41,709 bases of DNA from Bacteroidota bacterium (lineage in GTDB: Bacteria; Bacteroidota; Ignavibacteria; UBA10030; BY39): contig JASEGV010000021.1 in assembly GCA_030017895.1 (NCBI GenBank), positions 1-41,709 of the forward strand, written 5' to 3'. The notes below the pieces were generated by a model. That model saw nothing but the letters and a program-made list of their open reading frames with translations. It made no database searches and was not told where the DNA came from. Below are positions 1 through 41,709 of the stretch, piece by piece. How positions within the stretch are numbered: the first letter of the stretch is position 1; each line of letters begins with the position of its first letter. The translations under genes were made by a program, and so were the position numbers.

Positions 1-88
1 ATTTTCTTAAATATACAAAAAAAAGTATTCAATAAGTCAATTTTTGGAACCGCCCATTAGTTCGGACTTCATTTATAGGATAAATAAA

Positions 89-581
89 ATGATTATTTTG
101 ACTCCCTCCCTATCATCACAACAATCGAAAGATGCTCCTAACTGGGATGCGTGGAATTTTCTGTTAGGTGATTGGGTTGGAAAAGGAGAAGGCCCCCGGT
201 AATGGAGTTGGCGGTTTCTCATTTTATCTCGACTTTCAGAAAACTATTCTTATCAGAAAGAACTTTGCTGAATATCATGCCACGCAAGATAAACCAGCAT
301 TCCGCCACGATGACCTGATGATTATTTACAAGGACCAAGACGATTCGATCCGGGCTATTTATTGGGACAACGAAGGACATGTAATCAATTATGATGTTGA
401 ATTCTCAACTGATACAAACTCGGTAATCTTTCTGAGCGATATTTTAGCGTCTTCCCCACGCTTTCGACTTACATATACGAAGCAACAGAAAGATGCCGTA
501 AGCATCACATTTGAGATAGCACCGCCGGGAAAACCGGATGCTTTTTCTAAATATATCGAAGCTACAGCTCACCGGAAATGA
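89..581 (+). pseudogene. Frameshifted DUF1579/lipocalin-like beta-barrel protein
   Basis: Two overlapping frames make one protein. The first starts at ATG 89 and reads through DAPNWDAWNFLLGDWVGKGEG to a TAA just after a run of five C's near 192-198. The second carries on with GNGVGGFSFYLDFQ and ends at 581 with YIEATAHRK. Removing a single C joins them into about 163 residues. The opening 'W(D/N)FLLGDWVGKGEG' followed by beta-rich sequence ('RAIYWDNEGHVINYDV') resembles small calycin or heme-binding-like barrels of the DUF1579/THAP4-like kind. The ligand is unknown. No clear signal peptide is visible. The break lies in a homopolymer, so either a sequencing error or a real frameshift is possible. 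Confidence 0.6.
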
Positions 582-659
582 TATTTGATAAATATCTCAT
601 TATAAACTATATTGAACCGTATTCCACGAACGATACAACTAAAACTTAAATGGACGAAA

Positions 660-857
660 ATGGAAATTCAAGAAAAAAAACTAAAACAAATTTTAAAATC
701 GGCTATAAAAGAAGCTATCCAAGAAGAAAAAGCGTTTATCCATGGTGTTGTCGCAGAAGCAATGGAAGATTATGGAATCGCAAAGGCTATAGATGAAGGA
801 AGTAAATCAAAGAAAATCTCACAGAAAGAAATATATAAAATTTTAAAAGCTGAATGA
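660..857 (+). CDS. Small type II antitoxin-like protein
   Basis: A 65-residue, highly charged, mostly helical protein (MEIQEKKLKQILKSAI...). The region 'AEAMEDYGIAKAIDEG...SQKEIYKILKAE' resembles small antitoxins paired with RelE/ParE toxins. An earlier TTG at 612 would add 16 residues that do not look conserved, so ATG 660 is preferred. Its stop overlaps the ATG of the next frame as ATGA (854-857), the usual translational coupling of such pairs. The partner toxin is truncated, so this is probably an orphaned antitoxin. There is no obvious DNA-binding fold. Confidence 0.6.
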   Translation: MEIQEKKLKQILKSAIKEAIQEEKAFIHGVVAEAMEDYGIAKAIDEGSKSKKISQKEIYKILKAE

Positions 858-1003
858 TCATTGAATACAGAGATAGCTTCAAAACGGATTTGCTAAAGAT
901 TAAAGACACGAGGCTTTACACAAAAATTACCTTTTTGATTGAGGATATAAAAAAAGCCAGAAGCAAAGAAGATATTCCAAATATCAAAAAGTTAAAAGGC
1001 TAA
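854..1003 (+). pseudogene. Truncated RelE/ParE-type toxin
   Basis: The frame opens at ATG 854, overlapping the antitoxin stop, and encodes 49 residues: MIIEYRDSFKTDLLKI, then a helical stretch, ending NIKKLKG before TAA. This matches the N-terminal half of RelE-superfamily toxins (usually about 85-95 residues). In these the 'xIxxLKG' element is followed by a conserved 'YRIRIGDYRIGF'-type core holding the catalytic residues. That core is missing and no other frame downstream restores it, so the mRNA-cleaving activity is presumably lost. The MITE-like element begins about 95 bp further on. Confidence 0.6.
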
Positions 1004-1096
1004 AAGAACTATTGTAACAAACAAGAATGTAATTATGATAAGAATACTTCATAGATATTTGAAAACTGCATTAGCTGTAAAATGTTTGTTTAAATA

Positions 1097-1219
1097 ACTG
1101 AAGTTACGCAGAATTGACTTTTTGTCATGTTGAGCGAAGCGAAACATCTAAAAATAGCCTGAATTTGAGGTTTCAGATTCTTCACTTCGTTCAGAATGAC
1201 TCTTTTGCGTAACTTCAGT
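1097..1219. mobile_element. 123-bp MITE-like palindromic element with 5-bp target duplication
   Basis: The element starts ACTGAAGTTACGCA and ends with its exact reverse complement TGCGTAACTTCAGT, giving 14-bp perfect terminal inverted repeats. A second, imperfect inverted repeat lies inside: GTCATGTTGAGCGAAGCGAA on the left pairs with the complement of TTCACTTCGTTCAGAATGAC on the right. The element is flanked on both sides by AAATA (1092-1096 and 1220-1224), a perfect 5-bp direct repeat expected from transposition. It has no coding capacity, so it is non-autonomous and would need a transposase elsewhere. The 'TGAGCGAAGCGAA' core resembles widely dispersed short palindromes in this bacterial group. 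Confidence 0.8.
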
Positions 1220-1269
1220 AAATAAATTAAACCAATAAAAATTGTAGGTAGAATATTACGACAAAATCA

Positions 1270-1416
1270 TTAATTGTTTTGCTTCTCTCACAGAATCTTG
1301 CTGTGGGAAAGTATTCAGCTAAGTGGAACGCAACCGATATTCCTAGCGGAGTTTATTTTTATCGGTTAAAAGCCGGTTCATTTACAGAAACAAAAAAACT
1401 TGTTCTAATTAAATAG
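1270..1416 (+). pseudogene. Remnant of a T9SS C-terminal sorting domain
   Basis: The frame ending at TAG 1414-1416 reads AVGKYSAKWNATDIPSGVYF, then YRLKAGSFTETKKLVLIK. This is the last 40 or so residues of a type-A T9SS sorting domain, with the diagnostic '(S/T)GVYFYRL' and terminal 'TKKLVLIK'. The rest of the domain and the cargo protein are missing upstream; the MITE-like element and the broken toxin lie there instead. Between 1004 and 1436 I see only the MITE and this remnant. It implies that a secreted protein gene once occupied this position, with most of it since deleted. Confidence 0.7.
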
Positions 1417-1451
1417 TATCATGTGATAAATATTAATTGAGAGGACTTATT

Positions 1452-2774
1452 TTGAAAGCCAGTAAAATAATCGTTTTGTTATTTTTTTTATTTACACTGC
1501 CTATTTTACCACAGCAAGACCGCATACGAGCCGAACTTCCTATGCTAACTGACGTAGATGATTTCGGACCTCATCTTACCAGATTTAAAAAAAAACCAGA
1601 CAAGGCGTTAAAGCTTCCTTTGATTGATACAGCAGGAGCAAGATTTTTTTCAGCTTTCTATACTTTTAAGTCTGACAATCCCGAGATCTCAGTTATGGTT
1701 ATCCCCAAAGACAGCGGAGAGGAGTTGTATATTGATATGAATCGTGACTACGATTTAACCAACGATAATTCTCCTTTTATTTTTCCATATAATCAAGTTA
1801 ATTTTACTTTTGATATTATTTCAAGAGACGATCCAAGTCAAAAGACAAAAATATTATTACAACGCAGACCCGATAATTTTGATAGTTTATCATACAGGTA
1901 TGTTGATAGTTCCGGTAACCTTAACCCACATTTTCTTAAATTTTACAGCAATTTTATTCAAGATAATGATTTCACAGGCAAGCACGGCACATTTTATTTT
2001 GATAATCCTCTCGGATTAAGACGCGGTGAAATCGCTCTCAGTAATAATAAATACCAAATCGGGATTTTTGATTACGACAATAATGGATTATTTAATGATG
2101 ATGACGACCTTTTATTAATCGATCGAAACAACAGTGGAAAATTAGAGATTGATGCAACAACGAATGTATTTAAATTGAACGACATTTTCACGGTAGGTCA
2201 AGAATCTTACAAGATTACGATGATTAATAAATACGGTCATTGGTTGGAAATCCGGAATACTGAAGAAGAACCTACTTTCTACTATTTAAAACACCTCGAT
2301 TCACTGAACAGAATGTACAGTGAGAGCAATATGCCCCTCGACAGTATTAGTATGTATAAAAACTCCGGAACCACTTTGATAGACGAAGATGTCTGGAACA
2401 TTAGTGCAACCACAATAGACGGCAATGCAATAAGTTTTAATAAATATAAAGGCAAGTATGTACTATTAAACTTTTGGGGTGAATGGTGTAAGCCGTGTAT
2501 TGGCGAAATCCCTGAACTTGTAAAAGCAAATTCAGACTATGGTACAAACAAGTTACAAATAATAAGTTTTTTGTATACGTCTAAATTGGAAGATGCAAGG
2601 ACTGTAATCAAAGAAAAGGGCATTACATGGCCGCAGATCTCTTTGTCGGAACCAATTCAAAATAAGTTCAAGATAAAATCGTATCCTACTAATATTCTAA
2701 TATTTCCCGACGGCAAAACATGCGTACAATATGGAATTGTAAACAGGTTTTTCTTTAATAGGTATATTGAGTAA
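1452..2774 (+). CDS. Exported TlpA/ResA-like thioredoxin-domain protein
   Basis: About 440 residues. TTG 1452 is preferred as the start because GAGAGGA (1439-1445) sits six bases before it; the TTG at 1437 would precede that ribosome-binding site. The N-terminus (KASKIIVLLFFLFTLPILPQQ) is a signal peptide. The middle 300 residues are beta-rich with Asp-rich turns ('DYDNNGLFNDDDD') and match no family I recognise. The C-terminus is a thioredoxin fold of the TlpA/ResA/AlkC-TSA type: 'VLLNFWGEWCKPCIGEIPEL' with the redox CxxC at Cys346-Cys349, then the cis-Pro region 'IKSYPTNILIFPDGK'. It probably exchanges disulfides in the periplasm. The gene lies 36 bp before the hydrolase in the same direction. 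Confidence 0.8.
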   Translation: MKASKIIVLLFFLFTLPILPQQDRIRAELPMLTDVDDFGPHLTRFKKKPDKALKLPLIDTAGARFFSAFYTFKSDNPEISVMVIPKDSGEELYIDMNRDYDLTNDNSPFIFPYNQVNFTFDIISRDDPSQKTKILLQRRPDNFDSLSYRYVDSSGNLNPHFLKFYSNFIQDNDFTGKHGTFYFDNPLGLRRGEIALSNNKYQIGIFDYDNNGLFNDDDDLLLIDRNNSGKLEIDATTNVFKLNDIFTVGQESYKITMINKYGHWLEIRNTEEEPTFYYLKHLDSLNRMYSESNMPLDSISMYKNSGTTLIDEDVWNISATTIDGNAISFNKYKGKYVLLNFWGEWCKPCIGEIPELVKANSDYGTNKLQIISFLYTSKLEDARTVIKEKGITWPQISLSEPIQNKFKIKSYPTNILIFPDGKTCVQYGIVNRFFFNRYIE

Positions 2775-2810
2775 TATAATTTATCACATGTAAATTAAGG
2801 AATATTAAAC

Positions 2811-3905
2811 ATGAATAATTCAAAGCTGTTCACCTTTTTAATTAATGTGTTATTAATCTATCTTCTTTTTTCCCTTCCCCTCCTTGCACAGGATAGAAAA
2901 GAAGAAAGCACAACCACCGATAAGCTAATCAATAAAAAATTTGAGTCGCTAGAACACCGTCTCGATGAATTGGAAAAAGCTGTCGATGATATACTTTGGT
3001 ACAACAAAGTAGGCGACGTTGCCAACATCGACAAAGTGTTTATCGTAGGTCCACCGCCTGCTTATGTTCCTAATCCAACGGCAATGGGCGCGAACAACCC
3101 TGTTAAATTTTGGACTTACATTTTCATCCCGCAGAAAATCGACCGGAGTAAAAAATATCCGCTTCTCGTTTTACCTCACGGCGGTGTGCACGCAAACTTC
3201 ACAACTTACTACACTCACATAATCCGTGAATTAATGGCGCAGGGTTATATTGTGGTTGCGCCTGAATACCGCGGAAGCACCGGCTACGGTAAAAGTTTCT
3301 ACGAAAAAATCGATTACGGCGGATTAGAAATCGAAGACAACAATGCAAGCAAAAATTACATGATCGAGAATTACGATTTCGTAGATAAAAATCGCATAGG
3401 TGTAATTGGTTGGAGCCATGGCGGATTAATTGCACTAATGGACATTTTCCAACATCCCGACGACTATCAGGTAGCATTCGCCGGTGTGCCGGTAAGCGAC
3501 CTTGTTGCACGTATGGGTTATTACGACGATGAATACCGGAAAGAATTTTCGGCAAAATATCATATCGGTAAAACTGCTCAGGATAATGTTGAAGAATACC
3601 GAAAACGTTCGCCCGTCAATCATGCTGATAAACTCAAAACACCGCTTCTTATACACACCAACACAAACGACGACGACGTTAATGTGTTGGAAGTCGAACA
3701 CTTGATTCGTGCTTTGAAAGCTGCGGGTAAAAAATTCGATTACGAAATTTTCAAGGATGCACCCGGCGGACACAGTTTCGACCGTATTGATACAAAGTTA
3801 GCAAAGGAAACGCGATTGAAGATTTACAAATTCCTCGCCGAGTATTTGAAGCCGCCTTTTCCTTTTAAGTCGGTTGCTGATTTGGAGAGAGCGGGATATA
3901 GATAG
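2811..3905 (+). CDS. Secreted S9-type (prolyl-oligopeptidase-like) alpha/beta hydrolase
   Basis: 364 residues with an N-terminal signal peptide (FLINVLLIYLLFSLPLLAQ) and a short charged coiled segment before the catalytic domain. The domain shows 'YPLLVLPHGGVHANF' (oxyanion region), 'APEYRGSTGYG', the nucleophile elbow GWSHGG with Ser202, an acid region NTNDDDV at Asp287-289, and GGHSF with the likely catalytic His321. This order is typical of peptidase S9/dipeptidyl-peptidase-like or acyl-esterase enzymes lacking the beta-propeller, so peptidase or esterase activity cannot be told apart. AAGGAA precedes the ATG. The C-terminal residues KSVADLERAGYR recur as a fragment just before thyX, on the far side of the restriction-modification genes. 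Confidence 0.85.
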   Translation: MNNSKLFTFLINVLLIYLLFSLPLLAQDRKEESTTTDKLINKKFESLEHRLDELEKAVDDILWYNKVGDVANIDKVFIVGPPPAYVPNPTAMGANNPVKFWTYIFIPQKIDRSKKYPLLVLPHGGVHANFTTYYTHIIRELMAQGYIVVAPEYRGSTGYGKSFYEKIDYGGLEIEDNNASKNYMIENYDFVDKNRIGVIGWSHGGLIALMDIFQHPDDYQVAFAGVPVSDLVARMGYYDDEYRKEFSAKYHIGKTAQDNVEEYRKRSPVNHADKLKTPLLIHTNTNDDDVNVLEVEHLIRALKAAGKKFDYEIFKDAPGGHSFDRIDTKLAKETRLKIYKFLAEYLKPPFPFKSVADLERAGYR

Positions 3906-3978
3906 GAAAATTCATATCAGTTAAGTTTGATTTTGCATAAGGATTTGTTAAATTCGAGACAACGAGAAGAAGATAGAA

Positions 3979-4881
3979 ATGAAGGTATTTGAGAAGAATG
4001 GTCACAAAATAGTTTGGGGCGAGGCTATAGAGGCACTTGCCACAATTAAAGACAATTCTGTTGATCTGATTTTTGCCGATCCACCTTACAATATTGGAAA
4101 GAAATTTGTCGATTTTCCTGATCGGTGGGAATCAGATAGTTCGTATTTAAACTGGTGTTACAAATGGCTTCAATTGTGCATAAAGAAGTTAAAACCCAAC
4201 GGATCGCTGTATGTAATGACAGCCACTCAGAATATGCCCTACTTCGATCTTTTCCTCAGAGACAGGCTCATTATTTTATCTCGAATCGTCTGGTACTACG
4301 ACAGTTCAAGTGTTCAAGCCCGCAAGTATTTTGGTTCTTTATATGAGCCGATACTACACTGCGTTAAGGACGAGAAAGACTATACCTTCAATGCTAACGA
4401 TATTCTGGTCGAAGCAAAGACTGGAGCTGTGCGGAAGCTAATTGATTATAGGAAATCAGTCCCGACCGTGTATAACTCAAAGAAAGTCCCGGGAAACGTT
4501 TGGCATATTCCACGAGTAAGATACCGAATGGATGAATACGAAATTCATCCGACTCAAAAACCCACAGCATTATTAGAGAGGATCATCAAGGCAAGCAGCA
4601 ACGAGGGCGAACTAGTGGTTGATCCGTTCTCTGGCACCTTCACAACTTCACACGTTGCAAAACAACTCAAAAGGAAATCAATCGGAATTGAAATCAATGA
4701 AGACTATGTAAAGATTGGATTACGTCGATTGCAGATTGCTTCAGAGTTCAACGGTGAACCTCTACGCAGAGAGCGGAAAACATATCAGCCGCCAATAGAC
4801 GAAAAACAAACTACACTCTCCCTATTTGAAAAGAAAGCCAAATGGAACACGAGTTCACGAAAACGATCAAAAGTATCCTAG
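3979..4881 (+). CDS. DNA adenine-N6 methyltransferase, YhdJ-like (beta class)
   Basis: 300 residues. Motif IV ADPPYNIGK comes first (Asp34-Tyr37) and the SAM-binding motif DPFSGTFTT later (from Asp215), the beta-class order. The body follows E. coli YhdJ closely as I remember it: 'SRIVWYYDSSSVQARKYFGS', 'ILVEAKTGAVRKLIDYRK', 'KVPGNVW..PRVRY', 'HPTQKP' and 'GIEINEDYVKIGLRRL'. YhdJ methylates ATGCAT, so that target is the best guess here, by homology only. The next gene overlaps its end by 40 bp and encodes the likely cognate nuclease, making this the protective half of a Type II system. No controller (C) protein gene is seen. Confidence 0.9.
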   Translation: MKVFEKNGHKIVWGEAIEALATIKDNSVDLIFADPPYNIGKKFVDFPDRWESDSSYLNWCYKWLQLCIKKLKPNGSLYVMTATQNMPYFDLFLRDRLIILSRIVWYYDSSSVQARKYFGSLYEPILHCVKDEKDYTFNANDILVEAKTGAVRKLIDYRKSVPTVYNSKKVPGNVWHIPRVRYRMDEYEIHPTQKPTALLERIIKASSNEGELVVDPFSGTFTTSHVAKQLKRKSIGIEINEDYVKIGLRRLQIASEFNGEPLRRERKTYQPPIDEKQTTLSLFEKKAKWNTSSRKRSKVS

Positions 4882-5987
4882 AGAAAAACTTTCCTAAGTC
4901 ATCGGAGGCGGTCTTTTCAAGGAGCGTGCTTATTCAGTATTTCAATATTAAGACCAAGTCGGCCAACAAAGGTTCCAAATCGAGAGGGAGTTTTGCCAAT
5001 CTTTACGCAATCTATTTTTTGGTCGAAGATTACATTGCAAAAGGATTCCACAGATCAGGCAATTACAATAATTATGAGGGTGCGATATTCTCAACTCTAT
5101 TTAATAGACAGAGAGAACTTCCATTCGGTCAAAAATTGCAAAATCACGCACTCAATCACCGAATGAACGAGGAGTTTAAAAAGTTCTTCCCAAACTGCGA
5201 ATATATCCCCGTCCTTCGAGATCCTAATACAAATCGATACTGGATCAATCAGCATCTTCTCAAACTCGGTATTAGGTCCATGAAAAATGATCTTTCGGTG
5301 TCTATAATAGAAATAATCACCGCTTACATTGAGGCAAAGAGAAGTGCGTTTGACCGCTTTATCAAATTCTGTGAAGGGGCAGAGAAATTCAAAGAACAAG
5401 AACTTGTAGAATTTATCACAGGTTTGTTGGGGTCAACAGTAGATGCACGCATTTTTGAAATAGTAAGCTACAGCATCCTCAAGTATTACTATCACAATCA
5501 AAAACTCTACTGGGGTTTTGATCCCGTGTACCTCCAAGAAGATAATCTTAAACTCTACAAGACGGGACGCACGAACGCAAACGACGGCGGTGTTGATTTC
5601 GTGATGAAACCATTGGGGCGTTTTTTTCAGGTTACGGAGACTGTGGACGTAAAGAAATATTTTTTAGACATCGACAAGATTGAGAAATACCCGATAACGT
5701 TCGTTGTGAAGTCATCTGATTCAAATGATACTATAAAACATAAAATACAGGAACAAGCGGAGAGACAGTATTCAATCAAAGCTATTGTCTCTCGATATAT
5801 GTCCTGCATCGAAGAAATCATCAACATCCCTGAATTACTTATCAAGTTTCAATCGACAATCGATCAGGGTTTTTTGAACGACATACTCAACGAGATTATT
5901 AAACAAAGCAAAGTTGAATTCAACTACGACGAAGACGATTACGATTTCAGCGAATATGATAATGGAAAGGAATCGGAAGATAGTTGA
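4842..5987 (+). CDS. Type II restriction endonuclease (partner of the YhdJ-like methylase)
   Basis: 381 residues, starting inside the methylase gene in another frame, so methylase and nuclease are translationally linked. The N-terminal half is helical ('RGSFANLYAIYFLVEDYI'). The C-terminal half carries a probable PD-(D/E)xK-type core: 'NDGGVDFVMKPLGRFFQVTE', where Asp252 and the strand with Gln263 and Glu266 fit the acidic positions; the usual lysine is not obvious. The C-terminus is very acidic ('FNYDEDDYDFSEYDNGKESE'). From the partner's likely specificity I infer cleavage at or near ATGCAT, as in NsiI/EcoT22I/AvaIII-type enzymes. The family assignment rests on context and this motif. Confidence 0.75.
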   Translation: MEHEFTKTIKSILEKNFPKSSEAVFSRSVLIQYFNIKTKSANKGSKSRGSFANLYAIYFLVEDYIAKGFHRSGNYNNYEGAIFSTLFNRQRELPFGQKLQNHALNHRMNEEFKKFFPNCEYIPVLRDPNTNRYWINQHLLKLGIRSMKNDLSVSIIEIITAYIEAKRSAFDRFIKFCEGAEKFKEQELVEFITGLLGSTVDARIFEIVSYSILKYYYHNQKLYWGFDPVYLQEDNLKLYKTGRTNANDGGVDFVMKPLGRFFQVTETVDVKKYFLDIDKIEKYPITFVVKSSDSNDTIKHKIQEQAERQYSIKAIVSRYMSCIEEIINIPELLIKFQSTIDQGFLNDILNEIIKQSKVEFNYDEDDYDFSEYDNGKESEDS

Positions 5988-6004
5988 GATTAGCAAATGA
6001 CTAA

Positions 6005-6043
6005 AAATCGTTGGATGAATTAGAGAAAGCGGGATATAAATAA
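6005..6043 (+). pseudogene. Vestigial C-terminus of an S9 hydrolase-like gene
   Basis: The 39 bp directly before thyX read KSLDELEKAGYK and a TAA that overlaps the thyX ATG as TAATG. The intact hydrolase upstream ends KSVADLERAGYR. The similarity holds at DNA level: codons for S, E, A, G and Y are identical in both. No start codon or upstream coding extends this fragment, because an in-frame stop precedes it. It is either the displaced original end of the hydrolase gene or the stump of a tandem paralogue, and it marks the right boundary of the restriction-modification insertion. Confidence 0.6.
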
Positions 6044-6894
6044 TGGCTCACGTTATAAACCCAAAAGCAGAAGAAATTTTAGATAAAGAATTTAAGTGTT
6101 TGAATGCAGGCTTCGTCCGCCTCGTTGATTACATGGGGGGCGATGAATCAATCGTGCAAGCAGCTCGCGTCTCATACGGGAAAGGAACTAAAACAGTGAG
6201 CGAAGACCGCATACTGCTTCGTTATTTGATGCGGCATTTACACACAACACCGTTCGAGATGGTTGAGTTGAAATTTCATGTAAAGCTTCCTATATTCGTC
6301 GCACGGCAATGGATACGCCATCGTACAGCAAACGTGAATGAGCTTTCGGGTCGCTACTCAATTATGAAGGACGAGTTCTATGCACCGTCGGAGGATGCGA
6401 TTAAAGGACAGAGCGTAAAAAATAAACAAGGAAGGTCGGAGGAAGAGGTTCCGGCAGAGCTTCGGCGTAAAGTCCTTGATACAATCTTGTTAGATCAACA
6501 ATCCAGTTACAAACGTTACGAAGAATTTTTAGACGACAACATCGCACGCGAGCTTGCCCGCATCAACCTTCCCCTCTCACTCTATACGGAATGGTATTGG
6601 AAAATTGACCTGCACAATTTATTGCATTTTCTACATTTGCGTATGGATAGACATGCGCAGTTCGAAATCCGTGTTTATGCAGAAATAATTGGAGGGATAG
6701 TAAAATGTGTTGCACCGATGGCATCGGAAGCTTTTGAAGACTACGTTCTATCTGCGGAACGGTTCTCTAAAGCTGAACTTACAGTTATTGCCAGTCTTCT
6801 CGACATTGATAAAATTACAAAGGAATCAATCGCAAGTAAAGGTTTAACTGGACTTGAAGCAGATGAATTTTTAGAAAAGTTGAGGAGAATATGA
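6043..6894 (+). CDS. thyX: FAD-dependent thymidylate synthase ThyX
   Basis: 283 residues with the signature RHRTANVNELSGRYS at Arg92-Ser106, the RHRxxxxNExSxRYS ThyX motif that binds dUMP and FAD. ThyX makes dTMP from dUMP using methylenetetrahydrofolate, NAD(P)H and FAD, replacing ThyA. Other family features are 'QAARVSYGKGTK' near the N-terminus, 'RYLMRHLHTTPFEMVELKFH' (FAD/folate region) and 'KIDLHNLLHFLHLRMDRHAQFEIR' near the C-terminus. It is somewhat longer than the shortest ThyX proteins (about 220 residues) but usual for this group. Its start overlaps the stop of the vestigial hydrolase tail, and its end overlaps the next gene by ATGA. Confidence 0.95.
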   Translation: MAHVINPKAEEILDKEFKCLNAGFVRLVDYMGGDESIVQAARVSYGKGTKTVSEDRILLRYLMRHLHTTPFEMVELKFHVKLPIFVARQWIRHRTANVNELSGRYSIMKDEFYAPSEDAIKGQSVKNKQGRSEEEVPAELRRKVLDTILLDQQSSYKRYEEFLDDNIARELARINLPLSLYTEWYWKIDLHNLLHFLHLRMDRHAQFEIRVYAEIIGGIVKCVAPMASEAFEDYVLSAERFSKAELTVIASLLDIDKITKESIASKGLTGLEADEFLEKLRRI

Positions 6895-7439
6895 CAGATT
6901 TTATATTTTTAATTTTGCCCCTAATCGTTGGCGGCATATTGGCTTACTTTAACACTAAATCAGTTGCCGAAAGCTGTGCGTCGTTACAAAAGTGGCTTGG
7001 TGCTCAAATTAATTTTTTAAAAAATAAAAATGGGATTGGATATCGTTATATCTTGCAACCGATAGTGTTGGGGGTCATCTACATACTTTCAAAAATTGCA
7101 ACCGTCAATAACCAACAATTGCGTTCAGGTTTAGCTGTTTCATTTCTAATATATTTATTCCTTACAGTTACATTAATATTAGGAGTGGCGATATATTTCT
7201 TCATTTATACAATCATTTTGTGTACGCTGTTGTATTTTACACTCTGGCTGCTGAATAAAGCTGGAGTACTTAATAAATTCTTTAATCGAGATTTTAAAAA
7301 TATACAACCATTACCTTCTGCAACCGTTCTTGATTTGAACAAGGCAGAAGATATTAAACAGATGGAAGATGATTACCTAATAGAAATTGATAAACCAGAT
7401 GAGTCTGATTTAGATGTATTTGGCTTACCAAAAAAATGA
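6891..7439 (+). CDS. Hypothetical integral membrane protein
   Basis: 182 residues, family not recognised. Hydrophobic segments at about residues 4-20, 52-70, 80-100 and 100-122 predict four transmembrane helices. They are followed by a soluble, acidic C-terminal tail of about 55 residues ending 'PDESDLDVFGLPKK'. The start ATGA overlaps the thyX stop, so the two are co-transcribed and probably coupled, but nothing in the sequence ties this protein to nucleotide metabolism. A frameshifted lipoprotein gene follows within 7 bp. Confidence 0.65.
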   Translation: MTDFIFLILPLIVGGILAYFNTKSVAESCASLQKWLGAQINFLKNKNGIGYRYILQPIVLGVIYILSKIATVNNQQLRSGLAVSFLIYLFLTVTLILGVAIYFFIYTIILCTLLYFTLWLLNKAGVLNKFFNRDFKNIQPLPSATVLDLNKAEDIKQMEDDYLIEIDKPDESDLDVFGLPKK

Positions 7440-7445
7440 AGTATT

Positions 7446-7710
7446 ATGCTTAAAATTATTCTCCTCACATTAATAACAATTACTTCTTTATTATGGGGAT
7501 GTAAAAACGCTTCTGTTTCTACGAACGGAGATATACAAATCCAACAACGATATGTGCGAAGCATTGATTACGCAGACAATAAAATTCGATATAAGTCCGT
7601 TTAAGAATTATTACAGAAAATATTTCGGCGATACCGGTCCTGTCATTATAAGAATCTACGAACCGGGAACTAATAATTATTATCAGCCACTCCTTCGGTA
7701 CGATTTTTAA
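7446..7710 (+). pseudogene. Frameshifted small lipoprotein
   Basis: ATG 7446 opens MLKIILLTLITITSLLWGC, a signal peptide with lipobox LWGC whose cysteine would be lipidated. This frame stops at 7602-7604 after 52 residues. The +1 frame, however, contains a sensible continuation: 'YKSNNDMCEALITQTIKFDI', then 'KNYYRKYFGDTGPVIIRIYE', ending 'QPLLRYDF' at TAA 7708-7710. A small indel between about 7530 and 7560, for example in the 'gatatac' stretch, would restore a protein of roughly 87 residues. Neither part resembles a family I know. A sequencing error cannot be excluded. Confidence 0.55.
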
Positions 7711-7789
7711 CCAAACGATTATTTTTTTTGTAGAAGTGGTTTTAATCAAATAATTACCTATCTTTAACTAAACAAAGAAAATAAAGTTG

Positions 7790-8923
7790 ATGAATACATT
7801 ATATATTGGTGATTTAAGCATCCCTCTTCCACTTATACAGGGTGGAATGGGAGTGGGAGTATCCCTTTCCGGATTGGCAGCAGCTGTAGCTAACGAAGGC
7901 GGCGTCGGCGTTATCTCAAGCGCAGGGTTAGGGCTTTTATACAAAAAATTTTCAAACGATTTTTTAGAAGCAAGCATATTAGGACTGAAAGAAGAGCTAC
8001 GAAAAGCCCGTGAGAAAACATCCGGTGTTATAGGTGTAAATATTATGGTGGCAATGTCGAACTTTACCGACATGGTAAGAACTGCAATTTCTGAAAAGGC
8101 AGATATTATTTTTGCCGGAGCCGGACTTCCACTCGATTTACCAAGCTTCCTAAAGAAAGACAGCGTTACAAAATTAGCTCCTATTGTCTCGTCGGGACGG
8201 GCAGCAAAAATTATTTGTGAGAAATGGAAAAAAAATTATAACTATCTTCCCGATGCAATTGTTGTGGAAGGTCCCAAAGCTGGCGGGCATTTAGGCTTTA
8301 AACCAGAACAAATAGAAGATGAGAATTTTGCGCTCGAAAAATTGATACCGGATGTCGTCAATGAAGTTAAACCGTTTGAAGAAATGTACAACAAGCAGAT
8401 ACCTGTAATAGCAGCCGGCGGAATTTATACCGGCGAAGATATATACAACATCATGCAGTTAGGCGCTTCAGGAGTTCAGATGGGAACACGTTTTGTAACG
8501 ACTGAAGAGTGCGATGCTTCACCAGAGTTCAAGCAATCTTATATCGATGCAAAAGCCGAGGATATTGAAATTATAAAAAGCCCTGTGGGAATGCCCGGGC
8601 GAGCAATCACGAGTAATTTTCTTGAAAAAGTTAAACAAGGAAAACGTATGCCTTTACAATGTCCGTTTCAATGTATTAAAACCTGTGAAATTTCAAGCAG
8701 TCCGTACTGCATTATCACTGCTTTGATAAATGCATTAAAAGGAAATTTTGAAAAAGGATATGCCTTCTGCGGCTCGAATGCTTTCAAGGCAACAAGCATT
8801 ACCACAGTAAAGGAACTTGTACAAAATCTAATTGATGAGTTTAAAGCAACCGTAAACAATAAACTCGAAATTTCCCGATGGAACTCTCGTCCAATCGGGA
8901 CGGAGCAAAACTCCTATATCTAA
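7790..8923 (+). CDS. Nitronate monooxygenase-like FMN-dependent oxidoreductase
   Basis: 377 residues from ATG 7790; a TTG three bases earlier is less likely. It has a TIM-barrel with the family's FMN features: 'PLIQGGMGVGVS' at the N-terminus, 'AAVANEGGVGVISSAGLG', 'DAIVVEGPKAGGHLGF' with the His of the nitronate monooxygenase/FabK family, and 'IPVIAAGGIYTGEDI..IMQLGASGVQMGTRF' (phosphate binding). A C-terminal extension holds a cysteine cluster, 'CPFQCIKTC...SPYC' plus 'AFCGS', found in one branch of these proteins. Substrate unknown: nitroalkane oxidation is the textbook reaction, but enoyl-ACP reductase (FabK-like) or another flavin activity is possible. Convergent with the PEBP gene, 4 bp apart. 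Confidence 0.85.
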   Translation: MNTLYIGDLSIPLPLIQGGMGVGVSLSGLAAAVANEGGVGVISSAGLGLLYKKFSNDFLEASILGLKEELRKAREKTSGVIGVNIMVAMSNFTDMVRTAISEKADIIFAGAGLPLDLPSFLKKDSVTKLAPIVSSGRAAKIICEKWKKNYNYLPDAIVVEGPKAGGHLGFKPEQIEDENFALEKLIPDVVNEVKPFEEMYNKQIPVIAAGGIYTGEDIYNIMQLGASGVQMGTRFVTTEECDASPEFKQSYIDAKAEDIEIIKSPVGMPGRAITSNFLEKVKQGKRMPLQCPFQCIKTCEISSSPYCIITALINALKGNFEKGYAFCGSNAFKATSITTVKELVQNLIDEFKATVNNKLEISRWNSRPIGTEQNSYI

Positions 8924-8927
8924 CCAA

Positions 8928-9416
8928 TTATCTCTCGAACACACCAACGGTTTTAGCGGTCGCAATAACTTTTCCATCAATCGCTTTACGGAATGTTATA
9001 AGTGATGTATGCTTATCGAGTTCCAATTTTTCTACATCCAAGGCATAAATTGTAACTTCATACTTATGTAAGCCGCTTCCTTTAGGTGGTTGTGGTCCGC
9101 CATAACCAACTGAACCAAATGTGTTATTAAGTTCTTTAGAACCTGTAGGAAGTTTATTAGTGTTTGATGCGCCTTCAACTATCTCATTGACAGTTAACGG
9201 GATATGTATCACACACCAGTGCACCCAGTTGTTTGCAACCGGATGTAAATCGATAATTGATATGGCGTATGATTTCGTTTCTTTAGGTACATTCTCCCAC
9301 TTGAGAGGAATAGAAATATTTTTGCCGCCGGTTATGCCGGTGTTCGCATACTTTGTCGGAATTACTTTTCCATCTTCGAAAGCAGTCGATGTTATAGTAA
9401 ACTTTGGATTGTTCAT
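8928..9416 (-). CDS. YbhB/YbcL-family PEBP (Raf kinase inhibitor-like) protein
   Basis: 162 residues, the usual length for bacterial phosphatidylethanolamine-binding-protein homologues. Family features in order: 'ITSTAFEDGKVIPTKYA', 'PLKWENVPKETKSYAISIID', 'WVHWCVIHIP' at the ligand-pocket region, and 'GYGGPQPPKGSGLHKYEVTI'. No signal peptide, so cytoplasmic. The biochemical role of bacterial PEBPs is poorly defined. It follows the STAS gene by 14 bp and is probably co-transcribed with it. Confidence 0.9.
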   Translation of the reverse strand: MNNPKFTITSTAFEDGKVIPTKYANTGITGGKNISIPLKWENVPKETKSYAISIIDLHPVANNWVHWCVIHIPLTVNEIVEGASNTNKLPTGSKELNNTFGSVGYGGPQPPKGSGLHKYEVTIYALDVEKLELDKHTSLITFRKAIDGKVIATAKTVGVFER

Positions 9417-9430
9417 TTAAAAAAACAATA

Positions 9431-9772
9431 CTAATTCTTAAAACCTGCTATTGCTTCTTCGTGTGTTTCGTAAGTATCGAAAACTTTTATAAGTTGAGTA
9501 ATTACAAAAATCGATTTTATTTTTTCCCCGACGTGCGAAAGTTTTAAATCGCCACCGGCATTTCGAAGTGTTGTTAAAACCGAAATTAAACTCCCCAAAC
9601 CGGTGGAATTAATATAAGCAACATCAGCTAAGTCGATAACTATTTTCTTAACATTATCCGTAATTAAACTGCGGACTTTCTCACGAATATTTGTAGTCTC
9701 GGGTTCTCCGATTAGGTCTCCCCTCAATGTAATTATTGCTACATCGTTTACAATATTTTCTTTTATTTTCAT
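9431..9772 (-). CDS. STAS-domain anti-anti-sigma factor (SpoIIAA/RsbV-like)
   Basis: 113 residues, a single STAS domain. The phosphorylation-loop signature is present as 'VAYINSTGLGSLISVLTTLR', with the Ser of 'NSTGLG' the expected target of an RsbW/SpoIIAB-type kinase. Such proteins release a sigma factor or other partner when unphosphorylated. No kinase or phosphatase partner lies nearby, so the pathway is unknown. AGGAAAAA stands before the ATG. Divergent from the M24 peptidase gene; the space between them holds small palindromes. Confidence 0.9.
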   Translation of the reverse strand: MKIKENIVNDVAIITLRGDLIGEPETTNIREKVRSLITDNVKKIVIDLADVAYINSTGLGSLISVLTTLRNAGGDLKLSHVGEKIKSIFVITQLIKVFDTYETHEEAIAGFKN

Positions 9773-9858
9773 ATTTTTTCCTGTTATTGATTTTTCTTAA
9801 AAAAAATGCTGTATAATTTTACAGAATTAATATATCAAAATCAAGTTAATTGTTTACT

Positions 9859-9886
9859 CAAGTCAACTTGCTTTAGTCGTACGACT
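9859..9886. promoter_or_regulatory. Paired short palindromes between divergent genes
   Basis: The 137-bp gap between the STAS and M24 genes holds CAAGT-CA-ACTTG (9859-9870) and, four bases on, the perfect 12-bp palindrome AGTCGTACGACT (9875-9886). Their position 36-63 bp before the M24 start suggests operator half-sites or part of a promoter region. No regulator can be named from the sequence. Confidence 0.35.
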
Positions 9887-9921
9887 TAAGTAAATTTTCA
9901 CAAAATAAAATGGAGAAAATT

Positions 9922-11097
9922 ATGGTACAAGAAAAAATTCAACAGGCAATTGAGATTTTAAAAGAAAAGAAAATTGATATGTGGATGACTTTTGTTCGTG
10001 AAAGCACCACAATACCCGACCCTATTATCGATGTAAGCGTTGGAACACATTGCACCTGGCAAACTGCATACATCATAACAGCGAAAGGCGAAACAATCGC
10101 GATTGCCGGTAGTTTGGATATCGCAAACCTAAAAACCCACGGTAATTATAAAGAGATTATCGGATACGTTCAATCGATAAAAAATACTTTATTGGAAGTC
10201 TTGGACAGAATAAATCCTAAAACTATTGCCTTGAATTATTCAACTAATACAGTGATTTCAGATGGACTCACACACGGAATGTGGCTTCAATTAATGACTT
10301 ACCTTGAAAATACTCCGTTTAAAGAAAGAATCATCTCAGCCGAACCAATAATTTCTGCACTAAGAGGAAGAAAATCTTCTTCCGAATTGAAATTGATGAA
10401 AGATGCTATCAAGGAAACATTGAAAATATTCGATAAGGTTACAAAATTCATAAAACCCGGAAAGACCGAGCAAGATGTTGCTAACTTCATTTTACAGGAA
10501 GTGAAGAAGTTAGGCGTTGAACCTGCATGGGATAAAGAACATTGTCCCGCAGTTTTTACAGGACCTGAATCGGCGGGTGCGCACGCGGGACCCACAAAAA
10601 GAAAAATTGAAGGCGGACATATTATAAATATCGATTTCGGTATAAAGTGGAAAGGATACTGTTCAGATTTACAACGCACCTGGTACATAAAAAGAAAAGG
10701 CGAAAAAACTCCCCCAAAGGAAGTTGTTCGTGGATTTAACACGATCATAGAAGCGATACTACTCGCTTCGAAAAAACTAAAACCGGGTGTACAGGGCTGC
10801 GACGTTGACGATGCTGCACGCAATCATATAACATCAAACGGTTATGCCGAATATCCTCACGGGCTTGGCCATCAAATCGGACGGGTCGCACACGACGGAG
10901 GAGGAGGACTTTTCCCGCGTTGGGAACGCTATGGAACACTTCCCTTTCAGCAAGTCGAAGAGGGACAGGTCTATACACTTGAACCTCGTCTAACCGTCGA
11001 GGGACACGGTGTGGCAACGGTTGAGGAAATGGTAGTTGTAACAAAAGATGGCTGTGTGTTTTTATCAAAGCCGCAGAAGAAGATTTATTTGGTTTAA
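9922..11097 (+). CDS. M24-family metallopeptidase (Xaa-Pro aminopeptidase/prolidase type)
   Basis: 391 residues from ATG 9922, chosen because GGAG lies seven bases before it; ATG 9910 would lack a ribosome-binding site. A creatinase-like N-domain (to about residue 155) precedes the pita-bread catalytic domain. The five metal ligands can be placed at Asp238 ('INIDFG'), Asp249 ('YCSDLQR'), His317 ('HGLGHQIG'), Glu354 ('TLEPRL') and Glu368/369 ('VEEM'). It probably removes an N-terminal residue before proline, or cleaves Xaa-Pro dipeptides, with two Mn or Co ions. No signal peptide. Convergent with the HEPN-like gene 8 bp downstream. Confidence 0.88.
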   Translation: MVQEKIQQAIEILKEKKIDMWMTFVRESTTIPDPIIDVSVGTHCTWQTAYIITAKGETIAIAGSLDIANLKTHGNYKEIIGYVQSIKNTLLEVLDRINPKTIALNYSTNTVISDGLTHGMWLQLMTYLENTPFKERIISAEPIISALRGRKSSSELKLMKDAIKETLKIFDKVTKFIKPGKTEQDVANFILQEVKKLGVEPAWDKEHCPAVFTGPESAGAHAGPTKRKIEGGHIINIDFGIKWKGYCSDLQRTWYIKRKGEKTPPKEVVRGFNTIIEAILLASKKLKPGVQGCDVDDAARNHITSNGYAEYPHGLGHQIGRVAHDGGGGLFPRWERYGTLPFQQVEEGQVYTLEPRLTVEGHGVATVEEMVVVTKDGCVFLSKPQKKIYLV

Positions 11098-11104
11098 TTA
11101 TTAA

Positions 11105-11485
11105 CTATACTGCACCAATATTTCTTAATTTTTCAAATGTTCTTAAAGAAAGATGATATGCGGTTTCTGCTCTTTTCAGATCAATAGATGCATTATTATC
11201 ATAATCAGCAACTTTCCTTTCTTTCCATAAGCGTCTCAGGTTATTTCCAATTTCTTGTTCAATCTTATTTGAAGAGTTGATATATTTTTCCCTAACAAAT
11301 TTATGTGTATCTATCATTTGTATTATTATACCTTGTTTATCGAGAAAATTTCGTGATATACCAAATGCCCCATAATATAAACGACTTAGCGAGGTACGCA
11401 GATATGCTTCTCTTAAATTTGAATGACAATAATTATTAAATAATTTCTCTGCTAATTCTATATACAAAGTCCAATCAAAGCTCAT
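11105..11485 (-). CDS. HEPN-like domain protein, third gene of a three-gene operon
   Basis: 126 residues, all-helical. It shows two hallmarks of HEPN proteins: an early 'LSRLYYGAFGISRNFLDK' helix, like the 'SRAYYAxF' of PF05168-type proteins, and a late 'RRLWKERKVADYDN', like their 'LRxxRxxADYD'. HEPN domains are common in toxin-antitoxin, abortive-infection and RNA-processing systems. The canonical catalytic R-x4-6-H is not evident: the late motif has Asp-Tyr-Asp where His would be expected. RNase activity therefore should not be assumed. Its ATG overlaps the stop of the upstream gene (ATGA), so the two proteins are made together. Confidence 0.65.
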   Translation of the reverse strand: MSFDWTLYIELAEKLFNNYCHSNLREAYLRTSLSRLYYGAFGISRNFLDKQGIIIQMIDTHKFVREKYINSSNKIEQEIGNNLRRLWKERKVADYDNNASIDLKRAETAYHLSLRTFEKLRNIGAV

Positions 11486-11958
11486 ACAGGTCTAACCATC
11501 ACAGATAATATTTTTTTAACCCTTACATCAATATCGAACCATATTTCTTCATCAAATTTATCTAACAGATCTAAAGAATCTTCTGGAGATAAATTCGTTT
11601 TAATAATAACTGAGAGTCCCTCATAATTTTCTTCCGGATCTTCATCGAATTCTAAACAAATCTCTACTACTTTATTACAAAAAATATTCATGACCTTTTC
11701 GTTGATATTAAGAAGTGGTTTGATGATATAATAATGATCATAAATTACTCTTTTTACTTGTTCTGAGTTTTGAAAATTATATGATTTTTGGAGTAGATTG
11801 AAATTATTAATAAAAGTAAGAGAATAACTACTCTTAACAGATTCGAAAATATCTGTTTGATTTAATACTTCTGTATAAGTTCTTGTTGAGCTCACAAATC
11901 CATAAGGAAGAAATTCTCTACTTGTATATTCATTGGGAAAGTATGGTACTTCGATCAT
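11482..11958 (-). CDS. Unknown protein, middle gene of the HEPN/TIGR04255-like operon
   Basis: 158 residues, no family recognised. The N-terminus is 'MIEVPYFPNEYTSREFLPYG'. Mixed helix and strand with an acidic C-terminal half ('EFDEDPEENYEGLSVIIKTN', 'DLLDKFDEEIWFDID') ending 'KILSVMVRPV'. The pattern 'LSVIIKTNLSPEDSLDLLDKF' recalls small proteins with a strand-helix fold, but that is only an impression. No signal peptide or membrane segment. It starts 14 bp after the TIGR04255-like gene and its stop overlaps the start of the HEPN-like gene, so it is firmly within the operon. Confidence 0.6.
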   Translation of the reverse strand: MIEVPYFPNEYTSREFLPYGFVSSTRTYTEVLNQTDIFESVKSSYSLTFINNFNLLQKSYNFQNSEQVKRVIYDHYYIIKPLLNINEKVMNIFCNKVVEICLEFDEDPEENYEGLSVIIKTNLSPEDSLDLLDKFDEEIWFDIDVRVKKILSVMVRPV

Positions 11959-11972
11959 ATTGAAAATATTTT

Positions 11973-12719
11973 TTATTGTTTATTATTAAATAACTGACGA
12001 CAGGAATCGGTAATTGATTCTTCAAATATTTCTATTACTTTATCATGAGCTTCTTCGATCCAGTTTAAAACATTATCCATACTCACTTCTTCAGGTTTTG
12101 CTAACACGTAGTCCCAATCAAGGATTATTACTGTTTTATCAGCAAGCTTTTCTTGTGATTTATGAATTGATAGAATCAATACATCTCTTCCATTGAAAAA
12201 CGACATTTCTAAACGCATAAAAAACTGAGTAATATTACGATCTTCAACTTTGGGGATATGTGGATATATTTTAAAATATTCACTCAAATCAAATGATATC
12301 TTTGGAACCTCCACTCTGTCAATATATCGTAAACCAATTCTTTCAATCCCATCAGGCTGTACAATTTCTCTGAAGATATCGAAAGCTTTCTTTGCAGTGG
12401 GAATAAACTTCTCCCAATTTGAATAAGGCGGTATATGATGTGCTGAAACCATATTAGGAGCAACTCTAATAAGTTTCTCTCCACTATTGGTTTTATATTG
12501 CATGCCTAGCAATTTAGTTCTAACTTTTTGTTGAATATCTTCTTTACTAAATTCAAGCTTCGCTTCATACTCGTGTAGTTCTTCTTTATTAGGGTATTCA
12601 TCTTTTATTTTCTCATAAAATCTACCCGGGACAGATATATCATTTGGGTTTTTAACTTTAAATCGAATTTCACAAACAATTTCAATAACAGGCGGGTTGA
12701 TATATTTTCGTGAACTCAT
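11973..12719 (-). CDS. TIGR04255-family-like protein
   Basis: 248 residues. The N-terminus 'YINPPVIEIVCEIRFKVKN' followed by 'PGRFYEKIKDEYP', and the central 'IERIGLRYIDRVEVP', match what I remember of TIGR04255 proteins (PPxxEaxCEIRF ... LRYINR), a family of about 250 residues with no known function. Soluble, no signal peptide. First gene of a three-gene minus-strand operon with the 158-residue unknown and the HEPN-like protein. TIGR04255 proteins often occur in accessory regions beside such small genes. Base composition of these three genes is visibly AT-rich compared with the peptidase gene alongside. Confidence 0.7.
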   Translation of the reverse strand: MSSRKYINPPVIEIVCEIRFKVKNPNDISVPGRFYEKIKDEYPNKEELHEYEAKLEFSKEDIQQKVRTKLLGMQYKTNSGEKLIRVAPNMVSAHHIPPYSNWEKFIPTAKKAFDIFREIVQPDGIERIGLRYIDRVEVPKISFDLSEYFKIYPHIPKVEDRNITQFFMRLEMSFFNGRDVLILSIHKSQEKLADKTVIILDWDYVLAKPEEVSMDNVLNWIEEAHDKVIEIFEESITDSCRQLFNNKQ

Positions 12720-12832
12720 ATTCTTTTTTCCTCAAAATTGAAGGCTTTCATTTATCATTTACCTTTTGAACCATTCAAATATAAGCTCAATTCATTTAAT
12801 AATCAAGAACCATTGCTAAATCAATCAATCTT

Positions 12833-13933
12833 TTACTTTATAGTATAAAATGAATCTATCATCTTTCCGGTCAAATCATAGACTTCCATTTTCAACAAAT
12901 TGCCAGCAACAGAAATGAAGCAATAACTGAATTCTTTTTTCCCAAACACATAGCCACTGTCCGGGTTGTCAATTTCATACAACGGAGCGCCGCCGCCACC
13001 TGCCACTACATAATTTATGCTGTCGACCAAATATCGCTGGTAGTTGTGGTCGTGTCCGTTAAAAATGATGTCGGGACTGAACGGTTTGAATACATCTATA
13101 AATTGATTTCTGAATTCTTCTCTGCTCTGTTTACGTTTATCAACAGAAGAATACGGCGGGTGATGATAAAATATGAAAGTAAATTTTTTATCTGTGCTAT
13201 TCGCTAAAACATCCGATAAATATTCTTTCTGATCTTCCCTTCCGTTAAAAGGATGGTTGCTATCCAGCACTATGAAATTTGAATTTCCCCAAGTGAACGA
13301 ATAATAATTCTCTTTATCCGGAAGAGCAAAGTAGTTATAATACCGCTCGTCGTTATCCTCGTGATTTCCTAATACAGGATAATAAGGAATGAATTTCATT
13401 AGTTGATTATTGATCTCGAAAAACTTATCCCAGTCAGATTGTATATTCCCCTTCATAACAAAATCACCGGTATGGACGACAAAATTAGGTTGGTGCAAAA
13501 TAATTCTATTAACTAAATTGTTATGTACTTCATGTCCATCGCGTGTATCTCCTAAAACTACAAAACTGAATGCGGTAGTATCAACCGGCGCTGTCCAAAA
13601 TTTATATACTTCAGATTCATAACCTCCGTCCGTTACCTGATAAAAATATTCTGTCTGAGGATTAAGCCCGTTTAAAGTGATTTGATGGTAAGTTGTTTTT
13701 CTGTTGTCAGATTTTCTTACTCCTAAACTCGAATCGAGACCGTATTTAACTTCTCCGAGTCCAATTTCTTCGCTTATCCAACAAATTGTAATACCGGTTT
13801 GTGTAGTGTTTTGTAAATATGGTCCTTTTTCAATTTGTCCGATCGAAATGTTTGAAAATATTGCCGACCCAAATATGAATATGAATAATATCTTTATACA
13901 AGAATTGTTATTTAACATGAGATTTTCTTTCAT
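12833..13933 (-). CDS. Secreted purple-acid-phosphatase-like metallophosphoesterase
   Basis: 366 residues from ATG 13933; ATG 13918 would also work and keeps the whole signal peptide. Signal peptide 'CIKILFIFIFGSAIFSNISIG', then an Fn3-like N-domain ('KGPYLQNTTQTGITICWISE') as in purple acid phosphatases. The calcineurin-type metal-binding motifs follow in order: 'VLGDTRDGH', 'HTGDFV', 'VLGNHEDND', 'IFYHHPPYS' and 'NGHDHNYQR'. It probably hydrolyses phosphomonoesters outside the cytoplasm with a two-metal centre. It lacks a complete sorting domain; the C-terminus 'LKMEVYDLTGKMIDSFYTIK' resembles a shortened one. The start overlaps the end of the decayed transporter gene. Confidence 0.88.
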   Translation of the reverse strand: MKENLMLNNNSCIKILFIFIFGSAIFSNISIGQIEKGPYLQNTTQTGITICWISEEIGLGEVKYGLDSSLGVRKSDNRKTTYHQITLNGLNPQTEYFYQVTDGGYESEVYKFWTAPVDTTAFSFVVLGDTRDGHEVHNNLVNRIILHQPNFVVHTGDFVMKGNIQSDWDKFFEINNQLMKFIPYYPVLGNHEDNDERYYNYFALPDKENYYSFTWGNSNFIVLDSNHPFNGREDQKEYLSDVLANSTDKKFTFIFYHHPPYSSVDKRKQSREEFRNQFIDVFKPFSPDIIFNGHDHNYQRYLVDSINYVVAGGGGAPLYEIDNPDSGYVFGKKEFSYCFISVAGNLLKMEVYDLTGKMIDSFYTIK

Positions 13934-14989
13934 CAATTTTCTTTACAACTTTTCCATATATAAAAAGAGCAATAGCCGATACTGAACCGATTGCGGAGAA
14001 GTAATACCAAATATAATTTGCATTATCATACGCATGAATTAGTTGCTCCGGCGAAAGTGTTTTCGGATCCGGGCAATACGCAGTAAGCAAATAACCAGAT
14101 ATGCCGAATCCGAGAATAGAAGATAGGAATGAGTGTAAATGACTAAAACCTAAATAAGCGCCTTCTTCGCCTTTTGGCGCTTGCAGCGAGAAGAATTCGA
14201 GATAATGCGGTGAGATAAAACATTCAGCTAATCCCTGTACCATTATTCCGGCAATCATCATTACGGTGATAGGATGCAGTGTAAATAAACCAAAGATTGA
14301 AACGGATTGTCCAGTCAGAGATTCCAAAAGCGGACTTGAAGCCATAAGCAACGCCGAGAACGGCATTAAGAGCATACCGATACTCATGGAAGTAATTGCT
14401 TGTACACGTTTCATTAATTGAGTAATTAAAACTACCGATGTCATTACCACGAATGGATTCACGTTCGCAATCCACTCTGGTGAGGCATGCTCGCCAACGG
14501 TTCTTAAAACATATTTCGGCATCGTCGCATACATCTGGTGTTGTATCATCCAAAAACCAGTTACAATAAGTATTAATATCAACATTCTTATAGAAAAAAT
14601 AAACAACGATAAGAGCAATGAACGTCATAGCTGCGGCAAAAAAGTTAATCGATTCCAGCCCGAAATAGATGCGGAGCGGGTAGAACAGTTGCTTTATACG
14701 GCAACGCACCTAAAGCAAAATAGCCGACTGATAAAAGTGCGAAGGCAAGTATTATTGCTTTACGAAAACCAATCTTATCGGCAAAAGCGCCTGTAAATGG
14801 CGGTAGAAAATACAGACCTGCAGAGAATACACCGCCAATCCAAGCGGCGGCTATATCATCGAAACCGACTACGTTTGTAAGATATAATGTAATTGCAATG
14901 AAGACTGCATAATATGCCGCTCGCTCAAAAAGCTCAACGGCGTTGGCAGTCCAAAATGCGCGTGGGAATTTCCATGTGGGTTTTGTCAT
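13908..14989 (-). pseudogene. Decayed MFS/POT-like transporter
   Basis: Three frames in order cover one transporter. Frame one starts MTKPTWKFPRAFWTANAVEL, contains 'PPFTGAFADKIGFRKAI' (the conserved loop between helices 2 and 3) and breaks near 14690. Frame two holds 'PLRIYFGLESINFFAAAMTF' and breaks near 14600. Frame three runs from 'LILILIVTGFWMIQHQMYA' to KIDERKSHVK at 13908. The whole span allows about 360 codons, whereas relatives I remember have about 480, so roughly 80 residues are missing at the first break and some 25 at the second, besides the frameshifts. This is real decay, not a base-call error. It would have been a 12-helix inner-membrane carrier of unknown substrate. Confidence 0.75.
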
Positions 14990-15050
14990 TTAATGTTAAT
15001 CCGTTTTTATTTAATTGTGGATGGAACAATCTCAATTGGTTTTTACCTAA

Positions 15051-16073
15051 TCAAATATATTTTTCCATATCTTTTTTAATTTTTCGGAGAACTTTCAAGT
15101 TCTTCACTAATTGTAAATCTATTCCCAGTGAGGTGGTAATCGGTCTTAGGATGCTCAAAATATCTTTATCCATAACTTCTATTAATTTGGGGATTACTCC
15201 TAATTGTTCAATCGCTTTTATCAGTTCGTATTGGCACTCATTCACAATATCAACCTGTTCTATAAGCTTGGCCTGTAAAATAAATGCTGAGTATTTATCG
15301 ACACACATTAAAAATCTGGGATAGTATGGGCGTGTATTTTTTTTCTCTTGAAGCGGATTGAAGGAATATGAACAATCGAATTCCCAGCCGACATCGGCAA
15401 AATGATATTTGCTTTTGATTCCATCCAATTGGTGATGCGGAATTCTTGATAGGTAAGATACATTTTTCTTTACCATTTTTGGCTGTACCCTCATATCTTG
15501 CCATTCAATACCATTTTGAACTGTTCGCAATCCTCTTACAAGATATTCATTTTTATTATCTGAAAATAGAATTTGTCTATTTTCTTTAAACCGTCCAGCG
15601 ACTTCTTTTGCTTGCTGTAAACATAAAGTTAGAAACTGAATTTGTTCGGGAGATATAAACCACGGATAAAAGCCCGGCGTGTATTCGCGACACATCGGAT
15701 AAGCGTACGAACCTTTAATGTTGAGTCCGAGAGATTTTATTGTATCTAAATCTATTTTCTCCAAAATATTTTTATTCTCAAACGAGATAATTAAACATTT
15801 TTGATAGAAAATCGAATCCGTTTTTTTTGATTTATCCGATAGAATCCTGTAATAGCTATCCAATCCTTCAGTTCCTAAATATACAATTAGTCCAAACATT
15901 TCGCGGTTCGCACCGATAACACAACAATAGCCGATTTCCTCGGTCGCAGGATTCTGGACGCCAAAAATATCTGTATCATCCATCCAGTCCCAGCAACCGA
16001 AGTCTCTGAAATCAAGAGCGGCATTGTATAAAGATTTTAAATCTTGTGTTGAAGGTTTATTTTGTGTTGTCAT
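15051..16073 (-). CDS. DUF7309/DUF6930-like two-domain protein
   Basis: 340 residues, soluble. The N-terminal part 'LYNAALDFRDFGCWDWMDDT', 'EIGYCCVIGANREMFGLIVY', 'LGTEGLDSYYRIL' matches my memory of DUF7309. The later part 'VGWEFDCSYSFNPL' and 'RPYYPRFLMCVDKYSAFILQ' matches DUF6930, the usual partner domain in one polypeptide. The function of this architecture is unknown. It stands alone between the OPT gene and the decayed transporter, with two matching palindromes just before its start. There is no strong ribosome-binding site before ATG 16073. Confidence 0.6.
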   Translation of the reverse strand: MTTQNKPSTQDLKSLYNAALDFRDFGCWDWMDDTDIFGVQNPATEEIGYCCVIGANREMFGLIVYLGTEGLDSYYRILSDKSKKTDSIFYQKCLIISFENKNILEKIDLDTIKSLGLNIKGSYAYPMCREYTPGFYPWFISPEQIQFLTLCLQQAKEVAGRFKENRQILFSDNKNEYLVRGLRTVQNGIEWQDMRVQPKMVKKNVSYLSRIPHHQLDGIKSKYHFADVGWEFDCSYSFNPLQEKKNTRPYYPRFLMCVDKYSAFILQAKLIEQVDIVNECQYELIKAIEQLGVIPKLIEVMDKDILSILRPITTSLGIDLQLVKNLKVLRKIKKDMEKYI

Positions 16074-16096
16074 AATAATTTGCCTGTCTATTTACC

Positions 16097-16153
16097 AAAC
16101 TGTTGAAACAGTTTATATTTTACTATTGTTACTTTTAACCGTTTCAACGGTTT
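16097..16153. promoter_or_regulatory. Twin 18-bp palindromes before the DUF7309/DUF6930-like gene
   Basis: AAACTGTTGAAACAGTTT (16097-16114) and TAACCGTTTCAACGGTTT (16136-16153) are two copies of one palindromic pattern, AACYGTTTCAACRGTT, with centres 39 bp apart. The variable pair changes from T-A to C-G in step, so the symmetry is kept. They lie 24-80 bp before the minus-strand start at 16073 and just after the OPT gene. They could be paired operators or repeated extragenic palindromes; neither has a T-run expected of a terminator. Confidence 0.5.
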
Positions 16154-16166
16154 ATCTACAAAAATC

Positions 16167-18161
16167 TTATTCTTGCTTCCCTCTCATCGAATCCCAGATG
16201 AAGTAAGCTGCAATACCGAGGAACATAAATACTGCTAACAACTCACCGCCAAAAGTTTCACTCCAGTGCCAGCCAAAGTTTTCGTAATTGAAGTTGAAAT
16301 ATTTCAACGTTGCACTAACAACGCCCATAATAGCGCCGCCGGCGATAAAGCCCGATGCAATCAAAGTTCCGCGTTCACGGCGAGCATTGTTTAACGGCTC
16401 ATCTTTCGTTCGTGTAGAAACGATGTGCGCAATTACTCCGCCCAGCAGGATCGGCGTGTTTAATTCTAACGGAATGTACATGCCGAGCGCGAAGGCAAGC
16501 GGCGGTACGTTTATCATTTGTAAAGTAAGAGCAACTAAAGCACCCGCAATATACAATGCCCAAGGCGCCGGCATCTCGGACATCAACGGTTTAATTACGG
16601 CTGCCATAGCATTTGCCTGCGGTGCAACAAGCGCTCCTTCGCCAACGAAACCGTAAGTTTCGTTCAGTAGCATAATTACTAATCCAACAGTTGCGGCTGC
16701 GACGATTGTTCCTAAAAATTTATATGACTGTTGCTTTATTGGTGTAGTGCCGAGCCAGTAACCAATTTTCAAATCGGTAATGAAGCCGCCAGCCATCGAG
16801 AGGGCAGTGCAAACCACACCGCCAATGATTAGCGCTGAAACCATTCCTGCGCTCCCTTTCAAGCCAATAGATACGAGTATGAATGAAGACAAAATTAAAG
16901 TCATTAAAGTCATTCCCGACACCGGATTAGTGCCAACGATTGCAATAGCGCGGGCTGATACGGTTGTAAATAAAAATGCGACAATTAAAACTATTAACAA
17001 AGCAGTAACCGCGAACCACACAGTATCTACAACAGCAACGGCGAAGAAAATAAATATGAATACTGCCAGCACTGCTATTAATCCTACAACTAATCCCATC
17101 GAGAGTTCTTTATCTGTACGAACGATGGTTCGCTCGGCGATATGTTTTTTTCTGAAAATTTCTTCGAATGCGAGTTTGAAAGCACCGCCGATAATTTTTC
17201 GGGATTTATAAATACCTATCATACCCGCCATTGCGATACCTCCGATACCGATGTGACGCACATAAGCTCTGAATATTTCGTCAGCGCTCATCTGACCGAT
17301 AAGTTTCGTCGCTGTTGAACCTAACGTTACAGTTAATTCGCTGCCTACATAAGAGAAAACGGGAATAAGCAAAAACCACGAAAAGAATGAACCCGCTGCA
17401 ATGATTGCCGCATATTTTAAACCGACAATATAACCAAGCCCTAAAACCGCTGCACCGACATTGAGTTTGCCTTCAAGTTTATAAACATCCGAGAGTTTAT
17501 CAAAGAAAGGTAAAATTTTTGTACTGAAAACTTCTTTCCAGGCACCGAATGTTTGAATCGCGAAATCGTACAATCCACCGATTACTGCGGCAGAAACAAG
17601 TACTTTAGCTTGGTTACCGCCTTTCTCACCGGCTACTAAAATCTCAGTTGTAGCTGTGGCTTCCGGAAACGGAAACTGTCCGTGCATTTCCTGAACAAAA
17701 TATTTTCTGAATGGAATTAAAAATAGAATACCAAGAAATCCGCCAAAAAGGGAGGCAAAAAAGATTTGCCAGAAAGTTGGTATTATATCAATTGTCCCTT
17801 CGCCGTGAAGAATGTAAAGTGCGGGGATTGTGAAAATAGCCCCCGCTACAACTACACCCGACGCAGCGCCGATAGATTGAATTATAACATTCTCTGATAA
17901 AGCATTCTTACGTTTCGTGATTGCTGCCAAACCGACTGCGATGATTGCGATTGGAATAGCTGCTTCAAAAACTTGTCCTATCTTTAATCCTAAATAAGCT
18001 GCGGCGGCTGAAAATACTGCAGCCATAATCAAACCCCATGTCAACGACCATGGTGTAACTTCCGGAATTATAGTCTCTGCCGGAACGACCGGAATATATT
18101 TCTCGCCCGGTTTTAACTCTTTGTAAGCATTTGGTGGTAAACTACGCGTTGTTGGTTCCAT
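16167..18161 (-). CDS. OPT-family oligopeptide transporter
   Basis: 664 residues with about 14-16 hydrophobic segments. The N-terminal 'PWSLTWGLIMAAVFSAAAAY', 'LGLKIGQVFEAAIPIAI' and later 'QEMHGQFPFPEATATTEILV' and 'LPFFDKL..VYKLEGKLNVG' are typical of the prokaryotic OPT branch (TIGR00733 as I recall it). It probably imports small peptides or metal chelates by proton symport across the inner membrane. A good ribosome-binding site (AGGAGAT) precedes ATG 18161. The C-terminus 'AAYFIWDSMRGKQE' ends the last helix. No peptidase or binding protein is beside it. Confidence 0.93.
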   Translation of the reverse strand: MEPTTRSLPPNAYKELKPGEKYIPVVPAETIIPEVTPWSLTWGLIMAAVFSAAAAYLGLKIGQVFEAAIPIAIIAVGLAAITKRKNALSENVIIQSIGAASGVVVAGAIFTIPALYILHGEGTIDIIPTFWQIFFASLFGGFLGILFLIPFRKYFVQEMHGQFPFPEATATTEILVAGEKGGNQAKVLVSAAVIGGLYDFAIQTFGAWKEVFSTKILPFFDKLSDVYKLEGKLNVGAAVLGLGYIVGLKYAAIIAAGSFFSWFLLIPVFSYVGSELTVTLGSTATKLIGQMSADEIFRAYVRHIGIGGIAMAGMIGIYKSRKIIGGAFKLAFEEIFRKKHIAERTIVRTDKELSMGLVVGLIAVLAVFIFIFFAVAVVDTVWFAVTALLIVLIVAFLFTTVSARAIAIVGTNPVSGMTLMTLILSSFILVSIGLKGSAGMVSALIIGGVVCTALSMAGGFITDLKIGYWLGTTPIKQQSYKFLGTIVAAATVGLVIMLLNETYGFVGEGALVAPQANAMAAVIKPLMSEMPAPWALYIAGALVALTLQMINVPPLAFALGMYIPLELNTPILLGGVIAHIVSTRTKDEPLNNARRERGTLIASGFIAGGAIMGVVSATLKYFNFNYENFGWHWSETFGGELLAVFMFLGIAAYFIWDSMRGKQE

Positions 18162-18181
18162 TTAGATCTCCTGTGATTAAT

Positions 18182-21100
18182 TTATCGAATCAATAACATT
18201 TTCTTGATTGAGGTATAATTATTTGCATTCAACGAGTTGGATGAACTCACCACAAGTTTATAAAAATAAACACCCGTAGGCAATCCGCCTGCGGCGGATT
18301 CAGCATTAAACTCGATAGATTTATTACCGGCAATCTGGAATTCATTTAATAATTTTGCTACTTCTCTTCCTATTAGATCATATATCTTCAAGGTTACATG
18401 GCAATTTTCGGGTAATTGGTATTTAATGATTGTTGTAGGATTAAATGGATTAGGATAGTTCTGAAAGAGTTGATACTGTATCGGCATTTGCTCAGATTCA
18501 CTTACCGATAATGGATTCTTTGTATACTTGATAACAACTGGGACAGCCCAATTATCATATTTTAAAAGATTACCTACTACGTAAAAAATATCTGTACCGT
18601 GCAAAGAAATAGCAATAGCCCCTTCGTTTGCATACCAAGGGCTATCGTGATGTACGACTGTTTTCAGATTACCATCCTTGTCATATTGTATCGTGAGAAT
18701 AATATCATAAGAATTAATACCCTTTGTTTTTCCTGTAATATACACATTTCCAAATCCATCCACAGTAATATCCGATGGATAATCGTCTGAGTTTGTTTCT
18801 CCATTGTATCTTACTACCCAAATCTGTTCTCCATTTGGATTTAATTTCAGTGTAAAAATATCTTGATTGTTATCGTAACTATAGCCGGTTACATAAATAT
18901 TAGAGGAGTCGTCAAGTGTAAGTGCTACCGGAACATCATTCCCATATCTACGGTAATCGTAACTATTTTCCCAAAGGACATTTCCCAATGCATCATATTT
19001 AAAAACTAAGCATATATCATTAATGCTCGTTCCAATTACATACACATTGCCCAAATCATCCGCTTTAATACCTTTAGCAAAATCATCTTTATCCAAAACA
19101 CTGCTATAGGTCTTAGTCCATTTGTGTGTTCCATTCGAATCGTATGCTATTGTTATAAAATCGTATGATGTTCCAGATCTTTTTGTATTCCCAACGACAT
19201 AAACATAACCACGCTTATCAACATCTAAACTGACAGCATAATCATCCGAATTGTTTCCTGGTGCACTATACCGAGCTACCCATACCTGATTACCATTAGC
19301 ATCGTATTTGATAGTAGCAATATCAGACCAACCGACTTCATCAGAACTAGATCCAGTTACATATACATGCCCATTATCATCAACTTTAATTGCAGATGTA
19401 ATATCAGATAGTATATTAGGTCCAAAATATTTTCTTATCCATTTTATATCACCTGAACTATCGTACTTTATCGTCGTATAACATAAATACCAAGAACCCC
19501 AAAAAGTTTCATGACCAGTTACATAAACATTTCCCTGTTTATCCACAGTAATAGCTACTGGTTCATCCATTAAATTTGCTGCTCCATTATAACGTTTTTC
19601 CCAGCAAATATTACCGGTTGGGCTATATTTTATGGTTAGAAAATCGTATTTCGTGTTTAAACCTTCACTTTTCGACAAAACGTAAAGATACCCTTTATTA
19701 TCGATAGTTGCATCAACAGCAGCGGTTTTAGAAATTGTACCACCATTATATCCCGAAGTCCATTTTTTCATTCCGTCCGCGTCGATCTTCATCGTTATAT
19801 AATCTTCGGCTGTTGTATTCTTCCAGTTATAACCTGTTACATATAAATTCCCCTTCGAATCAATATTCATTGCCGAAGTATAACCGTACACATACGGAGG
19901 CTCAAGAAAATTCAATGTATATATCTGGTTACCGAGTGTGTCATATTTAATTAGGGCTTTATTACTTAGGGCGTAAATGTATCCTAAGCTATCCAACTCG
20001 ATTCCTCGTGCGTCATCACCCGCTTCATAATTATACCTCGCAACCCAGCGAATATTTCCACCGCGATCGAGTTTTATTGTCGCAACATCATGTCCATTTA
20101 CATTTCCACTACTTCTTCCTGTAACATATACGTTTTCTTCATTATCAACAATTATATCTTTACCATAATCTTCAGTTGAATAACCAATAACATCGTTATC
20201 ATATCTTCTCATCCATATTTGATTACCTGAACTATCGTATTTTACGATAAGATAATCATACCACCATGGATTTCCAGAAATAGTACCAATTGTGTAAACA
20301 TTCCCTTTATCATCAACCACAATACCGTCTGACCAATTACAAGGATTACCACCGCTATTGTACTGAACCGCCCAAAGTTGGGTTCCATTCTTATCATATT
20401 TCACGGTATAATGATCCCACCATAAACCGCGATACCCAGAGCTACTTCCTGTTACATATACATTTCCAGAATTATCAATATCAATCGCTTTCGCAGCATT
20501 ATATGAATTCCATGTGCCAGGTCCACTAAAAGTATTATACCAGAGTTTAAATCCATCTGTATCGTACTTAATTGTTTTATAATCGGCGTCGGCATTTCCG
20601 TCAGAACTCGAACCTGTTATATATACATTACCAATCTTATCCACCTTCATTGCGGTCGGGCTCATAGCCTCTTTGGCAATCCAAAGCTGTTCGCCCCCTG
20701 AATTATATTTTACAGTAACCGTATGAATATAAGAGCTCCGTCCCGTTACATATATATTACCCGAACCATCGATATCGAGAGCTACCGCGAAATCATCCGA
20801 ATGGTTTTGACCGTCGAATATTACAGCCCATAGTCCGTTTCCTGTGGAATCATATTTAATTGTAACGATATCATAACCGTTTGGTAAATTCTCACTCGAC
20901 CCCGTTACATATACATTTCCTAAACGATCGGTCTTTACGGCTATAGCCTTATCAATTTTTGGGATTTGCCCCGAAAGATAATATTTAGCCCATTCCATTT
21001 TTAGGGAGTCATTATTAACACTTGAGATAATCCGGGAATCATTTTCTGTCGAACGAGTACCTGATGATTTGTGTAGTTCATTGGGTAATTGAATATTGTA

Positions 21101-21241
21101 ATAATTCCACCAAAACGGATTGTATTCACTTTTATTACGTTCAATGTAATCTGGTAAGTATTGTGAAAGAAGAAATTCTTTCGGGCTGATTAATAATAGG
21201 AAAATGATAATAAATTTCTGAAATTTCATTATATTTTTCAT
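18182..21241 (-). CDS. Secreted SBBP-repeat beta-propeller protein with T9SS sorting domain
   Basis: 1019 residues. Signal peptide 'FIIIFLLLISPKEFLLSQ'. From about residue 85 to 920 I count 16 repeats of roughly 50 residues with the core 'D..GNVYVTGSS......TIKYD..G...W...Y', the SBBP (seven-bladed beta-propeller) pattern; two copies are shortened. The last 85 or so residues form a type-A sorting domain: 'YQLFQNYPNPFNPTTIIKYQ', 'LKIYDLIGREVAKL', 'TGVYFYKL' and final 'KKMLLIR'. The protein is therefore probably exported through T9SS and cell-surface-bound or released. Binding target unknown. The sorting domain contains a six-residue insertion encoded by a perfect palindrome. Confidence 0.9.
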   Translation of the reverse strand: MKNIMKFQKFIIIFLLLISPKEFLLSQYLPDYIERNKSEYNPFWWNYYNIQLPNELHKSSGTRSTENDSRIISSVNNDSLKMEWAKYYLSGQIPKIDKAIAVKTDRLGNVYVTGSSENLPNGYDIVTIKYDSTGNGLWAVIFDGQNHSDDFAVALDIDGSGNIYVTGRSSYIHTVTVKYNSGGEQLWIAKEAMSPTAMKVDKIGNVYITGSSSDGNADADYKTIKYDTDGFKLWYNTFSGPGTWNSYNAAKAIDIDNSGNVYVTGSSSGYRGLWWDHYTVKYDKNGTQLWAVQYNSGGNPCNWSDGIVVDDKGNVYTIGTISGNPWWYDYLIVKYDSSGNQIWMRRYDNDVIGYSTEDYGKDIIVDNEENVYVTGRSSGNVNGHDVATIKLDRGGNIRWVARYNYEAGDDARGIELDSLGYIYALSNKALIKYDTLGNQIYTLNFLEPPYVYGYTSAMNIDSKGNLYVTGYNWKNTTAEDYITMKIDADGMKKWTSGYNGGTISKTAAVDATIDNKGYLYVLSKSEGLNTKYDFLTIKYSPTGNICWEKRYNGAANLMDEPVAITVDKQGNVYVTGHETFWGSWYLCYTTIKYDSSGDIKWIRKYFGPNILSDITSAIKVDDNGHVYVTGSSSDEVGWSDIATIKYDANGNQVWVARYSAPGNNSDDYAVSLDVDKRGYVYVVGNTKRSGTSYDFITIAYDSNGTHKWTKTYSSVLDKDDFAKGIKADDLGNVYVIGTSINDICLVFKYDALGNVLWENSYDYRRYGNDVPVALTLDDSSNIYVTGYSYDNNQDIFTLKLNPNGEQIWVVRYNGETNSDDYPSDITVDGFGNVYITGKTKGINSYDIILTIQYDKDGNLKTVVHHDSPWYANEGAIAISLHGTDIFYVVGNLLKYDNWAVPVVIKYTKNPLSVSESEQMPIQYQLFQNYPNPFNPTTIIKYQLPENCHVTLKIYDLIGREVAKLLNEFQIAGNKSIEFNAESAAGGLPTGVYFYKLVVSSSNSLNANNYTSIKKMLLIR
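18282..18300. repeat. 19-bp palindrome inserted in frame in a sorting domain
   Basis: AATCCGCCTGCGGCGGATT is a perfect 8-bp inverted repeat around TGC. On the coding strand it gives the residues ESAAGG in 'FNAESAAGGLPTGVYFY'. The paralogous sorting domain of the next gene reads 'FDAINLTSGVYFY' with no such block. The extra DNA is a multiple of three, so the frame is kept. It looks like a small palindromic element that landed inside a gene. Confidence 0.55.
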
Positions 21242-21371
21242 AAAAAAATGGGATCCATTTGAAAGTTATTTAATTACTACAGTATGTATCTACTCAAATC
21301 TCTATTCTTCACGATTCTTGCAAGTTTGTCCTGAACCATTTATATTTCCTAACGATTTATAAAAATTAAAT

Positions 21372-23951
21372 TTATCGAATTAATACCATTTTCTTGACTG
21401 AGGTGTAACTACTTGCATTCAATGGATTCGATGAACTCACCACCAATTTATAAAAATAAACGCCACTTGTCAAATTTATTGCATCAAATTCTACAGATTT
21501 ATATCCTGCTTCTTGGAATCCATCAACCAACTTCGCAACCTCTTTGCCTAATACATCATATATTTTTAAGGTTACGTAGCCGTTTTCAGGTAAATCGTAT
21601 TTTATTACTGTTGTAGGGTTGAACGGGTTTGGGTAATTTTGATATAATGTAAAGTTTTCAGGTATATTTTCTTCAGTAAATGTTTTATAAAATTCACACG
21701 GTCTCGGCAGTGCTGCTTGCGCTTCTACAAAAAGAATATCGTTTTGTGAACTTCCAATATATAGATTACCATTGCTGGATAATAAAATTTTATCTTCTCC
21801 GCTGCCGGGTCTTGTTAACCAATATTTTGTGTTATTCTGCCACTTAATATTCCAATTTATATTTATAGGATATTGTGCATCCTTAATAACTATCGGCATT
21901 CTTTTTATTTTTTGATTCGGTAAGACAGTTTCGATAAATTTATTAGATTGAAACCGCACGTTAAACAATCCTTTCGGAGTAACAGGCGGCATTTCAAAAT
22001 CGCTGATTCCTAAATTTACTGCGCGACCAGCATTTCGCGTGTACATTGTTTGAGTATTGCCATTTGCATCTGTGATTGTAAAATTATCGAGTGTTGAAAG
22101 TGAGGCAACAGGATCGCAAGGGTTCGGCGGCTGCGGTGCCGATTGAGTGGTAAATACCCAAGTATTAGACCAGTTACTCGTAGCTATATCGGAGGAGGCA
22201 TTCACTCGCCAGCAATATTTTGTACTGTACGATAAGCTTACTTGTTTAAGTGTATCGGTTATTGAAGGATCATCAAAAATGAGATTTGTAAAACAGTTGT
22301 TAGTAGAAATTTGTAAACGATACGATACGGCATCGGTCGATTTTCTCCAGCGGAAGATTGGGTTTATCGATATTCCCGTTGCACTGCTATCCGGTTTAAC
22401 AAGTTTTGGAATTGGGGATGCACCTGGCGGATTAGCGGATGGTTGATCTGCACAGAATGCTGGTTGATTTAACGATGTAGTAGAATTTATGTTCAATTTC
22501 AATATTCCACTTTGATTAGCTTTCACCCAGTAACCAAGCCCAGGTATTATGGTATCAGCAACATGATATGCACCATTCCTGTAACCATAAAGATATGAAC
22601 TAATTATTCCAGGGGGATCAGAAGTCGCTTTTGATTTCAATAAATTTAACGAGATAGAACCTATCATATTCCAACCTGCAACCAAATTAATTTCATGATT
22701 TAAAATTGGAGGACCTTCATATTCGTAGGTATGACCTTGGTTAAACTTTACCCAATAACCTTTTCCATTTTCAAGTGTACTTTTCGGGACATATCCGCCG
22801 CTCTCATAAGTGTAAGCAGGAGTTATCGCATCCGGATACACGATGCTTTTGTCGTAATTACTAACTATGTTCGGCACACTTAACATATTCCAACCAATCG
22901 GAATTTTTGATTTTATTTTAAAATTACCGTTTACGGTTAATTGAGAGTTGGTACCAAAACTCCAAATAGAGTTTGCACTTATAAAAAGATTTCCACCTGA
23001 TGCGATGTTAATCACAGAGTTGTTACCAAGTGAAATCTCAGCTCCGTTGCCGATTATTAATGCGGACTTTCGTTGAGCGGTCAGTGTAATGTTATCTGCA
23101 ATTGTTAATTTTAAATCTTTTAGTTTAGAAGGTTCAGGGTAAAGATACGGATCAATTATTATTTCATTATTTGGTAACTCAGGATCCCCTGGACCTATTA
23201 TATTTGTATTTATATCTACAATAGCTGGAGAAAGAAGTGTATCGGATGTAACACCATCCAAAGGTAATATATTTGGGAAGAAAAAATCTCCGTTACGCTG
23301 ATTCTTCGGTATAAACTGTAGCTCATTCCAAACGCGATATACTTTGTTGTTTTCTATTTCAAATAGAGAAGTAATTTTCCCAGATCTAATATAAACCCGA
23401 GAGTTGATACTCTTTGAATTATCATAAGTTATTATTATATCACAACCAGGATCATCTGGGAAATTTGAATCCATAAAATCAATGTAAAAAATATATTCTT
23501 TTTCAATAGTCAATCCTTTATTTTTAATTTTAATTTCATATATCCCGTAACCTATCCAGTCAAAGAAGCCTGGTGCCCTCGGTCCACCTGCACCAATGTA
23601 ATCAATATATATTGTTTTGGGTATATCACCCTCACTCCAAATTATATCATGATCTACTCCAATAATACTTTGTGGTTCAGAAGAATTAGGGCAGCCAACC
23701 ATATCATCCTTTCTCTGGTATTCGTGACTGTATATTTTCTTCTGCGCTGGACAATATAATCCTTTCATTACATCTCCAGAATATATAGTCCCAACTTTTT
23801 TAATCGAAAAATAGATATTGCCAGATGAACCAAAATTTTCAACTTTAAAAATCATATCAGAAGGGATAAATGTTGAACTCTGTGAATATCCCAAATTATT
23901 GAAAAATATAATAAAAAATGAAATTAGAAAAATCATAAATTTTGTTTTCAT
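21372..23951 (-). CDS. Large secreted T9SS cargo protein with Fn3-like domain
   Basis: 859 residues. Signal peptide 'FMIFLISFFIIFFNNLGYSQ'; AGAGGAA stands eight bases before the ATG. The first 260 residues are unrecognised beta-rich sequence with several cysteines. Then a short repetitive beta-helix-like stretch ('NGAEISLGNNSVINIASGGN'), then two related units 'PIGWNMLSVPNI...GKGYWVKF' and 'VAGWNMIGSISL...GLGYWVKA'. At about 510-600 comes an Fn3-like domain ('PIFRWRKSTDAVSYRLQIST', 'YCWRVNASSDIATSNWS'). The end is a type-A sorting domain: 'LYQNYPNPFNPTTVIKYDLP', 'GVYFYKL', 'KKMVLIR'. Function unknown. The same sorting-domain ending as the SBBP protein points to recent duplication of the tail. 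Confidence 0.85.
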   Translation of the reverse strand: MKTKFMIFLISFFIIFFNNLGYSQSSTFIPSDMIFKVENFGSSGNIYFSIKKVGTIYSGDVMKGLYCPAQKKIYSHEYQRKDDMVGCPNSSEPQSIIGVDHDIIWSEGDIPKTIYIDYIGAGGPRAPGFFDWIGYGIYEIKIKNKGLTIEKEYIFYIDFMDSNFPDDPGCDIIITYDNSKSINSRVYIRSGKITSLFEIENNKVYRVWNELQFIPKNQRNGDFFFPNILPLDGVTSDTLLSPAIVDINTNIIGPGDPELPNNEIIIDPYLYPEPSKLKDLKLTIADNITLTAQRKSALIIGNGAEISLGNNSVINIASGGNLFISANSIWSFGTNSQLTVNGNFKIKSKIPIGWNMLSVPNIVSNYDKSIVYPDAITPAYTYESGGYVPKSTLENGKGYWVKFNQGHTYEYEGPPILNHEINLVAGWNMIGSISLNLLKSKATSDPPGIISSYLYGYRNGAYHVADTIIPGLGYWVKANQSGILKLNINSTTSLNQPAFCADQPSANPPGASPIPKLVKPDSSATGISINPIFRWRKSTDAVSYRLQISTNNCFTNLIFDDPSITDTLKQVSLSYSTKYCWRVNASSDIATSNWSNTWVFTTQSAPQPPNPCDPVASLSTLDNFTITDANGNTQTMYTRNAGRAVNLGISDFEMPPVTPKGLFNVRFQSNKFIETVLPNQKIKRMPIVIKDAQYPININWNIKWQNNTKYWLTRPGSGEDKILLSSNGNLYIGSSQNDILFVEAQAALPRPCEFYKTFTEENIPENFTLYQNYPNPFNPTTVIKYDLPENGYVTLKIYDVLGKEVAKLVDGFQEAGYKSVEFDAINLTSGVYFYKLVVSSSNPLNASSYTSVKKMVLIR

Positions 23952-24025
23952 AGTAATATTCCTCTTATATTATGTTTGTGATAATTCATTAAAAAAATCA
24001 TTATTATTGCAAATTCACATTTTCA

Positions 24026-25846
24026 CTATTTAATAGCCACAACAAACGGATAAAAACCACTATAGTAAACTGTACCGTTATCAGAAATAACAATTGAATA
24101 TACAATATTACTAAAATAATTGAAGGAAAAATCGATAATACCAAATTCATTAATACGTATCATTTCAAAACGATTCAACGAACTTCCATCAGTTCCGAAA
24201 TACATTCTTCCTTTATTATCAATTACAGGATATGATTCAACTGAAAATTCTAATTTTAATTCCCATAATAATTTTCCTTCCGTATTGTACAGGTAGATAT
24301 TATTTCCCATATATGATATAATATTTCCATTAGGTGTGATTGCAGGCGTTGCTCTTGGTAATTCTCCAAAACCCTTTCCTATCCATTTTAATTTGCCTTG
24401 ACTGGTAAGGCAATAAAGATTGGGTTGTTGAATTTTATAAAAATAAATATTTCCATTTCCATCAATTACTAAGTTTAAAAAGTTTACCCCAGCACTGTCA
24501 GTATATCTCCACTTTTCTTTTCCATCAGGATATAGTGCGATTAATGCTTTATCATACCAACTGTTATAATATATTATTCCATCTTTATCTACGGTTGGAG
24601 AGCACAAATTATTTGCTCCATCTTTAGTCCAAATAATTTCACCTCCCAAACTATTTAATGCAATTAATTTTCCCCAGTATGGATTTTCATATGTGCAAAA
24701 GTAAATTATATTATTTTTTGATATTGCTGGTGATGAATACGTCGATGAAATATTTGTCTTCCATAAATTTTCTCCCAGCGGTGTATAAGCTGCCGTTAAA
24801 TCTCCTTGGAGTGTATTTGAGCTAATAATTATTGTTCCATCATCTTTTATTGATATAAAAACACCAACTCTTGCGTTATATCCTTCAACAACCCATAACA
24901 AATCTCCATTCTCGGAGAACGCATATAAAAGGGTATCGGAAAACCTACAGCCGATATAAACATTACCCTCAGGGCCTACACTCATCATACCAACTCTATG
25001 AGGAAAATCGCGCCTCCACAAGATTTTAGCACTTGTATCTTCTAAACCTTTTGGATATGGGTAAACCACATTATGTCCTCTTCCGCTTGCATCGTATCTC
25101 ACCATTGGCCATTGTGGAACTTTTAGAATTGCTTCATAAACCTGAAAATTTAGGACAGTATCACCTAGGACAAAAACATTTTCAATTTTCATCGGTTCAA
25201 TCTTTGGTTTTGTGCTGTCCGTGTTTTCTATAGAAACAGTATACACATTGCTTGAGTCTTGGTAAAGGTCTTCAACATAATAATTATTGGTTTTTCTAAA
25301 AACCTCAGCAGTTGTTCCGCTTGTTATTATATTATCAATGAACAACATCTTCCTTACTTGTCGCTTATCTCTAATACTCACCGAGTAAAAATAAATGCCA
25401 TTTGCCACTTTTCTTCCTAAACCGTCTTTGCCATCCCACTGTACTTGTCCAATATTCTGTCCTGTGAACTCTTGTTGAAATGTTTTTACTCTCTGTCCTA
25501 ATATATTATAAATACTAATTAGAACCGGAGATTGTTGTTTAATTTGATATGTAATAGTAGTTTGTTCTGAAAATGGGTTCGGATAGTTTTGGTAGAGTTT
25601 AAAATCTGTAATTTCTTTGTCATCGTTCTCAACTCCCGTAATCGTTATAATGTAATTCCCCGAAGAATCGGACAGCGAAATAAATTGGCGGTTGGTATCG
25701 ACAGCATTTACAAAACATATCTTGGCTCGGTTAACTGGTATGCTGTTAGTAGTGGTTATCTTTCCGCTTATAATGGTCCCAGAATAGGAAAACCCCAGTT
25801 TTACCAATAAAAAGGTAGTTAAAATAATGATACAAAATTTTCTCAT
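24026..25846 (-). CDS. Exported PQQ-like beta-propeller protein with internal FlgD/T9SS-like domain
   Basis: 606 residues from ATG 25846; the frame stays open 96 bp further upstream, but those residues are strongly basic ('TRRQMKLRIYYFRRRK') and precede the real signal peptide 'RKFCIIILTTFLLVKLGFSY'. A carboxypeptidase-regulatory-like strand unit (28-72) comes first. Then, at about 82-171, there is a sequence resembling a T9SS sorting domain: 'LYQNYPNPFSEQTTITYQ', 'ISIYNILGQRVKTF', 'NGIYFYSV', 'VRKMLFIDN'. The rest, about 430 residues, is a beta-propeller with PQQ/pyrrolo-quinoline-like repeats ('GNVYIGCRFSDTLLYAFSEN', 'GTIIISSNTLQGDLTAAYTP'). A sorting signal is normally terminal, so this one may serve only as an Ig-like structural domain. 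Confidence 0.8.
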   Translation of the reverse strand: MRKFCIIILTTFLLVKLGFSYSGTIISGKITTTNSIPVNRAKICFVNAVDTNRQFISLSDSSGNYIITITGVENDDKEITDFKLYQNYPNPFSEQTTITYQIKQQSPVLISIYNILGQRVKTFQQEFTGQNIGQVQWDGKDGLGRKVANGIYFYSVSIRDKRQVRKMLFIDNIITSGTTAEVFRKTNNYYVEDLYQDSSNVYTVSIENTDSTKPKIEPMKIENVFVLGDTVLNFQVYEAILKVPQWPMVRYDASGRGHNVVYPYPKGLEDTSAKILWRRDFPHRVGMMSVGPEGNVYIGCRFSDTLLYAFSENGDLLWVVEGYNARVGVFISIKDDGTIIISSNTLQGDLTAAYTPLGENLWKTNISSTYSSPAISKNNIIYFCTYENPYWGKLIALNSLGGEIIWTKDGANNLCSPTVDKDGIIYYNSWYDKALIALYPDGKEKWRYTDSAGVNFLNLVIDGNGNIYFYKIQQPNLYCLTSQGKLKWIGKGFGELPRATPAITPNGNIISYMGNNIYLYNTEGKLLWELKLEFSVESYPVIDNKGRMYFGTDGSSLNRFEMIRINEFGIIDFSFNYFSNIVYSIVISDNGTVYYSGFYPFVVAIK

Positions 25847-26072
25847 AGATACTTTTCTACGGCGGAAGTAATATATTCTCAGTTTCATCTGCCTTCGCGT
25901 TATCTTTGTAGGCATAATAAATAAAAGATATTTATAAAGCAAATTTTAAACGTAAAAAATTACCTTCAAAAGTAGGAAAAACGATGTGATTTATGTCAAA
26001 GTAAATTAACTTATAGCAAATATTTTATGAATGGTTTGCACTAACAAACCTATAGGTAGGGAAAACATCAAT

Positions 26073-26109
26073 AAAAAAACCTCCGGGCTCCACAAAAAAA
26101 CCCGGAGGT
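26073..26109 (-). terminator. Rho-independent terminator after gdhA
   Basis: On the minus strand ACCTCCGGG pairs with CCCGGAGGT across a 13-base loop (26079-26087 with 26101-26109), followed by a run of T's. The stem is perfect and GC-rich and lies 22 bp past the gdhA stop, so it ends that transcript. Confidence 0.9.
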
Positions 26110-26130
26110 AACCAAACTGAGTTTACAGGA

Positions 26131-27471
26131 TTAAACAACTCCTTGATTTAACATAGCATTAGCGACTTTCAAAAAGCCACCGATGTTGGCACCGTTGACA
26201 TAATTACCGGGCGTTCCGTATTCTTTGGCAGTTTCTACACAAGTGTGATGAATGTTCTTCATTATCGAATGTAATTTTTGATCAACCTCTTCTCGCGACC
26301 ATGGTAAACGCATGCTGTTTTGTGTCATCTCAAGTCCCGATGTGGCAACACCCCCGGCATTGGATGCTTTGCCGGGTGCATATAAAATTCCGCCATCCTG
26401 AAACACTTTTACACCTGCAATTGTTGTAGGCATATTTGCCCCTTCAGCTACATATTTACAACCGTTCTTTACTAATTCTTTTGCATCGTTTTCGTCAAGC
26501 TCGTTTTGAGTTGCGCAAGGAAGCGCAATATCGACCTTCACACCCCACGGTCGTTTGCCGGGATGGAATTGTACTTTGAATTTATCGGCATACATTTTAA
26601 CTTCATCCTTACCGCTTGCACGCATATCTAACATAAAATTAATTTTTTCGCCTTTGATACCATCTTTATCGTGAACGAATCCATCCGGTCCTGAAATTGA
26701 TAAAACTTTAGCCCCCAACTCGGTTGCTTTGAGAGCCGCCCCCCAGGCAACGTTACCGAAACCGGAAATTGAAACTGTTTTTCCATCGAAAGTATCATTC
26801 TTGGTTTTTAACATTTCTTCAGCAAAGTAAACTACACCAAAGCCCGTAGCTTCGGGTCTGATCAGTGAGCCGCCCCAGCTCAATCCTTTACCGGTTAGCA
26901 CGCCGGTAAACTCGTTTGCCAATCGCTTGTATTGACCGAACATGAAACCGATTTCACGTGCACCGACCCCGATGTCGCCGGCGGGAACGTCAACATCGGC
27001 GCCGATATGGCGGAATAGTTCAGTCATAAAACTTTGGCAGAACCGCATAACTTCATTATCGCTTTTACCTCTTGTATCGAAATCGGCTCCACCTTTGCCG
27101 CCGCCCATCGGCAGTGTAGTTAAACTATTTTTATATACTTGTTCGAATGCTAAAAATTTCAAAACGCCTAAATTTACGGAAGGATGAAATCGCAAACCAC
27201 CCTTGTAAGGTCCGATGGCGCTATTCATTTGAATTCGAAAACCGCGGTTAATCTGAACTTCACCTTTGTCGTCCATCCACGGCACCCGGAAAATTATTAC
27301 CCGCTCAGGTTCTACCATTCGCTCCAAAATTTTTGCTTTTCGATATGCGGGGTTACGCTCTAAAACTAAATCTAACGATTCAAATACCTCTTGAACTGCT
27401 TGATGAAATTCCTTTTCACCTGGATTTTTAATTTGTACCTGTTCAATTAAATTGCTAATGTACTCAGTCAT
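26131..27471 (-). CDS. gdhA: Glutamate dehydrogenase, hexameric NADP-type
   Basis: 446 residues, the length of the NADP-dependent hexameric class. It interconverts 2-oxoglutarate plus ammonium and glutamate. Substrate-binding and catalytic features are present: 'INRGFRIQMNSAIGPYKGGL', 'LTTLPMGGGKGGADFDTRGK' (catalytic Lys in GGGKGG), 'DVDVPAGDIGVGAREIGFMF', the Rossmann region 'VSISGFGNVAWGAALKATEL' and 'VAEGANMPTT'. GAGGA precedes ATG 27471. It forms a single-gene unit ended by a terminator. Divergent from the SDR gene across 130 bp, which holds both promoters. Confidence 0.97.
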   Translation of the reverse strand: MTEYISNLIEQVQIKNPGEKEFHQAVQEVFESLDLVLERNPAYRKAKILERMVEPERVIIFRVPWMDDKGEVQINRGFRIQMNSAIGPYKGGLRFHPSVNLGVLKFLAFEQVYKNSLTTLPMGGGKGGADFDTRGKSDNEVMRFCQSFMTELFRHIGADVDVPAGDIGVGAREIGFMFGQYKRLANEFTGVLTGKGLSWGGSLIRPEATGFGVVYFAEEMLKTKNDTFDGKTVSISGFGNVAWGAALKATELGAKVLSISGPDGFVHDKDGIKGEKINFMLDMRASGKDEVKMYADKFKVQFHPGKRPWGVKVDIALPCATQNELDENDAKELVKNGCKYVAEGANMPTTIAGVKVFQDGGILYAPGKASNAGGVATSGLEMTQNSMRLPWSREEVDQKLHSIMKNIHHTCVETAKEYGTPGNYVNGANIGGFLKVANAMLNQGVV

Positions 27472-27601
27472 TTTATTCCTCGTTTAATTATTTGAAAGAA
27501 TGTTGTTTATGATAGGTCTCTTAAAATCAATCCCAAAATAACAATTTTTATTGTATTTAACAAATAAAATATTTTCTGAAAAAGTTCGTATATTCAACAT
27601 T

Positions 27602-28369
27602 ATGAAACAAGAATTTAAAGGTAAAACTTTTATTATTACAGGAGCTTCGAGCGGAATCGGAAAAGCCGTTGCCAAACTTGCGGTTGAGCGGGGTGCCAAC
27701 GCGACCATTACAGCCAGGCGATTGAACGAACTGCAAATAACAGCAAAAGAAATTAACCGTCAGAACATCGAGATTGTTTCTGCTGATATTACAAACGAAG
27801 CAGATAGAGAATTAGTTATCGAAAAAACAGTAACCCGATTCGGCGGTATCGATGTGTTGGTTAATGCAGCAGGAATTATCGGAACGGGAAATATTGAAAA
27901 CACAACTCTCGCACAATGGGACTATATGATGGATGTAAATTTGCGTTCGTTGTTTCGACTGATACAACTGACGCTGCCGCATCTGATTGAACGAAAAGGG
28001 AACATCGTAAATGTTTCGAGTATCACCGGTGTGCGTGCCTTCCCGAACGTACTCGCTTATTGTGTCAGCAAAGCAGGGGTCGATCAACTTACACATTGTG
28101 TTGGACTTGAACTTGCACCGAAAGGAGTCCGCATAAATTCTGTTAATCCCGGTGTTGTGGTAACAAACTTACATCGTGCCGGAGGAATGGAAGAAGAAAA
28201 GTATAACGCATTTTTAGAACACAGCAAAACAACTCATCCACTCGGCAGAGTCGGGCAACCAGAAGAAGTAGCTGAATTGATTTTATTTCTCGCATCCGAA
28301 CGGGCTGGCTGGATAACGGGCAGCAGTTACAGCATCGACGGTGGACGATCGCAAACATGCGCAAGATGA
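27602..28369 (+). CDS. SDR-family oxidoreductase
   Basis: 255 residues from ATG 27602. Classical short-chain dehydrogenase: 'FIITGASSGIGKAVAKLAVE' (NAD(P)-binding TGxxxGIG), 'DVLVNAAGIIGTG', the active-site Ser in 'IVNVSSITGVRAF', the catalytic 'AYCVSKAG' Tyr-x3-Lys, and 'GWITGSSYSIDGG' at the C-terminus. It resembles 3-oxoacyl-ACP reductase/glucose-dehydrogenase-like enzymes; the substrate cannot be told. It is followed at once by the PLP enzyme gene and is probably transcribed with it. Confidence 0.85.
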   Translation: MKQEFKGKTFIITGASSGIGKAVAKLAVERGANATITARRLNELQITAKEINRQNIEIVSADITNEADRELVIEKTVTRFGGIDVLVNAAGIIGTGNIENTTLAQWDYMMDVNLRSLFRLIQLTLPHLIERKGNIVNVSSITGVRAFPNVLAYCVSKAGVDQLTHCVGLELAPKGVRINSVNPGVVVTNLHRAGGMEEEKYNAFLEHSKTTHPLGRVGQPEEVAELILFLASERAGWITGSSYSIDGGRSQTCAR

Positions 28370-28380
28370 AAGGAACATTT

Positions 28381-29586
28381 ATGAAGAACAAAAAAAATCA
28401 AAAATTATCAATATCTACACGGGCAGTTCACGGTAAACGTTTATATGCTTATACAGGACCTGTTGCATTACCAATTTACCAGACCAGCACATACCGTTTT
28501 GAAAACTCGAAACTCGCAATCCGTTATGCCGAAGGGGACGAATCGGTTTATGTTTACACACGGTATCACAATCCTACTGTGAACGAGGTTGAGAACAAAA
28601 TTGCATTTATGCAGGAAGGCGAAGCAGCAGCTTTGTTTTCTTCGGGGATGGCGGCGATAAGCACCGCGATACTTTCGCTCTGCAAATCGGGCGACGAGAT
28701 TGTAAGCATTCCCTCGTTATACGGCGGAACTTACCGCTTTTTCAGAGATACATTGCCCAATTACGATATAAATGTAAAATATGTGGATGTGAATTCGTTG
28801 GACGACTTGAAATATCTCATCACTCCCAAAACAAAAATTGTATATCTCGAAACTCCGACAAATCCAACGCTCGACATTGTCGATATAGCAAAATTAGTAA
28901 AACTTGCACGCGGTGCGGAGAAGGAGTTTAAATCCAACATAACAATCATTATTGATAACACATTTGCTACAATAATCAACCAACAGCCGTTCGATTTTGG
29001 AGTCGATTTAATCATCGAAAGCATTACAAAATATTTAGGCGGTCACTCCGATTTAGTTGGCGGTGTAGCAATCGGTAGTAAGCAACTCATTAAGAAAATA
29101 AAAACTTTAGCAAAACATTTAGGGGGTTGCGCCGATCCGTTTGCAGCTTTTTTACTTGATAGAAGTTTAAAAACTTTCGAACTTCGTGTAAAAAGGCAAA
29201 CTGAAAATGCCTTCGTATTAGCAAAAGCATTATCGAAACACAAAAAGGTGAACCGTGTTATTTATCCCGGACTTGCTTCGCATCCAAAACATCAGCTTGC
29301 AAAAAAGCAGATGACCGGTTTCGGAGCTATGGTTACAATCGAAGTAAAAAGGGGGGCGAAGGGGGCTGTTAAAGTCTGCGATAATTTAAAAGTGGCTATT
29401 AATGCGATGTCGTTAGGAGGGACAGAAACCCTCGTCAGCATTCCGGTTTATTCTTCGCATGTTAATATGTCGGGTGAAGAACTTGCACGGCATGGAGTTA
29501 CACCGGGTATGATCCGCATTTCGGTTGGTGTCGAAGGAATCGACGACCTCGTGAACGATTTTAATCAGGCATTGGATAAAAATTAA
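28381..29586 (+). CDS. Cys/Met-metabolism PLP enzyme (cystathionine gamma-synthase/lyase type)
   Basis: 401 residues. ATG 28381 is chosen because AAAGGA stands seven bases before it; an earlier in-frame ATG at 28366 would overlap the SDR gene. Features are 'TSTYRFENSKLAIRYAEGDE', 'YTRYHNPTVNEVE' (cofactor phosphate Tyr/Arg), 'SSGMAAISTAILSL', 'IDNTFATIINQQP' and the PLP Lys217 in 'IESITKYLGGHSDLVGG', with the C-terminal 'RISVGVEGIDDLVNDF'. The family includes cystathionine gamma-synthase, beta- and gamma-lyase, methionine gamma-lyase and O-acetylhomoserine sulfhydrylase; sequence alone does not settle which. It lies 11 bp after the SDR gene and 9 bp before the sigma-factor gene. Confidence 0.88.
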   Translation: MKNKKNQKLSISTRAVHGKRLYAYTGPVALPIYQTSTYRFENSKLAIRYAEGDESVYVYTRYHNPTVNEVENKIAFMQEGEAAALFSSGMAAISTAILSLCKSGDEIVSIPSLYGGTYRFFRDTLPNYDINVKYVDVNSLDDLKYLITPKTKIVYLETPTNPTLDIVDIAKLVKLARGAEKEFKSNITIIIDNTFATIINQQPFDFGVDLIIESITKYLGGHSDLVGGVAIGSKQLIKKIKTLAKHLGGCADPFAAFLLDRSLKTFELRVKRQTENAFVLAKALSKHKKVNRVIYPGLASHPKHQLAKKQMTGFGAMVTIEVKRGAKGAVKVCDNLKVAINAMSLGGTETLVSIPVYSSHVNMSGEELARHGVTPGMIRISVGVEGIDDLVNDFNQALDKN

Positions 29587-29595
29587 TTTCGTTGA

Positions 29596-30225
29596 ATGGC
29601 TCGGGAAATAAAATCAAATAGAACTATCAGCGAGGCAGAAAAGATTGTATCGCAAAAAGAGGATCTGCGGCTGATTAATAAAGCTTTACGCGGCGACCAA
29701 ACAGCTTACCAAAGGTTGGTTAATAAATATAAACCAACTATTACATTTGTATTGTATCGAGTTGTACAGGACAAAGATGATGTTGAAGATGTTGTTCAAG
29801 AAGTTTTTATAAATACTTTCAGGGCTTTGAAGAGCTTTAAAAAGGAGTACTCTTTTTTCTCTTGGATATATAAGATTGCATTAAACAAAGGCATCGACTA
29901 TTTACGAAAGAAGAAGCTTAAAACTTTTTCAATTGATAAACCTATAGCAGCCAAAGACGGCGAAGTGCATTACGAAGTTCCCGATTCAACTTACGAGCCG
30001 GATAAACATATAATAGCAAGCGAGAAATCTGCATTAATCCAGGCGGCAATAGATAAACTACCACCTAAATATAAGCGTGTTATAATTATGCGGCATATGG
30101 AGGAGAAAGATTATTCCGAAATTGCCGAAGAGTTAAAACTTCCGATTGGCACTGTAAAAGTTCATATCTTCCGCGCAAGGGAGCTATTGAACAAATATCT
30201 GCGTCATAAAATCCGCCACTATTGA
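29596..30225 (+). CDS. ECF-type RNA polymerase sigma factor
   Basis: 209 residues. Region 2: 'YRVVQDKDDVEDVVQEVFIN' then 'FFSWIYKIALNKGIDYLRKK'. Region 4: 'LPPKYKRVIIMRHMEEKDYS' then 'IGTVKVHIFRARELLNKYLR' (helix-turn-helix). This is a SigW/RpoE-like layout. The first 25 residues are an extra basic N-terminal extension. No anti-sigma factor with a zinc motif lies beside it; the next gene, 39 bp on, is an exported toast-rack protein. That pairing hints at envelope-linked control, an inference from position. Confidence 0.93.
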   Translation: MAREIKSNRTISEAEKIVSQKEDLRLINKALRGDQTAYQRLVNKYKPTITFVLYRVVQDKDDVEDVVQEVFINTFRALKSFKKEYSFFSWIYKIALNKGIDYLRKKKLKTFSIDKPIAAKDGEVHYEVPDSTYEPDKHIIASEKSALIQAAIDKLPPKYKRVIIMRHMEEKDYSEIAEELKLPIGTVKVHIFRARELLNKYLRHKIRHY

Positions 30226-30264
30226 AACTTAATTTTTTGCAAAGCGTAAAGAGTTTAGAGTTTT

Positions 30265-31152
30265 ATGAAATATTCTAAAAAATATAGTATTTTCCTTTTT
30301 TTCCTTTTCTTTACCACAGCCGCAGCGGCGTATAACCTTTTGTTGGACGATAAAAGATACCAAAAGGAAACCCCGTACGGCAATGAAAGAGAGCTAAAAG
30401 TAAACATCGAATCTGCTTTTGGTAAACTTGTTATCGGCAAATGCGATGATGAGAATGTTTTCAGTTACGATGTTTTACGCAATCCCAAATTGGGCGACCC
30501 AACCGACCAGATCAAATACACGATCATTGACAGGATAGGATATTTAGAAATCCCAAGTCCCGGCAGCGAGCAGTCGAAGAAAAAATCGTTTCACATAAGC
30601 AGTATAGAATCTGAAAAGTGGATATTAGACCTTACCGGCAGAATTCCAATTTCATTGGATATTCAATTAGGTGCGGGTAAAGGAAATTTTGATTTCACAG
30701 GTTTAAAGTTAAAGGATTTGGATATTTCGACCGGGGCAAGTTCTGTTACAATCATGTTTAATAAATTGAATCAGCAGACGATAGAAAACCTCAACATCGA
30801 AACCGGAGTTAGCAGGTTTAAAGCTTATAATTTATCCAACGCAAACTTCAACAAACTGAAATTCAGCGGTGGGATTGGCTCGTACGAGCTTGATTTCAGC
30901 GGCGAATTAAATAAAGAAGTAGATGTTGACATTGAGATTGGTTTGGGATCGATTACTATTTTAATTCCAAAATATGTGGGCGCCAAAGTTTACTACGAAA
31001 AGAATTGGATATCGAACATCGACCTAGACAGAGATTTTGATGAAGCACAAAATAATGAATACGTAACCTCGAACTATTCCGGAGCAAGTGGTAAGATGAA
31101 TATCCAGATAGAAGCAGGGTTCGGAAGTGTGAAGGTAAAACGACTAAAGTAA
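30265..31152 (+). CDS. Exported toast-rack (LiaF/DUF4097-like) beta-solenoid protein
   Basis: 295 residues. Signal peptide 'YSIFLFFLFFTTAAAA'. The rest is a repetitive beta-strand solenoid: 'VNIESAFGKLVIGKCDDENV', 'LDIQLGAGKGNFDFTGLKLK', 'DLDISTGASSVTIMF', 'LNIETGVSRFKAYNLS', 'VDIEIGLGSITILIPKYVGA' and 'MNIQIEAGFGSVKVKRLK'. This pattern matches the toast-rack domains of LiaF-like and adhesin-like envelope proteins. The role is probably structural or sensory at the cell envelope. It follows the ECF sigma gene with 39 bp between, so it may be its partner or target, as in envelope-stress units. Confidence 0.7.
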   Translation: MKYSKKYSIFLFFLFFTTAAAAYNLLLDDKRYQKETPYGNERELKVNIESAFGKLVIGKCDDENVFSYDVLRNPKLGDPTDQIKYTIIDRIGYLEIPSPGSEQSKKKSFHISSIESEKWILDLTGRIPISLDIQLGAGKGNFDFTGLKLKDLDISTGASSVTIMFNKLNQQTIENLNIETGVSRFKAYNLSNANFNKLKFSGGIGSYELDFSGELNKEVDVDIEIGLGSITILIPKYVGAKVYYEKNWISNIDLDRDFDEAQNNEYVTSNYSGASGKMNIQIEAGFGSVKVKRLK

Positions 31153-31192
31153 ATGGAGACCACCTGAACGGCAGCCTCCATCTCAACGAATT

Positions 31193-32128
31193 TTATATCG
31201 CGATACCTAAACCTAAAAGCGCAACAGGTTGGTTGGAGTAATTGTACTCTGCATTAATATGGAAAATAAAAAATTTCAATCCTAAACCTGCTGTGATTCG
31301 AAATGTATTCTCACCGTTCATCGTAATTTTAACTTCTGTCGCTGCAACGCCCGGAGGTGTCCATTGATATTTGAGTTCCATCGAAGAAGTTTCATAAGCA
31401 AACCCACCATAAAAAGTTGCAAATAATAGTGTCTTGCTGATTTGCGTTCCAAAACTTAAAGCCGAGGCTTCAATCAAAGGTTTTAATTTTAAATTTTGGT
31501 ACATAATATGAGCTGACCAATCGAACGGTAAAGGTACAAACCATTGTCCAATATTATGTTGCAAGCCGAATCCAAGAAACGAAAACTCGCCGAAGTCGCC
31601 TATCTTGGTAGTTGGGTAATAACGAATTAATGCACGGGTTCCCAAAATATTACCTATCGCAATATGCGGAACTGGAATTAAAAAAATACCCGAATTCATA
31701 CCATTAGCTAATCTAAGTGTGTCACCAGGTATTATGCTGCCGGGTACTATTGTCCCATCAGTGCCAAAAATTGTGGCAGTTTCTACGGGGGTTGGGTACT
31801 TATTTATTGGGCGGTAATAATTTAAATCGCTTAAATCAGCTTGAAATTTTTTAGCTTCGTCCGGTATTAATGCAAACATAAATTTTGCACCCACATAAAC
31901 ATCAATTCCGGTTGAAACATCGGCGGTGTGAAAAATACCCGAATTTAAATTGGCGCCGAAGGCATTCACGAACGGCTGCATATAACCTTTTGCGTAACCT
32001 TTTCCAAATTTCTGCAAACGTTCTTCAACCGTTTGAGCAGTAACTGCCGAAACGAATAAAAACGAAAATACTGTTAAGCCAGTAAATACTTGTAATAATT
32101 TTTTCGCAACGTTTTGTGTTGTCAACAT
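31193..32128 (-). CDS. Outer-membrane beta-barrel protein (DUF6588-like)
   Basis: 311 residues. Signal peptide 'VFTGLTVFSFLFVSAVTAQ'; AGGAGAA precedes ATG 32128. The mature part has alternating strands typical of an outer-membrane barrel. It includes 'GANLNSGIFHTADVSTGIDV', 'PVPHIAIGNILGTRALIRYY', 'FLGFGLQHNIGQW' and a hydrophobic last strand ending in 'LLGLGIAI'. It resembles the DUF6588 family as I remember it. Function unknown. It is last of a minus-strand run after rlmN, adk and the diesterase and may be read from their transcript. Confidence 0.65.
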   Translation of the reverse strand: MLTTQNVAKKLLQVFTGLTVFSFLFVSAVTAQTVEERLQKFGKGYAKGYMQPFVNAFGANLNSGIFHTADVSTGIDVYVGAKFMFALIPDEAKKFQADLSDLNYYRPINKYPTPVETATIFGTDGTIVPGSIIPGDTLRLANGMNSGIFLIPVPHIAIGNILGTRALIRYYPTTKIGDFGEFSFLGFGLQHNIGQWFVPLPFDWSAHIMYQNLKLKPLIEASALSFGTQISKTLLFATFYGGFAYETSSMELKYQWTPPGVAATEVKITMNGENTFRITAGLGLKFFIFHINAEYNYSNQPVALLGLGIAI

Positions 32129-32150
32129 TTAATTCTCCTATTATTGTTAT

Positions 32151-32909
32151 TTACAAATTCGATAAATAATACTTCATACTCTTAGGGACATTTGTAATTA
32201 TCCCATCTACATTTAAATTCACCATACTGTCGAAATGATTGCGGTTTTCAATTGTGTAAACAAAAATCATTTTCTTTTCCTTGTGTGCATCGATTACCAT
32301 TCGTTCGCGCAAATAATTTCGACTGACTACAATGACATCTGCGAGATATTGTTTAGCGAGTGAAATAGGGTTATTGACTAAATGAATAACTGGGCTGTAA
32401 ATAATTCCTGTCATCAATGTGCTATCTAATTGTTTTACTTTTTTCACCAAAGAATGTTCGAACGATGTAATGAGGAGAGATTTATTCAATTTATATTTGT
32501 GTGCTAACTCGACACAACTGTTTATTATCTTATTTTTATTTTTAATTTTCTGTTTAATTTCGATGTTTATCCCAACCTTTTTGTTTACAAGTTTAAAAAC
32601 CTCCTCCAATGTTGGAATTACTTCAACAGAATATTTGGGATTGAACCACGACCCTGCATCAAAATTTTTTAATCCCTCTAAATCAAAATCCTCAACCTTC
32701 CCTCTGCCACTCGTAGTACGCTCGAGGCGTGAGTCGTGAATCACAACAACCTCGTTGTCGTGCGAAAGACGAACATCAAGTTCGATAGCATGCGTCCCTT
32801 CGTCGATAGCTTTCTTAAAAGCAGCAATCGTGTTTTCAGGAGCCGTTACCGATGCGCCACGATGGGCAATAACAATCGGTTTATCTGTTCTTGTTTTCCA
32901 GGAAAACAA
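32151..32909 (-). CDS. Glycerophosphodiester phosphodiesterase
   Basis: 252 residues. GDPD TIM-barrel features: 'PIVIAHRGASVTAPENTIAA' (catalytic His, Arg and the Glu of PENT), 'IELDVRLSHDNEVVVIHDSR' (metal-binding ExD and His), 'LERTTSGRGKV', 'LEEVFKLV' and 'VDGIITNVPKSMKYYL'. It splits glycerophosphodiesters into glycerol-3-phosphate and an alcohol, needing a divalent metal. No signal peptide, so cytoplasmic. The start is TTG 32909, one base after the adk stop, since no ATG lies before the conserved region. A GTG or internal start is possible but less likely. Confidence 0.9.
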   Translation of the reverse strand: MFSWKTRTDKPIVIAHRGASVTAPENTIAAFKKAIDEGTHAIELDVRLSHDNEVVVIHDSRLERTTSGRGKVEDFDLEGLKNFDAGSWFNPKYSVEVIPTLEEVFKLVNKKVGINIEIKQKIKNKNKIINSCVELAHKYKLNKSLLITSFEHSLVKKVKQLDSTLMTGIIYSPVIHLVNNPISLAKQYLADVIVVSRNYLRERMVIDAHKEKKMIFVYTIENRNHFDSMVNLNVDGIITNVPKSMKYYLSNL

Positions 32910-32910
32910 T

Positions 32911-33552
32911 TTAGTTCTTCAATATTGAATTAATTTTATTATAAACGTTTTCTATTTTTCCAAAACCATCGACGACATGAAGAAAGCCTTCGTCTTCATA
33001 ATATTTCTTTACAGGAGCTGTGGCTTCTTTATAAACTTTCAGCCGCTTTAAAACCGTTTCCGACTTGTCGTCGTCGCGCTGAATCAGATTCCCGCCACAC
33101 TCGGTACAAATATAATCATAAATTTTATCATTATGAATATTATAGATTCTATGGCATTTAGAACAGCTATATCTGTACTTCAGCCGGTTCATTATTTCAG
33201 CATCATCGACATCAAGATAAATAACAGCATCTATAGCGATACTCAATTCCGAAAACAGTTTTTTTAAAGCGTCGGCTTGCACAACCGTTCGCGGGAATCC
33301 ATCCAAAACGAAACCATTTTTGCAACCGTTAGAGGTTATCACGTTTCTGATAATTCCAATCATAATGTCATCTGAAACAAGCTTACCTGCTCCAATAACA
33401 TCTTTGGCTTTTTTTCCCAATTCGGTTCCTTGGGCTATTGCACTTCTGAGTATGTCGCCGGTAGATATGTGCAGTATATCAAAATTTTCAGCAAGCAACT
33501 TCGCTTGTGTCCCCTTACCAACACCCGGTGGACCAAATAAGATTATCTTCAT
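32911..33552 (-). CDS. adk: Adenylate kinase
   Basis: 213 residues. P-loop 'FGPPGVGKGTQAKLL', 'HISTGDILRSAIAQGTELGK', 'GFVLDGFPRTVVQADAL' and 'YEDEGFLHVVDGFG'. The LID domain carries four cysteines, Cys130, Cys133, Cys149 and Cys152, the zinc-binding form seen in many bacterial adenylate kinases. It converts ATP plus AMP to two ADP. It lies 35 bp after rlmN in the same direction and ends one base before the diesterase start, so these genes are probably co-transcribed. Confidence 0.97.
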   Translation of the reverse strand: MKIILFGPPGVGKGTQAKLLAENFDILHISTGDILRSAIAQGTELGKKAKDVIGAGKLVSDDIMIGIIRNVITSNGCKNGFVLDGFPRTVVQADALKKLFSELSIAIDAVIYLDVDDAEIMNRLKYRYSCSKCHRIYNIHNDKIYDYICTECGGNLIQRDDDKSETVLKRLKVYKEATAPVKKYYEDEGFLHVVDGFGKIENVYNKINSILKN

Positions 33553-33587
33553 ATATAAATATAATGTTTTGTTGCATTTGTAGCAAT

Positions 33588-34679
33588 TTATTTCGATTTA
33601 TTTTTAACAGCCAATTGTCCGCAAGCTGCGGCAATATCCTCGCCAGCACTGGAACGGATAAAGACGGTAACGTGATTTTTTCTAAGGGATTGGGCAAATT
33701 TTTCGGTATCTTTGCGGGATACCGGACGCAGTTCGCCAGCAAAACCACGAGGGCTGATAAAACTGATACTGTGGAACGGTATAATGTTTATTTTACAAGG
33801 GATCGTTTTCGACACCTTGATTATAGCTTTCAAATCTTTTTCGGTGTCGTTCACTCCGGCAAAGAGGATGTATTCAAACGTAACCCGCTCTTTTGTTTTG
33901 CTGTAGTAATACTCTATTACGCCGAGAAGTTCCTGAAGGTTAAATTTTTTATTCATCGGCATAAGCTGTGTGCGGGTTTTGTTGTTCAAGCTGTGGAGCG
34001 AAACCGCGAGTTTTATTTTTTTGCGCTCGTCAGCCATGCGTTTAATGCCTTCCACCCAGCCGGCAGTGGAGAGTGTAATTCTGCGGGCGGGAATGTTCAT
34101 TCCGTTAACGAGTATATCAACGGCATTCATTACGTTATCGTAATTCATCAGCGGCTCGCCCATTCCCATAAAGACTAGATTCGTTATCTTTTTACCCGTA
34201 AACTTTTTGGTTTGTAAAACCTGATCCACAATTTCACTCGCCGTAAGATTTCTTTGAAAACCCATAGCACCGGTTGCACAAAATGCACAATCTAACGGAC
34301 AGCCAACCTGCGTTGAGACGCAAAGAGTTAAGCGTTTTTGCTCATCTTCATCCGATGCTGCGCCGTTTTGGTAAGATGTAGCGGGAGGTATTAATACGCT
34401 CTCTATTCTTTTCCCGTCGTTCAATTCAAACAGAAACTTTGTTGTATTATCGTGTACGGATTTGTAGAAAGTTTCGAGTTTAATGTTTTCAATTTCTGCA
34501 AGTTCGTTCAATTTTACCCTCAACGATTTGGAAAATGTTGACATATCGTTGAACGATTCGGCTTCTTTGTTGTAAAGCCAATCGAACAATTGCTGTCCTC
34601 TGAACTTCTTCTCGCCGATGGAAAGAACAAATTCTTCTAATTCCTTTTGAGTTAATCCTTTAAGGTTGGTTTTCTTCAT
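33588..34679 (-). CDS. rlmN: 23S rRNA/tRNA adenine-C2 methyltransferase RlmN
   Basis: 363 residues. The radical-SAM cluster motif CPLDCAFC supplies Cys127, Cys131 and Cys134. The two methyl-carrying and resolving cysteines of this family fit Cys120 ('LTLCVSTQVG') and Cys353 ('AACGQL'). 'NLVFMGMGEPLMNYDNVM', 'RRITLSTAGWVEGIKRMA' and 'LAVSLHS' are family signatures. It methylates C2 of A2503 in 23S rRNA and of A37 in some tRNAs. A Cfr-type resistance enzyme is the close alternative, but the length and the N-terminal domain ('KKFRGQQLFDWLY') fit RlmN. Confidence 0.95.
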   Translation of the reverse strand: MKKTNLKGLTQKELEEFVLSIGEKKFRGQQLFDWLYNKEAESFNDMSTFSKSLRVKLNELAEIENIKLETFYKSVHDNTTKFLFELNDGKRIESVLIPPATSYQNGAASDEDEQKRLTLCVSTQVGCPLDCAFCATGAMGFQRNLTASEIVDQVLQTKKFTGKKITNLVFMGMGEPLMNYDNVMNAVDILVNGMNIPARRITLSTAGWVEGIKRMADERKKIKLAVSLHSLNNKTRTQLMPMNKKFNLQELLGVIEYYYSKTKERVTFEYILFAGVNDTEKDLKAIIKVSKTIPCKINIIPFHSISFISPRGFAGELRPVSRKDTEKFAQSLRKNHVTVFIRSSAGEDIAAACGQLAVKNKSK

Positions 34680-34818
34680 AACTGTTGATGCAAGTTAAGA
34701 AAATGCGGAGAGTGTTGCAAACATAAATAATACACACGATGTTGACAAATGCATTTTTTACTATTTGCATAAAAGGTAAGAAAATTATAGATTAACTTTG
34801 AACAATAAAGGTGAAGAT

Positions 34819-35040
34819 ATGAATAATACATCACTTGCTGATATAATACAGCTTAGTATACCGGAACGTCTTCAGATTGTGGAAGATATCTGGGATAGCA
34901 TAGCGGCAATACCCGAAGCCATTCCCTTAACCGAAGATCAGAAGATAGAACTTGATAGAAGGATAGTGGAATATAAGCTAAATCCCGAGAAGGGTATTCC
35001 TTGGGAAAAGGTGAAAGAAAAAATTCAATCGACGAAATGA
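34819..35040 (+). CDS. Addiction-module antitoxin (PF09720-like)
   Basis: 73 residues from ATG 34819, chosen over TTG 34798 because AAGGTGA lies just before it. 'LSIPERLQIVEDIWDSIAAI' and 'LTEDQKIELDRRIVEYKLNP' followed by 'EKGIPWEKVKEKI' match the unstable-antitoxin family PF09720 (addiction module component, about 70-80 residues). Its stop overlaps the start of the toxin gene as ATGA. Since the toxin is broken, the antitoxin now stands alone unless it still antagonises another RelE/ParE toxin. Confidence 0.85.
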   Translation: MNNTSLADIIQLSIPERLQIVEDIWDSIAAIPEAIPLTEDQKIELDRRIVEYKLNPEKGIPWEKVKEKIQSTK

Positions 35041-35311
35041 GTTACACTGTATCGTTCCGACCAGAAGCTGAATAAGATTTGCTCGACGCATTCCGTTGGT
35101 ATGAAGAACAACGTAAAGGGCTTGGGTTGGAATTTTTCCAAGCTGTTGATTCCCGCGTTTCTTCAATCCAAGGGAATCCTGAAGCGTATCCGATTATTTA
35201 TAAAAACGTACATCGGGCATTACTCCGTAGATTTCCATACTGCATATTTCCACTTTCGACGGAATCCAATTCATTGGCAAGAGCGTAAGTAGTGAAGGTT
35301 GCAAAAACTAA
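35037..35311 (+). pseudogene. Broken ParE/RelE toxin
   Basis: ATG 35037 reads MSYTVSFRPEAE and then hits TAA at codon 13. The same frame goes on 'DLLDAFRWYEEQRKGLGLEF', 'VDSRVSSIQGNPEAYPIIYK' and 'VHRALLRRFPYCIF', clearly a ParE-type toxin. Near 35248 the frame shifts: the rest, 'STFDGIQFIGKSVSSEGCKN' ending at TAA 35309-35311, continues in another frame where the usual 'FHxxRDP' end would be. One nonsense change and one frameshift make it inactive. Confidence 0.85.
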
Positions 35312-35403
35312 TAGTGCCAGATCTATTGAGACAGGGCGCGATTCCCTCCACAAATTAATTATGTTCGACTCATTTTTCTCAGAGACTCGATGTTGAAAGT
35401 GAG
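35312..35403. repeat. Island repeat copy R1 (degenerate)
   Basis: The segment 'agatctattgagacaggg', 'cgcgattccctccacaaatt', 'atgttcgactcattttt' and 'gttgaaagtgagg' aligns with R2. The terminator-like hairpin seen in R2 is spoiled here. It lies beyond the stop of the intact RelE-type toxin gene on the minus strand. The remaining DNA up to 35511 is non-coding, with only a weak distant inverted repeat AGCACCT/AGGTGCT. Confidence 0.6.
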
Positions 35404-35511
35404 GAGCACCTAAAACCTTTAGATTGCGTTTTTACTGATTTGGTATTATTTATTCATTGTCAGCATGTCCTTGAATGTATCCATATTCAGACAAGGGGGA
35501 ATAGAAGGTGC

Positions 35512-35778
35512 TTATGGAAAGTATTTATAAATCTCTTTCCTGTGCAACACCCGGTAAAAAGTAATTTTACCATTTTCGAATTTAAATCCAATACGATAAT
35601 CGCCTAATCGGATTCTGTAAAAATTCTTGAAACCCGATAATTTTCTATGATGGTGTAGCTGTTCTAAGTTTCCCATCTCCGGAATTTCGGTAAAAACGAG
35701 TTGCTTAATCTTTGATTGAATTTCTGACGGAAGCCGGTCAATATCTTTGAGGAATGTCTTCTTAAACGAAACTTGCAT
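35512..35778 (-). CDS. RelE-type toxin (mRNA interferase)
   Basis: 88 residues. '[20 protein letters not shown]' and the core '[20 protein letters not shown]' followed by '[20 protein letters not shown]' with '[10 protein letters not shown]' at the end are typical of RelE/YoeB/mRNA-degradase toxins. It probably cleaves ribosome-bound mRNA. All the usual conserved positions (Lys, Tyr-Arg-Ile-Arg, Gly-Asp-Tyr-Arg, His-Arg-Lys) are present, so it looks active. The antitoxin gene is 11 bp upstream. Confidence 0.9.
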
Positions 35779-35789
35779 AATAAGATTTC

Positions 35790-35981
35790 TTACGCATTAA
35801 ACCCGACTATCTTCTTTGCCTCTTCAATATCAACCTCATCATCATCCTCAACTTCTTCCATTGCTTTCCCGAGTCCGTAATCGAGCAATATATTTTCAAT
35901 TTTGCTGAAACTCTCTAAATCAATCACAACTGCTTTAGGTCGTCCTTCATCATCGACAATATATGATTTTGTTAGGGTCAT
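35790..35981 (-). CDS. Antitoxin of the RelE-type pair
   Basis: 63 residues, starting '[20 protein letters not shown]' then '[20 protein letters not shown]', with an acidic C-terminal half ([19 protein letters not shown]). The '[17 protein letters not shown]' segment is the Phd/YefM-like core, while the acidic helix should wrap the toxin. AAGGAAAAA precedes ATG 35981. It stands immediately before the toxin, the classical antitoxin-first order. The pair probably represses its own promoter. Confidence 0.85.
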
Positions 35982-36083
35982 TGTTTTTCCTTCAAATTGG
36001 TCATTTATTTTTTACTTGATAAAGATAACTATAAAAGGGAACGAAATCAAAATTGTGCGATTTGCCTTCCGTGCAAGCAAATT

Positions 36084-36112
36084 AAAAGCGCCCGATCTCA
36101 TCAACCGGGCGC
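36084..36112 (-). terminator. Minus-strand terminator-like hairpin in R2
   Basis: GCGCCCG (36088-36094) pairs with CGGGCGC (36106-36112) across an 11-base loop, with TTTTAAT following on the minus strand. It lies about 85 bp past the 233-residue protein's stop and would end its transcript before the antitoxin promoter. Confidence 0.65.
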
Positions 36113-36185
36113 GATACCCTCCACAAATTGGTTATGTACAACTCACTTTCAACTCAGAATCCAAGCGGAAAGTGAGTCGCACATT
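36084..36185. repeat. Island repeat copy R2
   Basis: It contains the terminator-like hairpin, then 'taccctccacaaattggtta', then an inverted repeat GTACAACTCACTTTC/GAAAGTGAGTCGCAC (36136-36181; 13 of 15 paired). It lies directly after (minus strand) the stop of the cysteine-containing unknown gene. The shared blocks 'ctccacaaattggttatg' and 'actcactt' link it to R1, R3 and R4. Confidence 0.75.
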
Positions 36186-36194
36186 CTTCGTTTC

Positions 36195-36860
36195 TTATCT
36201 AAAAATTGTTAAACCAAGAAATTGATAATTTTCACTAAACTCAAATAAGACAGGAAATTTTTTTAAATCTTTTTTTCTTATTTCCCATGGGAAGTCGCCG
36301 AATTTTTCTTTGCCTCGTTTGTTCTTTGTTTTATTTATTTTTACATGTATAAGATGAGTGTCTACCGAGCACTCGACTCCGCTTTCTTGTAAAAAGACGA
36401 TTCTTTCAGCAGCCATATTAATTTCATGTTTGTTGCTAAAGTAACTTGATTTATAAGAATTGTGAACATCTACATTCAAAATTGATCCATGAAACTTGAT
36501 AGTGTCGTTAACGATTGTTGCTTCCTTCTTTGTTTTAAAAGTCTTCTTGGAATTTGGATTTAATTTAGTGCCTATTATTTTCAGACCCTTTGCCGGAAGT
36601 ATATAATACGACTCACCTACTCCTTTGATTTTTCCGCAAATTTTACAACATACTTTTGCCTCTTTGGTCTTCTTATATCCATCCCAGTGTTTACAGTGTA
36701 AACCTAAAAATTCCCACGTTAAACCAAGTTGGTGATAGATATTAAAAAATATCTGAAGCTCCTTCTTACTAATTCCTTTTTTGTTTAGAAAATTATTGCT
36801 GATAAAGTCTAAGCTTTTAAAAAGTTTTTTTAATTCTTTTTTTACATGGTCTTTTTTCAT
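36195..36860 (-). CDS. Unknown protein with Cys-rich motif
   Basis: About 221 residues from ATG 36860; the frame also has an upstream ATG at 36896, inside less protein-like sequence. No family recognised. Lys-rich with helical N-terminus, then 'LHCKHWDGYKKTKEAKVCCK' with 'ICGKIKG', a cluster of Cys and His (C-x2-H, CC-x2-C) that could bind zinc. The second half ('YILPAKGLKIIGTKLNPNSK', 'NDTIKFHGSILNVDVHNSYK', 'ECSVDTHLIHVKINKTKNKR') looks beta-rich. No signal peptide. It stands between repeats R2 and R3, alone in its unit. Its strongly AT-rich codons differ from the neighbouring ATPase. Confidence 0.6.
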   Translation of the reverse strand: MKKDHVKKELKKLFKSLDFISNNFLNKKGISKKELQIFFNIYHQLGLTWEFLGLHCKHWDGYKKTKEAKVCCKICGKIKGVGESYYILPAKGLKIIGTKLNPNSKKTFKTKKEATIVNDTIKFHGSILNVDVHNSYKSSYFSNKHEINMAAERIVFLQESGVECSVDTHLIHVKINKTKNKRGKEKFGDFPWEIRKKDLKKFPVLFEFSENYQFLGLTIFR

Positions 36861-36892
36861 TAGTAAGAATTTAAAGAAATAAGTGTGGAGAA

Positions 36893-37004
36893 ACAAATTG
36901 GTTATGTGCGACTCACTTGCTTAACCTCCCGAAGGTTACCCGTGTTTTGTCTAAGTAAACCTTCGGGAGGTTTGCGATGTCTTACTTCATCAAAATTAAT
37001 TTCG
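36893..37004. repeat. Island repeat copy R3 with sorting-domain tail
   Basis: It begins 'acaaattggttatgtgcgac', then a long hairpin AACCTCCCGAAGGTT/AAACCTTCGGGAGGTT (about 36923-36972), and then DNA that on the minus strand reads KTKLILMK and stop, the last residues of a T9SS sorting domain. It lies five bases past the ATPase stop. R3 and R4 agree over about 112 bp with only three mismatches that I can see. Confidence 0.85.
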
Positions 37005-37009
37005 TCTTG

Positions 37010-38191
<1,182 letters not shown>

Positions 38192-38240
38192 TCAGTAGTA
38201 AAAACGATAGATATTAGGGTTTCTAATTATTATGGTGTGG

Positions 38241-38274
38241 AAAAAAAACGCCCGATCTATTAAGAGCGGGTGCC
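38241..38274 (-). terminator. Minus-strand terminator-like hairpin in R4
   Basis: CGCCCG pairs with CGGGTG (one G-T pair) around ATCTATTAAGAG, followed by eight T's on the minus strand. It lies 51 bp before the ATPase operators, so it insulates the ATPase unit from transcripts coming from the right. Confidence 0.6.
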
Positions 38275-38404
38275 ATACCCTCCACAAATTGGTTATGTGC
38301 GACTCACTTGCTTAACCCCCCGAAGGTTACCCGTGTTTTGTCTTAGTAAACCTTCGGGAGGTTTGCGCTGTCTTACTTCATCAAAATTAATTTCTTGGTT
38401 TCTT
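38248..38404. repeat. Island repeat copy R4 with sorting-domain tail
   Basis: The fullest copy: terminator hairpin, 'taccctccacaaattggtta', 'gtgcgactcacttgcttaac', the 17-bp hairpin of CCCCCCGAAGGTT with AACCTTCGGGAGG, and at its right end a minus-strand frame reading ETKKLILMK and stop, the exact tail of the T9SS gene at 39200. No cargo sequence is attached to that tail. The DUF4258/DUF2283 pair begins about 50 bp to the right. Confidence 0.85.
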
Positions 38405-38456
38405 CTTGTTTGCTTCTTGTAATAAAGTTCGGTAATTTAATAATGAGATCATTTTA

Positions 38457-38714
38457 ATGGAATTAGCGCACGTGGTTATCAGATTCTCAAGACATGCAAA
38501 ACGAAGAATAACGCTTTATAGGATTCAACAAATTGATATTGAAAATTCGATAGAAAAACACATGAAATCAGAGAAATTAATCTTTGGCAGGCACGAGTTT
38601 ATTGATGAAGGATTGAAAGAAAAATATAGATTGCCAGTTAAAATAGTTATTGATATTGGTAAAGACTTAATAACCGTGATTACTGCTTATCCCTTGAAGA
38701 AAGGAATTATATAA
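38457..38714 (+). CDS. DUF4258 protein
   Basis: 85 residues. 'VIRFSRHAKRRITLYRIQQI' followed by 'DIENSIEKHMKSEK', then 'LPVKIVIDIGKDLITVITAY' and 'PLKKG' is the DUF4258 pattern, a small RelE-like fold. It overlaps by one base with the DUF2283 gene (TAATG). Such pairs are common and thought to be toxin-antitoxin-like, with DUF4258 the possible toxin, though that is not established. It is the only plus-strand unit of the repeat-bounded part of the island. Confidence 0.8.
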   Translation: MELAHVVIRFSRHAKRRITLYRIQQIDIENSIEKHMKSEKLIFGRHEFIDEGLKEKYRLPVKIVIDIGKDLITVITAYPLKKGII

Positions 38715-38926
38715 TGAAAATATATTATGATAAAGAAATAGATGCAGCGTATATCGAATTATCAACAGAAAAACCGGAAGGTGTTATTGAGATTAAAGAG
38801 GGTGTACATCTCGATATTACAGCCGACAACCGAATTGTTGGCATTGAATTTTTGGATGCTTCTAAAAAGATTTCACTTTCTTCATTATTTGAATACCAAG
38901 TAGCTGAAGATTTGGTTCATATTTAA
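38714..38926 (+). CDS. DUF2283 protein
   Basis: 70 residues: 'MKIYYDKEIDAAYIELSTEK', 'GVIEIKEGVHLDITADNRIV' and 'GIEFLDASKKISL'. The pattern YDxExDAAYI...LDxxxxxxIVGIEILDAS is the DUF2283 signature. It is the usual neighbour of DUF4258 and a candidate antitoxin or regulator. It starts on the last base of the DUF4258 stop codon, so translation is coupled. Confidence 0.88.
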   Translation: MKIYYDKEIDAAYIELSTEKPEGVIEIKEGVHLDITADNRIVGIEFLDASKKISLSSLFEYQVAEDLVHI

Positions 38927-38940
38927 TTCAGAGTTCATTA

Positions 38941-38976
38941 AATAATAAAAGCGCCCGATCAATACGACTCGGGTGC
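38941..38976 (-). terminator. Minus-strand terminator-like hairpin in R5
   Basis: GCGCCCGA (38951-38958) pairs with TCGGGTGC (38969-38976), one G-T pair, then TTTTATTATT on the minus strand. It sits 224 bp past the stop of the T9SS gene and would end its transcript, and also serves as the island-side edge of R5. Confidence 0.6.
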
Positions 38977-39199
38977 TATACCCTCCACCATTCTCTAATC
39001 CACAAAATAGATTTCTTAGTGTCTGGAGTTGGGAGGGAGTTCCAACTTCCGACCAATCACGGTCAGTCGGCAGTAGAACTTCCTCCTAGTCAATGGTCAT
39101 GTGTAATTCACTCTCTTGGTAAAACCTCCGACTTCTCAATGAGTTGAGTTATCAACTGGCGAGAGAAATTCTATGTAAGAAGTTGGAGGTTTATCAGTT
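38950..39199. repeat. Island repeat copy R5, 3' region of the T9SS gene
   Basis: It shares the hairpin at its left end, 'taccctccac', 'atgtgtaattcactctcttg' and a second inverted repeat AACCTCCGACTTCT/AGAAGTTGGAGGTT (about 39123-39193), and joins the real tail of the T9SS gene (ETKKLILMK, stop at 39200). A stretch of about 110 bp (39000-39095) in the middle, with inner inverted repeats such as GGAGTTGGGAGG, is absent from R3 and R4. There is no gene in the region 38927-39199. Confidence 0.65.
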
Positions 39200-41709
39200 C
39201 TATTTCATCAAAATTAATTTCTTGGTTTCGACGTAATCAGTCGCTTGCCGATCATTGATGGAGTGGGCTTGCAATCGATAGAAGTACACACCACTCGTCA
39301 AACCTGAAGCGCTGAAATTCACCTCGTGATACCCAGCTTCTTGCTTTCCATCCACAAGCAACGCCACTCTTTGACCAAGCGTGTTAAAAACACCCAGGCT
39401 TACATGCGATGCTTGCGGCAAAGCGTACTTGATTGATGTAGATGGATTGAAGGGGTTGGGATAGTTATGGTACAGAGCGTATTCTCTCGGAAATTGTTTA
39501 TCCCCTTCAGCCATTCCGGTTATGATCGTATTGCTGAACGGACTCAAATTTTCGTGGATATCCATCGCGCGGACTGCGTAGTAACTGTTTCCAGGCAGTG
39601 GGCTTTGGTCAACATATTGTGTGTCTATCGTTGTTCCAAGCTCTACCAAATTAGCCGGAGATGTCCCTCGGTATAATACGTAGCTGTGGAGATCGCTCTC
39701 GCTGTTCGCATTCCAGTGCATGCTTACCTGTCCTGCGGCAAACGATGCCACGAAGCCTTTCGGTGCAAGCGGTGCAAGATTATCCACCGAGTAGCCGCTG
39801 TCAACGTTTGAATCATAAAAGACATTTGGATTGCTCGTATGAGCGGAGACCAAATAGTAATGCTTACCATCAGTTGTAGACATAGAGTCGTAAAGCGTCG
39901 GTGCTGTGTAGGAGTACTCAGAGAATCTGTGTGCAGGTTGATTGGCAATCCATTCCCAGAAATACGTTGCGCCGTTGGTTGAGGTAACCCTGTATGCTAT
40001 GCCTTTGAAGTCGCCACTGATAGAAGTCATTGGAACGATTCCGGATTTTTGCACCGAACCTTGAGGGATTGCCCGCCAGATGCTGTAGAAGGGAAGGGTA
40101 CTTACATTTGTGTCCAATGGTGATGCTTTCCATTTGACAGTGACGTGACTTCCTTGATCGTTAGGGACGTCTCGGATAGAAAGAATTCGTGGATGACCTA
40201 TATTGTTGATATAAACGATAACTAGGGCTGAATTAGATATATCTTTTCCATCGGTGATGATATAGGAAAAGCTATCCACTCCAAACCAATCGCGACGAGG
40301 TGAATATATTACTGTTGTATCACCAGAACCGATGAAGATTCTACCGGAAGTTAAGCTCGTGTCGAGTGCGAATACTTTGAGCGTGTCTCCATCAGGATCA
40401 CTATCGTTGCTAAGTAAATGAATTTGGATAATACTGTTTTCCGGTGTGGAAACTGTGTCATTTCTTGCGATAGGAGGATTGTTCGGAGGAGTTATAGTTT
40501 TCAGAACAAGACAAGACGATGTGAATGTTGTGTCGAGACGAAACCCACCTCCTATGTCTAAGCCATTGATGATATCAAAATTTCCACTTCTAGAACCGTA
40601 ACACATGATTTGAAAAGTATCAATACCAATGGGTCTGAATCCATCTATGAGATTCAAATCAAGTGCACCGAGCAGAGTTGCAGTGCCAGTTACCTTTAGT
40701 CGGTCATATCGTGTCGTGTCGCGACCGCCAATTTCAACATGGAACATGCCCGAGCTGCTCTGAGTGTAGTTTCCAGTGATCCGTATCGAGCCAGCAGAAG
40801 TCCCAGGGCTTAAGATTCCAGCATTGTTCACGCCCGCGCTGATAATGCCGGAACCTGATAGCATTCCACCTTGGATGTCTATCGTACTATTTGATCCTAT
40901 TGTACCACCGCCCAGCACGGTAATACCAGCAGTTTGTCTAAATCCTCCTCCAAAGTACAAGGTACCGACTTTCGCCTCTGCTGTGCCAGTGTTATTGAAA
41001 GTGGGATTAATCGACGTAGTACCTGTCGTGGTTGTCCTTCGAAACGTACCGTAGTTCTCAATATGAGGTGTAGGAGAACCAGATGTCCAGATGTTGATAT
41101 CTGCTTGTATATTGAATGTCCCCCAATTTGCAATTACAGCACTGTTGCTCATCGTAAATGAACCAGTGCAAACAGTTGTTACGTTACTTCTGAGTGTGAG
41201 AGTTCGTCCATTGAGTGTTTTACTCACTGCACTAGTTATATTAACTGAACCACCTGTGTCAACAACTGTCATCCCTGTACCTAGCATCGTTCCACCTGAC
41301 CAGTTGAAAGTTCCGCTTATTGTCAATGTACTATCTCCCGACAGAGAACCAGCAACAACAGCAAAGTTCACCGCTGGTATAGTCCCATTTACATTTACCG
41401 TTGCACCATTTACACGAGTAAATCCAGTACCTGTGAAGCTTGTACCAGTTTGTATTATATACGTACCCCCAGTGAAATCTATGTAAGCATTATCGCCCGT
41501 ATTCCATTCTCCATTGCTTGTTCCTCCATTGGAAAGCTGAATTGTGCCACTGTAGCCTTGTACTGTTCCTATGTTATGAAACACCACATTGATTTGTGTT
41601 ATTCCTGCCGTATTGGATTTTCGAAATGTTCCATAATTGTCGATACGTGGAGATGGAGAACCAGATGTCCAGATGTTGATATCTGCTTGTATATTGAATG
41701 TCCCCCAAT
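39200..41709 (-). CDS. Large T9SS cargo protein, N-terminus outside the window
   Basis: At least 836 residues; the reading frame is open to the right edge, so the start lies beyond it and a GTG at 41587 is only internal. From the left of the protein: two or more repeats of about 194 residues of beta-helix type ('WGTFNIQADINIWTSGSPSP'), an autotransporter-like unit ('GNYTQSSSGMFHVEIGGRDT', 'GALDLNLIDGF'), a cadherin-like/Big_9 domain ('NNPPIARNDTVSTPENSII', 'SNDSDPDGDTLKV'), an Fn3-like region and a type-A sorting domain ('LYHNYPNPFNPSTSIKYALP', 'SGVYFYRL', 'KKLILMK'). It is probably a large exported surface adhesin-like protein. Confidence 0.85.
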   Translation of the reverse strand, partial: WGTFNIQADINIWTSGSPSPRIDNYGTFRKSNTAGITQINVVFHNIGTVQGYSGTIQLSNGGTSNGEWNTGDNAYIDFTGGTYIIQTGTSFTGTGFTRVNGATVNVNGTIPAVNFAVVAGSLSGDSTLTISGTFNWSGGTMLGTGMTVVDTGGSVNITSAVSKTLNGRTLTLRSNVTTVCTGSFTMSNSAVIANWGTFNIQADINIWTSGSPTPHIENYGTFRRTTTTGTTSINPTFNNTGTAEAKVGTLYFGGGFRQTAGITVLGGGTIGSNSTIDIQGGMLSGSGIISAGVNNAGILSPGTSAGSIRITGNYTQSSSGMFHVEIGGRDTTRYDRLKVTGTATLLGALDLNLIDGFRPIGIDTFQIMCYGSRSGNFDIINGLDIGGGFRLDTTFTSSCLVLKTITPPNNPPIARNDTVSTPENSIIQIHLLSNDSDPDGDTLKVFALDTSLTSGRIFIGSGDTTVIYSPRRDWFGVDSFSYIITDGKDISNSALVIVYINNIGHPRILSIRDVPNDQGSHVTVKWKASPLDTNVSTLPFYSIWRAIPQGSVQKSGIVPMTSISGDFKGIAYRVTSTNGATYFWEWIANQPAHRFSEYSYTAPTLYDSMSTTDGKHYYLVSAHTSNPNVFYDSNVDSGYSVDNLAPLAPKGFVASFAAGQVSMHWNANSESDLHSYVLYRGTSPANLVELGTTIDTQYVDQSPLPGNSYYAVRAMDIHENLSPFSNTIITGMAEGDKQFPREYALYHNYPNPFNPSTSIKYALPQASHVSLGVFNTLGQRVALLVDGKQEAGYHEVNFSASGLTSGVYFYRLQAHSINDRQATDYVETKKLILMK
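41073..41709. repeat. Internal in-frame repeat of the T9SS cargo gene
   Basis: A 55-bp stretch at 41073-41127 recurs identically at 41655-41709, the window edge. The offset is 582 bp, that is 194 codons, so the protein contains tandem repeats of that size. It reads 'WGTFNIQADINIWTSGSP' in both. Identical DNA in repeats whose flanks differ suggests recent conversion or unequal crossover. Confidence 0.85.

What the first reader, a model, noticed from the sequence alone, without database searches (positions are those of the whole stretch)
11105..12719. Three-gene operon: TIGR04255-like, unknown and HEPN-like proteins as a possible toxin-antitoxin or defence unit
Seen: three minus-strand genes with gaps of 14 bp and an ATGA overlap, so their products are made in a fixed ratio. 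The first resembles TIGR04255 (no known function), the second has no recognised family, the third has HEPN-like motifs but lacks the R-x4-6-H catalytic pattern. Known: HEPN proteins often act in toxin-antitoxin and abortive-infection systems. Inference: the three may form one functional unit in which HEPN binds rather than cuts RNA, or acts with the unknown subunit. It is the most system-like uncharacterised cluster in the window.
Basis: partly seen in the sequence, partly recalled or inferred. Interest (0 to 1): 0.62.

Follow-up and report, generated by a model that had tools for sequence, protein, structure and literature searches.

The report
Three-gene toxin module with shared hub
A rare three-gene bacterial operon pairs a probable RNA-cutting toxin with its small partner protein and a third protein of unknown function that, elsewhere, heads many operons with different toxins, which suggests a new kind of triggered self-shutdown defence that often sits inside DNA-restriction gene clusters.

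Summary
In detail: three minus-strand genes at 11105-12719 form one unit (14-bp gap, ATGA overlap). The first is a clear TIGR04255 member. The third is a HEPN protein. The same order (TIGR04255, middle, HEPN) recurs in 35 of 80 TIGR04255 loci from many bacterial phyla and methanogens.

The reading 'HEPN binds rather than cuts' is probably wrong. All 35 aligned HEPNs lack the classical R-x4-6-H but keep an upstream histidine (H61), R90 and a tyrosine pair. H61 and the tyrosines align with retron-Kva2 HEPN, whose H64 and R122 are required for defence.

TIGR04255 is the constant part. Other copies, including one in the same genome, head operons whose third gene is a PIN (VapC-like) or PemK/MazF toxin, or an unknown. 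Middle proteins with an upstream accessory gene carry a long N-terminal tail (median 74 aa versus 16 without). Several triplets sit between methylase and restriction-subunit genes, as prrC does.

Best explanation: a tripartite toxin module. HEPN is the RNase, the middle protein its regulator or antitoxin, and TIGR04255 a hub or sensor that docks the regulator's tail. Architecture and conservation are shown; toxicity, neutralisation, complex formation and phage sensing are inferred. The window copy lies among housekeeping genes.

The parts
11973..12719 (-). Gene 1: TIGR04255 family protein (248 aa); the constant 'hub' gene of the module
   Evidence: NCBIfam TIGR04255 E=1.8e-38; AF2 model pLDDT 93.2, two beta-alpha-beta-sheet-alpha halves; 58-sequence alignment with invariant P10, E13, E17, Y99, Y132, F232
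11482..11958 (-). Gene 2: middle protein (158 aa), predicted toxin regulator/antitoxin and adaptor
   Evidence: No Pfam, NCBIfam, PADLOC or convincing PHROG match; homologues directly upstream of HEPN in all triplets and in TIGR04255-less pairs
11830..11958 (-). N-terminal tail of the middle protein (about residues 1-43), predicted disordered; proposed docking segment for the TIGR04255 protein
   Evidence: AF2 pLDDT about 50-60 for residues 1-40 against 97 for the core; tail long only when an accessory gene is present upstream, with one exception
11485..11829 (-). Folded core of the middle protein (about residues 44-158); conserved D-P-E segment at 107-109
   Evidence: pLDDT about 97; alignment A7; KH-II-like topology only at background level
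11105..11485 (-). Gene 3: HEPN protein (126 aa), predicted RNase effector/toxin
   Evidence: Family profile matches PDB 9xbd HEPN E=1.2e-9 and retron-Kva2 HEPN 36ht E=4.4e-4; Pfam HEPN PF05168 in 18 of 35 family members; PADLOC HEPN_IX 3.5e-5 for the window protein
11303..11305 (-). Codon of invariant His61 (35/35), aligned with catalytic H64 of retron-Kva2 HEPN
   Evidence: PMC13405049
11201..11218 (-). Codons of R90-x3-D94-Y95, invariant (35/35) where other HEPNs have R-x4-6-H
12720..12832 (-). Upstream intergenic region, presumed to hold the operon's promoter
   Evidence: 113 bp between gene 1 and the metallophosphatase gene; promoter-like matches only at chance level

Best explanation
The locus is a tripartite toxin module. 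The HEPN protein is an RNase (most likely a tRNase) whose active site uses H61 and R90 instead of the classical R-x4-6-H. The middle protein is its dedicated regulator, most likely an antitoxin: the folded core holds the HEPN protein, and the long disordered N-terminal tail docks onto the TIGR04255 protein. TIGR04255 is a general hub that works with interchangeable regulator/toxin pairs (HEPN, PIN, PemK/MazF and several unknown ones). It probably stabilises the regulator until a phage product or stress titrates or alters it, which frees the RNase and stops growth. Shown: gene order, conservation, swapping of partners, tail-length association, HEPN homology, restriction-modification embedding of a subset. 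Inferred: RNase activity, toxicity, neutralisation, the complex, the trigger.
For: (1) TIGR04255-middle-HEPN order in 35 of 80 loci across many phyla and methanogens; distances of the three proteins correlate (Mantel r 0.58-0.74, p 0.001). (2) Third gene swapped for PIN (E 4e-14, 6e-19), PemK/MazF (4e-13), DUF7689 or unknowns, including a PIN-like version in the window's own genome (L012, L162). The TIGR04255 tree shows partner switches inside single clades. (3) HEPN: R30, R35, Y37, H61, R90, D94, Y95 are 35/35; H61 and Y37/Y38 align with H64 and Y41/Y42 of retron-Kva2 HEPN, where H64A, R122A or Y40-42A abolish defence (PMC13405049). Anantharaman 2013 predicted this alternative site for AF0298-type HEPNs (PMC3710099). 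(4) Middle-protein tail: median 74 aa with TIGR04255 (n=39) against 16 aa where no accessory gene was seen (n=13), MWU p=9e-8. Four long-tailed cyanobacterial loci without TIGR04255 have a different 222-230 aa gene directly upstream, and in L145 that accessory is fused in frame to the middle protein. (5) Restriction-modification embedding: L043, L044, L045, L047 lie between DNA methylase and ResIII genes (gaps -7 to 18 bp); L036, L048, L052, L055, L059 lie directly upstream of a Res/HsdR gene.
Against: No experiment supports toxicity or neutralisation. The middle protein matches no known antitoxin, and its core resembles only a common KH-II-like arrangement (Z 7.4, background level). TIGR04255 matches no chaperone; its nearest folds (TBP, AdoMetDC, guanido kinases) are weak and point nowhere specific. 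A shared linear docking motif across middle proteins was sought and not found. One pair without TIGR04255 (L147) has a 46-aa N-terminal extension and was left out of the test; L126 and L130 have ambiguous start codons. Many triplets, the window's included, lie among housekeeping genes.
Confidence: 0.5

Rival explanations
1. Sensor-effector abortive system without an antitoxin: TIGR04255 and the middle protein are needed to activate HEPN (both recognise a phage ligand), and the HEPN protein alone is harmless.
For: TIGR04255 has a high-confidence two-repeat fold with weak similarity to TBP/AdoMetDC-type ligand- and nucleic-acid-binding proteins. DefensePredictor's PIN system DS-5 needs its second protein for defence and is not toxic when that protein is deleted (PMC13092281).
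Against: TIGR04255-less two-gene middle-HEPN pairs exist, so the pair works without a hub, as TA pairs do. Third-position PIN and PemK/MazF proteins belong to families whose known members are mostly TA toxins.
Confidence: 0.27
2. One reading: the HEPN protein is catalytically dead and acts by binding RNA or by scaffolding.
For: No R-x4-6-H at the usual site in any of 35 members.
Against: Strict conservation of an alternative His, Arg, Asp and Tyr set, aligned with a HEPN whose H/R site is required for defence and tRNA breakdown.
Confidence: 0.13
3. Guard of restriction: the module monitors a linked restriction-modification enzyme, as PrrC does, and fires when restriction is blocked; TIGR04255/middle are the interface to the R subunit.
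For: Placement between Mod and Res or directly upstream of HsdR/Res in at least 9 loci with near-zero gaps in most; prrC is embedded among hsdMSR genes and held inactive by that R-M system (PMC3710099).
Against: Most triplets, and the window copy, have no adjacent restriction-modification genes. Non-HEPN TIGR04255 loci also have some R-M neighbours (ResIII 3, N6_Mtase 2 of 99 genes).
Confidence: 0.07
4. Operon of unrelated or metabolic function that merely uses a HEPN-like fold.
For: Window neighbours are housekeeping genes; some triplets lie inside glycolytic operons (L030, L032, between pgk and tpiA).
Against: Sporadic distribution (TIGR04255 in 16 of 296 genomes of the phylum), partner swapping among toxin families, R-M embedding.
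Confidence: 0.03

Closest known systems
Toxin-antitoxin-chaperone (TAC) systems, e.g. M. tuberculosis TAC and CmdTAC (PMC5105189, PMC6377645, PMC11618068)
   Same: Constant third gene with interchangeable toxin/antitoxin pairs; regulator carries an extra extension correlated with the third gene; small three-gene operon.
   Different: Third protein is TIGR04255, not recognisably SecB-like; the extension is N-terminal, not C-terminal; chaperone function not shown.
Type IX retron HEPN (retron-Kva2, PMC13405049)
   Same: HEPN without the canonical motif but with the aligned upstream His and a Tyr pair (H64, Y41/Y42 against H61, Y37/Y38).
   Different: No reverse transcriptase, ncRNA or winged-helix protein beside the window genes; different regulators.
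MNT-HEPN toxin-antitoxin pairs (HEPN-T/UPF0332, PF05168; PDB 9xbd, 2hsb)
   Same: Near HEPN sequence relatives, with R-x3-D-Y in place of R-x4-6-H; distant HEPN hits such as L137, L139-L141 and L153 sit beside nucleotidyltransferase-like genes.
   Different: No nucleotidyltransferase here; the middle protein is unrelated to MNT.
PrrC / EcoprrI
   Same: HEPN RNase gene lodged among restriction-modification genes, in a subset of relatives.
   Different: No ABC ATPase domain; the window copy has no adjacent R-M genes.
TIGR04255 (NCBIfam sporadTIGR04255)
   Same: Gene 1 is a clear member (E=1.8e-38).
   Different: No function was found for the family in the sources searched (no paper in the held library); here it is placed as a hub of toxin modules.

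Membership tests
TIGR04255 protein family | Whole-length match above the curated cut-off of 30 bits | tested here: met
   132.8 bits, model positions 1-252 of 252
HEPN superfamily (HEPN-T/PF05168) | Significant profile similarity to HEPN domains | tested here: met
   Family profile against PDB 9xbd E=1.2e-9, 36ht 4.4e-4, 2hsb 0.038; PF05168 in 18 of 35 members; the window protein alone does not reach Pfam's cut-off
HEPN superfamily (HEPN-T/PF05168) | Classical R-x4-6-H catalytic motif | tested here: not met
   R90-x3-D94-Y95 in all 35; alternative H61 invariant, a known variant in AF0298-type and type IX retron HEPNs, so this does not exclude HEPN membership
Type II toxin-antitoxin system | Two adjacent co-oriented small genes, a toxin-family protein and a cognate small partner | tested here: met
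   Middle-HEPN pairs conserved with and without TIGR04255; co-transcription inferred from overlap only
Type II toxin-antitoxin system | Toxicity of one protein and neutralisation by the other | not testable with these tools
   Needs expression experiments
TAC (toxin-antitoxin-chaperone) | SecB-like chaperone as third component | tested here: inconclusive
   TIGR04255 model shows TBP/AdoMetDC/guanido-kinase-like matches, all weak; SecB is not among the listed rows, which does not exclude it
TAC (toxin-antitoxin-chaperone) | Antitoxin carries an extension absent from relatives that lack the third gene | tested here: met
   Tail median 74 against 16 aa, p=9e-8, but at the N-terminus, and L147 is an exception; chaperone dependence itself not tested
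Restriction-linked guard (PrrC-like) | Gene embedded in a restriction-modification operon | tested here: not met
   Not met for the window copy: neighbours are a metallophosphatase and an M24 peptidase gene. Met for at least 9 relatives
Type IX retron | Reverse transcriptase, msr/msd RNA and winged-helix gene in the same operon | tested here: not met
   The operon has three genes, none of them an RT, and no Rfam match was found in the window

The most novel reading that the evidence does not exclude
TIGR04255 is a previously unrecognised, non-SecB sensor/chaperone hub that arms a broad superfamily of three-gene antiviral toxin modules. It captures the disordered tails of unrelated antitoxins and releases HEPN, PIN, MazF and several still unknown toxins when a phage product binds it, partly as a back-up of restriction-modification enzymes.
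Probability: 0.3. Interest if true: 0.82.

Novelty: new variant of a known kind. Interest (0 to 1): 0.62.

Why it matters
It gives a testable role to TIGR04255, a sporadic family for which no paper was found in the held library. It predicts an extended class of tripartite toxin modules, including several third-gene families of unknown activity (DUF7689, the 'MFLARK' family, the 'TQSCDL' family) that become candidate toxins by position. It also adds a HEPN clade with the alternative His/Arg site to the growing set of non-canonical HEPN RNases, and links it to restriction-modification operons in bacteria and methanogens.

Tried and rejected
Rejected: HEPN as an inactive fold, because of the strict alternative conservation.

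Cross-class linear docking motif in middle proteins: a motif learned on HEPN-type middles scored 48 other middles no better than shuffled copies at width 8 (mean p 0.49) and only weakly at width 12 (mean p 0.31, 6 of 48 under 0.05). The training locked onto the folded core, so it is a failed test rather than a disproof.

SecB-like fold for TIGR04255: not among listed structural matches, inconclusive. Middle-protein KH-II-like match: Z 7.4, within the background stated by the tool.

Viral HEPN relatives: 16 pattern matches, none confirmed; tblastn found no HEPN in phages and no middle protein in plasmids. Promoter and terminator scan at chance level.

R-M enrichment of HEPN-type against other TIGR04255 loci: 13/36 against 3/53, Fisher p=4e-4, but the queries came from the HEPN loci and some loci are close kin; a Pfam control on other TIGR04255 loci also found R-M neighbours, so only the operonic embedding itself is claimed.

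The search with the window's own middle protein in the phylum mainly found stand-alone core homologues next to a dihydrolipoamide acyltransferase gene.

Full report
Observation. Gene 1 is a full-length TIGR04255 member (E=1.8e-38). Gene 2 matches no family. Gene 3 has only weak single-sequence matches (PADLOC HEPN_IX 3.5e-5; phrog_5176 1.1e-7).

The unit is real. In 296 genomes of the same phylum, TIGR04255 occurs in 16 and HEPN relatives (E<=1e-3) in 3, the window's genome included. A distant genome (L007) carries all three genes in the same order with overlapping ends, beside a PglZ gene. A scan of genome contigs with a TIGR04255 alignment gave 80 loci. In 35 of them a middle protein and a HEPN gene follow directly, in Clostridia, Anaerolineae, Nitrospirae, Zixibacteria, Acidobacteria, Rubrobacter, WOR-3, Methanomicrobiales and others. 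The share is biased upwards because the query included the window's own protein. Pairwise distances of the three proteins correlate over 30 loci (Spearman 0.58-0.74, Mantel p 0.001), as expected for a unit inherited together.

The HEPN protein. The profile of 35 relatives matches solved HEPN structures (9xbd 1.2e-9; retron-Kva2 36ht 4.4e-4; AF0298 2hsb 0.038), and 18 of 35 members match Pfam HEPN. R-x4-6-H is absent at its usual place: every member has R90-x3-D94-Y95. Every member also has H61, R35 and Y37. Anantharaman et al. 2013 noted that AF0298-type HEPN-T proteins with D in place of H have another conserved His between helices 2 and 3 that could serve catalysis (PMC3710099). In retron-Kva2 the HEPN also lacks the canonical motif; H64, R122 and Y40-42 are needed for defence and the system breaks down tRNA (PMC13405049, a preprint). 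In the profile alignment Kva2 H64 falls on H61 and Y41-Y42 on Y37-Y38. R122 of Kva2 lies beyond the aligned part, so its match to R90 is inference. I therefore expect an active RNase.

TIGR04255 is the constant part. In other loci the genes after it are a different small protein and a different third protein: PIN (4e-14 and 5.8e-19), PemK/MazF (4.1e-13), DUF7689 (2.1e-39) and several families without a match. The window's own genome has a second copy followed by a 117-aa protein and a PIN-like protein (L012/L162), which clusters with the Pfam-confirmed PIN protein of L034. On the TIGR04255 tree most partner types form groups, but PIN falls inside a HEPN clade and PIN/DUF7689 alternate within one starred clade, so pairs have been exchanged on the same hub. 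Many inner branches are open, so exact numbers of switches are not claimed. The AlphaFold2 model is confident (pLDDT 93.2, pTM 0.87): two beta-alpha-beta-sheet-alpha halves. Foldseek's best matches are TBP and AdoMetDC (E 3e-4, low TM), VIA-align's are guanido kinases (Z 9.1, 3.7 A over 185 residues), so only a general two-repeat arrangement is claimed.

The middle protein. Its model has a disordered tail (residues 1 to about 40, pLDDT about 50-60) and a confident core. In cyanobacteria the middle-HEPN pair often occurs without TIGR04255. There the middle protein is little more than the core: 5-21 residues before the core in 13 proteins (two of them stand-alone core homologues without HEPN, two with ambiguous starts), against 36-109 (median 74) in 39 TIGR04255-linked ones. 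L147 is an exception (46 residues, no accessory seen). Four cyanobacterial loci with long tails and no TIGR04255 (L131, L133, L136, L135) turned out to have another gene of 222-230 aa directly upstream that has no TIGR04255 match, and in L145 a relative of that gene is fused in frame with the middle protein. A long tail thus goes with an upstream accessory protein, and a fusion suggests contact, although a deletion that joined two genes is not excluded. This resembles the chaperone-addiction extension of TAC antitoxins (PMC5105189, PMC6377645), although there it is C-terminal and the partner is SecB-like. CmdTAC shows how such a third protein can sense a phage: capsid protein draws the chaperone off the antitoxin (PMC11618068).

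Neighbourhood. In L043, L044, L045 and L047 the triplet lies between a DNA methylase gene (N6_N4_Mtase 4e-28 to 4e-50 where scanned) and a ResIII gene, with gaps of -7 to 18 bp. In L036, L048, L052, L055 and L059 it lies directly before a Res or HsdR gene. L054 and L068 follow a DNA methylase and an HsdS gene, and L159 lies beside genes that resemble HsdS and HsdM. This recalls prrC, which is embedded among the hsdMSR genes of EcoprrI and is held inactive by that R-M system (PMC3710099). R-M linkage of HEPN genes in general is known from the same paper; the linkage for this triplet is what is added. Other triplets, and the window copy, lie among housekeeping genes.

Mechanism. Most likely: HEPN RNase toxin, middle protein as antitoxin/adaptor, TIGR04255 as stabilising hub and probable sensor; release leads to RNA (probably tRNA) cleavage and growth arrest. 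Steps shown by sequence: unit, HEPN homology, alternative site, partner exchange, tail association, R-M embedding. Steps inferred: activity, neutralisation, complex, trigger, defence role. Confidence 0.5 for the whole chain; about 0.75 each for 'HEPN is an active RNase effector' and 'the middle protein is its direct regulator', and about 0.55 for 'TIGR04255 docks the tail'.

Novelty. All parts except the middle protein belong to named families, and tripartite toxin systems are known, so I file it as a new variant of a known kind. No held paper mentions TIGR04255. The most novel reading not excluded is a broad class of hub-controlled toxin modules built on a non-SecB sensor.

Noticed in passing
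L162:6616-8106 (window's own genome, G000 contig C10): Second TIGR04255 operon in the same genome: TIGR04255, 117-aa protein, PIN-like protein, the last two overlapping by 4 bases.
   Followed up: partly
L155:5139-5831, L156:1845-2531, L157:4098-4790, L158:4769-5437: Unrelated 222-230 aa accessory gene that takes the TIGR04255 position before long-tailed middle proteins in cyanobacteria; a relative is fused to the middle protein in L145.
   Followed up: partly
L084:5472-5990 and relatives (L019, L082, L085, L088, L089, L092, L098, L099, L101, L103): Uncharacterised 'MFLARKITRAKW' protein in third position after TIGR04255 and a HEAT-like middle protein; candidate toxin of unknown type.
   Followed up: no
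L041, L060, L080, L091, L104, L113-L118: Third-position proteins in other TIGR04255 loci; several share a 'TQSCDL' segment or variants, no Pfam match for the one tested; some of these loci are in viral contigs.
   Followed up: no
L009:5458-5808 and L010:5565-5909: Stand-alone 114-116 aa homologue of the middle protein's core beside a dihydrolipoamide acyltransferase gene, without HEPN.
   Followed up: partly
window 13908-14989: MFS/POT-type transporter gene apparently split by a frameshift into overlapping minus-strand ORFs.
   Followed up: no
window 3979-5987: DNA methyltransferase ORF (FADPPYNIG motif) overlapping a 381-aa ORF that may be its restriction endonuclease; 5 kb from the operon, so not counted as its context.
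   Followed up: no
L030, L032: Triplet inserted between phosphoglycerate kinase and triosephosphate isomerase genes of a glycolytic operon.
   Followed up: no

Follow-up and report, generated by a model that had tools for sequence, protein, structure and literature searches.

A T9SS-type module within an N-terminal cassette shared by presumably exported proteins of one bacterial class

In this phylum the T9SS module usually stands at the very end of an exported protein, as a secretion tag; the signal is regarded as terminal, and the prediction of secretomes depends on that position. In the parts of the published descriptions that were covered the signals are all terminal, and no account of an internal T9SS type A module was found in a search covering little of the subscription literature. 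According to the sections of PMC10202324 drawn on here, the lysines of motif E are required for efficient secretion (section 10) and the CTD of PorU is uncleaved in P. gingivalis (section 16). Section 2.2 of PMC11285876 describes PorU and PorZ as unimpaired by a C-terminal His-tag extension, and function as abolished when the last six residues of PorU are replaced or two are removed from RgpB. The structures in the excerpts used of PMC10994853 imply an exit of substrates from the pore together with PorV and with the CTD ahead; parts of PMC9143113 were also drawn on.

The protein described here (P0001) is encoded on the minus strand of the window, the whole 41,709-nucleotide stretch of DNA that was analysed, by an open reading frame whose ATG lies at position 25846. 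Its segments are given in Table 1.

Table 1. Segments of the gene and its 606 amino acid product, with window coordinates
Feature	Residues	Position	Strand	Basis
Whole gene, presumably exported 606-aa protein with internal T9SS-type module		24026..25846	minus	Open reading frame and translation
Signal peptide, without lipobox	about 1-20	25787..25846	minus	By-eye reading of the sequence
Carboxypeptidase-regulatory-like domain, first half	22-69	25640..25783	minus	PF13620, 14.0 bits with the whole protein, 19.5 alone (both below the cut-off of 32.3)
T9SS type A / FlgD-Ig-like module	81-169	25340..25606	minus	TIGR04183, PF18962, PF13860; sandwich model
Motif B core YPNPF, followed by S, not N	88-92	25571..25585	minus	Sequence
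Variable linker behind the module	170-200	25247..25339	minus	Low identity among homologues
Presumed carboxypeptidase-regulatory-like second half, VYTVSIENTDST...LNFQV	201-236	25139..25246	minus	Conserved in 47 cassettes
C-terminal part with PQQ/BamB-like beta-propeller	237-606	24029..25138	minus	PF13360

The module exceeds the cut-offs of TIGR04183 (42.7 bits versus 23), Pfam Por_Secre_tail (PF18962; 31.4 versus 27) and FlgD_ig (PF13860; 28.3 versus 27), which bears out both the internal T9SS type A module and its kinship with FlgD-type Ig domains as proposed in an earlier note on this DNA. Like the type A sorting domain it possesses the motif B core, the basic pair of motif E (RKM, close to the module end) and an Ig-like sandwich. 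In the AlphaFold modelling, for which a shallow alignment of 12 rows was used, it forms a seven-stranded sandwich, the first strand two residues long and the other six at least three (block pLDDT 72–95 from about residue 94, about 53 before). The module differs from the sorting domain in that it is not C-terminal, occupying residues 81–169 of 606, in having PNPFS for PNPFN, and in lacking the terminal basic residue. Unlike FlgD, the protein is not a hook-cap protein, and it contains a signal peptide and other domains. The earlier note had placed about 430 residues of propeller behind the module; 437 residues do follow, of which the first 67 or so are not propeller. The propeller scores 43.7 bits with PF13360 (cut-off 27.6; best stretch residues 353–453) and 36.2 with TIGR03300, the BamB outer membrane assembly factor (cut-off 285.2), and belongs to the general PQQ_2 propeller family only, not to the BamB family. 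The model of the C-terminal part has a pLDDT of mostly 70–90 from residue 271 on, and no second copy of the propeller part was found in the same genome.

That genome (3.2 Mb in 176 contigs) encodes a T9SS, with SprA (1099.9 bits in one frame), PorU (961.3 bits) and nine PorV-family genes, all above their cut-offs; of 119 genomes sampled from the class, 112 have a PorU match. Using the N-terminal 239 residues as query, 137 matches were obtained in the genome, mostly to the module only. The 88 stretches around these matches and the window were scanned with a module profile, and 141 module-bearing frames with one match each were found: 138 terminal, two cut at the ends of loci and one internal. 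The terminal frames, a few of them fragments, all stop within 23 residues of the module match, so that among the resolved frames the internal position occurs once in 139. Ten loci of this genome that matched the protein in a contig search are all without the cassette; in eight (L016–L023) the match reaches the end of the reading frame or stops within 8 residues of it, and in two distant matches (L024–L025) some 41 residues follow. At C10:15905-22450 (L140) the genes for PorU and PorV and a frame of 1041 codons adjoin each other; the product of the last resembles an M6-type peptidase by eye and has a divergent terminal module (WPNPVYDG).

When the protein was compared with 80 relatives, 25 genomes gave a match, and among these were matches over approximately residues 1–245 in frames of 551–683 codons. 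An alignment of 17 cassettes (A1) then served as query against overlapping samples of 98 genomes from the order, 391 from the class and 395 from the phylum. The search for the same order of domains, which the earlier note had suggested, yielded 47 distinct full cassettes of about 215 residues each, in 41 genomes of one class. Full-length matches run from model positions 1–3 to 216–217, the weakest at 219.6 bits; below them lie a cassette cut by a contig end (L038/L072, 156.8 bits) and then combinations of the first half with a terminal module (at most 147.3 bits). The 47 do not include L038, the 5' end of which is cut, or L048 and L230, which are nested but have a cargo-type module. Of the 395 phylum genomes seven match, and all seven belong to the same class, the share of the sample outside that class not being given. 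The earlier note had hoped for insight into how the sorting domain arose; the cassette, seen in these samples in one class only, gives no support to this or to an ancestral form of the sorting domain and points instead to a later internalisation.

The cassette begins with a hydrophobic N-terminus and a first half that shows the carboxypeptidase-regulatory-like pattern TDxxGxY; the module comes next, and after a variable linker the second half. A glutamine stands at the presumed mature end in 40 of the 47, and a crude lipobox pattern in two N-termini (L030, L067), in both upstream of the presumed Gln start. In all 46 cases with a readable C-terminal part, the protein under study included, at least 143 residues follow the cassette (L089 is cut by a contig end). 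Since 47 distinct homologous cassettes keep the same order, the internal module is not due to chance, and since the same arrangement is joined to differing working parts in dozens of proteins, it is a real reusable unit. The protein is a member of a family, found in one class, with a shared N-terminal cassette and many different C-terminal parts.

Two short proteins share the hydrophobic N-terminus and the first half and then end in a truly terminal, cargo-type module (L043, genome G032, 1189-1683, 165 codons; L073/L114, G054, 211 codons); these are homologues with a stop after the module, as the earlier note had proposed to look for. Two other loci (L048/L120 in G005, L230/L246 in G054) are nested in the same way, but their module is of the cargo type (PNPANP and PNPFNP, respectively). 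In the tree these group with terminal modules, which may reflect replacement or a second origin.

Compared by BLAST, the 46 readable C-terminal parts form ten groups with no similarity between them at 1e-4: 30 are GH30-like, seven are PD40/TolB-like propellers, two are short parts of no assigned kind and seven are singletons. The singletons include two sortilin/BNR-like propellers and the PQQ propeller of the present protein and, by eye, a beta-helix, two further propellers and a glycosidase-like part. No terminal module was detected in any of the 46 (best E 0.16). A search of 382 genomes of the class for GH30-like homologues gave matches in 36. Eleven relatives are without the cassette: four end in a PNPFN module (L238–L241), and seven have a lipobox and no terminal module (L229, L234–L237, L242, L245). 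All ten complete ones thus possess either a terminal module or a lipobox, L245 running off its contig. A terminal module is found in none of the 30 with the cassette versus 4 of the 11 without (Fisher p 0.003, relatedness ignored), and three genomes (G146, G511, G548) hold two of the GH30-like forms. Enzymes of one family are thus directed outward by two known means at least, and the mutually exclusive forms make the cassette look like a third. The 30 include a cassette gene with a broken frame (L090). The comparison leaves out L244 (broken frame), L243 (cassette cut by a contig end), L230 (GH30-like, but nested with a module of cargo type), the second part of L116, and short GH30 fragments of G046, G058, G072 and G538. 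L116 itself (G676, 1508-3482, minus strand) is a GH30-like cassette gene split across two reading frames.

Internal and terminal modules differ in motif B. In all 47 internal modules the residue after PNPF is S, A, L or V, so that PNPFN occurs in none, compared with 127 of the 138 terminal modules of the genome (in four the match lacks the PNPF region) and all 56 of another terminal-module set drawn partly from the same genome. PNPFN is likewise absent from 31 PorU CTDs (that of this genome and the 30 best-scoring loci of the 112 genomes with a match), 17 of which have PNPF followed by another residue, the rest varying at F too. Its absence may merely mark separate lineages. The basic pair of motif E, searched as [KR][KR][MLFIA], is present in 45 of the 47 internal modules and in 42 of 56 terminal ones. 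The module trees rest on about 90 columns and are weakly resolved: in the tree without PorU all 47 internal modules and L038 form one group (support 75), while in a free search with PorU they are non-monophyletic. A tree that holds them together has a better likelihood (p-AU 0.9, L035 left out). Cargo modules group together with support of 96–97 and PorU CTDs with 100. By these sequence trees the internal modules appear to form their own group and can be held as one clade.

The PorU family model gives the module 51.1 bits, a score exceeded in the genome only by PorU itself and a paralogue of it. The best structural match of the module model is a PorU CTD (Z 11.0, rmsd 2.4, 94 aligned), with which CD109 (10.4), a peptidase (10.3) and C3 (10.0) are tied to within 1; the PorZ CTD has Z 8.9. 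Foldseek returned PorU, FlgD and PorZ entries together (PorU E 1.9e-4, FlgD 2.9e-4), while the cassette profile matched FlgD chains in the PDB (5e-7) more strongly than PorU (7e-5). The uncleaved CTDs of PorU and PorZ resemble the module in fold, and those of PorU also in motif B, but are C-terminal and have no propeller or enzyme behind them.

The module lies between two conserved segments that resemble, in sequence, the halves of one carboxypeptidase-regulatory-like sandwich (PF13620), also seen as the N-terminal domain of SusC/TonB receptors. This domain resembles the first half, and the joined halves somewhat better; here it would be interrupted by a module of some 90 residues. Joining the halves without the module raised the PF13620 score of P0001 from 14.0 bits with the whole protein to 21.5, still below the cut-off of 32.3, and gave L032 35.2, above it. 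For the first half alone, a hand-made scramble and the real join, the scores were 27.5, 27.3 and 35.2 in L032, 19.5, 19.7 and 21.5 in P0001, and 20.8, 27.8 and 26.8 in L033, so that one of three scrambles equalled the real join. An E-value of 3e-5 was passed by 16 of 24 joined members versus 9 of 24 with the second half shuffled (one script-made shuffle each). Against PDB sequences, the alignment of the joined profile with SusC/TonB-type domains extended further than that of the shuffled profile, although some matches scored higher with the shuffle (5t3r, 15.4 versus 13.8; 9hfj, 15.9 versus 14.6). AlphaFold modelled both halves with low confidence (block pLDDT 28–63), and structure therefore gives the nesting no proof; that the module is nested within one such domain is likely, if unproven.

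We read the family, at close to even odds (roughly 0.46), as carrying an uncleaved T9SS-type targeting or docking cassette that acts from the N-terminus, its location being presumed. The module, probably nested and probably uncleaved, would be a still functional T9SS-type docking domain comparable to the CTDs of PorU and PorZ. Once exported by Sec, it would pass to the SprA/PorV translocon or to a PorV-family barrel and would keep the protein on the outer surface, the C-terminal domain turned outwards, the cassette thereby replacing the usual terminal signal or lipoprotein anchor. The specific proposal of a second, N-terminal T9SS route, in which SprA/PorV-type barrels recognise a nested, uncleaved, PorU-CTD-like module that displays the domain behind it, is possible though doubtful. 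We favour the docking cassette because 47 copies in 41 genomes come with no terminal module in 46 readable C-terminal parts, because the module exceeds its flanks in conservation and keeps the motif-E pair, and because the internal modules and the PorU CTDs (the genome's own and the best-scoring 30) lack PNPFN alike. Further support comes from the PorU CTD as top fold match together with the PorU model score, from the terminal module or lipobox of GH30-like relatives without a cassette, from G005 and G054, which nest a cargo-type module in the same place (L048, L230), and from the presence of SprA, PorU and nine PorV-family genes in the genome. The published tolerance of PorU and PorZ for a His-tag at the C-terminus and the CTD-first exit with PorV also speak for it. 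The reading is weakened by the fact that the C-terminal extensions known to be tolerated are short tags, not some 400 residues, by the cassette profile matching FlgD above T9SS CTDs in the PDB, by the near tie of Z 11.0 with unrelated sandwich domains, and by the last strand of the internal modules, which runs on into differing linker residues, whereas exchange or loss of the last residues abolishes function in PorU and RgpB. The published signals covered here, all of them terminal, weigh against it as well. A search for PorV-type genes beside cassette genes, made with a crude home-made profile containing some doubtful rows and over short flanks, found none, a negative that carries little information.

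The main rival, a serious contender at somewhat less than even odds, is that the module is an Ig-like (FlgD-type) structural domain only, unrelated to T9SS transport, and that module and split domain make up a rigid spacer or binding unit at the N-terminus of a periplasmic protein exported by Sec. The non-terminal position speaks for this, as do the FlgD chains that are the best PDB sequence matches of the cassette profile; moreover the CTD motifs largely specify the fold (PMC10994853, in the parts used), so that they may be conserved for reasons other than transport. In 9 of 10 internal members scanned, FlgD_ig scores above Por_Secre_tail, but since 7 of 10 terminal modules of the genome lean the same way, this lean is neutral and the score comparison failed as a discriminator. 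A purely structural role accounts less well for the motif-E pair kept in 45 of 47, for the terminal module or lipobox in 10 of 10 complete GH30-like relatives without the cassette, and for PorU, which ranks first by Z and no worse than FlgD in Foldseek. Among 29 GH30-like cassette members (the broken L090 and L101, which is not GH30-like, left out), mean pairwise identity is 0.56 in the module, 0.44 in each flanking half, 0.16 in the linker and 0.54 in the catalytic part. The module is thus more conserved than its flanks and about equal to the catalytic part; not standing clearly above the latter, it slightly lowers the docking reading and raises the structural one.

The same figures bear on the earlier note's suggestion that a gene fusion trapped an old signal, which would persist as a dead but folded remnant. 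With 138 terminal cargo signals in one genome fusions must happen, and two genomes have a cargo-type module nested in the same place; nevertheless a dead signal is improbable, the module being more conserved than its flanks, retaining motif E, persisting in 47 copies in front of ten groups of C-terminal parts and being holdable as a clade of its own, and in its simple form the suggestion does not stand. Still less probable is a processing site, where the cassette would be cut off after export as a pro-domain to free the C-terminal enzyme: the variable, often glycine-rich linker behind the module would suit it, but PorU cuts before a CTD (PMC10202324, in the sections drawn on), which here would free only the first half. 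An assembly or annotation artefact joining two genes, the case that the earlier note held would refute it, might be suspected in a genome of 176 contigs but is effectively ruled out by uninterrupted frames in 47 distinct cassettes from 41 genomes, one of them a single-contig genome (G277).

If the docking reading applies, the cassette may be a second way of addressing proteins to the cell surface. At the level of sequence, a conserved and shuffled module near the N-terminus is in any case an exception to the position rule. Cargo modules with PNPFN, set against internal and PorU modules without it, offer a natural contrast for CTD cleavability, and the cassette would allow a test of whether the translocon accepts a signal that lies within a protein.

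The next two genes downstream in the window (21372-23951 and 18182-21241, both minus strand) encode T9SS proteins with ordinary terminal modules, the second of which bears SBBP propeller repeats. At 37010-38158, also on the minus strand, lies a gene for an AAA_14/DUF4143 ATPase.
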